This document shows positions 1 to 44,360 of a stretch of 44,360 nucleotides of DNA, one piece after another. Position numbers and translations under genes: made by a program. Source of the DNA: Brachybacterium nesterenkovii (GTDB taxonomy: Bacteria; Actinomycetota; Actinomycetes; Actinomycetales; Dermabacteraceae); assembly GCF_900163655.1 (NCBI RefSeq), contig NZ_FWFG01000094.1, positions 1-44,360 on the forward strand, read 5' to 3'. The stretch's first letter is position 1; each line of letters starts with the position of its first letter. A model generated the notes under the pieces. It was not told the origin of the DNA and searched no databases. It saw nothing but the letters and a program-made list of their open reading frames with translations.

Positions 1-165
1 GCCGGGGCACGACGACTCGGGCCGGACGAGGGGGCAGGACGACTGGGACAGACGGGTCGGGCAGGCCGGGCACGCGGATCCGCGACGGGAGAGCGGCCCG
101 GCAGACGCCCGGTGACGTCCCGGGGACACGCCGGTGAGGGGTCCGCGAACTCCCCGGCCACCCCC

Positions 166-195
166 TCGACCGCGCCCCGCACCGTTCCCTAGCGT
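166..195 (+). promoter_or_regulatory. Leaderless promoter of the SRPBCC gene
   Basis: The -10 hexamer TAGCGT (190-195) lies 6 nt before the ATG at 202. A weak -35, TCGACC (166-171), is 18 bp upstream of it. No Shine-Dalgarno sequence fits in the gap, so transcription probably starts at or next to the start codon. The 1-165 stretch upstream holds no gene I can recognise. Confidence 0.5.
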
Positions 196-201
196 GGGGG
201 C

Positions 202-645
202 ATGACCTCCACGAAAGCACCCCTCGGCCTCACCCGCGACGCCGGGTGGGAGCTCGGAGTCCGCACCGCGATCCCCCTGCCCGTCGATGACGCCTGGCCG
301 CTCCTCGTCGAGGAATGGCTGCCGCGCTGGCTGGGCGTCGACGCCGTCCCCACCCTGGTCGGCGCGCCCCTGCGCCAGGGCCGCCGCGAGGTCGGCCGTG
401 TGGCCGGCTACCACATCGGCACCCGCGTGCGGGTCCGCTGGGATCAGCCCGGCACCGCCGACGAGACCGTCTTCCAGGTGACCCTCGAGCCCGACGGGGA
501 GGCGACCATCGTGTCGCTGCGCCAGGAGCGCCTGGCCGATGCCGCCGAGCGCGACCGCCTCCGCGAGCACTGGACGCGGGTGCTCGAGCGGCTGAACACC
601 GAGGTCGGCGCGGTCCCCGAGGCGCCGGGCGCCGACCTCGCCTGA
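202..645 (+). CDS. SRPBCC (START/Bet v1-like) domain protein
   Basis: A 147-residue protein that looks like a single SRPBCC/AHSA1-like fold. Its N-terminus reads WELGVRTAIPLPVDDAWPLL, typical of the first strand and helix in this family, followed by alternating strands (GYHIGTRVRVRWDQP, ATIVSLRQERL) and a C-terminal helix (LREHWTRVLERLN). Such proteins bind hydrophobic ligands or act as activators of unknown substrate; nothing in the sequence gives a specific ligand. There is no signal peptide, so it should be cytoplasmic. It stands alone on the plus strand, with a convergent lysozyme gene 240 bp downstream. The ATG at 202 is chosen because a TAGCGT -10 element sits 6 nt upstream. The family call is fairly firm; the function is unknown. 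Confidence 0.75.
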   Translation: MTSTKAPLGLTRDAGWELGVRTAIPLPVDDAWPLLVEEWLPRWLGVDAVPTLVGAPLRQGRREVGRVAGYHIGTRVRVRWDQPGTADETVFQVTLEPDGEATIVSLRQERLADAAERDRLREHWTRVLERLNTEVGAVPEAPGADLA

Positions 646-885
646 TCCGGTCCACCCGATACGCGCTCGCCTGGCCCTGCCCCGACGAGGCCGGGCAGGC
701 TCGGGACTGCGACGGGCTCCGGGACGAGCTCGCCTCACCCTGCCGCCCCGCGGGGCCCACCCGCCTCGGACTGCGCCGCCCCGCCCTGTCCTGCCCCGTC
801 CCGAGGCCAGCCATCACGGACTGCGCCGGGCCGCCCCGTCCCGTGGCCAGCCGTGGCCAGGCGCCGCCAGCTGCCGCCAGCGCCG

Positions 886-1749
886 TCAGGCGTCGAGCGC
901 CGAGGCCTCGCGTAGATCGTCGACCTTCATGACGTCGAGGTCGACGTCGTGGTCGATCCCCGGCAGGCGCGCGTCGAAACGGACCTGCCAGATGTCCCAG
1001 TCCGTGTCGGGGCGCTCGTCCACATCGGAGTGCCACTGCGGCCGGGTCGTCTCCTCGGGCAGGCCGTAGGTGTTGCGCCAGTCCCAGGAGGAGTAGACGA
1101 CCACGCGTCGGCCCCACGCCTTCTCGACGGCCTCGACGAAGGTGCTCACCTCGCGGTCCACGGTCGCCCGGTCGGGCGCCGCCTCGCAGGAGCCGTCGAG
1201 CTCCAGGTCGATCACCGGCGGGAGGTGGTCGTCGCTCGGCGGGACGGCGTTCAGGAAGTCGATCGCCTGCTCCTCACCGCCGGAGCACAGCGTGAAGTAG
1301 TGGTAGGCGCCGCGCGCGAGGCCCGCCTGGTCAGCCCCCTGCCAGTTCGCGGCGAAGCGCTCGTCGACATGGCCCGTGCCCTCGGTGGCCTTGATGTACG
1401 CGAAGGAGACGCCGCTGCCGCGGATCTGCTCCCAGTCGATCGCGCCCTGGTGGGCGGAGACGTCGATCCCGAGGGCCTCGCCGTCGGCCAGGGACTCGCC
1501 CGCGGGCAGCTGCGACAGGGCGGCGGCGTCGCGAGGGGTCGCGGGGACGTCGACGGCCGAGGGGTCGGCGCGGCGGGTGCGTTCCGGGGTCGCGGTGATC
1601 TCGGCGGCCTGGGACTCGGCCGCGGAGCCGCCGATCACGCGCACCATCCCCGCGGTGCACGAGCCCACCACGACGAGCAGCAGCGCGGCGAGGATCAGGG
1701 CGGCGACGCGGCGCCGGCGGCGCACCTGCTCACGGGTGTATCGGGGCAC
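886..1749 (-). CDS. Membrane-linked GH25 family lysozyme (muramidase)
   Basis: Glycoside hydrolase family 25, which cleaves the beta-1,4 bond between MurNAc and GlcNAc in peptidoglycan. After a basic N-terminus (RRRRR) comes a hydrophobic helix (about residues 14-33) ending VVGSC. This could be a signal anchor or a lipobox, so the enzyme is exported and held at the membrane. A linker rich in Ala, Glu, Pro and Thr leads to the catalytic domain: GIDVSAHQG with the conserved Asp, YIKATEG, GAYHYF, and DLELDG with the catalytic acid. I chose the GTG start at 1749, four codons inside the longest frame, because TAGCAT lies 7 nt upstream as a leaderless -10 and overlaps the earlier ATG at 1758. Likely role is cell-wall remodelling; a role against other bacteria is possible. 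It is a single gene facing the SRPBCC gene. Confidence 0.88.
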   Translation of the reverse strand: MPRYTREQVRRRRRVAALILAALLLVVVGSCTAGMVRVIGGSAAESQAAEITATPERTRRADPSAVDVPATPRDAAALSQLPAGESLADGEALGIDVSAHQGAIDWEQIRGSGVSFAYIKATEGTGHVDERFAANWQGADQAGLARGAYHYFTLCSGGEEQAIDFLNAVPPSDDHLPPVIDLELDGSCEAAPDRATVDREVSTFVEAVEKAWGRRVVVYSSWDWRNTYGLPEETTRPQWHSDVDERPDTDWDIWQVRFDARLPGIDHDVDLDVMKVDDLREASALDA

Positions 1750-1834
1750 GCGCCACATGCTAGGGGGCCGCGCCCGTATTCCCGCAGGTCGCGCGGTGCC
1801 CGGCGTGTCCCGGGCGCGCCCGCGGGCAGGCCCG

Positions 1835-2572
1835 TCAGCGGGCGAAGAGCTCGACGAATCCCCGCAGCACCCCGGCCGATGCCGCGAGGTCGGCGCGCCG
1901 CACGGCGGCGAGGACGTCGTCGAGCTCGGAGGGGTCGATGTACCCGGCGTGCAGATAGGCGTGCAGGCGCTCGGCGAGCCCGTCGGCGTCGAGCTCCGGA
2001 TGGAACTGGGTCGCGTACTGGCGCTGGCCGATGCGGAACATCTGCACGGGGCAGGACGCGCCCTCAGCCAGCAGCGTCGCGTGCGGCGGCAGGGCGCTCA
2101 CGGCCTCCTTGTGGCCGACGATCGCGGCGAACGCGTCGGGCAGTCCGGCGGCCTGCACGAGCGGGTCGGTGCGCCCGGCGTCGGTCAGGCGCACCTCGAT
2201 CGCGCCCGCGGGCTCGGCGAAGGCGCGGTCGACGGAGGCTCCCTGGTGCAGGCCCAGCGTGCCGACGCCGTAGCAGGCGCCGAGCAGCGGGATGTCCTGG
2301 TCGATCACGCGGTCGAGCAGGCCGACGAGGTCGGTCTCGACGCGGCGCTGCAGCGCGGACTTCGTCTCCGGCGCATCGGAGCTGGTGAAGGGGCTGCCCG
2401 CGATGATCACGCCGGAGACTGCGGCGAGATCGAGGTCGGGCAGCGGGCCCTGCTCGAGGCGGATGCGGCGCAGTTGCTCGGGGGCGAGCCCGGAGGCGCG
2501 GCAGAACTGGGCGTGCTCGGCGTCGGCGACCGCGTCCTCGGGGCGCGTCGCGAGCAGGACGAAGGGCATCAT
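1835..2572 (-). CDS. Class I glutamine amidotransferase-like protein
   Basis: A 245-residue stand-alone class I glutamine amidotransferase domain of the GuaA/GATase1 kind found in many actinobacteria. The nucleophile elbow is GACYGVG (Cys near residue 99), and the His and Glu of the triad lie in QFHPEL (near residue 189). VIIAGSPFTSSD matches the early GSP/GSP-like loop. Members of this family remove the amide of glutamine or of gamma-glutamyl compounds; the synthase partner is not encoded nearby, so the acceptor is unknown. The start at 2572 is preferred over an upstream ATG at 2611 because a TACGAT -10 element (2580-2585) lies 7 nt before it. Glutaminase is encoded 1.3 kb upstream on the same strand, but this gene appears to have its own promoter. 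Confidence 0.82.
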   Translation of the reverse strand: MMPFVLLATRPEDAVADAEHAQFCRASGLAPEQLRRIRLEQGPLPDLDLAAVSGVIIAGSPFTSSDAPETKSALQRRVETDLVGLLDRVIDQDIPLLGACYGVGTLGLHQGASVDRAFAEPAGAIEVRLTDAGRTDPLVQAAGLPDAFAAIVGHKEAVSALPPHATLLAEGASCPVQMFRIGQRQYATQFHPELDADGLAERLHAYLHAGYIDPSELDDVLAAVRRADLAASAGVLRGFVELFAR

Positions 2573-2579
2573 GCGCTGG

Positions 2580-2585
2580 ATCGTA
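2580..2585 (-). promoter_or_regulatory. Leaderless -10 element of the amidotransferase
   Basis: On the minus strand this reads TACGAT, 7 nt upstream of the ATG at 2572. Same spacing and hexamer type as at several other genes in the window. Confidence 0.5.
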
Positions 2586-2646
2586 CGGCGGCGGAGGCCT
2601 CGGGGGGCCACGGGGACCCGGCGGTGGACAGCGTCGGACGTCTCCG

Positions 2647-3914
2647 CTAGCGCGCGTCGGCACTGGCCCGCACGAGCGCGGCCACGGCGCGCGCGGCCTG
2701 ACGCGCGGCGCGCGAGGCCCCGATCGTGGAGGCCGAGGGCCCGTAGCCGACGAGCTGGATGCGCTCATCGACCGCGGCAGTCGTCGCGCCCTGGACGTTC
2801 CCGGGAACCCGGCGCAGCGCGATCCCGCCGCGCGGCGAGCGCAGGCGCAGCGGTGCGAGGTGCTGCGTCGCGGGGCGGAAGCCGGTGGCCCAGAGGATCA
2901 CGTCAACGCGCTCGACGCGGCCGTCGGCCCAGCGCGCTCCCTCGGGCACGAGGCGCTCGAACATCGGCAGCGGATGGTCGTAGGCGCCGAGCGCCCGCGC
3001 CGCCTGCTCCTGTTCGCGCAGCACGAGGCCGGTCGCGGCGACGACGCTGCGGGGCGCCTCGCCCAGCACCGCCCGCCGCTCCACCTCGGTCACGGCGGCG
3101 AGGCCCTCGATCTCACCGCCGTCGCGCCACTGCGGCGGCCGCCGCGTGACCCACAGCGTGTCGGCGACCGGCGCGATCTCGCCGAGGAACTGGACGGCGC
3201 TCGCGCCGCCGCCGACCACCATCACGCGGCGGCCGCGCAGGGCATCGGCGCCGGGGTAGGAAGCCGTGTGGAACTGCTCGCCGGTGAAGTCCGCGGCCCC
3301 GGGGACCGCGGGCACGAAGGGCCGCGTCCAGGTGCCGGTGGCGCTGATGAGGGTGCGGGCGAGCAGGGAGCGGGTGCGCGCACCTGCGCCGTCGGCGGCG
3401 TCGGGAGCGCCGACAGCGCCAGCAGCTCCTGCAGCTCCTGCAGCTCCTGCAGCTCCTGCAGCATCCTCGCTCTGCATCCCCTCAGCCCGCACGCCCTCGC
3501 CCCGATCCGACGCGATGGCTCGGTGGTCGAGGACGGTCACGCGCAGGAGCGCCCGACCATCCGTGCCCCGCGCTCCATCGGGTCGTCTTCGACGCGCAGC
3601 ACCCGGACGGGCCTGCGCACGGGCAGACCGTGCCGGGCCTCGTACGCGCCGAAGTACCCGGGGATCACGAGGTTCGCGCGCTCGGAGCTGCGCGGCGGCG
3701 CGGGCTCGCCCGGGAGATCGGCGACGCCGTGGACGTCGCGCATCGTCAGCGAGTCCCAGCGGTGGCGCCACGCTCCGCCCGGGCCGTCCTCCGCGTCGAG
3801 CACGACGTGGTCGATGCCCAGGGCGCGCAGGTGGAAGCTCGCGGCCAATCCCGCCTGGCCCGCGCCCACGACGATCGCGTCGAGCACCGGCGAGTCGGGC
3901 CCGGGCGCTGTCAC
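2647..3914 (-). pseudogene. Flavin-containing monooxygenase-like oxidoreductase, frameshifted
   Basis: A FAD/NAD(P)-dependent monooxygenase of the CzcO/FMO type split over two frames. The first part (3914 to about 3580) starts with GTG and carries the FAD-binding GAGQAG and the typical GGAWRHRWDSL. The second part, in the -1 frame, carries ISATGTW, the NADPH-binding VVGGGASAVQF and the C-terminal LWATGFRP. The first frame ends at a stop at 3537, inside what should be continuous protein. One extra C in the CCC run at 3580-3582 would restore VEDDP-DGARGTDGRALLRV, so a one-base deletion there is the simplest cause, though any site from 3540 to 3582 could serve. The GTG start overlaps the glutaminase stop by 4 nt, so the gene was coupled to it. 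An in-frame 9-bp repeat lies at 3424-3462. A sequencing error would make this an intact gene. Confidence 0.8.
3424..3462. repeat. 9-bp tandem repeat (AGCTCCTGC), four units
   Basis: Four perfect 9-bp units plus a partial one inside the frameshifted monooxygenase, encoding repeated Ala-Gly-Ala. The unit is three codons, so changes in copy number keep the frame. It forms a low-complexity loop between the FAD-binding part and the ISATG motif. Confidence 0.85.
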
Positions 3915-4879
3915 CGGACGTCGCCGATGAGCTCCGCGGCGCGCTCGGCGAGGTCGGGCACGTGCGGGCCCTCCATGACGTGCCAGCCGAAGTCCTCGGT
4001 CATGCGCTCGAACGCCCGCACCCCGCGCACCGAGTTCCCGTGGGCGTCGAGCTGCGGCGAGTACGCGGCGACCCCGAAGCGCGTGGGCAGGGCCGCGATG
4101 ATCCCGCCGCCCACGCCGGACTTCGCGGGCAGGCCCACGTCGCTCACCCAGTCGCCCGCGTTGTCGTACATCCCGCAGGTCATCATGACGCTCATGGCCT
4201 GCCGGGCGGCGAGCGCGGTGAACACCCGCTCCCCCGTCACCGGGTTCACGCCCGCGTGCGCGAAGGTGCCGGCGACGACGGCGAGGTCACGCACGGTCGC
4301 CAGCACCGCGCAGCCCTCGAGGTAGCCGGCCACGACTTCCTCCGCGTCATCGCCCATGGAGCCCGCGGCCCGCAGCATGTAGGCGAGGGCCCGGTTGCGG
4401 TCGGCCCCGGCGAGCTCCTCCCGCAGCGTCTCCTCGTGCAGCTCCAGCTCGCGGCCCGCAGCGGCGTCGAGGGTCCGCCGCAGCAGGGCCGTGCGCTCGG
4501 CGCGGTCGGTGCCGAGCATCGCGTGCACGCGGATCGCCCCGATGTTGACCAGCGGGTTCTTGGGCCGACTGGTGCGCTTGTCGATGCTGATCGCGTTGAA
4601 CTCCTCGCCGGTGGGCTCCTCGTCGACCTCGGAGACGACGTGGTCCTTGCCGTGGCGGTCGATCGCCGCGGCGTACGCGACGGCCTTGGAGATCGACTGG
4701 ATCGGGAAGGCGTGCTCGCTGCCCGCGGCGGTCACCTCGCCGTCGGCCGTGCAGACGGCCAGGGCCATGTGGTCCTCGCGGGCGCCGGAGACGCGGGCCA
4801 GCGGCTCGATCGCCCCGTCGGGCTCGAAGCCCAGGAGGTCGTCGCACAGCCGGGAGAGGTACGTCTCGAGGGGGTTCAT
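3911..4879 (-). CDS. glsA: Glutaminase (serine-dependent beta-lactamase-like type)
   Basis: Glutaminase A, hydrolysing L-glutamine to L-glutamate and ammonia in the cytoplasm. The 322-residue length matches the family. The catalytic SxxK motif is in FPIQSISKAVAYA (Ser and Lys near residues 61-64). Other conserved parts are RPKNPLVNIGAI with the substrate-binding Asn, the MSVMMTCGMYDNAGDW helix, and KSGVGGGIIA near the C-terminus. The start ATG at 4879 is backed by a TAGCGT -10 (4887-4892) 7 nt upstream, so the gene seems to be transcribed leaderless from its own promoter although it follows the M20 peptidase by only 63 bp. Its stop overlaps the GTG start of the monooxygenase pseudogene by 4 nt. 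It may help release or balance nitrogen from the transported amino compound of the upstream operon; this is only inference from position. Confidence 0.93.
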   Translation of the reverse strand: MNPLETYLSRLCDDLLGFEPDGAIEPLARVSGAREDHMALAVCTADGEVTAAGSEHAFPIQSISKAVAYAAAIDRHGKDHVVSEVDEEPTGEEFNAISIDKRTSRPKNPLVNIGAIRVHAMLGTDRAERTALLRRTLDAAAGRELELHEETLREELAGADRNRALAYMLRAAGSMGDDAEEVVAGYLEGCAVLATVRDLAVVAGTFAHAGVNPVTGERVFTALAARQAMSVMMTCGMYDNAGDWVSDVGLPAKSGVGGGIIAALPTRFGVAAYSPQLDAHGNSVRGVRAFERMTEDFGWHVMEGPHVPDLAERAAELIGDVR

Positions 4880-4886
4880 GGGGCCG

Positions 4887-4892
4887 ACGCTA
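4887..4892 (-). promoter_or_regulatory. Leaderless -10 element of glsA
   Basis: TAGCGT on the minus strand, 7 nt from the ATG at 4879. It suggests an internal promoter at the end of the long minus-strand gene run. Confidence 0.5.
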
Positions 4893-4942
4893 CCGGCCGT
4901 GCGGCGCGGCCTCCCAGGTCCGGCCCAGCAGGCGGCCGGTCC

Positions 4943-6289
4943 TCAGCAGGTCCGCACGAGCCGCAGCAGCACGCGGGCGCCGAACTCGATCGCCGCGATC
5001 GGAACGCGCTCGTCGACCCCGTGGAACAGGGGCGCGAAGTCGAGGTCCGCGGGAAGCTGCAGGGGCGCGAAGCCGTAGCCGTCGATCCCCAGGGACTTCA
5101 ACTGCTTGTTGTCGGTCCCGGCGCTCAGGCAGTACGGCACGAGCTCGGCGCCCGGGTCCTCCGCGCGGATCGCCTCGCGCATCGCGTCGACGAACGGCGT
5201 GTCCTCCGGGGAGTCGTAGGCGATGCCGATCTTGTCGACGATCACCTCGACGTCCTCGCCGGCGAGCTCCCGCACGAGCGAGAGCACCTCGTCCTCGTGG
5301 CCGGGCAGGAAGCGGCAGTCGAAGGAGGCCTCGGCGGTCTGCGGGATCACGTTGCCCTTGTAGCCGGCCTTGAGGGTCGTGACGTTGACGCTGTCGCGCA
5401 GGGTTCCGGCGACGAACTGGCGGGCCCCGCCCATCAGCGGCAGGAACGCCTCGATGTCGTCGCCGTCCCAGCCCTCACCGGTGATCTCGGTGACGCGGTC
5501 GAACAGGGTGCGGACCGTCGCGACGTACTCGAGCGGGAAATCGTGCTCGTCGATCGCGGCGATCGCGCGGGCCAGGCGCACGATCGCGTTCTCGTCGTTG
5601 GGCACGGAGCCGTGGCCCGCACGGCCCGTCGCCCGCAGGCGGCCCCAGGCGTAGCCCTTCTCGGCGGTCTGCAGGAGGTAGGCGCGGGTCTCGCCGTCGC
5701 CGTCCGCGCGCGGGAGCGTCACGGAGTAGCCGCCGACCTCGCTGATCGCTTCGGTGCAGCCGGCCACGAGGTCGGAGCGCTCTGCCTCGAGCCAGCGCGA
5801 GCCCCATGTGCCGCCGGCCTCCTCGTCCGCGAACATGATGATGACGAGGTCGCGCGGAGGCTTCTGGCCGGTGCGGGCGAGGTGGCGGACGACGGCGAGG
5901 ATCATGCCGTCCATGTCCTTCATGTCGACGGCGCCGCGGCCGTACAGCATCCCGTCGACGATCTCCGCGCCGAAGGGGTCGTGCGTCCAGTCCTCCGCGT
6001 TCGCGGGGACCACGTCGAGGTGGCCGTGAATCACGAGGCCCCCGCGCTCGCGGTCCTCGCCCTCGATGCGCAGGTGGACGGTGGTGCGGCCCGGGGCGGG
6101 CTCGAAGACCTCGGGCTCGTAGCCGACCTCGCGCAGGAGCGCGACGACGTAGTCGGCGGCCTCCCGCTCCCCCGGGCCCGGGTCCTCCCCGTAGTTGGAG
6201 GTGTCGATGCGGATGAGGTCGCGCGCGATGCGCACGGCCTCCTCCTGCAGGAGAGCGAGCTCGTCAGCGGTCGGTTCGGCGATCGGCAT
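4943..6289 (-). CDS. M20 family metallopeptidase (ArgE/DapE/dipeptidase type)
   Basis: A 448-residue zinc-dependent amidohydrolase of the M20 family. Metal and catalytic residues are in order: HGHLDVVPA (His near 90), GRGAVDMKD (bridging Asp near 119), ADEEAGG (general base and metal Glu near 155) and FHGVDERV near the C-terminus. The lid/dimer domain begins around AWGRLRATGRAGHGSVP. M20 enzymes cleave dipeptides, N-acyl amino acids or similar amides; the sequence does not single out one. A Shine-Dalgarno-like GGAAGG sits 8 nt before the ATG, unlike the leaderless genes, which fits a place inside an operon. It follows the MmgE/PrpD gene by 84 bp on the same strand. In this setting it may deacylate or split the compound imported by the ABC transporter; that is inference. 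Confidence 0.88.
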   Translation of the reverse strand: MPIAEPTADELALLQEEAVRIARDLIRIDTSNYGEDPGPGEREAADYVVALLREVGYEPEVFEPAPGRTTVHLRIEGEDRERGGLVIHGHLDVVPANAEDWTHDPFGAEIVDGMLYGRGAVDMKDMDGMILAVVRHLARTGQKPPRDLVIIMFADEEAGGTWGSRWLEAERSDLVAGCTEAISEVGGYSVTLPRADGDGETRAYLLQTAEKGYAWGRLRATGRAGHGSVPNDENAIVRLARAIAAIDEHDFPLEYVATVRTLFDRVTEITGEGWDGDDIEAFLPLMGGARQFVAGTLRDSVNVTTLKAGYKGNVIPQTAEASFDCRFLPGHEDEVLSLVRELAGEDVEVIVDKIGIAYDSPEDTPFVDAMREAIRAEDPGAELVPYCLSAGTDNKQLKSLGIDGYGFAPLQLPADLDFAPLFHGVDERVPIAAIEFGARVLLRLVRTC

Positions 6290-6373
6290 GGGGTCATCCT
6301 TCCAGGCGGGTCCGGCGGTGGGCGAGGGCTGGGGACAGGGCGTGCATGGGGAGGGGAGCGCGCACGGAGGCCG

Positions 6374-7771
6374 TCAGGGCGCTCCGGCGACGGCCAGGGC
6401 GGTGAGGGCGCCGACGGTCGCGTCGGGGCCCGCGAGCAGCGCGACGAGCGCGGCGGCCCGCTCCTCCCCGAGCGCCTCGGCGGCCTTCGCCCGCAGCGCG
6501 GTATCGGGCAGGGGGCGCTGGGGCGAGCCGGCGGGGCGGTCGACCTGCGCCGCCAGGACGCGACCGTCGGCCAGCTCGACGTCCACACCGCTCCACATGT
6601 CCCGCACCGCACGCCCTGTGCGCGGGTCGGGACCGGGGGCCGACGGCGTGCCGCGGGTTCCGGCGCTCACGTGCTCGCGCACGACGCGGCCGGCGAGCGC
6701 GCGGGCACGGGGGTCGAGGGGCTCGGCGCCGAGATGCGCGAGGTCGCGAGGCACGCCGAGGAGGGCGAGGGCGACGAGGGCCTCGGCGCTGAAGCGGGCC
6801 TCCTCCCCCGTGCGGGGGGCGCGGTGGACGAGGGCGGCGTCGGCCCCGGGCCGCATGCGCACCCGCACGCCGACGATGCGCGCCGCCCGCTCGTCCACCG
6901 TCCCATCTAGCTCGTCGGCGAGCTCCGCGGCGGCCTCGACGAGGCCCATCGCGGCCGAGCAGAACGGGCTGCGCTTCATCCACAGCCCGGGGGCCGCGAT
7001 CGCCCAGGTCTGCCCGAAGCCGCTGGTCAGGGCTTCGCGCACGTCCGCTTCGACGCCGTGGGACGCGAGCAGACCGACGCTCCCGGCCACCGCGTCGTCG
7101 GCCGCGCCGATCCCCGCGAGCGCCCACTGCACGGCCTCGACGCCCGCCTGGGCGGCCATGCCCGCGTGCAGGGGCTTGGCGGGGGTGCCGAACTGGGCGC
7201 GCACGCCCGCGGACCGGGAGGCGGCGAGCGAGAGCGCCCGCGCGGTCGTCCCCTCGTCGAGGCGCAGCAGGTGCGCGCCCGCGGCCGCCGCGCCCACGGC
7301 CCCCGCGGTCGCGGTCGGGTGGAAGCCCGCCGCGTAGTGCGCGGGGCCGAGGGCCCGGCCCAGACGGGCCATGGCCTCGAGGCCGACGGCGTGGGCGGCG
7401 AGCACGTCCGGGAGCGGCGCCGCGTCGTCGGCGAGGGCGATCAGGGTCGGCACGAGGGACGCCGACGGGTGCCCGCGCACGTCCTCGTGGGTGTCGTCGA
7501 GGTCGAGCAGGTGGGCACGGAAGCCTCCGACGAGGGCCGCGCGGGACGGCGCGAGCCGCGCGTCGGTCCCCAGCACAGGACGGCCGGCGACGGGCTCCCC
7601 CTCGGCGCGCGCCCACGCGAGCAGGTGCGAGGCCTGGTCACGTGCTGCGGGATCGGCGTCGCAGAGCGCGGCGCACGCGACGTGGTCGAGCACGGCGCGC
7701 TCCGCCGCCGCGCGGACTCCCGTCGCGCCGAGCGGATCGGCCGCGACGACGGCCCGGGCGAGCGCGCTCAC
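6374..7771 (-). CDS. MmgE/PrpD family protein (epimerase/dehydratase-like)
   Basis: A 465-residue member of the MmgE/PrpD family. It shows the family pattern of an all-helical N-terminal domain (LLDLDDTHEDVRGHPSASLVPTLIALAD, GFHPTATAGAVGAAAAGAHL) and a second alpha/beta domain starting around residue 270. Known members include 2-methylcitrate dehydratase, cis-aconitate decarboxylase and iminodisuccinate epimerase of Agrobacterium. There are no methylcitrate-cycle genes (prpB, prpC) nearby, so PrpD proper is unlikely. The GTG start at 7771 overlaps the stop of the ABC ATPase gene by 4 nt, so they are translated together. With a lyase of the fumarase superfamily at the head of the same operon, epimerase activity on an imino- or amino-dicarboxylate is a reasonable idea, not proven by the sequence. 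Confidence 0.85.
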   Translation of the reverse strand: MSALARAVVAADPLGATGVRAAAERAVLDHVACAALCDADPAARDQASHLLAWARAEGEPVAGRPVLGTDARLAPSRAALVGGFRAHLLDLDDTHEDVRGHPSASLVPTLIALADDAAPLPDVLAAHAVGLEAMARLGRALGPAHYAAGFHPTATAGAVGAAAAGAHLLRLDEGTTARALSLAASRSAGVRAQFGTPAKPLHAGMAAQAGVEAVQWALAGIGAADDAVAGSVGLLASHGVEADVREALTSGFGQTWAIAAPGLWMKRSPFCSAAMGLVEAAAELADELDGTVDERAARIVGVRVRMRPGADAALVHRAPRTGEEARFSAEALVALALLGVPRDLAHLGAEPLDPRARALAGRVVREHVSAGTRGTPSAPGPDPRTGRAVRDMWSGVDVELADGRVLAAQVDRPAGSPQRPLPDTALRAKAAEALGEERAAALVALLAGPDATVGALTALAVAGAP

Positions 7772-8511
7772 GGCGCGCCCAGCTCCTCACGCAGGAAGCG
7801 CTTGGTGCGCTCGTGCTGCGGATGCTCGATGACCTCGCGCGCCGGTCCCTGCTCGACGATCCGGCCGCCGTCGATGAACACGACGCGGTCGGCGACGTCG
7901 GCGGCGAAGGCCATCTCGTGCGTGACGATCACCAGGGTGATCCTCTCGGACGCGAGGTCGCGGATCACGGCGAGGACCTCGGAGACGAGCTCGGGGTCGA
8001 GCGCGCTCGTCGGCTCGTCGAGGAGGATCGCGTGCGGCCGCACGGCCAGGGCCCGGGCGATCGACACGCGCTGCTGCTGTCCGCCCGAGAGCGTCACGGG
8101 GTACTGCGCCTGCGTGGACTCGGAGATGCCAACGCGGGCCAGGAGCTCCTGGGCCCGCGCGCGGGCCTCGTCGGCGGGGACCTTCCGGCCGATGACCATC
8201 GGGTCCATGACGTTCTGCAGCGCCGTCCGGTTGCGGAACAGGTTGTAGCCCTGGAACACCATCGCGGTGCGGCTGCGCAGCGCGTGCGCCTCCTTCTGGC
8301 TGATGCGCGGCGCCGTGACCTGCGCGTCCTCGATGCGGATGGTGCCCGCATCGGGGGCCTCGAGCAGGTTCAGGCACCGCAGGAGGGTGGACTTGCCCGA
8401 GCCCGAGGGCCCGATGACGGCCTTGACCTCGCCGGTCCCGACCTCCAGGTCGATCCCGTCCAGCACTGTGTTGGCGCCGAACGCCTTGCGGATCCGTGTC
8501 GCCTCGATCAT
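7768..8511 (-). CDS. Polar amino-acid ABC transporter, ATP-binding protein
   Basis: A 247-residue ATPase of the GlnQ/HisP/TcyN type that powers amino-acid uptake. Walker A is GPSGSGKST (about residues 34-42), the Q loop is MVFQGYNLF, the signature is LSGGQQQR, Walker B is ILLDEPTSALDP and the H loop is VTHEMAFA. All are intact. It lies between permease (4-nt gap) and MmgE/PrpD (4-nt overlap), the usual order for this importer class. The MmgE/PrpD gene being welded to its 3' end implies that transport and catabolism share one substrate. Confidence 0.93.
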   Translation of the reverse strand: MIEATRIRKAFGANTVLDGIDLEVGTGEVKAVIGPSGSGKSTLLRCLNLLEAPDAGTIRIEDAQVTAPRISQKEAHALRSRTAMVFQGYNLFRNRTALQNVMDPMVIGRKVPADEARARAQELLARVGISESTQAQYPVTLSGGQQQRVSIARALAVRPHAILLDEPTSALDPELVSEVLAVIRDLASERITLVIVTHEMAFAADVADRVVFIDGGRIVEQGPAREVIEHPQHERTKRFLREELGAP

Positions 8512-8515
8512 GCGA

Positions 8516-9187
8516 TCACCTCCGGTATGCGCGGCCGAGCCGCTGCTCGAGCCGCTGCTGCAGCCAGCTGTAGACGACGACCATCACCCAGTACACGAGC
8601 CCCACCACGAGGAACGTCTCGAAGAAGCGGAACGACGACGAGGCGATGATCTTGGCCTCGGCGAAGATCTCCGTGAGCCCTAGCGTGAAGGCCACGGACG
8701 TCTCCTTGAGGAGCGAGACGAAGATGTTGCCGGTGGCCGGCAGGGCGTTGAACGCGGCCTGCGGGATGATGTAGCGCCGGTAGACCTGGACTCGGGTCAT
8801 CCCCGTCGCGAGCCCCGCCTCGTACTGCCCGCGGTCCACGCTCGCGAGCGCGGCCCGGAAGATCTCCGCGAGGTACGACGCCTCCTTGAGGGAGAAGCCG
8901 ATGATCGCGGCGGTCAGCGCGCTCATCGTGGACATCGCGGGGAACAGCTGCGGTAGCCCGTAGTAGATGAGGAACAGCTGCACGAGCGTGGGGATCCCGC
9001 GGAACAGCGAGATGTACAGCTGCGCGATCTGGTCGAGCACGGGGATCCTCGCGAAGCGGATGAGCGCGAGCACGAGCCCGAGCAGCACCGCGAGCACCAT
9101 CGAGACGACGGCGATCAGCAGCGTGACCGGCAGGTACGGCAGCAGCTCCGGCAGGACGCCGAGCATGTATCCGGGATCGAGGTCCAT
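8516..9187 (-). CDS. Polar amino-acid ABC transporter, permease protein
   Basis: A 223-residue integral membrane protein of the HisMQ/GlnP permease family, with about five membrane helices (for example VTLLIAVVSMVLAVLLGLVL). The cytoplasmic EAA-type loop that contacts the ATPase is visible as EIFRAALASVDRGQYEAGLA followed by the usual turn. Only one permease gene is present, so it would act as a homodimer. It sits 3 nt from the binding-protein stop and 4 nt from the ATPase start, which suggests strict co-translation. Confidence 0.93.
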   Translation of the reverse strand: MDLDPGYMLGVLPELLPYLPVTLLIAVVSMVLAVLLGLVLALIRFARIPVLDQIAQLYISLFRGIPTLVQLFLIYYGLPQLFPAMSTMSALTAAIIGFSLKEASYLAEIFRAALASVDRGQYEAGLATGMTRVQVYRRYIIPQAAFNALPATGNIFVSLLKETSVAFTLGLTEIFAEAKIIASSSFRFFETFLVVGLVYWVMVVVYSWLQQRLEQRLGRAYRR

Positions 9188-9190
9188 GGC

Positions 9191-10006
9191 TCAGCTCCCC
9201 GTGTAGCCCTCGGGCTTCGCCGAGATGTCGGAGCCGAAGTGCTTCTCGGCGAGGGCCTTCAGGGAGCCGTCGGCGCGCATCGCCTCGATCTGCTCGTCGA
9301 CCTGCGCGACGAGCTCAGAGCCCTGGGCGAAGGGCAGGCCCACGGCCTCCCACGCGATGGGGTCGCCCACGAACTTTAGGGGCGCGGACGTCTTCTTGAT
9401 CTCCGCGAGCAGGATGCCCGTGGAGTTGATGTAGCCGTCGATGCGGCCGGCGAGGACGTCCTGCATGGCGCCATCGCGGGTCTCGTAGGTGCGGATGGCG
9501 ACCTGCGTGCCCGTCTCGGCGATCCAGTCCTCGAGGTGCGTGACGTTGTTGGATCCCAGGACGCCGCCGACGGTCTTCCCGGCGAGGTCCGGCAGGGCAT
9601 TGATCTGTGCGTTCGCCTCGAGGGTCACGATGGTCGCGCCCATGTACGCGTACGGCTTCGCGAACGAGTACTGCTCCTCGCGCTTGGCGGTCATGGCGAC
9701 GTTGTTGGCGACCGTGTCGAGCTTCTTGGCCTCGAGCTGGCCCATGAGGCCCGAGAAGTCGGCGTTGGTCCACTGGACCTTCTTGCCGAGCTTTCCCGCG
9801 ATGGCCTCGAGGACCTCGACGTCGTAGCCGACGAGCTTCCCTCCTTCCTTGTAGGAGTTGGGGAACGACTGTCCGGTCGCGCCGGCGCGCAGCGTCGAGG
9901 ATCCCGCCCCGCCGGAGCAGGCGGCGAGCAGCGGCAGGGCGAGGGCGCCGAGGCCGAAGGCGCGGCGGCTGAGGGATGCGGGGGTGCGGGGGGCGGTGGC
10001 GGTCAT
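9191..10006 (-). CDS. Polar amino-acid ABC transporter, substrate-binding lipoprotein
   Basis: A family 3 solute-binding protein of about 271 residues. The N-terminus has an SRRAFGLGA stretch, a hydrophobic core and a lipobox LAAC, so it is a membrane-tethered lipoprotein. LVGYDVEVLEAIAGKLGKKV and NVAMTAKREEQYSFAKPY are typical; the Arg in TAKREEQ corresponds to the residue that grips the substrate alpha-carboxylate. At the second lobe, where cystine and related binders usually have a conserved Asp (GRVDxxxND), this protein reads GRIDGYINSTG. The acidic residue just after Asn is missing, which may mean a non-standard amino group in the ligand. The ATG at 10006 overlaps the GNAT stop (ATGA). 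The longer frame upstream is only a shadow of the GNAT gene. Confidence 0.9.
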   Translation of the reverse strand: MTATAPRTPASLSRRAFGLGALALPLLAACSGGAGSSTLRAGATGQSFPNSYKEGGKLVGYDVEVLEAIAGKLGKKVQWTNADFSGLMGQLEAKKLDTVANNVAMTAKREEQYSFAKPYAYMGATIVTLEANAQINALPDLAGKTVGGVLGSNNVTHLEDWIAETGTQVAIRTYETRDGAMQDVLAGRIDGYINSTGILLAEIKKTSAPLKFVGDPIAWEAVGLPFAQGSELVAQVDEQIEAMRADGSLKALAEKHFGSDISAKPEGYTGS

Positions 10007-10569
10007 CGGGCGATTCCTTCCAGGTAGGAGACGTGCGCGGCGCGCCAGGTCTCGAAGGCGGCGGGGTCGAGCGGCTTGAGGTGGTAGTCGGTCAGGTGGC
10101 CCAGTCCCAGGTCGCGGCTGCCGATGCGCTCGTAGCCGCGGCGGACGTAGTAGTCGCCGAGCCACGGGTGCTCGCGGGCCGTGCCGAGGGTGACGGCGGG
10201 GGCGCGCAGCTGCTCGCGCAGGACGTCCTCGATGCGCTCGAGGACCTCGGAGCCGAGGCCGCGCTCGGGACAGGCGGGGTCGGCGGCGAGCCAGCCGAGG
10301 TGCGGCAGCGCGAGCGGCCCCGGGTTCGGGCCCCACGGGACGCGGATCGAGATCGTCGCGAGGATCCGCTCGGGGGCCGCGGGGTCGACGAGGCCGTGGG
10401 CGAGGTTCCCCCGCAGGTGGGCGAGGACGTCGTCCCGCGTGGCGTCGGAGGCGCCGAAGCGCACCCCGAGCTCGAGGTCCGCGGCGTAGGCGGCGTGGAG
10501 GATGGCGAGGAGGGCGTCGGCGTCGGCCGCCCCGAGGCGTCGCAGGACGCGCCCCGCGCGCTCGGTCAT
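10003..10569 (-). CDS. GNAT family N-acetyltransferase
   Basis: A 188-residue GCN5-related acetyltransferase. The acetyl-CoA binding region is LGWLAADPACPERGLGSEVL, where RGLGSE stands for the Q/RxxGxG/A signature. The end shows the usual DYYVRRGYERIG beta-bulge motif. It overlaps the lyase stop and the binding-protein start by 4 nt each, so it is part of the operon. It might acetylate an amine released by the lyase, for export or detoxification, but the acceptor cannot be read from the sequence. Confidence 0.85.
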   Translation of the reverse strand: MTERAGRVLRRLGAADADALLAILHAAYAADLELGVRFGASDATRDDVLAHLRGNLAHGLVDPAAPERILATISIRVPWGPNPGPLALPHLGWLAADPACPERGLGSEVLERIEDVLREQLRAPAVTLGTAREHPWLGDYYVRRGYERIGSRDLGLGHLTDYHLKPLDPAAFETWRAAHVSYLEGIAR

Positions 10570-11921
10570 GCCAGGCCCGCCGCGTCGTAGCCGGCGAGGA
10601 CGGCGTCGACGGCCTCGCCGGTCTCGCCGAGGTACTCGCGGGGCTCGAGCCACGAGGCGATCTGCGCCTCGTCGAAGCGCTCGGCCACGCGGGGGTCGGC
10701 GGCCAGGAGGTGCTCGAGGCGATCGCCCGTCTCAGCGGCGGTCATCGCGGCGTCGTACACGATCGTGTGGGCGGTCTGCTTGCCCAGGACCCGGCCGATC
10801 TCGAACATCGCCTTCTCGCTCAGGAGGAGCCCGCCCTGGAGGTCGAGGTTGCGGGCCATCGCGTCGGCGTGGACGACGAGGGTCGACAGGATGCGGCCCA
10901 TGCCCGCGAGCTGCGCGGACAGGTACTGGTGGATCTCGGGGAGCGCCACCCACTCGGCGCGCCACGAGATCGCGTCGCGCTCGTGGACCGTGGCCATGCC
11001 GTCGAGGACCAGGGCCGCGGCGTGCTTGACAGGCGCGGTGAGCGCGGCGGCGCCCTCGAGGAGGGCGGGGTTGCGCTTGTGGGGCATCGTCGTGGAGCCG
11101 ATCTTGCCGCTCGTGAACGCCTCCTCGACCTCGCCGATCTCGGTGTGCATGAGGGTCGACAGCTCGGTCGCGATCTTGCCCAGGGTCGCGGAGACGAGCG
11201 CGAGCGTCGAGGTCCACGCGGCGATGCGGTCGCGCGAGGACTGCCAGGAGATGCGCGGGGCGGCGAGCCCCAAGAGCTCGAGGGTCCCGCGCTCGACCTC
11301 CCGGCCGCGGCCGTCGAACGAGGCGTACGTGCCGACGGCGCCGTTGATGTTGCCCACCAGCACGTCCGCGGCGGCCCGGTCGAACCGCTCGACGTGGCGG
11401 AGGATCTCGTCGAGCCAGATCGCGGCCTTGAAGCCGAAGGTCGTGGGCAGCGCCTGGACGAAGTGGGTGCGGGCGACCATCGGGGTGTCGCGGTGGGTGC
11501 GGGCGAGGTGGGCCAGCGCCGTCGCGACGGCCACGAGGTCGGCGCGCAGCAGCGCGATCGCATCGCGGATCTGCAGGATCGTGCCGGTGTCGACGACGTC
11601 CTGGGTGGTCACGCCGTAGTGGACCCATTCGCCGTGCTCCCCCGCCGCGTGCTGGAGGGCGTGGACGGTCGCGTTGAGCGAGTGCATCACCCGGGCCGCC
11701 TCGGCGGCGATGGCTCCGAGGTCGAAGTCGCCGGTCGCGGCCTCGGCGATCGCATCGCCGGCCTCGGCGGGGATGAGTCCGAGCCGTGCCTCGGCGCGGG
11801 CGAGGGCGGCCTCGACGTCGAGCTGGCGGCGCAGGCGCGCCTCCTCGCTCCACACCTCGCGCATCGCGGGCGTGCCGAAGCTGTTGCCGATCGTCAGCAT
11901 GTCGAGGACGTGGGAGGACAC
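10566..11921 (-). CDS. Aspartase/fumarase superfamily lyase (PcaB/EDDS-lyase-like)
   Basis: A 451-residue member of the aspartase/fumarase superfamily. The signature loop GSTTMPHKRNP (near residue 277) is intact, as are WVHYGVTTQDVVDTG and ARTHFVQALPTTFGFK. The C-terminal part (HERDAISWRAEWVALPEIHQ, NLDLQGGLLLSE) resembles 3-carboxy-cis,cis-muconate cycloisomerase and C-N lyases such as EDDS or iminodisuccinate lyase more than PurB. No protocatechuate genes are near, so a C-N lyase giving fumarate plus an amine is more likely. The GTG start at 11921 is chosen for its AAGGAG ribosome-binding site 4 nt upstream; an in-frame ATG exists at 11969. First gene of the operon with GNAT, importer and MmgE/PrpD. 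Confidence 0.85.
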   Translation of the reverse strand: MSSHVLDMLTIGNSFGTPAMREVWSEEARLRRQLDVEAALARAEARLGLIPAEAGDAIAEAATGDFDLGAIAAEAARVMHSLNATVHALQHAAGEHGEWVHYGVTTQDVVDTGTILQIRDAIALLRADLVAVATALAHLARTHRDTPMVARTHFVQALPTTFGFKAAIWLDEILRHVERFDRAAADVLVGNINGAVGTYASFDGRGREVERGTLELLGLAAPRISWQSSRDRIAAWTSTLALVSATLGKIATELSTLMHTEIGEVEEAFTSGKIGSTTMPHKRNPALLEGAAALTAPVKHAAALVLDGMATVHERDAISWRAEWVALPEIHQYLSAQLAGMGRILSTLVVHADAMARNLDLQGGLLLSEKAMFEIGRVLGKQTAHTIVYDAAMTAAETGDRLEHLLAADPRVAERFDEAQIASWLEPREYLGETGEAVDAVLAGYDAAGLA

Positions 11922-11991
11922 GGGGCTCCTTCGGGGGCGGGCGCTCGGCGCGCCGACTGACGAGCGCACCTTGGGGGCACCATAACGCTAG

Positions 11992-12040
11992 GTGACGCGC
12001 GTTCTTATGGCGAGCCAAAGGTGACGTGATGTGACGTGGT
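11992..12040. promoter_or_regulatory. GTGACG direct repeats upstream of the lyase operon
   Basis: Two tandem 10-bp units, GTGACGTGAT (12021-12030) and GTGACGTGGT (12031-12040), with a third GTGACG at 11992-11997. One helical turn apart, they could be a binding site for an operon regulator, located 70-120 bp upstream of the lyase start. No regulator gene is adjacent. No clear promoter could be fixed. Confidence 0.35.
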
Positions 12041-12192
12041 GATCAGCCGGGCGCCGACGGGAGCGGCGACCAGGCGGGACGCTCCGGGGGCGACATCACG
12101 CCCTCGACGGGCGCGGCGATCCGCTCGGACCTCGTCCGGGCGGCGCGGTCGGACCGGGGCCGGTCGGCGCGGTCGGGCCAGGGCCGGTCGGG

Positions 12193-12208
12193 CCGGGGCC
12201 GGCCCCGG
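12193..12208. terminator. GC palindrome after the uracil-DNA glycosylase gene
   Basis: A 16-bp perfect palindrome CCGGGGCCGGCCCCGG, starting 7 nt beyond the stop codon of the minus-strand gene. It has no U-tract, as is usual for high-GC actinobacterial terminators. Confidence 0.45.
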
Positions 12209-12215
12209 ACCGTGA

Positions 12216-12845
12216 TCAGCGCGAGGGCGCGAAGCGCTCCATGCCCGCGGCATCGGCGGCCTCGCGGTAGGCCGCGGCGAGCGAGGCGACGGTCTCGTGG
12301 GCGTTGAGCCCGCTCGGGTTCGGGACGACGAGCAGCGGGGTCGCCTCGAGCACCGGCGCCTGGGCTCCGGCCTCCTCGAGCGCGCGCCGCGGCCAGCCGT
12401 CCTGGCGCCCCGCGCGTGCCCGCCGTTCGCCGAACGCGATGCGGTAGGCCGTGATCCCGGCGACCGCGACGGCCGCGGGCCGGTGCGTCAAGACCGTGCG
12501 CACGAGGCGCGCCGCCCCCTCGCGCAGCTCGTCGTCGCTCAGCTCGTCGGCGCGGGCGGTCGCGCGGCGGACCAGGTTGGTGATGCCCAGGCCGATCGCC
12601 CGCAGGTGCGCGAGGTCCTCGGGCGCGTAGCCCTCCGCCGGGTCGATGAGGCGGTCGGTGATGCCCGCGGCGGCGAGGGCGGGGTGGAAGCGGTTGCCGG
12701 GGCGCGCGAAGTGGGCGCCCGTCGCGCCCGTCCACAGGCCGGGGTTGATGCCGACGATCAGCAGGCGCAGCGGGTCGGGCAGGAGGTCGTCGACGACGGC
12801 ATCGCGGGCGGCCTCGAGATCGGCGGGGGTGGGACGCGGAGTCAT
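12216..12845 (-). CDS. mug: G/U mismatch-specific DNA glycosylase
   Basis: A 209-residue glycosylase of the Mug family, which removes uracil (and often ethenocytosine or thymine) from mispairs with guanine. The first active-site motif is LLIVGINPGLWTG, with the Asn of GINPG; the second is VVPNPSGLNAH, matching the NPSGLN wedge. GNRFHPALAAAGIT is also conserved. It is cytoplasmic and has no extension. I chose the ATG at 12845 because the protein similarity starts just after it and the longer frame upstream runs into the repeat-rich non-coding tract. No good Shine-Dalgarno sequence is seen. It is not linked to other repair genes. Confidence 0.9.
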   Translation of the reverse strand: MTPRPTPADLEAARDAVVDDLLPDPLRLLIVGINPGLWTGATGAHFARPGNRFHPALAAAGITDRLIDPAEGYAPEDLAHLRAIGLGITNLVRRATARADELSDDELREGAARLVRTVLTHRPAAVAVAGITAYRIAFGERRARAGRQDGWPRRALEEAGAQAPVLEATPLLVVPNPSGLNAHETVASLAAAYREAADAAGMERFAPSR

Positions 12846-12914
12846 GGGGGAAGTGTGGCAGGGGCGGCGGCCCGGGGTCTCCCCGGCGCGGGGACAGGGG
12901 GCCGTCCGGCCTCG

Positions 12915-13355
12915 ATCCCCACATCCATGGCATGCCCACCTCGCACTTATCCACATCGCTGTCCACGACTGGGGACGAATGACAGACGTGTAGTTCCGCA
13001 GGCCGGGGGACTTCGTCCCCACGGTGTGCAGTACCTGTGGGGATCTGCGTCCCGCTCTCCTCCACCGACATCGCAGCCCCCGGTCGAACGCGGCGCTGGG
13101 TCATGGAAGATGCAGGTCATGGGCTCCTTGCAAGTGAACTTCCCCATGTGGCAGACGCATCTGCACGCCTGCGGACGGGGCGCTCGAGCTCGCTCGTCCG
13201 CCCGCTGCTGGCGGATCAGGCGGGGATGGATAGGGGGTGCGGTCCGCGACATGACGCCCCGAGATCCACAGGTCCACCCTTGTTATCCACACTTTCGTGG
13301 CGTCGTCCCCCAACAGCCCCGAGTTATCCCCAATTCACTCCACAGCTGGGGATAA
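12915..13355. promoter_or_regulatory. Cluster of DnaA-box-like 9-mers
   Basis: Two perfect TTATCCACA boxes (12947-12955 and 13283-13291) lie in the same direction. Near matches are TTATCCCCA at 13324-13332 and, inverted, at 13347-13355; AGATCCACA at 13262-13270; CTGTCCACG at 12959-12967; ATCCCCACA at 12915-12923 and inverted at 13036-13044. No dnaA or dnaN gene is in the window, so this is not shown to be an origin. It could bind DnaA as an accessory or titration site. Confidence 0.45.
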
Positions 13356-13404
13356 TCACACGCTTGTCATTCCCGCACACCCGTTCGACTCGGCAGCCAC
13401 GAGG

Positions 13405-13536
13405 GCGCGCACGACCCCGCATACCGTGCATCTTCCCTCCCGCGCAGCATGCACCCCCTCCCGCACACCGCGAATCTCCCCTCCCGCGCAGCGCGCGCAC
13501 GACCCCGCGTACCGAGCATCTTCCCTCCCGCGCAGC
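13405..13536. repeat. 44-bp tandem repeat, three units
   Basis: Units begin at 13405, 13449 and 13493. Units 1 and 3 differ at only a few bases; unit 2 is more diverged in its first half but shares the TCCCGCGCAGC end. Intergenic minisatellite with no array of spacers. Confidence 0.85.
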
Positions 13537-13582
13537 GCGCACTCCCTGCCGCCCGACCGTCTGACTCCACGACGCCCGGCCC

Positions 13583-13661
13583 CATGGGAAGAACCGCAGT
13601 CATACGCACCATCAGCCGCATATACGGCCCGACTGCGCGCATACGTGCGTCTCTTCCCATG
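13583..13661. repeat. Imperfect 79-bp palindrome with CATATACGGCC core
   Basis: The outer arms CATGGGAAGA and TCTTCCCATG are perfect complements. The inner arms match at roughly two thirds of positions. The centre carries CATATACGGCC followed 9 nt later by GCATA, the same layout as in the palindrome at 37234-37290. Confidence 0.65.
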
Positions 13662-13751
13662 CCCGCGGAGATCATCGGACCGAGCAGCAGCCACAGTCAC
13701 TGGCGCTGGCACTGGCTTCGGCACTGGCACCTCAGACCGCATGCCTCACGT

Positions 13752-13800
13752 CCCAGACCCCAGACTCCAGACCCCAGACCCCAGACCCCAGACCCCATGC
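13752..13800. repeat. 7-bp tandem repeat (CCCAGAC), about seven units
   Basis: Six units of CCCAGAC (one with T for the first C) and a decayed seventh. Non-coding microsatellite. Confidence 0.85.
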
Positions 13801-13814
13801 TGCGCGCGGCGCCC

Positions 13815-13900
13815 GGCCGTCACCAGCCGTCGCGCGCCACCCCGACCGTCACCAGCCGGCGCGCGCCACCCCGACCGTCACCAGCCGGCGAGCGCCCCCG
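13815..13900. repeat. 29-bp tandem repeat spanning the rhomboid stop codon
   Basis: Three units begin at 13815, 13844 and 13873. The third contains the last codons (Ala-Gly-Trp) and stop of the rhomboid gene on the minus strand; the other two copy this end into the downstream DNA. Confidence 0.85.
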
Positions 13901-15305
13901 TCGGCACCGTCATCGCGCGCACCGCCACCAGTCCCAGGCACAGCAGCACCGCCCCGGCGATCACCCCCGCATGGATCAGGGCGGAGCGCCTCGCGAGCGC
14001 CACCCGGTCCGCCCCCGGGGACGCCTTGGGCCGCGTCGCGAACAGGGCGGCCGTCGTCGCCGTGCCCACGAGCAGTCCGCCCAGGTGCCCCTGCCAGGAG
14101 ATCCCCGGGACCATGAACGTGATCAGCAGGTTCAGGACGATCAGCACGATGATCTGCCCGGACTCCGCGCCCATGCGCCGGTTGATGACGAACATCGAGC
14201 CGAACAGGCCGAACACACCGCCGCTCGCACCGACCGTGCCTCCGACCCACGAGGTGGTCATCGGGTCGGTCAGGAGCAGCACCGCCGTATGCCCCGCGAG
14301 GATCGACACGAGGTAGACGGCGAGGTAGCGCCACGGCCCCATCGCCCGCTCGAGGTACTGGCCCACCACCCACAGGGCGTACATGTTGAACGCCAGGTGC
14401 ATGAGGCTGCCGTGGAGGAAACCGCTGGTCAGGAAGGTCCACGGCATGGCGAGCGCCCGGAACGGCGCGAACATGAGGAGGTTCTCGACCACGCCGGGAG
14501 CCACCGTCTGCCCCAGGTACGCGAGCACACACAGGCCGATGATCGTGTAGGTGACGAGCGGTCGCCCCGAGGAGGTCGCGCCGCCGAGCGTGGTCCGCGG
14601 CGCGGTCTGCCGCTGCTGGCGCTCCATCTCGCGGGCGCAGTCGACGCACAGGACGCCGACGGCGGCCGGCCGCTGGCACTCCGGGCACGCGGGGCGGTCG
14701 CAGCGCTGGCAGCGGACGTAGGCGACGCGGTCCGGGTGACGGGGACAGACGGAGGCGGGGGTGGGATCGGCGACGCCGTACTCGGAGCCCGCCCGGCGAC
14801 GGCCGCTCGCGCCGCGGTTGATGTCCGCGGCGCCGTAGGCATCGGCCGTGGCGCTGTAGCCCTCGCGTTCGGCGGGCCGCTCCCCCGTCCCGTAGCTCTC
14901 GACGGGGTCGGGGTCGGACGGATCGAAGGAGCGCGGGATCTGCCCGTAGCGCTCGGCGTAGGGATCGGCGTCGGCATCTGCGCCGTCGTCCTCCACCGGG
15001 AGCGGGGTGTAGGACTGGCCGGCGTCGTGCCCCGGCGACCATTCCGGGTCCCCGGTGGGGGCCGTGTCGTACTGCCGGGACCAGTCCGGGTCCTCGGCGG
15101 GCCGGTCCGCGTCGTGCGCGGTCGGCGCACCGTCGGGCACGTCGTCATCGACGGATCGGCCCTCGTTGTCGGGTGCCGTCGCGCGGTCGCGCCCCAGAGG
15201 GATCGGGCGCTCCCCCGTGATCGGGTCGCGCGCCCCCTCGTACTCGTACGCGTAGGGATCCTGCGAAGGGTCGTCGGCACCGTAGCCGGAGTCGGAGCGG
15301 CTCAT
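13878..15305 (-). CDS. Rhomboid family intramembrane serine protease with zinc ribbon
   Basis: A 475-residue protein. Residues 1-185 are acidic, low complexity and probably disordered. A Cys-rich zinc-binding segment (about 187-227: CPRHPDRVAYVRCQRCDRP followed by CPEC and CVDC) precedes six or so membrane helices. The rhomboid core is complete: FLHGSLMHLAFNMYALWVVG, catalytic Ser in GASGGVFG (near 358) and catalytic His in WQGHLGG (near 407). It cleaves membrane proteins within or near the bilayer; the substrate is unknown. The ATG at 15305 is chosen because it has GGGGAG 9 nt upstream and the N-terminal region beyond it has no family character. In many actinobacteria a rhomboid gene lies beside cyclophilin near the replication origin, as seen here. 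The 3' end is duplicated in a 29-bp repeat array. Confidence 0.9.
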   Translation of the reverse strand: MSRSDSGYGADDPSQDPYAYEYEGARDPITGERPIPLGRDRATAPDNEGRSVDDDVPDGAPTAHDADRPAEDPDWSRQYDTAPTGDPEWSPGHDAGQSYTPLPVEDDGADADADPYAERYGQIPRSFDPSDPDPVESYGTGERPAEREGYSATADAYGAADINRGASGRRRAGSEYGVADPTPASVCPRHPDRVAYVRCQRCDRPACPECQRPAAVGVLCVDCAREMERQQRQTAPRTTLGGATSSGRPLVTYTIIGLCVLAYLGQTVAPGVVENLLMFAPFRALAMPWTFLTSGFLHGSLMHLAFNMYALWVVGQYLERAMGPWRYLAVYLVSILAGHTAVLLLTDPMTTSWVGGTVGASGGVFGLFGSMFVINRRMGAESGQIIVLIVLNLLITFMVPGISWQGHLGGLLVGTATTAALFATRPKASPGADRVALARRSALIHAGVIAGAVLLCLGLVAVRAMTVPTGALAGW

Positions 15306-15471
15306 GGGGACATTCTCCCCTATGGCCCTGCGCGCACCGCACGGCCAGTCCGCGGACAGCGCGACCATCGGTCGGCAGGCTCCCGCCCCACGCCCTCGAA
15401 CCCCGGGCCCCGGGCCCCGGGCCCCAGATGCGGCCTCCGCACCCCTCCACGGAGCCGCTCGCCGCTCGGCC

Positions 15472-15546
15472 GTCCAGATTCTGCAGACCAGCGGCGTGCG
15501 CCCTGCAATACGCGAGGCACCTGCCGCAGGGATGCAGATTCTGGAC
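15472..15546. repeat. 75-bp dispersed element with inverted ends, copy 1
   Basis: Begins GTCCAGATTCTGCAG and ends ATGCAGATTCTGGAC; the ends are inverted repeats with two mismatches in 15. The copy at 32464-32538 has exactly the same length, an identical 15-bp right end and a shared CGGCRTGCGCC block at the same internal place. Confidence 0.75.
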
Positions 15547-15590
15547 GCTCTCGCCCGACGACCGAGCTCCAGGACCCCGGGACGACGAAC

Positions 15591-15620
15591 GGGGGCGCCC
15601 ACCGTGCGGTGAGCGCCCCC
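15591..15620 (-). terminator. Hairpin downstream of cyclophilin
   Basis: GGGGGCGC and GCGCCCCC pair as an 8-bp stem, continued by CACCG/CGGTG after one mismatch. It lies about 70 nt past the cyclophilin stop. No U-tract. Confidence 0.5.
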
Positions 15621-15690
15621 GTGCAGAAGGTGCGAGTTGAGGGATCGGCCTCCGAGTTCGTCGATCAGCAGACCTGATCCTCCCCGTCGA

Positions 15691-16227
15691 TCAGTCCTCG
15701 ATATCGACCGACTGGATCACGACGTCGTCGACCGGGCGGTCGCGGCGATCGGTCTCGACCTTGGCGATCGCGTCGACGACCTGGCGCGACGCGTCATCGG
15801 CGACCTCGCCGAAGACGGTGTGCTTGCCGTGGAGGTACTGGGTCGGGGCGACGGTGATGAAGAACTGCGAGCCGTTGGTGCCCGAGGGCTTGCCGGTGAT
15901 CGCGTTCATGCGCTTGCCGGCGTTGGCCATGGCCAGCATGTACGGCTGGTTGAAGTTCTTCTCCGAGATCTCGTCGTCGAAGTTGTAGCCGGGGCCGCCG
16001 GTGCCGGTGCCCAGGGGGTCGCCGCCCTGGATCATGAAGCCGTCGATGATGCGGTGGAAGATCACGCCGTCGTAGAACGGGCGCGAGACCTTCTCGCCCG
16101 TCTGCGGGTCGGTGAACTCCTTGGTGCCGCGCGCGAGGCCGACGAAGTTCTCGACCGTCTTGGGGGCGTTCTCCGGGAACAGCTCGATGCGGATATCGCC
16201 GTGATTGGTGTGCAGAGTTGCGAACAT
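15691..16227 (-). CDS. ppiA: Peptidyl-prolyl cis-trans isomerase, cyclophilin type
   Basis: A 178-residue cytoplasmic cyclophilin that speeds cis-trans isomerisation of proline bonds during folding. Core motifs are complete: FYDGVIFHRIIDGFMIQGGD with the catalytic Arg, GPGYNFDDE, MLAMANAG, GTNGSQFFIT and LHGKHTVFGEV. There is no signal peptide. The ATG at 16227 is chosen because the family begins at MFATLHTNHGDI; the open frame further upstream is a product of a GC-rich repeat. A weak GAGGA lies 7-8 nt ahead. It is followed by a hairpin and the rhomboid gene on the same strand, a pair common in actinobacteria. Confidence 0.93.
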   Translation of the reverse strand: MFATLHTNHGDIRIELFPENAPKTVENFVGLARGTKEFTDPQTGEKVSRPFYDGVIFHRIIDGFMIQGGDPLGTGTGGPGYNFDDEISEKNFNQPYMLAMANAGKRMNAITGKPSGTNGSQFFITVAPTQYLHGKHTVFGEVADDASRQVVDAIAKVETDRRDRPVDDVVIQSVDIED

Positions 16228-16674
16228 GCGGTCATCCTCGCACAGCCGCATGCGCACGATCCCGACAGGCGCCCAGCCGCGCGCGGGCGCATGCGCGCAT
16301 GGGCGCAACCGCGCACGGGCATGGGCGCAACCGCGCACGGGCATGGGCGCGAGCCCGTAGCCGCCCACGGCCCCGCAGCCGCCCACGGCGAGGATCCGCG
16401 CATGGACGCGTACGAGGAGGATCCGCGCCCAGGGTGGGACGCCTCTGTGCTTCGCGCTGCCGCCGCCGGACTGCCGACCGCGTACTCCGTGCGCCGCATG
16501 GCCGACCCCGGCCAGCCGACCGACCGCGTGCCTGGAAACCTGCACATCCGCTGGGACGACGTGCTCGGCGTCACGCTATGGTGGACGGGTACGACGCACC
16601 GCTGTGCTCCAGCGGCGCTCGCTCCCACGGTCCCGCCGGGAACCCGGCGACCTCGATCGAAAGGGGACCACCCC
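16228..16674. other. Divergent intergenic region with 22-bp repeats and promoter
   Basis: A 447-bp stretch between divergent cyclophilin and a plus-strand membrane protein gene. It contains 22-bp repeats (16297-16355), a TATGGT -10-like hexamer at 16577-16582 for the plus-strand gene, and a CGCCGGG/CCCGGCG hairpin near 16633-16649 in the leader. No gene is seen. Confidence 0.5.
16297..16355. repeat. 22-bp tandem repeat, 2.7 units
   Basis: Perfect units at 16297-16318 and 16319-16340, followed by a partial one. Each contains GCATGGGCGC and ACCGCGCACGG. Intergenic. Confidence 0.85.
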
Positions 16675-17550
16675 ATGGGCATCCGCTCCAAGAAGAAGAA
16701 GCGCGAGGCCGAGAAGGCCGCGCTCACCGCCTCCGCCCGCGCGGGCCGCCTCGCCGGCATCGCGCAGAAGTCCGCCCAGGACTCCGTGGCCAAGTTCCAG
16801 GGAACCGTCGTCCCGGCGCTCTCCGAGGGCGCCAAGGATGCGCGCAAGCGCGCCGACGAGCTCGTCGAGCAGTACCTCCCCGCCGTCCAGGAGCAGGTCC
16901 AGGCGCGCGGCGAGAAGGTCGCCGCCTTCGCCGACACCCTGAGCCCGCGCGCGGAGAAGCTCCGCCACGACCTCCAGGACGACTACCTCCCGCGCGCCCG
17001 CCGCACGGCCGGTGCGACCAACGCGGTGATGGCCGCGATGGTCACCGCCGCGGTCGATGCCGCGCGCAAGGAGCTCGAGAAGGGCCAGGGCGACATCAAG
17101 AAGGCCGCCCTCGCGACCCCGCCGGAGAAGAAGAAGGGCCGCGCGGGCAAGGTCCTGCTGGTCCTGGCCCTCACCGCGGCGGGCGCCGCCGCCGGCTACG
17201 CCGCCTGGAAGAAGAGCCGCCCGGTCGAGGACCCCTGGGCCCCGCCGGCCGACTTCGCCCGCGCGCACTACCCGGCCTCGGCCGCGACCGACACCGATTC
17301 CTCCGAGGTCTCCGACACCGTCGGCGGCGCGGAGGCGGGCGATCTCGCGAACTCGCTCACGTCCGATGCCGATCGCGCCTCCGACACCGCCCCGCGCGAC
17401 GTGAAGGTCGACTCGGCGGACTCCTCCGATCTCCCGGAACAGGGCAAGGTCATCGACCCGGTCATGAACCCCGAGGAGAACCCGGCGGACCCGGAGAACG
17501 GCGACGCCTCCGAGGGCGGCAAGCGCGGCACCCACCGCGGCGAGGCCTGA
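16675..17550 (+). CDS. Conserved-looking membrane protein with amphipathic helical domain
   Basis: A 291-residue protein that I do not recognise as a named family. The N-terminus is strongly basic (RSKKKKR). Residues 20-135 are Ala- and Lys/Glu-rich and predicted helical, with repeats of the apolipoprotein or late-embryogenesis-protein style. A basic patch (KKKGR) is followed by one membrane helix (about 159-178) and AAWKKSRPVEDPWAPP, a motif common in small actinobacterial single-pass proteins. The last 90 residues are acidic and rich in Ser, Asp and Glu. The ATG at 16675 has AAAGGGGA upstream with proper spacing. The helical part probably lies in the cytoplasm and may bind membrane or nucleic acid. 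A hairpin terminator follows. Confidence 0.75.
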   Translation: MGIRSKKKKREAEKAALTASARAGRLAGIAQKSAQDSVAKFQGTVVPALSEGAKDARKRADELVEQYLPAVQEQVQARGEKVAAFADTLSPRAEKLRHDLQDDYLPRARRTAGATNAVMAAMVTAAVDAARKELEKGQGDIKKAALATPPEKKKGRAGKVLLVLALTAAGAAAGYAAWKKSRPVEDPWAPPADFARAHYPASAATDTDSSEVSDTVGGAEAGDLANSLTSDADRASDTAPRDVKVDSADSSDLPEQGKVIDPVMNPEENPADPENGDASEGGKRGTHRGEA

Positions 17551-17593
17551 TCCTCGCCGGTACCGTCCGCGGGCGCGCCCCGCACCTGACGCC

Positions 17594-17629
17594 GAGCGGC
17601 CGTCCGACCTCCGGGTCGGGCGGCCGCTC
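17594..17629 (+). terminator. Terminator hairpin after the helical membrane protein gene
   Basis: GAGCGGCCG pairs with CGGCCGCTC, extended by CCGA/TCGG after one mismatch, with a short loop. It lies 44 nt after the stop codon. No U-tract. Confidence 0.6.
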
Positions 17630-17722
17630 GTCCATGTCCGGCCGCTCCTCGGCAGGCGGCCGGGCATCGGTCTCCGACGATCCTCCGTGCCCCGGCAGCT
17701 CGTTCACCCCCGGTTGCTCGGG

Positions 17723-17780
17723 CATGCCCGCCCGCCCGCTCGTCCATGCCCGCCCGCTCGTCCATGCCCGCCCGCTCCTC
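17723..17780. repeat. 18-22-bp tandem repeat, three units
   Basis: Units of CATGCCCGCCCGCTCGTC at 17745-17762 and 17763-17780 (last one with CTCC) and a 22-bp form at 17723-17744. They end just before the promoter of the GNAT gene. Confidence 0.75.
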
Positions 17781-17816
17781 CGGCTTCGGCCGTCGCCGCG
17801 GCGCGCACGGCGCTCC

Positions 17817-17822
17817 TAGACT
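17817..17822 (+). promoter_or_regulatory. Leaderless -10 element of the GNAT-gluQ operon
   Basis: TAGACT with 7 nt to the ATG at 17830. No Shine-Dalgarno sequence is present. Confidence 0.5.
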
Positions 17823-17829
17823 GTCGGCC

Positions 17830-18462
17830 ATGCCGTTCCTGCCGCAGCCCGGGGCACCGCTGCTGACGTCGCGGCTCGAGCTGCGTGCGCTGTCGGGCAC
17901 GGACCTGGGCCAGATCCACGCCATCCACGCCGATCCGCGCACCTTCGCCCACGACTCCACCCCGCCCGTGACCTCGCGCGAGGCCATGGAGTCGGTGCTC
18001 GCGACGTGGATCGCGGAGTGGGAGGCGCAGGGCTTCGGGTATTGCGCCGTCCGCCCCCGTGAGCGGCATCCGGTCGACCCCGACGCCAACCTGCGCGACC
18101 CCGACACGATCCTGCGCGATCCCGCGCTCGTGCTCGGCGTCTGCGGCCTGACCCGCTACCGGCTGGGCGACCGAGTCGTGCTCTCGGCCTACTACCGCTT
18201 CCGCCCCGAGTGCTGGGGGCTGGGGACCGCCCGTGAAGCCCTCACCGCGGTCCTCGACCAGGCCGCCCGCGCCTTCCCCGGCGCGGAGAGCGCCGTCATC
18301 ACCGATGGCGGGAACACGCCGTCGCTGGCCCTCGCCGCGCGCCTCGGCTATCGCCGGACCGCGGAAGCCATCCCCGGCGAGCCGGACCTCGTCATCCTCA
18401 CCCGCACGCTCGGCTCCGCCCCCGAGGCGCAGCTCGGCCCGGCCCCTGAGGCGCAGCGATGA
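17830..18462 (+). CDS. GNAT family N-acetyltransferase (RimJ/RimL-like)
   Basis: A 210-residue acetyltransferase of the RimJ/RimL group. The start LLTSRLELRALSGTDLGQIH is the typical opening of this group, and YYRFRPECWGLGTAREALTA holds the acetyl-CoA binding signature (CWGLGTA). NTPSLALAARLGYRR is the C-terminal N-S-x-A-x-x-G-Y motif. The acceptor (a protein N-terminus or small molecule) is unknown. Its stop overlaps the gluQ start by 4 nt, so the two are co-translated; whether it acts on a translation-related target is open. The start at 17830 is set by the leaderless TAGACT. Confidence 0.87.
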   Translation: MPFLPQPGAPLLTSRLELRALSGTDLGQIHAIHADPRTFAHDSTPPVTSREAMESVLATWIAEWEAQGFGYCAVRPRERHPVDPDANLRDPDTILRDPALVLGVCGLTRYRLGDRVVLSAYYRFRPECWGLGTAREALTAVLDQAARAFPGAESAVITDGGNTPSLALAARLGYRRTAEAIPGEPDLVILTRTLGSAPEAQLGPAPEAQR

Positions 18463-19379
18463 GCCCCGGCGGCGCACACGAGGGCGCCGGGCGCTACGCC
18501 CCCTCCCCCAGCGGCGACCTGCACCTGGGCAACCTGCGCACGGCGATCCTCGCCTGGGCTCTCGCCCGACGCACAGGCCGCGCGTTCCGCCTGCGCATCG
18601 AGGACCTCGACCGGGTCCGCCCCGGAGCCGCCGAGCGCCAGCTCGAGGACCTCGCGGCCATCGGCCTGGACTGGGACGGGCCCGTCGTGCTCCAGTCCGA
18701 GCGCGAGGCCGCGCACGACGCCGCGATCGCCCGCCTCACCGACCTGGGTCTCGTCTACGAGTGCTTCTGCACGCGGCGGGAGATCCTCGAGGCGCCCCGC
18801 GCACCCCATGCCCCGCCCGGCGCCTATCCGGGCACCTGCCGGGATCTCGACGGGGCGGCGCGCGAGCGCGGACGTGCCCGCATGCGGGAGCTGCGCCGGG
18901 AGCCCGCGCTGCGGCTGCGCGCCGAGGCGCACGAGTGGACGGTGCAGGACGTGTTCGCGGGCGAGGTCACGGCCGCCGTCGACGACCTCGTGCTGCGCCG
19001 CGGCGACGGCGTGGTGGCCTACAACCTCGCGGTGGTGGTCGACGATGCCGCCGTCGGCGTCGACCAGGTGGCACGGGCCGATGACCTCCTGACCTCGGCC
19101 CCACGGCAGGCGCACCTCGCGCACCTGCTGGGCCTGCCCGAGCCCGTGTACGCGCACGTACCGCTCGCGGTGTCGCCGAGCGGGGCGCGCCTGGCCAAGC
19201 GGGACGGGGCCGTCACGCTGCGCGACCGCCTCGAGCGGGGCGAGACCGCGGCCGACGTCGTCGAGCGCATCGGCGCGTCGCTGGGGATCGCGGGCTGCCG
19301 CAGCGCGCGCGACGTGCTCGAGCGCTGGGAGCCGCAGACGCTGCCGCGCGAGCCCTGGATCGTGGACCTGCCGGCCTGA
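18459..19379 (+). CDS. gluQ: Glutamyl-Q tRNA(Asp) synthetase
   Basis: A 306-residue paralogue of the catalytic half of glutamyl-tRNA synthetase without the anticodon-binding domain. It attaches glutamate to queuosine at the wobble base of tRNA(Asp). The class I signature is GRYAPSPSGDLHLGNLRTAI, with SGDLHLG in place of HIGH. The zinc site is visible as ECFCTRRE and, later, YPGTC. The KMSKS-like loop is RLAKRDGAVTL. No queuosine synthesis genes are in the window. The length fits GluQ (about 300), not full GltX (about 480). It overlaps the GNAT gene and faces terC, with only 22 bp between the stops. Confidence 0.9.
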   Translation: MSPGGAHEGAGRYAPSPSGDLHLGNLRTAILAWALARRTGRAFRLRIEDLDRVRPGAAERQLEDLAAIGLDWDGPVVLQSEREAAHDAAIARLTDLGLVYECFCTRREILEAPRAPHAPPGAYPGTCRDLDGAARERGRARMRELRREPALRLRAEAHEWTVQDVFAGEVTAAVDDLVLRRGDGVVAYNLAVVVDDAAVGVDQVARADDLLTSAPRQAHLAHLLGLPEPVYAHVPLAVSPSGARLAKRDGAVTLRDRLERGETAADVVERIGASLGIAGCRSARDVLERWEPQTLPREPWIVDLPA

Positions 19380-19401
19380 CGGGATCCAGCCGCTGCGAGG
19401 G

Positions 19402-20421
19402 TCAGTGCGAGGCGCCTCGGTGGTGGACCTCGTCGGTGATCTCGCGATCCTGCGTCTTGGGCCCGAGCACCAGGGAGGCGACGGTCGCGATCAGCATCGA
19501 GCCGATGATCACGCCGAGGGACACGAACGTGTTGACCTCGGGGATCTTCTCGAGCACGTGGAAGCCGGGGATCCACTCCAGCGGGGCCTCGTGGATCGCG
19601 TGGATGATCAGCTTGACGCCGATGAACGCGAGGATCGCCGCGATGCCGTAGTGGAGGTAGACGAGGCGGTCGACGAGGCCGCCCAGCAGGAAGTACAGCT
19701 GGCGCAGGCCCATCAGGGCGAACAGGTTCGCGGTGAACACGATGAACGGGTTCTGGGTGATGCCGAAGATCGCGGGGATCGAGTCGATCGCGAACATGAC
19801 GTCGGTCAGGCCGATCACCACGAACACCATGAGCATCGGCGTGAAGACCTTCTTGCCGTCCACGACGGTGCGCAGCTTGTTGCCGTCGTACTCGCTGTGG
19901 ACGGGCAGCACGCGGGCGACGGTGCGCTGGATGAAGCTGTCGCCGTCACCCTCCTCGTCGTCCTCGCCCTTGGCCTGGGTCCACGCGGTGTACAGCAGGA
20001 AGATGCCGAAGATGTAGAAGATCCACGACAGGTGCTCGATGGCGACGGCGCCGATCAGGATGAAGATCGCACGGGCTACGAGCGCGATGATGATGCCCAC
20101 CATCAGCACTTCCTGCTGGTACTTCCTGGGCACCGCGAAGCGGCTCATGATCAGGATGAACACAAACAGGTTGTCGACACTGAGCGAGTACTCCGTGAGC
20201 CAGCCCGTGAGGAACTCGAGCGCGACGTGGTGGGTGTCCCCGACGAAGAACAGGATCCCCGCGAAGATCAGGGCGAGGGAGACGTAGAAGCCCACCCAGG
20301 CCACGCATTCCTTCACCGAGGGGACGTGCGGTCGCTTCAGGACGATCAGCAGGTCGGCGACGATGATCAGGACGAGCACCACCAGGGAGGCGATCTCGAA
20401 GGTCAGGGACAGTTCACCCAT
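19402..20421 (-). CDS. TerC/Alx family integral membrane protein, probable Mn2+ exporter
   Basis: A 339-residue TerC-family protein with about nine membrane helices. Acidic membrane motifs are intact: SLSVDNLFVFILIMSRF in the first half and GLTDVMFAIDSIPAIFG in the second. Both carry the conserved Asp residues in TerC. Family members (Alx, MeeF/YceF, YkoY) export manganese; others are linked to tellurite resistance or metal loading of secreted enzymes. Its neighbours are a MntR-type regulator and MntH, supporting manganese efflux here. A GAGAGG Shine-Dalgarno sequence lies 7 nt before the ATG. The promoter region has a 10-bp inverted repeat around a possible -10. The protein also has an acidic cytoplasmic loop (GEDDEEGDGD), perhaps binding metal. 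Confidence 0.9.
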   Translation of the reverse strand: MGELSLTFEIASLVVLVLIIVADLLIVLKRPHVPSVKECVAWVGFYVSLALIFAGILFFVGDTHHVALEFLTGWLTEYSLSVDNLFVFILIMSRFAVPRKYQQEVLMVGIIIALVARAIFILIGAVAIEHLSWIFYIFGIFLLYTAWTQAKGEDDEEGDGDSFIQRTVARVLPVHSEYDGNKLRTVVDGKKVFTPMLMVFVVIGLTDVMFAIDSIPAIFGITQNPFIVFTANLFALMGLRQLYFLLGGLVDRLVYLHYGIAAILAFIGVKLIIHAIHEAPLEWIPGFHVLEKIPEVNTFVSLGVIIGSMLIATVASLVLGPKTQDREITDEVHHRGASH

Positions 20422-20486
20422 GCGGCGGCCTCTCGATGGCGGGGTCGGTGGTCCGGGGAGGGGCGGGCGGAAGCACTCCCAGCCCC

Positions 20487-20517
20487 AGCGCCCGATCGGC
20501 CAATCCTATCGGGCGCT
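20487..20517 (-). promoter_or_regulatory. Inverted repeat over the likely terC promoter
   Basis: AGCGCCCGAT and ATCGGGCGCT form a perfect 10-bp inverted repeat with an 11-nt centre. On the minus strand TAGGAT begins at the last base of the left arm and could be a -10 hexamer. This layout suits an operator; a terminator for the upstream gene is the alternative. It does not match the mntH operators. Confidence 0.4.
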
Positions 20518-20642
20518 ATGTGGACGGACCCTGGACGGGGCAGCGTGCTCTGCGAACGGACGCATCCGCGGTCCGCGCTCCGCATGGCCCGTCGCCGAAC
20601 TCGGTACGCCCCGTCGCCGCGCGCAGCACGCCCCGCCGCAGG

Positions 20643-20670
20643 GCTCAGCACACCCCACCGCTGGGCTGAG
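20643..20670 (-). terminator. Possible terminator of the mntH-mntR operon
   Basis: GCTCAGC and GCTGAGC form a 7-bp stem with a 14-nt loop, about 20 nt beyond the stop of the MntR-methyltransferase gene. Weak without a U-tract. Confidence 0.35.
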
Positions 20671-20688
20671 CTCGCCTCGTGGTCGCGA

Positions 20689-22296
20689 TCAGGCCCGGCG
20701 CAGCAGGATGACCCCGTCCTCCAGCTCCGCCTCCTGGCCGTCGGGGCCCTGGGCGATGCGGGTGCGGGTCTCGGCGAGCACGGTCCGCCACTGACCCGCG
20801 GGCAGGCCCAGCGCCGCGATCTCCTCGGCGGGAGGCAGGAGGCCCATGCTGTCGTGGTGCGTGTGCTCGTCGTGGCCGGCGGCCTCATCGTTCTGCGTGT
20901 GACCGTCGTGCTGCGCGTGATCGTCGTGCTGCGCGTGGCGCGACCACGGCGGCGGAGCGGCGTGGGAGACGACCAGCAGGTGCCCGCCCGGAGCCAGCAC
21001 GCGGGCCGCCTGGCGCAGGATCGCGGTGCGCCCGAGGGCGGCGCGCGAGTGCAGGAACGATGACGTGACCAGGTCGAAGGGACCCTCGAGGGCGCCTCCG
21101 GCTCCGCCTTCTCCCGCCGCCCACGGCTCGAGGTCCTGGGCGATGAAGCGCACGCGGAGGCTTCCATCGGTCCGCGCGGCCTCAACGGCGCGAGCAGCCT
21201 CAGCAGCCTGTGCGGTCTCAGCGGCGCGGGCGGCGTCAGCAGCGCGGGCGACGGCGGTCGCGGAGATATCCGTCGCGATCACGTCCCAGCCGCGGGAGGC
21301 GAGCCAGATCGCGTCGGCACCCTCGCCGCAGCCCAGGTCCAGGGCGCGCCCCGCTTCCACGGGGCCGGTGCCGTCGACGCCATCGGCCTCGAGCCGCTCG
21401 ACGACGGCCGCGGTCGTCGCGTTCACGCTGCCCGACCACACGGGGGCGTCGCGGTAGCGCTCCTCCCAGTGCTCGCGAGGGCTGCCGATCGATTCCTCGA
21501 CCGCGTGGTCGGCACGGTCGCGCTCGGCGACGGGGCCAGGCTCTGCGTCGGACGCCGCAACGGGAACCGCATCGGCCGCCGCAAGGGGAACCGCGTCGGA
21601 CCCTGGCTCGGCCACCGCGCCGCCATCTCCCCGACCGACCGGGCGCACGCGCACAGCAGCGGCCACGTCGTCCGGGACCTCGGTCTCCGTCGCATCGGCC
21701 ACGACCACCGTGAGGGGCTCGCACCCGCGCACCTCGCCCCGGGCTCCCGGGACCAGGCCCAGGGCGCGGGCGGCGACGAGCGCACCAGGGTCCGCGTCGG
21801 ATACGCGCACCACCTCGACCGGCCCCGCCTCCGTCAGGTCGCGCAGCAGCAGCGTCCCCTCGGGCAGGGCGGTCGTGCCGTCGGCCGCGGGGATCGGGTC
21901 CCCGTGGGGATCCGCGGTCGGGTGCCCGAGGGCCTTATCGATGCGCTCGATCAGGCCCGGCGAGGCGGCGTGCTCGAGCCGCTCGGCCTCGTCGTGGACC
22001 TCGTCCCAGCCGTAGCCGAGGGCCGTGACCAGGTACGTCTCGAGGAGGCGGTGGCGGCGGACCATCGCAACCGCGCAGTCACGGCCCATCGGCGTGAGCG
22101 TCACGGGCCGATACGGCGTGTACTCGAGCAGGCCCTGGCCGGCGAGGCGCCGCACCGTCTCGGTGACCGTCGCGGGGGCCGCGCCCATGCGGGCGGCGAG
22201 ATCGCCGGTGGTCAGGAGCGCATCGCCCCATTCGGTGCGGCTCCAGATCGCCTTGAGGTAGTCCTGCGCGACGGTGGTCAGGGCGTCGGGGTCCAC
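20689..22296 (-). CDS. MntR-type (DtxR family) repressor fused to a SAM methyltransferase
   Basis: One frame of 535 codons joining two proteins. Residues 1-65 are a winged helix (MGAAPATVTETVRRLAGQGL); 66-138 are the DtxR dimerisation and metal domain; about 150-225 form a FeoA/SH3-like domain. Metal ligands follow the Mn type: Asp in AQDYLKAIW where iron sensors have Met, HRLLE, and VHDEAERLEH with Glu where DtxR/IdeR has Cys. After a 40-residue Ala/Pro linker, residues 269-535 are a class I methyltransferase of TehB-like build: WEERYRDAPVWSGSVN, SAM motif LDLGCGEGADAIWLASRG, then ATDIS. Residues 452-482 carry nine His among Asp/Glu, encoded by an 18-bp DNA repeat. GTG start with AGGAGG 4 nt upstream. 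It follows mntH by 42 bp. The substrate is unknown. Confidence 0.88.
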   Translation of the reverse strand: MDPDALTTVAQDYLKAIWSRTEWGDALLTTGDLAARMGAAPATVTETVRRLAGQGLLEYTPYRPVTLTPMGRDCAVAMVRRHRLLETYLVTALGYGWDEVHDEAERLEHAASPGLIERIDKALGHPTADPHGDPIPAADGTTALPEGTLLLRDLTEAGPVEVVRVSDADPGALVAARALGLVPGARGEVRGCEPLTVVVADATETEVPDDVAAAVRVRPVGRGDGGAVAEPGSDAVPLAAADAVPVAASDAEPGPVAERDRADHAVEESIGSPREHWEERYRDAPVWSGSVNATTAAVVERLEADGVDGTGPVEAGRALDLGCGEGADAIWLASRGWDVIATDISATAVARAADAARAAETAQAAEAARAVEAARTDGSLRVRFIAQDLEPWAAGEGGAGGALEGPFDLVTSSFLHSRAALGRTAILRQAARVLAPGGHLLVVSHAAPPPWSRHAQHDDHAQHDGHTQNDEAAGHDEHTHHDSMGLLPPAEEIAALGLPAGQWRTVLAETRTRIAQGPDGQEAELEDGVILLRRA

Positions 22297-22338
22297 GGTT
22301 CCTCCTGGCGGCGGCGCCCGGGCGGGCCGCCGGGACGA

Positions 22339-23637
22339 TCATGCCTCGCCGAGGATCGTGAGCACCACCAGCGCCGCGTTGAGGACGATGATCGCGCCGG
22401 CCGCCGCCGCGGCGAGGACGGTCACGAGGCGGGTGTCGGCGAACTCCCCCATCACGGCCCGGCTGCGCGTGAGAGCCACGAGCGGCACCAGCGCGCAGGG
22501 GATGCCCAGGCTGAGGGCCACCTGGCTGAGCACGAGCGCGGCGGTCGGGTCGATACCGGCGCCGAGCACGATCAGCGCGGGCACGAGCGTGATGACCCGG
22601 CGGGCGAGCAGCGGGACGCGGATGCCCAGGAGGTCGCCCATGATCTCCGCCCCGGCGTGCGCACCGACGGAGGTGGAGGCGAGACCGGAGACGAGCAGGC
22701 CGATGCCGAACAGCACGCCCACCACCGGTCCGGAGGCGGCGGCGATCGCGGCGTGCGCGCCCTCGATCGTGTCGGTGCCGGGGACGCCCGGGAGGGCCTC
22801 GGCGGCCAGGACCAGCATCGCGATGTTCACGGTCCCCGCGAGGGCGAGGGAGAGCAGCACGTCCCAGCGGGAGGCGCGCACCAGCAGACGGGTGGGGATC
22901 GCATCCTCGAGCTCGCGCCGCCTGTCGCGGGCGAGCCCCGAGTGCAGGTAGATCGCGTGCGGCATGACGGTCGCGCCGAGCATCGAGGCGGCCAGGACCA
23001 CGGTGCCGGGGCCCTCGAGCCGCGGGACGAGGCCGCCGGCGAGCGCGCCCGGATCCGGCGGGTCGACGACGAGCCCGGCGAGGAAGCCGATGGTGATAAT
23101 CGCCAGCATCCCCACCACGATCCGCTCGAAGGGGCGGGCGCCGAAGCGGTTGCGCGTGGCCAGCAGCACGATGGCGACGATGCCGACGATGATCCCGCCG
23201 TGCACGAGCGGCAGGCCGAACAGGATGTGCAGGGCCAGCGCCCCGCCGATGACCTCGGCGAGGTCGGTGGCGGCGGCGACGAGCTCGGCCTGCGCCCAGA
23301 ACAGGAGGCGCCCGCGGCGGCCGAGCCGCTCGGCCACGTGCTGGGCGAGGCTGCGCCCGGTGACCAGGCCGAGCTTGGCCGAGAGGTGCTGGACCAGCAC
23401 GGCCATCGCGCTCGCGAGGACGAGCACCCACAGCAGGAGGTAGCCGTGCTGCGCGCCGGCGGTGAGGTTCGCGGCGACGTTGCCGGGGTCGACGTACGCG
23501 ATGGCCGCGACGAAGGCGGGGCCGAGCAGGCGCAGCGGGGAGCGACGGTCCGGCGACGGGGCAGGAGCATCGGCCGGCGCGTCCACGGATGCGGTGCCGG
23601 AGGCGAGGAGTCCGGTTTTTAGGCTTTCCGAAAACAT
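22339..23637 (-). CDS. mntH: Nramp family Mn2+/H+ symporter
   Basis: A proton-coupled divalent metal importer of the Nramp family, 432 residues and about 11 membrane helices. The metal-binding DPGN is in [17 protein letters not shown] (first helix), and the second half-site [11 protein letters not shown] (helix 6) is intact. Both are characteristic of Mn2+ transport in bacterial MntH. I set the start at the ATG at 23637, not 23661, because TACCCT (23645-23650) stands 7 nt upstream as a leaderless -10 and the upstream ATG lies within an operator-like palindrome. The next gene downstream is the MntR fusion. Two palindromes cover the -10 and the start codon, so repression by Mn-loaded MntR is expected. 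The gene diverges from amylosucrase. Confidence 0.92.
23615..23635 (-). promoter_or_regulatory. MntR-box-like operator 2, overlapping the mntH start
   Basis: On the minus strand: GTTTTCGG, AAAG, then CCTAAAAAC, a near-palindrome of 21 bp. It shares GTTTTCGG and the CC(T)nAAAC half with operator 1 and covers the first codons of mntH. Confidence 0.55.
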
Positions 23638-23639
23638 GT

Positions 23640-23659
23640 GTTTGAGGGTACCCGAAAAC
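23640..23659 (-). promoter_or_regulatory. MntR-box-like operator 1 over the mntH -10
   Basis: On the minus strand: GTTTTCGGGTACCCTCAAAC, a palindrome around GGGTACCC. The -10 hexamer TACCCT (23645-23650) lies inside, so a bound repressor would block RNA polymerase. The AT-rich ends contrast with the GC-rich setting. Confidence 0.6.
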
Positions 23660-23745
23660 ATATCCGCGTCCCGGTCCCTTGCTCTCCGGCGCGTCGCTCC
23701 GAACGCCCCTCAGGCCCGTCCTCGCCCGGCCGGCGGATCGGCCTC

Positions 23746-23751
23746 TACGAT
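23746..23751 (+). promoter_or_regulatory. Leaderless -10 element of amylosucrase
   Basis: TACGAT with 6 nt to the ATG at 23758. No Shine-Dalgarno sequence. Confidence 0.5.
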
Positions 23752-23757
23752 CGGTCC

Positions 23758-25692
23758 ATGCCTCCTACGCACGCCCGCGCCCTCGACGCCGCACCGGTCG
23801 ACCCCGCCCTGACCCGCTCCTTCGACCTGCGCCTGGCCCGCTACGGCGACGACATGCGCGCCGGACTGCGCGCCTGCTACGGCGACCGCGCCGACGAGAC
23901 CTTCGAGCGCGTGCTGCGGATCGTCGCCGCCGCGATGCAGGACCGCCCCGAGGCCCTGCGCGGCCTCGACGAGGCGCGCCTGCTGGCCCCCGACTGGCTG
24001 CAGGACCCGCGCCAGATCGCCTACGTCGCCTACGCCGACCGCTTCGCGGGCACTCTGCGCGGCGTCGAGGAGCATCTGGACCACCTGGAGTCGCTCGCGG
24101 TCACCCACCTGCATCTGATGCCGCTGCTCGAGCCGCGGCCCGGGGAGTCCGACGGCGGCTACGCCGTGCAGGACTACCGCCGCGTGCGCGAGGACCTGGG
24201 CACGATGAAGGACCTCTCCTCCCTCGCCTCCTCCCTGCACGACCGCGGGATGAGCCTCGAGCTCGACCTCGTCCTCAACCACGTCGCCCGCGAGCACGAG
24301 TGGGCCGAGCGCGCCCGCGCCGGGGAGCAGCGCTACCGCGACTACTTCCTGACGTTCCCCGACCGCACCGAGCCCGATGCCTGGGAGGCCTCCCTACCGG
24401 AGGTGTTCCCCGACTTCGCGCCCGGCAACTTCACCTGGGACGCGGACCTCGAGCGCTGGGTGTGGACCACGTTCAACGCCTACCAGTGGGATCTGGACTG
24501 GTCGAACCCGGATGTGCTGTGCGAGTTCGTCGAGATCATCTGCTTCCTCGCGAACCAGGGCGTGGACATGCTGCGCCTGGACGCGATCGCCTTCACCTGG
24601 AAGCGCCAGGGCACCAACTGCCAGAACCTGCCGGAGGTCCATCAGCTCACGCGCGCCCTGCGCGCCGCCGCGCGGATCGCCGCCCCGGCCCTCGCCTTCA
24701 AGGCGGAGGCGATCGTGGGCCCGCAGGACCTCATCGGCTACCTGGGCCGCGGCGCGCTGTCCGGGAAGGTGTCCGAGACCGCGTACCACAACTCGTACAT
24801 GGTCCAGCTGTGGTCGGCCCTCGCCTCCCGGGACACCCGGCTGCTCGCGACCGCGCTGGGCAAGTTCCCGCCCAAGCCCGCCTCGACCACCTGGGCCTCC
24901 TACGTGCGCTGCCACGACGACATCGGCTGGGCGATCACGGATGAGGACGCCGCCGATATCGGCCTGTCCGGATTCGGCCACCGCGCCTTCCTCTCCGACT
25001 TCTACGCGGGCGAGTTCCCGGGCTCGTTCGCCGAGGGCCTCGTGTTCCAGCACAACCCGACCACGGGCGACAAGCGCATCAGCGGCTCGCTGGCCTCCCT
25101 CGCCGGCCTGGAGCGGGCCGTGCGCTCCGGGGACGGCGCGGCGATCGACCTGGCGATGGCCCGGATCCTGCTGCTGCATGCGGCGATGCTCGGCTTCGGC
25201 GGGCTGCCGCTGCTGTACATGGGCGATGAGATCGCCCTGCTCAACGATCCGCACTGGGCCGACGACCCCGCGCATGCGGCCGACAACCGCTGGGTGCATC
25301 GGCCGGAGATGCCGTGGGAGCGGGTGCGGGAGGCCGCGCTCGACGCCGACCGCGACGCACCGCGCACCCCCGCCGGGCAGGTCCTCGCGGGCGTGCGCCA
25401 CCTCATCGCGGTGCGCACGTCCCTCCCCCAGCTGCACGCGGCGGTCGAGTCGCAGGTGGTGAGCGGCGCGGATCGGCGTCTGCTCATCCTGCGCCGCGAC
25501 CATCCGGTGTCGACGATGGCGCAGGTGCTGAACATGTCCGAGGACCCGGTCGAGCTCGACGCCGGGGTGTTGTCGGGCATCGTCGGCGACCACCCGCGCG
25601 AGGCGATCTCGGGCGCCGACTGGTCGCTCGAGATCCCGTCGATCACGGTGCAGCCGTACCAGGCGCTCTGGTTCCTGGGCCCGGAGGGCTGA
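23758..25692 (+). CDS. Amylosucrase (GH13)
   Basis: A 644-residue glycoside hydrolase family 13 enzyme matching amylosucrase, which uses sucrose to build alpha-1,4-glucan and releases fructose. The nucleophile is Asp in [20 protein letters not shown] (residue 275), the acid/base is Glu in FKAEAIV (317), and the third acid pair is in [14 protein letters not shown] (His 386, Asp 387). The N-terminal helical domain ([20 protein letters not shown]) and the length are those of amylosucrase, not trehalose synthase (no maltose-type motifs). [14 protein letters not shown] is the usual late motif. No signal peptide, so it should act in the cytoplasm on imported sucrose. A leaderless TACGAT sets the start. 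It stands alone, divergent from mntH. Confidence 0.92.
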
Positions 25693-25855
25693 GCCGAGGC
25701 GGCCCGCGGGGCGGACGCCGCGGGACACTCGCCACGAAGCGCGAGGCCGCGCGCCGCGGGGCGCGGGGCGCACACCGCGGGCCGGTCATGGCCCCTCCCG
25801 CGCCACGCCGCGCCCCCCACATCACGTCACCTGCGCCACACCACCCTTCGATGCA

Positions 25856-25884
25856 TTGGCGTATCGGATGCACGCGCGTATCGT
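25856..25884 (+). promoter_or_regulatory. Strong leaderless promoter of the YhgE-like gene
   Basis: TTGGCG (25856-25861), 17 bp, TATCGT (25879-25884), 7 nt, ATG at 25892. This is the best-formed promoter in the window. The 25693-25855 stretch before it holds only GC-rich repeats. Confidence 0.65.
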
Positions 25885-25891
25885 TCCCGCT

Positions 25892-28800
25892 ATGTCGTTC
25901 TTCGCACGCCTGCTCGCCGCGCTCCGCGCCCTCATCGCCCCCCTCGGGCGCGCCGCGGGCACGACAGCCCGCCCCCTCCTCCGCGCCGGCTCCGCCACGG
26001 GCCATGCCCTCGGCGACGGCGCCCGTCTGCTCGGCCGCGGCGCCCGCGCCGTCGCCCGCGACATCGGCCAGGTGATCCCCGGCGAGTGGAAGCAGCGCAT
26101 CGCCCTGCTGTTCGCCACCGGTCTCGCCGTCGTCCCGATCATCTACTCGGGCAACATGACCTGGGCGTTCAACGACCCCACCGGCCACCTGAACCAGATC
26201 ACCGCCGCCGTCGTCGACGCCGACACCGGCGCCGACTCCAGCTCCCCCGACGGGACCACCGAGCACATCGACGTCGGCCGCGAGTTCACCGACGAGCTCC
26301 TCGACATGGACAAGAACACCGTCTACCGCTTCGTCGAGACCGACCAGGCCACCGCCGACGCGGGCCTGGCCGACGGCACCTACGGCGCGGTCATCGAGGT
26401 CCCCGCCGATTTCTCCGCGAACATCGCCACCCTCGGCGCCGACGACCCGATGCAGGCCGCCCCTGCCATGCTCACCGTCCGCACCAACGACACCATCAAC
26501 TACGTGGGCGGCAATTTCACGAAGTCCGTCGGCACCGCCCTGCGCCAGAGCCTCGAGGCCAACGTCCTGGAACAGTACCTCGACAAGATCTACATCGGCT
26601 TCACGACCATGCACGACAAGCTCGGCGAGGCCGCCGACGGCGCGACCAGGCTCCACGACGGCAGCGTCCAGCTGGCCGACGGCACCGGGCAGCTCGTCGA
26701 CGGCTCCGCGGACCTGGCCGACGGCGCCGGCACCCTCGCCGACGGCACCGGGGACCTCGCCGACGGCGCGCACCGCCTGTCCGACGGCAGCTACGACCTC
26801 GTGATCGGCCTGGGCCAGATCTCCACGGGCGCCGACCAGCTCTCCGCCGGGGCCGACCGCCTGTCCACGGGCGCGACGACGCTCGCGACCGGACTGGACA
26901 CCCTGAGCTCGAAGAGCCCCGAGCTGGTCGACGGCGCCGACCGTCTCGCCGGCGGCAGCGCGCAGCTGGAGGACGGCGCGCAGACCCTCGCCGACGGCAG
27001 CCGCCAGGTGGCCGACGGCACCCAGCGGCTCGACGACGCCGCGACGGGCCTGCAGGGCCGGGCCCGGGAGCTGGGCATCGACCAGCAGAGCGTGGACCGC
27101 ACCACCGGCGACCTGCAGACCGCCGTCGACGACCTCGCGCAGACCGCGACCGACGTGAACACGGCCCTCGCGGGCACCGGCATCGCGCCGCAGATGCAGC
27201 AGAACGCCCAGGACCTGTCCGGGCGGATCGACACCGCCGCCTCCGATGCGAAGACCCTGCAGGACGCGGTCGCGGCCCGCCAGGGCGATGCGAGCACCGT
27301 GCAGGACAGCGCGACGACGATCTCCGACCAGGTGGACACGATCGCGGACGGCGTGAAGACCGCGAACGACGCCGCCCCGCAGCTGGCCAAACACGCGAGC
27401 GCCCTCGACGACGCGACCGTCGAATACACCTCGACCGTCGACGAGCTGGCCGCCCTGTGCGCCAAGGAGCCGTCCACCGGCACGACCACCACGACGTCAG
27501 CGGGCGCCTCGGACGGCGGCGGTGCCAAGACGACCGTGTCGTCGACGCCCAGCGAGGTGTGCGACCGCCTGCAGGCGCTCGCGGGCGACTCCGCGTCCGT
27601 GCGCTCCGACGACGGGACCGTCTCCTCCGCGTCCCTGCGCTCCGACGCCGGGACCGTCTCCCAGGAGGCCGCCGCCAACCGCGACGCCCTCGCGGCCGTG
27701 ACCGACGGCGCCCAGCAGGTCCGCGACTCCGCGACCGCCATGAAGGACTCCGCCGACCGCCTCGCGACCTTCCTCAGCGGCACCGACGGCTCCTCGAGCC
27801 TCACCGCGCTCGCCCAGGACGTGCAGGACCTCAGCACCGATGCGAAGACCCTCGCCGGGGACTCGAAGACCGTCTCCGACGGCGTAACCCGGGCGCGCGA
27901 CATCCTGCAGACGGCCGCGACCGACCCCGCGGCCGCGCAGCAGAAGATCGACGACCTCCACAGCCAGGCGACCACCGCTGTCCAGGCCCTGCCGGACGCC
28001 TACGACCGCGCCGACCAGGCCGTCCAGGACATCCACCGCCTGAACTCGGGCGCCCAGCAGGTGGCCGACGGCAACGAGCGCCTCGCTGGCGCGACCGGAC
28101 AGCTGGCCGACGGCGCCTCGACGCTCGACGACGGGGTGCGCCGCTACACCGGCGGCGTCGACCAGGCCGCCGGTGGCGCGGGCCAGCTGGCCGATGGCGC
28201 CCAGGAGCTCTCGACCGGGGCCGACCGCCTGGCCTCCGGTGTGGACACCGCCGAGGACGGCGCGCAGCAGCTCAATGCGGGCGCCGGGCAGCTCGCCGAC
28301 GGCGCCGACCGCATCGCCGCCGGGGCGACCCAGCTGGCCGACGGCGCCACCCGTCTCCACGACGGCGCCGTGCAGGTCGATGATGGTGCGCAGCAGCTGG
28401 CCGACGGCAGCAAGGAGCTCGCCGACGGCCTCGGCGACGCCGTTGACCAGGTCCCCTCCTACACCGACACCGAGCGCGAGCACCTCGCCTCGACCGCCTC
28501 GGATCCCGTGGGCCTGGACTTCCACCGCGACAACGGGCTGGACCGCTTCGGCGAGGGGCTCGCGCCGCTGTTCCTGGCGATCAGCCTCTGGGTGGGCGGC
28601 ATGGCGATCTTCCTGATGATGTCGCCGTTCTCCGTGAGCGCGGCCCGGGCCGGGCGCAACGCCGGCTCGCTGCTGCTGGGCGGGCTGCTGCCCGCGCAGG
28701 CCCTCGGGCTCGTCCAGACCGTCGTGGCCGTGGCGATCCTGCACTTCTGGGTGGGCATCACCGCGGTGCACATGACGCAGTTCGTGCTCATGGCGTGCCT

Positions 28801-29155
28801 GACCAGCGTGGTGTTCGTGGCGCTGAACCACGGCTTCGGGGCGATGTTCGGGCCGGTGGGCAAGTTCGTGGCGCTCTTGCTCATCGCCCTGCAGGTCTCG
28901 GGCGCGGGCGGCACCTACCCGGTGCAGACGCTCCCCCGGTTCTTCCGGGTGATCCACGAGTACCTGCCGATGACGCACGCGGTCGATGCGTTCCGCGGCA
29001 CCATCGGCGGCGGCTGGGTGGATCCGAGCGGGGACATCGCCTGGCTGCTGGGGTGGCTGGCCCTGGGCCTGGTCCTCGGCTTCGGCGGAGCGCTCAAGAC
29101 GCGGCGCCGCACGCGGCGCGGTTGGGAGGGGCACGTGGCACCGACGGCGTCGTGA
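25892..29155 (+). CDS. YhgE/Pip family membrane protein with DG heptad repeats
   Basis: A 1087-residue protein of the YhgE/Pip (phage infection protein) family, related to ABC-2 type permeases and RND-like exporters of small scale. After an Ala/Arg-rich cytoplasmic start, one helix lies at about residues 68-90 (RIALLFATGLAVVPIIYSGN). A large outside domain follows to about 890. Then come five helices (LFLAISLWVGGMAIFLMM and on). The outside part carries two blocks of xDGxxxL heptads (about 250-385 and 719-850), known in this family as xxxLxxG repeats. Between them lie coiled-coil-like stretches and a Thr/Ser/Gly-rich segment flanked by two Cys (LCAKEP, EVCDRL), maybe a disulfide. Related proteins serve as phage receptors or in type VII secretion; the cargo here is unknown. 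The start is set by the promoter. Confidence 0.88.
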   Translation: MSFFARLLAALRALIAPLGRAAGTTARPLLRAGSATGHALGDGARLLGRGARAVARDIGQVIPGEWKQRIALLFATGLAVVPIIYSGNMTWAFNDPTGHLNQITAAVVDADTGADSSSPDGTTEHIDVGREFTDELLDMDKNTVYRFVETDQATADAGLADGTYGAVIEVPADFSANIATLGADDPMQAAPAMLTVRTNDTINYVGGNFTKSVGTALRQSLEANVLEQYLDKIYIGFTTMHDKLGEAADGATRLHDGSVQLADGTGQLVDGSADLADGAGTLADGTGDLADGAHRLSDGSYDLVIGLGQISTGADQLSAGADRLSTGATTLATGLDTLSSKSPELVDGADRLAGGSAQLEDGAQTLADGSRQVADGTQRLDDAATGLQGRARELGIDQQSVDRTTGDLQTAVDDLAQTATDVNTALAGTGIAPQMQQNAQDLSGRIDTAASDAKTLQDAVAARQGDASTVQDSATTISDQVDTIADGVKTANDAAPQLAKHASALDDATVEYTSTVDELAALCAKEPSTGTTTTTSAGASDGGGAKTTVSSTPSEVCDRLQALAGDSASVRSDDGTVSSASLRSDAGTVSQEAAANRDALAAVTDGAQQVRDSATAMKDSADRLATFLSGTDGSSSLTALAQDVQDLSTDAKTLAGDSKTVSDGVTRARDILQTAATDPAAAQQKIDDLHSQATTAVQALPDAYDRADQAVQDIHRLNSGAQQVADGNERLAGATGQLADGASTLDDGVRRYTGGVDQAAGGAGQLADGAQELSTGADRLASGVDTAEDGAQQLNAGAGQLADGADRIAAGATQLADGATRLHDGAVQVDDGAQQLADGSKELADGLGDAVDQVPSYTDTEREHLASTASDPVGLDFHRDNGLDRFGEGLAPLFLAISLWVGGMAIFLMMSPFSVSAARAGRNAGSLLLGGLLPAQALGLVQTVVAVAILHFWVGITAVHMTQFVLMACLTSVVFVALNHGFGAMFGPVGKFVALLLIALQVSGAGGTYPVQTLPRFFRVIHEYLPMTHAVDAFRGTIGGGWVDPSGDIAWLLGWLALGLVLGFGGALKTRRRTRRGWEGHVAPTAS

Positions 29156-29250
29156 CAGACGGAGCCGGGCGGGGCCGGGCGGGGCCGGGCGAGGGCATGA
29201 GGCCCCACCCGCGCACTGACCGGCGGGCTGAGGATTCACCCCGTGAGGCT

Positions 29251-29322
29251 GTCGAGTGTTGGCGGTATAGCGGGGGCTGCGACGATGTCGTCGCAGCCCC
29301 CGCTATACCGCCAGTGCTCGAC
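29251..29322. terminator. 72-bp near-perfect palindrome between convergent genes
   Basis: A 26-bp perfect stem (29260-29285 with 29288-29313) closes on a 2-nt loop; three mismatched bases then join a further 6-bp arm (GTCGAG/CTCGAC). It lies between the YhgE-like gene and PPK2, whose stops face each other, so it could end both transcripts. The length is far above that of ordinary terminators. Just upstream, 29162-29190 is a GGGCGGGGCC repeat that could form a G-quadruplex. Confidence 0.6.
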
Positions 29323-29416
29323 CACGCCCCGCCTGTACCGAGGGAGCCGGCACCGGGTCGGGCCCTCGCCCCGTCGCGGGCGTCAACTACTTCTCGCCCG
29401 CCGCGGGCTCCATCGA

Positions 29417-30367
29417 CTACTTCTTCGGCTTCTTCCGCGGCGCGCGCTTCCGCTCCGCGCGCCCTGCAGATGTCTTCGACGCGGCGGTCGCCTTCTCCGC
29501 CGCCTCGGCCGCTGCCGTCGGCCCCTCCCCCGCGCGGCCCTTCTCGAGCGCGGCGGCGACGTCGTCCACGTACTGGTAGTCGGAGCGGTCGGGCCGCTCG
29601 TACCCCTTCTCCGGCGGCCGCTTCGGGATCTCGATCTTCTGCGGCTCGATGAGCTCCCACGGGATCTGCCGCAGGATGTCGGCGATGACGTTGATGCGCG
29701 AGCGCTTCTTGTCCTCGGACTCGACGGTGTACCAGCGGGCCCAGGGGGTGTCGGTCGCGGCGAACATCGCGTCCTTGGCGCGCGAGTAGTCCTCCCAGCG
29801 GGCGATGGACTGCATGTCCATCGGCGAGAGCTTCCAGCGGCGCATCGGGTCCTCGGCGCGGGAGCGGAAGCGGGCCTCCTGCTCCTCGTCGGACACGGAG
29901 AACCAGTACTTGATCAGGCGGATCCCGTCCTCGACGAGCATGCGCTCGAAGTCCGGGGCCTGGCGCAGGAAGCGGTGGTACTGCGCATCGGTGCAGAAGC
30001 CCATCACGCGCTCGACGCCGGCACGGTTGTACCAGGAGCGGTCCATGATGACGATCTCGCCCGCCGCCGGGAGATGCTGGATGTAGCGCTGGAAGTACCA
30101 CTGGGTCTGCTCGCGCTCCGTCGGCGCCTGGAGGGCGACGATGCGGGCATGGCGCGGGTTCAGGTACTGGGTGATGCGCTTGATCGCCGACCCCTTGCCC
30201 GCGGCGTCGCGGCCCTCGAAGATCAGCAGCACCCGCTCGCCGCTCTCGATGACCCACTGCTGCATCGCGACGAGCTGCGCCTGCAGGCGCTCGAGCTCCG
30301 CCTCGTAGGCGGCCTTGTCGAGCTTGCGGAGGGATCCGGACTTGACCTCGTTGTCATGTGTGGACAT
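29417..30367 (-). CDS. ppk2: Polyphosphate kinase 2
   Basis: A 316-residue PPK2, which transfers phosphate between polyphosphate and nucleotides (mostly phosphorylating NDP or NMP). Walker A is FEGRDAAGKGSAIKRIT, Walker B is MDRSWYNRAGVERVMGFC, and the lid motif with Arg residues is LIKYWFSVSDEEQEARFRSR. All are intact and it has a single domain. The C-terminal 45 residues form an Ala-rich and then strongly basic tail (ERKRAPRKKPKK), which may bind polyphosphate. The ATG at 30367 is chosen because TATCCT lies 6 nt upstream (30374-30379). The 72-bp minisatellite begins about 110 bp upstream of this start. Confidence 0.93.
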   Translation of the reverse strand: MSTHDNEVKSGSLRKLDKAAYEAELERLQAQLVAMQQWVIESGERVLLIFEGRDAAGKGSAIKRITQYLNPRHARIVALQAPTEREQTQWYFQRYIQHLPAAGEIVIMDRSWYNRAGVERVMGFCTDAQYHRFLRQAPDFERMLVEDGIRLIKYWFSVSDEEQEARFRSRAEDPMRRWKLSPMDMQSIARWEDYSRAKDAMFAATDTPWARWYTVESEDKKRSRINVIADILRQIPWELIEPQKIEIPKRPPEKGYERPDRSDYQYVDDVAAALEKGRAGEGPTAAAEAAEKATAASKTSAGRAERKRAPRKKPKK

Positions 30368-30373
30368 GACGGG

Positions 30374-30379
30374 AGGATA
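30374..30379 (-). promoter_or_regulatory. Leaderless -10 element of ppk2
   Basis: TATCCT on the minus strand, 6 nt from the ATG at 30367. Confidence 0.5.
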
Positions 30380-30480
30380 CGGCGCCGCGGGGGTCGCGGG
30401 AAGGGTCGGCCACGGGGCGAGCGCGGGTCGGGCGCGGCAGGCGGCCCCCATCCGAGGGGGCCTTTCGGCGCCGCCCCCAC

Positions 30481-30912
30481 TGGGCCCCTTCTCGCCCGAC
30501 CCCACCCAGTGCCGCCGCTCGCGCCCTTATCGCACGTGCCCGCTGGCCCCACGGGGCCCCTTCTCGCCCGACCTCGCCCAGTGCCGCCGCTCGCGCCCTT
30601 ATCGCACGTGCCCGCTGGCCCCACTGGGCCCCTTCTCGTCCGACCTCGCCCAGTGCCGCCGCTCGCGCCCTTATCGCACGTGCCCGCTGGCCCCACTGGG
30701 CCCCTTCTCGCCCGACCTCACCCAGTGCCGCCGCTCGCGCCCTTATCGCACGTGCCCGCTGGCCCCACTGGGCCCCTTCTCGCCCGACCTCGCCCAGTGC
30801 CGCCGCTCGCGCCCTTATCGCACGTGCCCGCTGGCCCCACTGGGCCCCTTCTCGTCCGACCTCGCCCAGTGCCGCCGCGCACGCCCTCATCGCCTGTGCC
30901 TGCTGGCCTCTA
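30481..30912. repeat. 72-bp tandem repeat, six units
   Basis: Units begin at 30481, 30553, 30625, 30697, 30769 and 30841. The first five are nearly identical; the last decays after 40 bp. Each carries a GGGCCCC block, GCCCAGTGCCGCCGC and CCCTTATCGCACGTGCCCGC. There are no variable spacers, so this is a minisatellite and not a CRISPR array. Confidence 0.93.
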
Positions 30913-30953
30913 CCGCCCTCACCCTTCTTCTCCCCACCCTCGATACCCTTCGC

Positions 30954-31038
30954 GGAGTGGTCGATCCTCGTCGGAATCCGTGGGTGGAGTGGTCGATCCT
31001 CGTCGGAAAGAGCGCGTGATTCCGACGAGGATCGACCA
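30954..31038. repeat. 23-bp direct repeats and 19-bp inverted repeat
   Basis: A 23-bp sequence occurs at 30954-30976 and again at 30986-31008 (period 32). Its last 19 bases, TGGTCGATCCTCGTCGGAA, recur inverted at 31020-31038 with an 11-nt loop, making a perfect hairpin. Confidence 0.85.
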
Positions 31039-31246
31039 ATCCATCGTGCGAGGCACGCGAGGGGCGCGCCCGGGCGGGGGCTGATCATGCCCACGCCCGC
31101 ACGCAGGCGGACAGGGGTGCCAGGTGTCCGCGGCGGGGCGCACTCGGAGCTGAGGCGCGCGGAGCTCACACCGGAGCGCACCGCAGGGAGCCGAGCAGCC
31201 ACGCTCAGCACCGCGGGGAGCCGAGCAGCCGCGCTCGGCGCCCCGA

Positions 31247-31272
31247 GGCGCCGAGCAGCCGCGCTCGGCGCC
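31247..31272 (-). terminator. glpX terminator hairpin
   Basis: GGCGCCGAGC and GCTCGGCGCC form a perfect 10-bp stem with a 6-nt loop, 10 nt after the glpX stop codon. Decayed copies of GAGCCGAGCAGCC lie further on (31190-31235). Confidence 0.65.
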
Positions 31273-31282
31273 CCGTCCGAGG

Positions 31283-32305
31283 TCAGCTCGCCTGCGGCCC
31301 CTGCTCGAGCCAGTGCGACCACTTGTCGCGCCGGTGCTCGGCCTCGACCACGCGCACGGTGCCGGAGGCCGCGCGCATCACGAGCGACTGGGTGATGATC
31401 CGGCTGCGTCCGAAGCGCACGCCCTTGAGCAGGTCCCCGTTGGTCACGCCGGTGGCCGCGAAGTAGCAGTTGTCGCTGGTCACGAGCTCGTTCGTGGAAA
31501 GCACGCGGTCCAGGTCGTGTCCGGCGTCTATCGCCTTCTGCGCCTCGGCGTCGTCGATCGGGGCCAGGCGCCCCTGGATCACGCCGCCGGTGGCCTTCAG
31601 CGCGCAGGCTGCGACGATGCCCTCGGGGGTGCCGCCGATGCCCAGCATCATGTCGACACCCGTGGAGGGACGAGCCGCGGCGATCGCGCCGGCGACGTCG
31701 CCGTCCATGATGAACTTGACGCGCGCCCCGGCCTCGCGGACCTCGGAGACGAGCTTCTCGTGGCGCGGGCGGTCGAGGATGCACACGGTCACCTCGCCCA
31801 CGGGCTTCTTCAGCGCCTTGGCGACGGCCTCGACGTTGGCGCGGATGGGGTTGCGCAGGTCCACGACGTCAGCGGCGTCGGGGCCGACGACGAGCTTGTC
31901 CATGTAGAACACCGCCGAGGGGTCGAACATCGAGCCGCGCTCGGCGACGGCGAACACCGACAGGGCGTTATCGTAGCCCATCGCGGTCAGGCGGGTCCCG
32001 TCGATCGGGTCGACGGCGACGTCGACGGCGGCACCGGTGCCGTCGCCCACCTCCTCGCCGTTGTAGAGCATGGGCGCCTCGTCCTTCTCGCCCTCGCCGA
32101 TCACGACGGTGCCGTTCATCTGCACCGTCTCGATGAAGGTGCGCATCGCGTCGACGGCGGCGCCGTCGGCGCGGTTCTTGTCGCCGCAGCCCACCCAGCG
32201 GGAGCCGGCGATGGCGGCGGCCTCGGTGACGCGCACGAGCTCCATGGCGAGGTTGCGGTCGGGGACGGCGGCGGAATCGGATCGGACGTCGTTGGTCGAG
32301 GTCAC
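31283..32305 (-). CDS. glpX: Class II fructose-1,6-bisphosphatase
   Basis: A 340-residue GlpX-type phosphatase that converts fructose 1,6-bisphosphate to fructose 6-phosphate in gluconeogenesis. Key motifs are [49 protein letters not shown] (metal and substrate binding) and [18 protein letters not shown]. All are intact. It starts with GTG at 32305, with AGGGAG 9 nt upstream. A TAGACT at 32387-32392 on the minus strand could be the -10. Gluconeogenic phosphatase would be needed during growth on pentoses or amino acids, which fits its neighbours without proving a link. Confidence 0.95.
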
Positions 32306-32463
32306 CGTGGATATCTCCCTGGTCGGAGCGGGGGCGGTCGCCGCGGGCCGTGGTCGACGGCGGCGGCGGTGCCGGGGTCGCCCCCCAGTCTAGGAGTGTC
32401 AGGCGTCACGCGGGGCGGGCACGGGGAACGGGCGAATCCAAACGGGCCGGTGGGGACCAGGGC

Positions 32464-32538
32464 GTCCAGAAAATGCATCGAGACGGCATGCGCCCCGTCA
32501 TATGCAGGTCAGATGCTATTTCGATGCAGATTCTGGAC
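32464..32538. repeat. 75-bp dispersed element with inverted ends, copy 2
   Basis: Begins GTCCAGAAAATGCAT and ends ATGCAGATTCTGGAC. Same length and orientation as the copy at 15472-15546; the outer parts and the CGGCATGCGCC block match while the centre has diverged. Confidence 0.75.
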
Positions 32539-32663
32539 GGGACAGGGCAGGCGACGGCGCAGATCCGAAGACGGATTCCGGGGCACGCGCGGGGCGCCTT
32601 CCCCTGTGCTGAAGGATGCGCACGGCCGCACCTCCCCCGCGCGCGCCCGGTTGACGCCAGCGG

Positions 32664-32677
32664 TGTGAACGTTGCCA
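32664..32677. promoter_or_regulatory. LacI-family operator before the sugar importer
   Basis: TGTGAACGTTGCCA, one mismatch from the inverted form of the site at 41719-41732. A possible -35 (TTGACG, 32651-32656) lies 7 bp upstream, so binding would block the promoter. Confidence 0.6.
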
Positions 32678-32792
32678 CTAGAGATGTCCGACCCCTCCGG
32701 CACCGCCGCCGGCAGCGGACATCCCTCACGGCCGAGGGGCGACGCCACGTCTCCTCCGGCCGCCTGTGCAGCGTCGCTCAAGGAGAACCACC

Positions 32793-33938
32793 ATGACCGT
32801 TTCCCGTCGTTCCCTCATCGCGGGCATGCTCGCGCTCGGAACCCTCCCCCTCGCCGCCTGCGGCGGATCCGGCGCCGGCGGCAGCAGCGGCGGCGTCGGC
32901 AGCGGGGAGAAGAAGAACCCCGAGGACATCCTGGTGGGCCTGGCCATGCCCACGAAGTCCTCCGAGCGCTGGATCGAGGACGGGGAGAACCTCAAGAAGC
33001 AGCTGGAGGACAAGGGCTACAAGGTCGACCTCCAGTACGCCGAGGACGACATCCCCACGCAGGTCAACCAGCTCGACAACATGATCTCCCAGGGCGCCGG
33101 CATCCTGGTCGTCGCCTCGATCGACGGCACGGCGCTCACCACGCAGCTGCAGACCGCCGCCGACAACAAGATCCCCGTGATCGCTTATGACCGGCTGATC
33201 CGCAACACCCCCAACGTCGACTACTACACGAGCTTCGACAACGAGAAGGTGGGCGTGCAGCAGGGCACCTCGCTGCTCATCGGCATGGGCTACCTCGACG
33301 CCGACGGCAAGGAGACCGGCAAGACCGATCCCGCCAACATCGAGCTGTTCGGCGGCAGCCCGGACGACAACAACGCGACCTTCTTCTTCCAGGGCGCGAT
33401 GTCCGTGATCCAGCCCTTCATCGACAAGGGCATCCTGACGGTGAAGTCCGGCCAGACCGATTTCGAGAAGGTCGCGATCCTGCGCTGGGACCCGGCCACC
33501 GCCCAGTCCCGCATGGAGAACCTGATCACCTCCACCTACTCCGGCGGCGACAAGGTCCAGGGCGTGCTCTCGCCCTACGACGGCCTGTCCATCGGCATCC
33601 TCGGCGCGCTGAAGTCGGCCGGCTACGGCACCGCGGACCAGCCCTACCCGATCGTCACCGGGCAGGACGCCGAGCTCGCCTCGGCCGAGTCGATCCTGGC
33701 CGGCGAGCAGTACTCGACCATCTTCAAGGACACCCGCAAGCTCGCCGAGGTGACCGTCGCGATGGTCGACGCGATCGCCAAGGGCGAGGAGCCCGAGGTC
33801 AACAACACCGAGACCTACGACAACGGCGAGAAGGTCGTGCCCTCCTACCTGCTGGAGTCCGTGATCATCACCAAGGACAACCTGAAGGCCGAGCTGGTGG
33901 ACACCGGGTACTACACCGCCGAAGAGGTCGGGGTCTGA
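32793..33938 (+). CDS. Sugar ABC transporter, substrate-binding lipoprotein (ChvE type)
   Basis: A 381-residue periplasmic-binding protein of the ChvE/XylF type for monosaccharides. After a Arg-rich start it has a hydrophobic core and a lipobox LAAC, then a Gly/Ser linker. [19 protein letters not shown] opens the binding domain, and [10 protein letters not shown] and [16 protein letters not shown] are conserved in ChvE-like proteins. The ATG at 32793 has AAGGAG 7 nt upstream. Genes for the ATPase and permease follow on the same strand. The importer faces the araA-araD-araB genes and shares an operator with them, so L-arabinose is the likely ligand; xylose or galactose are alternatives. Confidence 0.92.
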
Positions 33939-33951
33939 TCGACTCCGCGCA

Positions 33952-33986
33952 GGGGCGTCCGGTGCGCATGCCGCACCGGGCGCCCC
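33952..33986 (+). terminator. Hairpin between binding-protein and ATPase genes
   Basis: GGGGCG and CCGGTGCG pair with CGCACCGG and CGCCCC around a 5-nt loop. It lies 13 nt after the binding-protein stop. In ABC importers such a hairpin often ends part of the transcripts or protects the 5' part, giving more binding protein than ATPase. Confidence 0.6.
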
Positions 33987-34093
33987 GCCCGCTCACGGCC
34001 CGCACAGGACGCGGGGGACGGCCGCGCCGATCTCCCCGCGCTCCTGGAGGGCCCTCCTGAGTACCCCTCCGCCCTTCAGCGAACGGAAGCACC

Positions 34094-35836
34094 ATGAACT
34101 CCCATCCCGCGGAGCATCCCGATTCCGCAGCGGGCTCCGGTCCCGCTCCCCGCATCCCCGACCCCGCCGCCGCGCCCCCGCCAGAGGGCACGACGGGGGC
34201 CGCCGCGGCCCCGTCCGACGGCGCCAGCACGGCCGATCCCGATGCCCCACTGCTCGAGCAGATCGGCGCAGTCCCCGCCACCGAGGACGTGTCCTCGCAC
34301 GCCCCGATCCTCGAGATGCGCGGCATCACCAAGATCTTCCCGGGCGTCCGCGCCCTGGACGACGTGAACCTCGAGGTCAAGCGCGGCGAGATCCACGCGA
34401 TCTGCGGCGAGAACGGCGCCGGCAAGTCCACCCTCATGAAGGTGCTGTCGGGCGTCTACCCGCACGGCACCTACGAGGGCGAGATCCTGTTCGACGGCCG
34501 CCCCGTCCAGTTCTCCGACATCCGCTCCTCCGAGGCCGAGGGGATCGTGATCATCCACCAGGAGCTCGCGCTCTCGCCGTATCTGTCGATCGCGGAGAAC
34601 ATCTTCCTGGGCAACGAGATCACGAAGCTGGGCCTCATCGACTGGCACCGCACGAACGCCGAGGCGCAAAAGCTGCTGGCCCGTGTGGGACTGGCCGAGC
34701 CGGCCACCACGGCCGTCTCCCAGCTGGGCGTCGGCAAGCAGCAGCTGGTGGAGATCGCCAAGGCGCTGTCGAAGGAGGTCAAGCTCCTCATCCTCGACGA
34801 GCCGACCGCCGCGCTCAACGATGACGACTCCGAGCACCTGCTCACCCTGATGCGCCACCTCAAGGGCCAGGGCATCACGTGCATCATGATCTCCCACAAG
34901 CTCAACGAGATCGCCGAGATCGCCGACTCCACCACGATCATCCGCGACGGCCGCACCATCGAGACGCTCGACATGCGCCACGACGCCGTGACCGAGAACC
35001 GGATCATCAAGGGCATGGTCGGCCGCGATATGGACTCGCGCTTCCCGGAGCACGAGTCGAGCATCGGCGAGGAGGCCCTGCGGATCGAGGATTGGACCGT
35101 CCACCACCCGCTGGATCCGACCCGCACGGTCATCGACGCGGCGAACCTGACCCTGCGCAAGGGCGAGATCGTGGGCCTGGCCGGGCTCATGGGGGCCGGC
35201 CGCACCGAGCTCGCGATGAGCGTGTTCGGACATGCGTGGGGCCGTGACATCTCCGGGCGCCTGTTCAAGGACGGGAAGGAGATCCACGCAGACTCGGTCT
35301 CGGCGGCGATCCAGCACGGCCTCGCCTACGCGACGGAGGACCGCAAGCACTACGGATTGAACCTCATCCAGGACATCCGCAGGAACATCACCATCGCGTC
35401 GCTGCCGAAGGTGACGCGCCGAGGGTTCCTGGACGAGAACAAGGAGGTGCGGGTCTCCGAGGACTTCCGCAAGTCCATGAACATCAAGGCCCCCGGCGTC
35501 AGCTCGATCGTCGGGCAGCTGTCGGGCGGCAATCAGCAGAAGGTCGTGCTGTCCAAGTGGATGTTCTCCGAGCCGGACGTCCTGATCCTGGATGAGCCCA
35601 CGCGCGGCATCGATGTCGGGGCCAAGTACGAGATCTACACGATCATCAACAAGCTCGCCGATGCGGGGAAGTCCGTCCTCGTGATCTCCTCGGAGCTCCC
35701 GGAGCTCCTGGGCATCTGCGATCGCATCTACACGCTCTGCGAGGGCCGCATCACGGGCGATGTCCCCGTAGCGGAGGCCACGCAGGAATCCCTCATGCAG
35801 CGCATGACCATGGAGACGGGAAGCAAGAACTCATGA
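34094..35836 (+). CDS. Sugar ABC transporter, double ATPase (GguA/MmsA type)
   Basis: A 580-residue ATPase with two nucleotide-binding halves. The first has Walker [11 protein letters not shown] loop IIHQEL and Walker [14 protein letters not shown]. Its signature region reads [16 protein letters not shown], as in sugar ATPases of this kind. The second has a degenerate Walker [14 protein letters not shown], then a proper signature [15 protein letters not shown] and [15 protein letters not shown]. This is the usual pattern of the family. Unlike most members (about 500-515 residues), it has about 70 extra N-terminal residues rich in Pro, Ala and Asp, likely disordered. The true start could be further downstream, but AACGGAAGC is the only weak ribosome site near 34094. 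It overlaps the permease start by 4 nt. Confidence 0.92.
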
Positions 35837-37020
35837 CCAGCCTGATGCAGTCCCTGAAGGCAGGGCCGCTCGCCAACCTCCGCCAGAGCGGCATCTACAT
35901 CGCCCTGGCCGTCATCATCGTGCTGTTCGCGGTGCTGACCGACGGCTCCCTGCTGACCTCGCAGAACGTGACGAACCTGGTGGTGCAGAACAGCTACGTG
36001 CTGATCCTGGCCATCGGCATGGTCATGATCATCATCGCCGGGCACATCGACCTGTCCGTCGGCTCCGTCGTAGCGCTGACCGGTGCCGTCGCCGGCGTCG
36101 TCGCGGTCCGCATGGAGCTGCCGTGGATCCTCGCGATCCTCGCCGCGATCCTGGTGGGCGCCCTGGTGGGCGCCTGGCAGGGCTTCTGGGTCGCCTTCGT
36201 GGGCATCCCCGCATTCATCGTGACGCTCGCGGGCATGCTCGCCTTCCGCGGCCTGGCGATGATCGTGCTGGGCAACACGCAGATCTCCCCGTTCCCCGGC
36301 CCCTTCCGGTCCATCGCCTCGGGGTACCTCAACGGTCTGCTGGGCGGGTACGGATACGACGCCTTCACGCTCCTGCTGGGCGGCCTGTGCGTCGCGGCGT
36401 TCGCGTGGATGCAGTGGTCCGCGCGCCGCGGGCGCATCGCCTACGAGCAGACCGTCGAGCCGATGGCGCTGTTCATCCTCAAGCTGGTGCTGGTGGCGCT
36501 TCTGATCATGGCCTTCGCCTGGAAGCTCGCCACCTACAAGGGCCTGCCGATCGTGCTGATCATCCTGGCGTTCCTGATCGTGATCTACACGGTGGTGACG
36601 TCGCGGACGCCGTTCGGCCGCTCGGTGTACGCGATCGGCGGCAACCTGCCGGCGGCGCGCCTGTCGGGAATCAAGGTCAAGTGGGTCAACTTCTGGCTGT
36701 TCGTGAACATGGGCGTGCTCTCCGCGATCGCGGGCATCGTCTTCACGGCGCGCCTGAACCTGGCCAACCCCAAGGCCGGCCAGAACTTCGAGCTCGATGC
36801 GATCGCGGCCTGCTTCATCGGCGGCGCAGCCGTCTCCGGCGGCGTGGGCCGCGTGGTGGGCGCCATCATCGGCGGCCTGATCATGGGCATCATGAACAAC
36901 GGCATGTCGCTGATGGGCATCGGCATCGACTACCAGCAGGCCATCAAGGGCCTGGTGCTGCTCGGAGCCGTGGCCTTCGACGTGTGGAACAAGCGCCGAG
37001 CGGGGGCCGTAGAGGCCTGA
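35833..37020 (+). CDS. Sugar ABC transporter, permease (GguB/MmsB type)
   Basis: A 395-residue integral membrane protein of the RbsC/XylH/GguB family with about ten or more helices. [16 protein letters not shown] is the conserved early motif, and [20 protein letters not shown] and the late region [20 protein letters not shown] are typical. It forms the channel for the ChvE-type binding protein and double ATPase, probably as a homodimer. The start overlaps the ATPase stop (ATGA). A perfect hairpin follows about 95 bp after the stop. Confidence 0.94.
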
Positions 37021-37113
37021 TCGAGGACGACGGCGCGACGGGCGCGCGACGTCCGTCGGACGCGACCCGGCGAGCGCGGGTCGACAGCTCCGCCCTCCCC
37101 CGCTGCATGACGA

Positions 37114-37145
37114 CGGCGCCCGGACCCTGAGGGGTACGGGCGCCG
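37114..37145 (+). terminator. Terminator of the sugar importer operon
   Basis: CGGCGCCCG and CGGGCGCCG form a perfect 9-bp stem with a 14-nt loop in which CCCT and GGGG partly pair. Confidence 0.65.
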
Positions 37146-37233
37146 ACGTGCGCGTTCCGTGGGCGGCGGAGGCGGACGCCATGCGCGGCGGGTACTCCCA
37201 CGGCCCGGGACCCGGCCGGGGCCATGCACACTC

Positions 37234-37290
37234 GGGCGCTATGCGTGCGCACACAGGCACATATACGGCCTGTGGGCACGCATAGCGCCC
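37234..37290. repeat. 57-bp palindrome with CATATACGGCC core
   Basis: GGGCGCTATGCGTGC is an exact inverted match of GCACGCATAGCGCCC; inside, CACAGGC pairs with GCCTGTG around ACATATACG. The centre shares CATATACGGCC, nine bases and GCATA with the palindrome at 13583-13661. Confidence 0.8.
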
Positions 37291-37345
37291 GTCCTGACAC
37301 GACGGCGCCCGGATCAGGTCCCTGCCCGCTGCGCCCTGCACGCAC

Positions 37346-37382
37346 GAGGGCCCCGGAGCGCACGCGGCGCTCCGGGGCCCTC
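37346..37382 (-). terminator. araA terminator
   Basis: A perfect 16-bp stem (GAGGGCCCCGGAGCGC with its complement) and a 5-nt loop, 29 nt after the araA stop on the minus strand. Confidence 0.75.
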
Positions 37383-37411
37383 GACAGCTCAGGCTGAGGC
37401 TCCCCCGGGGC

Positions 37412-38920
37412 TCAGAACCCCTGGGCCAGGCGGTGGTGGACCTGGTTGACGCGCAGCTCGGTGCGGAAGCCCCGGGACGTCGTGCCCTGGTCGATCACGG
37501 CCAGCTCGATACCGGCGATCTCCGCGAGGTCCTCGAACACGTCCAGGGTCAGCGCCGTGGTCATCACCGTGTGGTGGGCCGCGCCGGCCGAGAGCCAGCA
37601 CTCCGCGGACACTGCGAAGCTGGGCTCGGGCTCCCACACCGCGCAGGCCACCGGCAGCTTGGGCAGCTCCTGGTCGGGCTCGACCACCTCCACCACGTTG
37701 GCCACCAGGCGGAAGCGCTCGCGCATGTCCGACATCGCCACCACCAGGCCGGGACCGGGGTCCGCGGTGAAGCGCAGGCGCACCGGGTCCTCGCGGTCGC
37801 CGATCCCCAGCGGGTGGATCTCCAGCGTGGGCTTCGCGGTCGTGAGCGAGGGGCACACCTCGAGCATGTGCGCGCCCAGGATCTTCTCCTTGCCCGGCGT
37901 GAGCTCGTACGTGTAGTCCTCCATGAGGGAGGCGCCGCCGGGCAGGCCGTAGCCCATCACCTTGGCCACGCGCACCAGGATGGCAGTCTTCCAGTCGCCC
38001 TCGGCGCCGAAGCCGTAGCCGTCGGCCATGAGGCGCTGGACGGCGAGGCCGGGGAGCTGGCGCAGGCCGCCGAGGTCCTCGAAGCTGGTGGTGAACGCGC
38101 CGAAGCCCCCGGCCTCGAGGAAGGAACGCAGGCCCAGCTCCTGGCGAGCGCCGTAGCGCAGGGACTCGCGGCGGTCGCCGTCGGGGCCCAGCTCGGGCGC
38201 GACGTCGTACAGCTCGTCGTACTCGGCCACGAGCGCATCGACCGCGGACTCCTCGACCGCATCGACCGCCGCGACCAGGTCGTTGACGCCCCACGTGTTC
38301 ACGGAGACGCCCAGGCGCAGCTCGGCCTCGGTCTTGTCGCCCTCGGTCACGGCGACGTCGCGCATGTTGTCGCCGAAGCGGGCCAGGCGCAGGGAGTGCA
38401 GCTCGGCCCAGCCGGTCGCCGCGCGCGCCCACCGGGCCACCCGGTCGCGCACCCCCTCGTGCGAGGCGTGCCCGACCACCGTGGTGCGCCGGGTGCCCAG
38501 GCGGGTGGCGATGTACCCGAACTCGCGGTCGCCGTGGGCGGCCTGGTTCAGGTTCATGAAGTCCATATCGATGCTCGACCACGGCAGCTCGACGTTCGCC
38601 TGCGTGTGCAGGTGCAGCAGTGGCTTGGCCAGCGCATCCAGGCCCAGGATCCACATCTTGGCCGGGGAGAACGTGTGCATCCAGACGATCACGCCCACGC
38701 AGGCGTCATCGGCGTTGGCCTCCAGGGCGATGCGCCGGATCGCATCCCGGTCGGTCAGCACGGGCTTCCACACCACCGGCACCGGGATCTGCTCGGCGTC
38801 GTCCAGCAGGCGCGCGACCTCCTGGGACTGCGCGGCCACCTGATCCAGCGTCTCGGGCCCGTACAGGCCCTGGCTGCCGGTCAGGAACCAGATCTCGCGT
38901 CCCTCGAACGGGTTCTTCAT
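37412..38920 (-). CDS. araA: L-arabinose isomerase
   Basis: A 502-residue isomerase converting L-arabinose to L-ribulose, the first step of arabinose breakdown. [20 protein letters not shown] opens the protein exactly as in Ara[32 protein letters not shown] and [15 protein letters not shown] are conserved, and the metal-site His and Glu regions ([14 protein letters not shown]) are visible. Length fits the family (about 500). It follows araD by 3 nt and is the last gene of the operon, with a strong terminator behind. Confidence 0.97.
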
Positions 38921-38923
38921 CTC

Positions 38924-39667
38924 TCAGTCCTCCTGGGTGGTCACGCCGGCCGCGCCGTGCTGGCCGTAGACGTTCTGGTAGCGGTCGAACAGCCGGTCGA
39001 CGATGTCGTCCGGGATCGCGATGGGGTCGCCGAGCTGGCGGGAGATGTGCACGGTGCGGGCGACCTCCTCGCACATGACGGCGGCGGCCACGGCCTTGCG
39101 GGCCGTCGGGCCGATGGTGAACACGCCGTGGTTCTGCATGAGGACGGCGCGCGAGCGGTGGCCCGTGAGCGTCTCGACGATGCCCTGGCCGATGGAGTCG
39201 TCGCCGATGATCGCGAGCGGCCCCACGGGGATCGACCCGCCGAACTCGTCGCCCATCATCGTCAGCACGCACGGGATCTCCTCGCCGCGCGCGGCCCAGG
39301 CGGTCGCGTAGGTCGAGTGCGTGTGCACGACGCCGCTGACCTCGGGCATGTTCCGGTACACGTACGCGTGGGCCGCGGTGTCCGACGACGGGGTCAGCTC
39401 CGCGGGCGTCCCGTCGTCGATCTTCACCCCGTCCATCGTGCACACGACCATGACCTCGGGCGACAGCTCGTCGTAGGAGACGCCCGAGGGCTTGATGACG
39501 AACAGCTCCAGGTCGGAGGTGCCGGGGACGCGCTCGGAGATGTTCCCGGCGGTCCACACCACCAGCTCCCAGCGCGGCAGCTCCTCGTGGAGCCTGGTCA
39601 CATTGGCGCGGGTCGCGGCGACGGCCTGCTGGACGTCTGCGGGGAGATCGGTCAGGCGGACGGTCAT
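38924..39667 (-). CDS. araD: L-ribulose-5-phosphate 4-epimerase
   Basis: A 247-residue class II aldolase-like epimerase that turns L-ribulose 5-phosphate into D-xylulose 5-phosphate. Substrate-binding WTAGNISER and the zinc-site region GVVHTHSTYATAWAARG are intact; the third zinc ligand is in LMQNHGVFTIG. A ribosome-binding site (AAAGAGG) lies before the ATG at 39667. It is between araB and araA; the 159 bp before it (39668-39826) hold nothing clear. Confidence 0.95.
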   Translation of the reverse strand: MTVRLTDLPADVQQAVAATRANVTRLHEELPRWELVVWTAGNISERVPGTSDLELFVIKPSGVSYDELSPEVMVVCTMDGVKIDDGTPAELTPSSDTAAHAYVYRNMPEVSGVVHTHSTYATAWAARGEEIPCVLTMMGDEFGGSIPVGPLAIIGDDSIGQGIVETLTGHRSRAVLMQNHGVFTIGPTARKAVAAAVMCEEVARTVHISRQLGDPIAIPDDIVDRLFDRYQNVYGQHGAAGVTTQED

Positions 39668-39826
39668 GGTGCCTCTTTCGGTGGGCGGTGCGGGTGGGAT
39701 CGGGGCCGACGGACGGCGCGGCGATCAGGACTGGGCTGGTGCGGGACCGGTCGGGACTAACGGTCGGCGGTCGGGTCGAACGGCAGGCAGGACGGGCGAG
39801 GTCGGCCCGGAAGACCGGCCGAGATG

Positions 39827-41575
39827 TCAGACGATGAGCTCCCCGGCGAGGCGCTCGACGGGCAGGGCGGCGAGGTACCGGTCGAGCCAGCGGGCGTACC
39901 CGGCCTGCCCCTCCGAATCGGGGGCCAGGGTGGTCAGCTCGAGGTCGGCGAAGATCCGCTGCGCGAGGTGGTCGGCGAGCGCCGCCCCGTCTCCCTGCGC
40001 ACGGGCGACGGCATGGCCCGCGAGGACGGCCATGCCCCAGGCGCCGCCCTCTCCCGCGGACTCGGCGACGGCCACGGGCACGCCGAGGGCATCGGCCAGC
40101 ACCTGCTGGGCCACGCCGCGGGTGGTGAAGATGCCGCCGTGGGCGAACATCTCGTCGCAGACCACGCCCTCATCGCGCAGCAGCACGCGCATCCCGGCGG
40201 CGAGCGCGGCGAAGGCCCCGTTCAGCTGGGCGCGCAGGAACGGCGCGAGCACCAGGCCCACGCCCTCGGGCCGCACGACCATCGGGCGCCCGGTGGCCAC
40301 GCCCGTCTGATGCTCCCCGGACAGGTAGTTGTAGACCAGCAGGCCGTCGGCGTCGGCGGGAGCGTCCAGCGCAGCCGTGAACAGCAGGCGGAACAGCTCG
40401 TCGCGGTCCACCTGCGCCCCGGTGAGCGCGGCGGCCTCGCCCAGCAGACCCAGCCACTGGTCGAGGTCGCCCGTGCAGTTGTTGGTGTGGATCATCGCGA
40501 CGGCGTCCCCGGCCGGGGTGGCGACGAGGTCGATCTCCTCGCGCGCGGTCGGGAGGTCGCTCTCGAGCACCACCATCGCGAAGGCGCTCGTGCCCGCGCT
40601 GACGTTGCCGGTGCGCGGGCGCACCGAGTTCGTGGCCACCATGCCGGTGCCCGCGTCCCCTTCGGGCGGGGCCATCACCGCTCCCGGGCGCAGGGCGCCC
40701 GTCGGGTCCAGGAGCGCGGCCCCGTCAGCGGTGAGGGTGCCGGCCGCCTCCCCCGCGACGAGGGGGCGGGGCAGCAGCTCGCGCAGGTCCCATGGGACCT
40801 CGCGCACGGCGTCGAGGCCGGCGAAGGCGTCGAGCAGGCGCTCGTCGTACTCATGGGTCGCCGCATCGATCGGGAACATCCCGCTCGCGTCGCCGATGCC
40901 CAGCACCCGCCGCCCCGACAGGAGCTCGTGGACGTGCCCGGCCAGGGTGTTCAGGTGCGCGATGCGCGCGACGTGCTCCTCGCCCTCGAGGACGGCGTGC
41001 AGCAGGTGGGAGACGCTCCAGCGCAGCGGGATGTTGCGACCGAACGCCTCCGACAGCATCGCGGAGGCGCTCCCGGTGGTCGTGTTGCGCCAGGTCCGGA
41101 AGGGGACCAGCAGCTCGCCGTCGGCGTCGAAGGCCAGGTAGCCGTGCATCATCGCCGAGACGCCCAGACCGGCGAGCGCGGTGAGCTCGGTGGCGTGGCG
41201 CTCGCGGACGTCCTCGGCGAGCGCGGCGTACGCGGCCTGGACGCCGGAGACCACCTCGTCGAGGCCGTACGTCCAGATGCCGTCGATCAGGCGGTTCTCC
41301 CACGCGTGCGCACCGGAGGCGAGGACCGTGCCGGCCGGGTCGATGAGGACGGCCTTGATGCGGGTCGAGCCGAGCTCGATGCCCAGCAGGGCCCGGCCGG
41401 AGGAGATGACCTCGGCGGCGGTCGTCGGGTCGGCGGCGGGTGCCGTATCGGCCTCGGTCGCGGAGGCGGTCACTGGCGCGGGGTCGGTCACGGGCACTGG
41501 GTGACCGGCGGCCTCAGAGACGGCGGGCGCGGGGACGGCGGGCGAGGTCGCCATCGGGTGCACGGGGTCGGTCAT
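39827..41575 (-). CDS. araB: FGGY family pentulose kinase, probable L-ribulokinase
   Basis: A 582-residue FGGY kinase expected to phosphorylate L-ribulose. The phosphate-1 motif is LLGIELGSTRIKAVLID and a substrate region is GVSAMMHGYLAFD; GNVSAGTSAFAM and the adenosine region AHGGIFTTRGVAQQVL follow. It belongs to the sub-type often named only sugar kinase and is not close to E. coli AraB; its place beside araD and araA supports the role. About 50 N-terminal residues rich in Ala, Pro and Thr precede the domain, which is unusual. The ATG at 41575 has GGGAGAG upstream; the longer frame reaches into the operator. First gene of araBDA. Confidence 0.88.
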   Translation of the reverse strand: MTDPVHPMATSPAVPAPAVSEAAGHPVPVTDPAPVTASATEADTAPAADPTTAAEVISSGRALLGIELGSTRIKAVLIDPAGTVLASGAHAWENRLIDGIWTYGLDEVVSGVQAAYAALAEDVRERHATELTALAGLGVSAMMHGYLAFDADGELLVPFRTWRNTTTGSASAMLSEAFGRNIPLRWSVSHLLHAVLEGEEHVARIAHLNTLAGHVHELLSGRRVLGIGDASGMFPIDAATHEYDERLLDAFAGLDAVREVPWDLRELLPRPLVAGEAAGTLTADGAALLDPTGALRPGAVMAPPEGDAGTGMVATNSVRPRTGNVSAGTSAFAMVVLESDLPTAREEIDLVATPAGDAVAMIHTNNCTGDLDQWLGLLGEAAALTGAQVDRDELFRLLFTAALDAPADADGLLVYNYLSGEHQTGVATGRPMVVRPEGVGLVLAPFLRAQLNGAFAALAAGMRVLLRDEGVVCDEMFAHGGIFTTRGVAQQVLADALGVPVAVAESAGEGGAWGMAVLAGHAVARAQGDGAALADHLAQRIFADLELTTLAPDSEGQAGYARWLDRYLAALPVERLAGELIV

Positions 41576-41718
41576 CGAGAGCTCTCCCTCATCGGGTCCG
41601 GGGTGGTGCGCCGTCGCACCGGCTTGTGCCGCATCGCACCGCGGTGGTGCCGCGTCGCACCGGGCGTTGCCTGGCAGGGGCTGCGCCGCTCCTCCACCCT
41701 GGCACTGCCGACCCTGAA

Positions 41719-41732
41719 TGTCAACGTTCACA
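41719..41732. promoter_or_regulatory. LacI-family operator over the araBDA promoter
   Basis: TGTCAACGTTCACA, a 14-bp near-perfect palindrome. On the minus strand TTGACA (a consensus -35, 41719-41724) overlaps it. CAGGGT lies 17 bp further as a weak -10. It lies 46 bp before the end of the LacI gene, so araB has its own promoter. Confidence 0.65.
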
Positions 41733-41777
41733 GAGCACGGACAGCACCCTTCCGGGATCACCGGAGGAAGGCCCCGA

Positions 41778-42797
41778 TCAGCGGTCGCGGACGCTGCTGC
41801 GCGGCACCAGTGTCGCCGGCAGGAGCGGCGCGGCCACCGTCGTATCGTCCGAGGTCACCAGGTGCACCGCCGCCCAGCCGAGGTCGGCGAAGGGCTGGCG
41901 CACCGTCGTCAGCGGCGGCGTGAAGTAGGCCGATCCCTCGATGTCGTCGAAGCCCACGACCGACACGTCGTCGGGCACCGAGACGCCGCGCTCTCGCAGC
42001 GCCCGCAGCAGCCCCAGCGCCATCTGGTCGTTCGCCGCGAAGATCGCGTCCGGCAGGGCGGAGAGGTCCAGCGCGTGCCCGTACTCGTACCCGGATTCGG
42101 CACCCCAGCTGCGCGGGGTCGTGACCTCCCCGTCGATGCCGGCGTCCGTGATCGCGGCCTCGAAGCCCGCCACGCGGCCGCGCGCATCGAACCAGGTCGT
42201 CGGGCCCTGCAGATGGACGATCGAGCGGTGCCCGCGCTCTGCGAGATGCTGGACCACGGCGCGCGCTCCCGCGGCCTGGTCCACCGACACGCAGCGGATC
42301 CCCGGGGCCTCCTGCGGCAGGGCCGACACGGACACGACCGGGGTGATCCGCGCGATCGACACCAGCGCCTCGAGCATCCCCTCGTGCGGGGCGACGACCA
42401 CGATCGCCTCCGCGCCGCGCTCGAGAAGCTCCCGTCCCGCCGTCGACTCGCCGCCCTCCCCCGGCCGCAGGGCCGTCAGCAGCGTCGAGTATCCGGCGTC
42501 GCGGGCGGCCCATTCGATCGCGGCCGTGGTCGTCGCGGGCCCGAACAGCGGCGAGCCGTCCGTGACCACGCCGAGGATCCCCGTCCTCGTGGTCTTGAGC
42601 GAGCGCGCGGCGAGGTTGCGCGTGAAGCCGAGCTCGGCGATCGCCGCCTCCACCTTGGCGCGGGTCTCCGCCTTCACGATCCCGGGGTCGTTGAGCACGC
42701 GCGAGACCGTCTGGTAGGAGACGCCGGCACGGGCGGCGACATCGGTCATCGACGGGCGGCGGGCGGCCGTCGCCGTCCGGTCGCGGGGGGAGTTCAT
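41778..42797 (-). CDS. LacI family transcriptional regulator, likely of arabinose genes
   Basis: About 339 residues. The N-terminal LacI helix-turn-helix is clear: SMTDVAARAGVSYQTVSRVL and the hinge NLAARSLKTTRTG. The ligand domain is of the periplasmic-binding type (GILGVVTDGSPLFGPA, IFAANDQMALGLLRALRE, VGFDDIEGSAYF). It probably represses the pentose genes and lets go on binding a sugar. I set the start at the ATG at 42797 because CATGAT lies 7 nt upstream as a possible leaderless -10; the ATG at 42809 is the alternative. It lies between xylB and araB on the same strand, and two near-identical operators precede araB and the importer. Confidence 0.9.
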   Translation of the reverse strand: MNSPRDRTATAARRPSMTDVAARAGVSYQTVSRVLNDPGIVKAETRAKVEAAIAELGFTRNLAARSLKTTRTGILGVVTDGSPLFGPATTTAAIEWAARDAGYSTLLTALRPGEGGESTAGRELLERGAEAIVVVAPHEGMLEALVSIARITPVVSVSALPQEAPGIRCVSVDQAAGARAVVQHLAERGHRSIVHLQGPTTWFDARGRVAGFEAAITDAGIDGEVTTPRSWGAESGYEYGHALDLSALPDAIFAANDQMALGLLRALRERGVSVPDDVSVVGFDDIEGSAYFTPPLTTVRQPFADLGWAAVHLVTSDDTTVAAPLLPATLVPRSSVRDR

Positions 42798-42917
42798 GAG
42801 GTCCATCATGCCGCGCCCGGGTGCAGGGTCCGACGCCGAGCGGCCCGGGCTACAGCCGGATGCGAGCTGTCCGCGTCGATCCTCAGGCCCGCCCGTAGAC
42901 GATGCGGGGGGTCTGTG

Positions 42918-44309
42918 TCAGCTCCAGCCCTCGGTGCGGGCCTTGAGCTGCTGGTAGGCGTCGAGCACGTCCGGGGTCGGCGCGGCGTGGAGGGTCTCGA
43001 AGCCCTCGAGGCTCCAGGTCGGGGGCTCGGCGGTCGCGGCGAGCGCCCAGGCGGCCTGGCGGGCGGCGCCGAGGGCCACGTACTCCCCCGTCGGCGCGAG
43101 GGTCACGTCGCGGCCGAACACGGCGGGCGCGAGCGCCCGGACGGCGGCGGACTGCGCGGCGCCGCCGATGAGGATGATCCGCTCGGGCGCGCGCCCGGAG
43201 TCGGCCTCGAGCGGCGCGATGCCGTCGGCGAGCGAGCACAGCAGCCCCTCGACGCAGGCGCGGGCGATGTCCTCGCGGCTGGATGCGGTCGACAGGCCAT
43301 GCAGGGTGGCGCGGGCGTCGGGCCGGTTGGGGGTGCGCTCCCCGTCGAAGTAGGGCAGGAGCGTGAGGCCGTGGGCACCGGGGACGCTCGCGAGCGCGAG
43401 GCGCGCGAACTCGTCGTGGTCGACCCCCAGCAGGGCGCGGCCGAAGTCCAGGATCTTGGCGGCGTTGATGGTGGTGGTCATCGGCAAGAAGCGACCGGTG
43501 GCGTCGGCGAAGCCGGTGACGGTGCCGCTCGCGTCCGCCGGGCGCGCATCGGAGACCATGGCGCAGACGCCGGAGGTGCCGATCGAGACGGACACGTCGC
43601 CGGGGCCGAGCGACAGGCCCAGCGCCGCGGCCATGTTGTCGCCGGTGCCGGCGCCGATGGGGGCGCCGGAAGCGGTAGCCGCCATGGCCTCGCCAGGGGC
43701 GGACGGCAGGCGCGGCAGGTCCGCGTCGTGTCCCAGCGCCCGGATCAGCAGCTCGCGGTCCCAGTCGGAGCTCGCGGTCGCGAAGTACCCGGTGCCCGAG
43801 GCGTCGCCGCGGTCGGTAAAGGGTTCGGTCCCGTGAGCGGCCAGGTGCCAGGACACGTAGTCGTGCGGGAGCAGCACACGGGCGGCGCGCGCGGCGCTGG
43901 CGGGCTCGTTCTCGGCCACCCAGCGCAGCTTGGAGGCGGTGAAGGAGGCGACCATGACGGAGCCGATGGCCTCGGCGCAGGCGGCGGGGCCGCCGAGCTC
44001 GTCGACCAGGGTGGCGGCCTGCGGGGCCGAGCGGGTGTCGTTCCACAGCAGGGCGTCGCGGACCACCTCGCCATGCTCGTCGAGCAGGACCATGCCGTGC
44101 TGCTGACCGCCGACGGCCACGGCGTCGGCCTGCTCGAGCAGGGGGCCGGCGGCCTCATCGACGGCGACGAGCCAGGCGCGGGGGTCGACCTCGGTGCCGG
44201 CGGGGTGGGCGGCGCGGCGCTCGTCGAGCACGCGGCCGGTCTCGGCGTCCACGAGGAGCGCCTTGGTGGACTGCGTCGAGGAGTCGATGCCGAGCACGGT
44301 GGGGGCCAT
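42918..44309 (-). CDS. xylB: Xylulokinase
   Basis: A 463-residue FGGY kinase that phosphorylates D-xylulose to D-xylulose 5-phosphate. GIDSSTQSTKALLVD is the phosphate-1 motif, AVGGQQHGMVLLDE the substrate motif, and GDASGTGYF, GAGTGDNMAAALG and TLLPYFDGERTPNRP follow as in XylB. GGAAQSAAVRALAPAVF is the adenosine motif. It has a GAGAGGT ribosome site before the ATG. No xylA is in the window; it may lie beyond the right edge. Its product is the same as that of AraD, so it joins xylose or xylulose to the arabinose route. The following gene is the LacI regulator. Confidence 0.94.
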   Translation of the reverse strand: MAPTVLGIDSSTQSTKALLVDAETGRVLDERRAAHPAGTEVDPRAWLVAVDEAAGPLLEQADAVAVGGQQHGMVLLDEHGEVVRDALLWNDTRSAPQAATLVDELGGPAACAEAIGSVMVASFTASKLRWVAENEPASAARAARVLLPHDYVSWHLAAHGTEPFTDRGDASGTGYFATASSDWDRELLIRALGHDADLPRLPSAPGEAMAATASGAPIGAGTGDNMAAALGLSLGPGDVSVSIGTSGVCAMVSDARPADASGTVTGFADATGRFLPMTTTINAAKILDFGRALLGVDHDEFARLALASVPGAHGLTLLPYFDGERTPNRPDARATLHGLSTASSREDIARACVEGLLCSLADGIAPLEADSGRAPERIILIGGAAQSAAVRALAPAVFGRDVTLAPTGEYVALGAARQAAWALAATAEPPTWSLEGFETLHAAPTPDVLDAYQQLKARTEGWS

Positions 44310-44360
44310 GGTCTGACCTCTCTGTCAGGGGTGGGTGGTGCGGATACAGGTGGTGGGGGT

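What the first reader, a model, noticed from the sequence alone, without database searches (positions are those of the whole stretch)
20689..22296. MntR-type manganese repressor fused to a His-rich SAM methyltransferase
A single uninterrupted frame joins a full DtxR/MntR protein (winged helix, dimer domain, SH3-like domain) to a class I methyltransferase with an intact LDLGCGEG motif. The sensor ligands fit Mn and not Fe: Asp in AQDYLKAIW and Glu at the IdeR Cys102 place in VHDEAERLEH. The methyltransferase carries a stretch with nine His (residues 452-482) grown from an 18-bp DNA repeat. Known MntR proteins are about 140-230 residues and have no enzyme part. A metal-sensing repressor that also methylates something, perhaps in a metal-dependent way, would be a new kind of regulator. 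TerC next door recalls tellurite resistance, where TehB methyltransferases act.
Basis: partly seen in the sequence, partly recalled or inferred. Interest (0 to 1): 0.78.

Follow-up and report, generated by a model that had tools for sequence, protein, structure and literature searches.

The report
Manganese repressor fused to a methyltransferase
In one Brachybacterium lineage the gene for a manganese-sensing repressor has run together with a neighbouring gene for a small-molecule methyltransferase, giving one real two-part protein that is unusual but most likely a recent joining of two ordinary parts.

Summary
The fusion is real. On the minus strand, 22296-20689 is one open frame of 535 codons: a full MntR of the M. 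tuberculosis type (residues 1-221, Mn-type ligands), a repeat-containing linker (222-270), and a class I SAM methyltransferase (271-535) that keeps all 27 columns invariant in 65 other sequences. Two further protein clusters (96% and 91% identical) show the same fusion, with in-frame indels only. It is rare: 1 of 38 held Brachybacterium genomes, and 1 of 248 genomes of the order at a strict threshold. In the congener G030 the two genes stand side by side, separated by a stop codon and in different frames, so the fusion probably arose by joining neighbours. Two palindromes at the mntH start are the only sites of their kind (up to 1 mismatch) in the 3.02-Mb genome, pointing to an autoregulated mntH-mntR::MT operon. 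Relatives of the methyltransferase are free-standing or fused to HlmI/DepH-like oxidoreductases, and its best solved fold match comes from echinomycin disulfide-to-thioacetal conversion; a thiol S-methyltransferase is likelier than TehB. The His-rich tract is an extreme of a loop that bears His across the family. Most likely the fusion couples expression, not catalysis, to Mn. Metal-gated methylation is not excluded; nothing here shows it.

The parts
20689..22296 (-). fused gene mntR::MT, 535 aa, GTG start, AGGAGG at 22301-22306
   Evidence: P0002 and P0003 share the fusion
21634..22296 (-). MntR module, residues 1-221: winged helix, dimer domain, FeoA/SH3-like domain; D12, H82, E86, H101, E105, E108, H109 at the DtxR-family metal sites
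   Evidence: free-standing MntR of five of seven compared congeners ends at this point, G030 runs on somewhat, G021 aligns poorly there
21487..21633 (-). linker, residues 222-270, low predicted confidence, containing a 24-bp repeat
   Evidence: one repeat unit fewer in P0003, in frame
21548..21601 (.). 24-bp tandem repeat, 2.2 copies, in the linker
21613..21615 (-). possible internal GTG start (codon 228), with GGGGAG at 21627-21632, 11 bases upstream
   Evidence: weak, not tested
20692..21486 (-). class I SAM methyltransferase module, residues 271-535
   Evidence: 27 of 27 columns invariant in 65 other sequences kept; pLDDT 85.8, pTM 0.85
21319..21342 (-). SAM motif I, LDLGCGEG, residues 319-326
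21176..21250 (.). 18-bp tandem repeat coding an Ala-rich insert in the methyltransferase, absent from the sister P0122
20851..20943 (-). His-rich loop, residues 452-482, nine His
   Evidence: low-confidence loop in the model
22339..23637 (-). mntH, NRAMP Mn transporter; start proposed at the ATG 2 bases after the first box, 8 codons inside the longest ORF (23661)
   Evidence: 42 bp from mntR
23640..23659 (.). palindromic operator 1, exact match to the pattern
23616..23635 (.). palindromic operator 2, one mismatch, overlapping the proposed start of mntH
19402..20421 (-). TerC/Alx-family membrane protein downstream; conserved neighbour, not part of the fusion

Best explanation
The gene makes one polypeptide of two working modules. 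The MntR half binds Mn(II), dimerises and represses its own mntH-mntR::MT operon at two palindromes that cover the mntH start. The methyltransferase half keeps the SAM-dependent small-molecule activity of its free-standing relatives, most likely methylation of a thiol, and hangs on a flexible linker. The fusion arose when the stop codon and frame change between neighbouring mntR and MT genes, still present in G030, were lost. Its effect is that methyltransferase and repressor are made in equal amounts and rise together when Mn is scarce; no allosteric coupling is needed. Shown: frame, domains, ligand residues, kept conserved columns, lineage distribution, unfused neighbour state in G030, unique palindromes. 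Inferred: Mn and DNA binding, operon transcription, methyltransferase activity and its thiol substrate, absence of allostery.
For: MntR half: 5zr4 'Metal-dependent transcriptional regulator' at 179 bits with the same ligand region. Operators: only two sites (up to 1 mismatch) in 3.02 Mb, none for the reversed control pattern; six of six congener mntH genes examined have a TTTAAGGTACGTTAAA-like box upstream. Methyltransferase half: 27 of 27 columns that are invariant in the 65 other sequences are kept, and 31 of 33 that are at least 90% conserved, one of the two misses being the start Met; well-predicted fold; best PDB folds 4nec (echinomycin disulfide-to-thioacetal enzyme), then TehB and Rv0560c; 51 of the 58 listed proteins that hold the methyltransferase are fused to an oxidoreductase whose best PDB kin include 4ntd 'Thioredoxin reductase', DepH and GliT. 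Origin: G030 has mntR, TAG, a short gap, then ATG of MT in another frame, within the same gene order TerC-MT-mntR-mntH-amylosucrase. G000 has one MntR of this type and one such MT, both in this gene; its other match is a 34% IdeR-like one. P0001, P0002 and P0003 differ only by substitutions and in-frame indels.
Against: No biochemistry. The MT tree does not place the fused clade next to the G030 MT: that fork is open. P0122, the nearest MT (71%), is listed as 257 aa with its own Met on a 903-base contig, so the sister lineage may be unfused. None of 13 congener MT upstream regions tested has an Mn box, so Mn control of the MT would be new to this lineage. The boxes differ from those of congeners (5 mismatches to their consensus). 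Neither promoter nor terminator was found by the simple scan. The MntR half scores below the NCBIfam MntR equivalog cut-off (177 against 350). Between P0001 and P0002 the methyltransferase half differs more than the MntR half (11 of 265 against 3 of 220).
Confidence: 0.6

Rival explanations
1. Allosteric regulator-enzyme: Mn binding or DNA binding by MntR gates methylation, or SAM/SAH bound by the methyltransferase fold tunes repression.
For: Both halves look intact; a fusion makes such coupling possible. A related precedent: TTC0109 of Thermus was picked for homology to ArsR-family regulators and has a C-terminal methyltransferase domain (PMC8649762, passages).
Against: Repeat-built linker with pLDDT mostly under 50 in the full model, though the MntR half was also poorly modelled there; fusion seen in one lineage only; both halves are encoded as separate proteins elsewhere.
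Confidence: 0.12
2. Two products: internal initiation near codon 228, or proteolysis in the linker, releases a free methyltransferase, so the gene acts as an overlapped operon.
For: In-frame GTG at codon 228 with GGGGAG 11 bases upstream; codon fit falls there.
Against: Spacing longer than usual; no in-frame ATG or TTG between codons 201 and 333; P0002 and P0003 keep the linker in frame.
Confidence: 0.15
3. Neutral or decaying fusion: the methyltransferase is a passenger enlarged by repeat slippage and no longer active.
For: Three repeat-built stretches in one gene; one lineage only; between P0001 and P0002 the methyltransferase half differs more than the MntR half (11 of 265 against 3 of 220).
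Against: 27 of 27 invariant columns kept; between P0001 and P0003 the halves differ about equally (9 of 259 against 9 of 220 aligned residues); it is the only copy of this family found in the genome.
Confidence: 0.13

Closest known systems
MntR of Mycobacterium tuberculosis (Rv2788), PDB 5zr4/5zr6
   Same: three-domain MntR with the same metal-ligand stretch, 179 bits over residues 8-189. That 5zr4 is Rv2788 is recalled; its crystal paper I saw only as a reference cited in PMC11416365
   Different: 226-residue chain with no methyltransferase
Brachybacterium G030 mntR and MT neighbours
   Same: same two proteins (64% and 51%) in the same order between mntH and TerC
   Different: two genes in different frames, a TAG and a short gap between them
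actinobacterial FAD oxidoreductase/SAM methyltransferase fusions (e.g. P0101)
   Same: same methyltransferase module at the C-terminus; 51 of 120 listed proteins
   Different: N-terminal partner resembles 4ntd, DepH and GliT (4ntd as HlmI is recalled), not a repressor
4nec, SAM methyltransferase of echinomycin biosynthesis (Ecm18, name recalled)
   Same: best Foldseek match of the methyltransferase model, E 4e-12; 48 bits to P0101
   Different: 18-19% identity, TM 0.57-0.59 by query length; substrate not shown to be shared
TehB tellurite methyltransferase
   Same: class I fold, high in the Foldseek list
   Different: 12-15% identity; fails NCBIfam TehB cut-offs
ArsR-related/methyltransferase protein of Thermus thermophilus (TTC0109, PMC8649762, passages read)
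   Same: metalloregulator-like part plus C-terminal SAM methyltransferase
   Different: ArsR, not DtxR/MntR; an arsenite methyltransferase according to that paper's title

Membership tests
DtxR/MntR, Mn-type | winged-helix and dimerisation domains | tested here: met
   PF01325 59 bits and PF02742 103 bits, above cut-offs
DtxR/MntR, Mn-type | Asp at IdeR Met10 and Glu at IdeR Cys102, with the conserved His and Glu | tested here: met
   D12, H82, E105, E108, H109; ligands of MntR as stated in PMC6860424 (passages)
DtxR/MntR, Mn-type | Glu11 of B. subtilis MntR (second metal of the binuclear site) | tested here: not met
   K15 at that place; 5zr4 also has Lys, and PMC6860424 gives Glu11 as conserved in the B. 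subtilis and E. coli proteins, so this does not exclude the actinobacterial type
DtxR/MntR, Mn-type | NCBIfam MntR equivalog score NF047407 | tested here: not met
   177 bits against 350; it is called MntR-type here by domains and ligands, not by this model
DtxR/MntR, Mn-type | palindromic operator at an Mn transporter gene | tested here: met
   two sites at mntH, the only ones in the genome with up to 1 mismatch; binding itself not tested
DtxR/MntR, Mn-type | Mn-dependent DNA binding | not testable with these tools
   needs protein
class I SAM methyltransferase | Rossmann fold with GxGxG motif I | tested here: met
   LDLGCGEG; model pLDDT 85.8
TehB | NCBIfam equivalog cut-off | tested here: not met
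   37.6, 31.7 and 30.1 bits against 218, 219.5 and 303
ArsM arsenite methyltransferase | three conserved Cys | tested here: not met
   one Cys in residues 271-535; criterion as described in PMC8649762 (passages), which also proposes a one-Cys exception
thiol S-methyltransferase | methylates a thiol | not testable with these tools
   inferred from fold kin and fusion partner

The most novel reading that the evidence does not exclude
A self-contained response to metal-binding dithiols: a toxic dithiol strips Mn from the cell, Mn-free MntR lets go of its operon, and the cell makes both the Mn importer MntH and, on the repressor itself, a thiol S-methyltransferase that disarms the chelator; as Mn returns, the fused protein shuts itself off. 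The methyltransferase family, fused elsewhere to HlmI-like oxidoreductases, would then also be a candidate for the unknown enzyme that S-methylates reduced holomycin.
Probability: 0.1. Interest if true: 0.75.

Novelty: new variant of a known kind. Interest (0 to 1): 0.42.

Why it matters
It is a clear case of a metalloregulator gaining an enzyme domain, with the parts still standing as separate neighbours in a congener, so the step can be tested. It also draws attention to a large actinobacterial methyltransferase family (2591 hits) whose substrate I found no report of in the few searches made. PMC10500201 (passages) states that the enzyme for bis-thiomethylation of reduced holomycin remains to be discovered; fusions of this family to HlmI-like oxidoreductases make it a candidate worth an assay.

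Tried and rejected
Tellurite resistance: rejected as first choice (TehB models far below cut-off; TerC has similar neighbours in congeners without mntR there). ArsM: one Cys only. Frameshift or assembly error: rejected, three sequence clusters share the frame. DNA or RNA methylation: only weak hits of 19-22 bits to rRNA- or tRNA-type enzymes. Mn boxes upstream of MT genes in 13 congener loci (12 apart from mntR, plus G030): none; 20 to 100 of 100 letter shuffles did as well as the real sequence, whereas at six mntH control regions (0-3 mismatches) none of 100 shuffles did. MT beside mntR elsewhere: of 80 mntR loci fetched, one (L035) has an MT about 5.5 kb away, not adjacent; the flanks reach at most 8 kb and some loci are shorter. 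The full-length AlphaFold model was poor in the MntR half, perhaps because MT-only rows crowd the alignment; I draw nothing about domain packing from it. Literature: searches for an MntR-methyltransferase fusion listed one paper, a review on M. tuberculosis drugs, and none; a search for SahR and ArsR-methyltransferase proteins led to TTC0109, and the passages seen in PMC4239095 did not bear on fusions. Selection at the DNA level could not be measured, as DNA of P0002 and P0003 was not within reach. My first count of invariant columns included the window itself; one search repeats it without the window, with the same 27 of 27.

Full report
What is there. The window is contig C119 of a 3.02-Mb genome. 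Its genus is most likely Brachybacterium: the same-genus genome G035 has a contig of 999,987 bases, the length of NZ_QFKX01000002.1 of B. endophyticum, with the matching hit. On the minus strand, 22296-20689 is one 535-codon frame. Pfam finds, in order, Fe_dep_repress, Fe_dep_repr_C, FeoA and a methyltransferase domain. Upstream, 42 bp away, is mntH (NRAMP); downstream is a TerC/Alx-family gene.

MntR half. The best solved relative by sequence is 5zr4, 179 bits over residues 8-189. Against IdeR, D12 replaces Met10 and E105 replaces Cys102; H82, E86, H101, E108 and H109 are kept. This is the ligand pattern of MntR (PMC6860424, passages). The Glu11 of B. subtilis MntR is Lys here, as in 5zr4. 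The recognition-helix region differs from all seven congeners compared at several places, and the boxes differ as well.

Operators. Two palindromes, 23616-23635 and 23640-23659, match GTTTNNGGNNNNCCNNAAAC with 1 and 0 mismatches; 2 of 100 shuffles of the window also reach two matches at up to 2 mismatches. The pattern was drawn from this site, so the test that counts is the whole genome: no other place in 3.02 Mb matches with up to 1 mismatch, and the reversed control gives none. In six of six congener mntH genes examined a TTTAAGGTACGTTAAA-like box lies upstream of the called start or beside it (0-3 mismatches). The placement suggests that mntH starts at 23637, after the first box.

Methyltransferase half. 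The window keeps 27 of the 27 columns that are invariant in the other 65 aligned sequences and 31 of the 33 others that are at least 90% conserved; the misses are the start Met and one Ala-to-Ser. By that measure it lies in the lower part of the set, 12 of 66 rows scoring lower. The AlphaFold model has pLDDT 85.8 and pTM 0.85, with low confidence in the Ala-rich insert and the His loop. Foldseek ranks first the methyltransferase 4nec of echinomycin disulfide-to-thioacetal conversion, with TehB, Rv0560c, UbiG and halide methyltransferases next; identities in the 50 listed are 12-22%, so this does not fix the substrate. In one search, 120 of 185 hits were listed; of these 62 hold only MntR, 51 hold this methyltransferase plus an oxidoreductase, 5 hold it without either, and 2 hold MntR and methyltransferase (the search admits only proteins 0.55-1.75 times the query's length and scored only the 7994 best candidates). 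The 120 proteins listed of 2591 hits, searched with the methyltransferase alone, hold neither partner. The oxidoreductase of P0101 matches 4ntd best and DepH and GliT among the next; 4ntd as HlmI is recalled. HlmI, DepH and GliT are dithiol oxidases (PMC3826145, passages), and S-methylation of such dithiols is described as a backup protection (PMC10500201, passages). From this I infer a thiol substrate; it is an inference, not a test.

His-rich loop. Of 240 proteins held, 161 had the anchor motif (79 without it were dropped; one search finds 62 MntR-only proteins in the set); 155 of the 161 have at least one His in the loop, 139 at least two and 22 at least five. The window, with nine, is second to P0129 with ten. 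The tract is thus an extreme of a family trait, lying on an 18-bp repeat. The sister P0122 has a short form.

How rare and how old. In the 38 held Brachybacterium genomes, by my count of the table, 24 have an MntR match at E up to 1e-48, 23 an MT match at E up to 1e-18, and 14 both. Of these 14, one is fused (G000), one has the genes adjacent (G030), and in 12 they lie on different contigs or at least 6.7 kb apart (nearest G021). In 248 genomes of the order only G000 shows a match spanning both halves (threshold 1e-60, five candidates scored per genome, 8 of 248 with any match, so a distant fusion could be missed). In G030 the mntR gene ends with TAG; a short gap later the MT starts with ATG in another frame, in the same gene order as the window; G030 also has a second MT-like stretch elsewhere. 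In G031 the MT lies in the same slot between TerC and the amylosucrase gene without mntRH, and in G009 near by. So either the slot predates mntRH beside it, or these two lost them. The tree groups the three fused sequences with P0122 (100/100) but leaves their link to the G030 MT open, which weakens, without contradicting, a simple descent from a G030-like pair.

Is it one product. P0001, P0002 and P0003 differ by indels of 6 and 8 residues, all in frame and matching the 18- and 24-bp repeat units. Because the units are multiples of three, this is only modest evidence for selection on the frame. Codon fit drops in the linker. An internal GTG at codon 228 with a GGGGAG 11 bases ahead leaves a second, shorter product possible. 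Per half, P0001 and P0003 differ at 9 of 220 (MntR) and 9 of 259 (MT) aligned residues; P0001 and P0002 at 3 of 220 and 11 of 265, so the methyltransferase may evolve somewhat faster.

Verdict. A true gene fusion, seen in one lineage, that puts a probable thiol methyltransferase under Mn control by attaching it to the repressor. The parts are known; the two searches that I made for the combination found no paper on it. The claim of Mn-gated methylation is open. The boldest reading, a chelator-detoxifying circuit, rests on three indirect lines: the operon with mntH, the oxidoreductase partners elsewhere, and metal chelation by dithiols (PMC10500201 and PMC12288471, passages). The passages I saw in those papers concern mainly zinc, which tells against a specific link to Mn.

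Noticed in passing
30475-30908: 72-bp tandem repeat, 6.0 copies, 95% matches, between the PPK2 gene and the next gene.
   Followed up: partly
2647-3315 and 3537-3887, minus strand: Two neighbouring pieces match FMO-like and NAD_binding_8 in Pfam and look like parts of one broken monooxygenase gene, or two short genes.
   Followed up: partly
25892-29155, plus strand: 1087-aa YhgE/Pip-like (name recalled) membrane protein with many repeated short units (LADGA-like) and an ABC2 membrane domain at the end.
   Followed up: no
P0047, P0105, P0042, P0151: The same methyltransferase module is also joined to a DapA-like (PF00701) domain (P0047), an AHSA1/START domain (P0105), or an N-terminal stretch that looks membrane-spanning in P0042 (P0151 has the same layout), so it is a repeated fusion partner.
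   Followed up: partly
P0025: MntR with GNAT acetyltransferase domains (Pfam list; MntR part at residues 213-402): another possible enzyme-MntR fusion, not checked for gene-calling error.
   Followed up: no
20606-20671: 22-bp repeats in the gap between TerC and the fused gene's stop codon.
   Followed up: no
L109 8448-9101 (G011): Free MT gene, as called by my script, starts on the last base of the gene before it, which looks like uracil phosphoribosyltransferase (recalled from its sequence); possible coupled expression.
   Followed up: no
G030:C1:2923206-2923772: A second MT-like stretch in G030, in two pieces of one 217-aa frame, apart from the mntR-adjacent copy.
   Followed up: no
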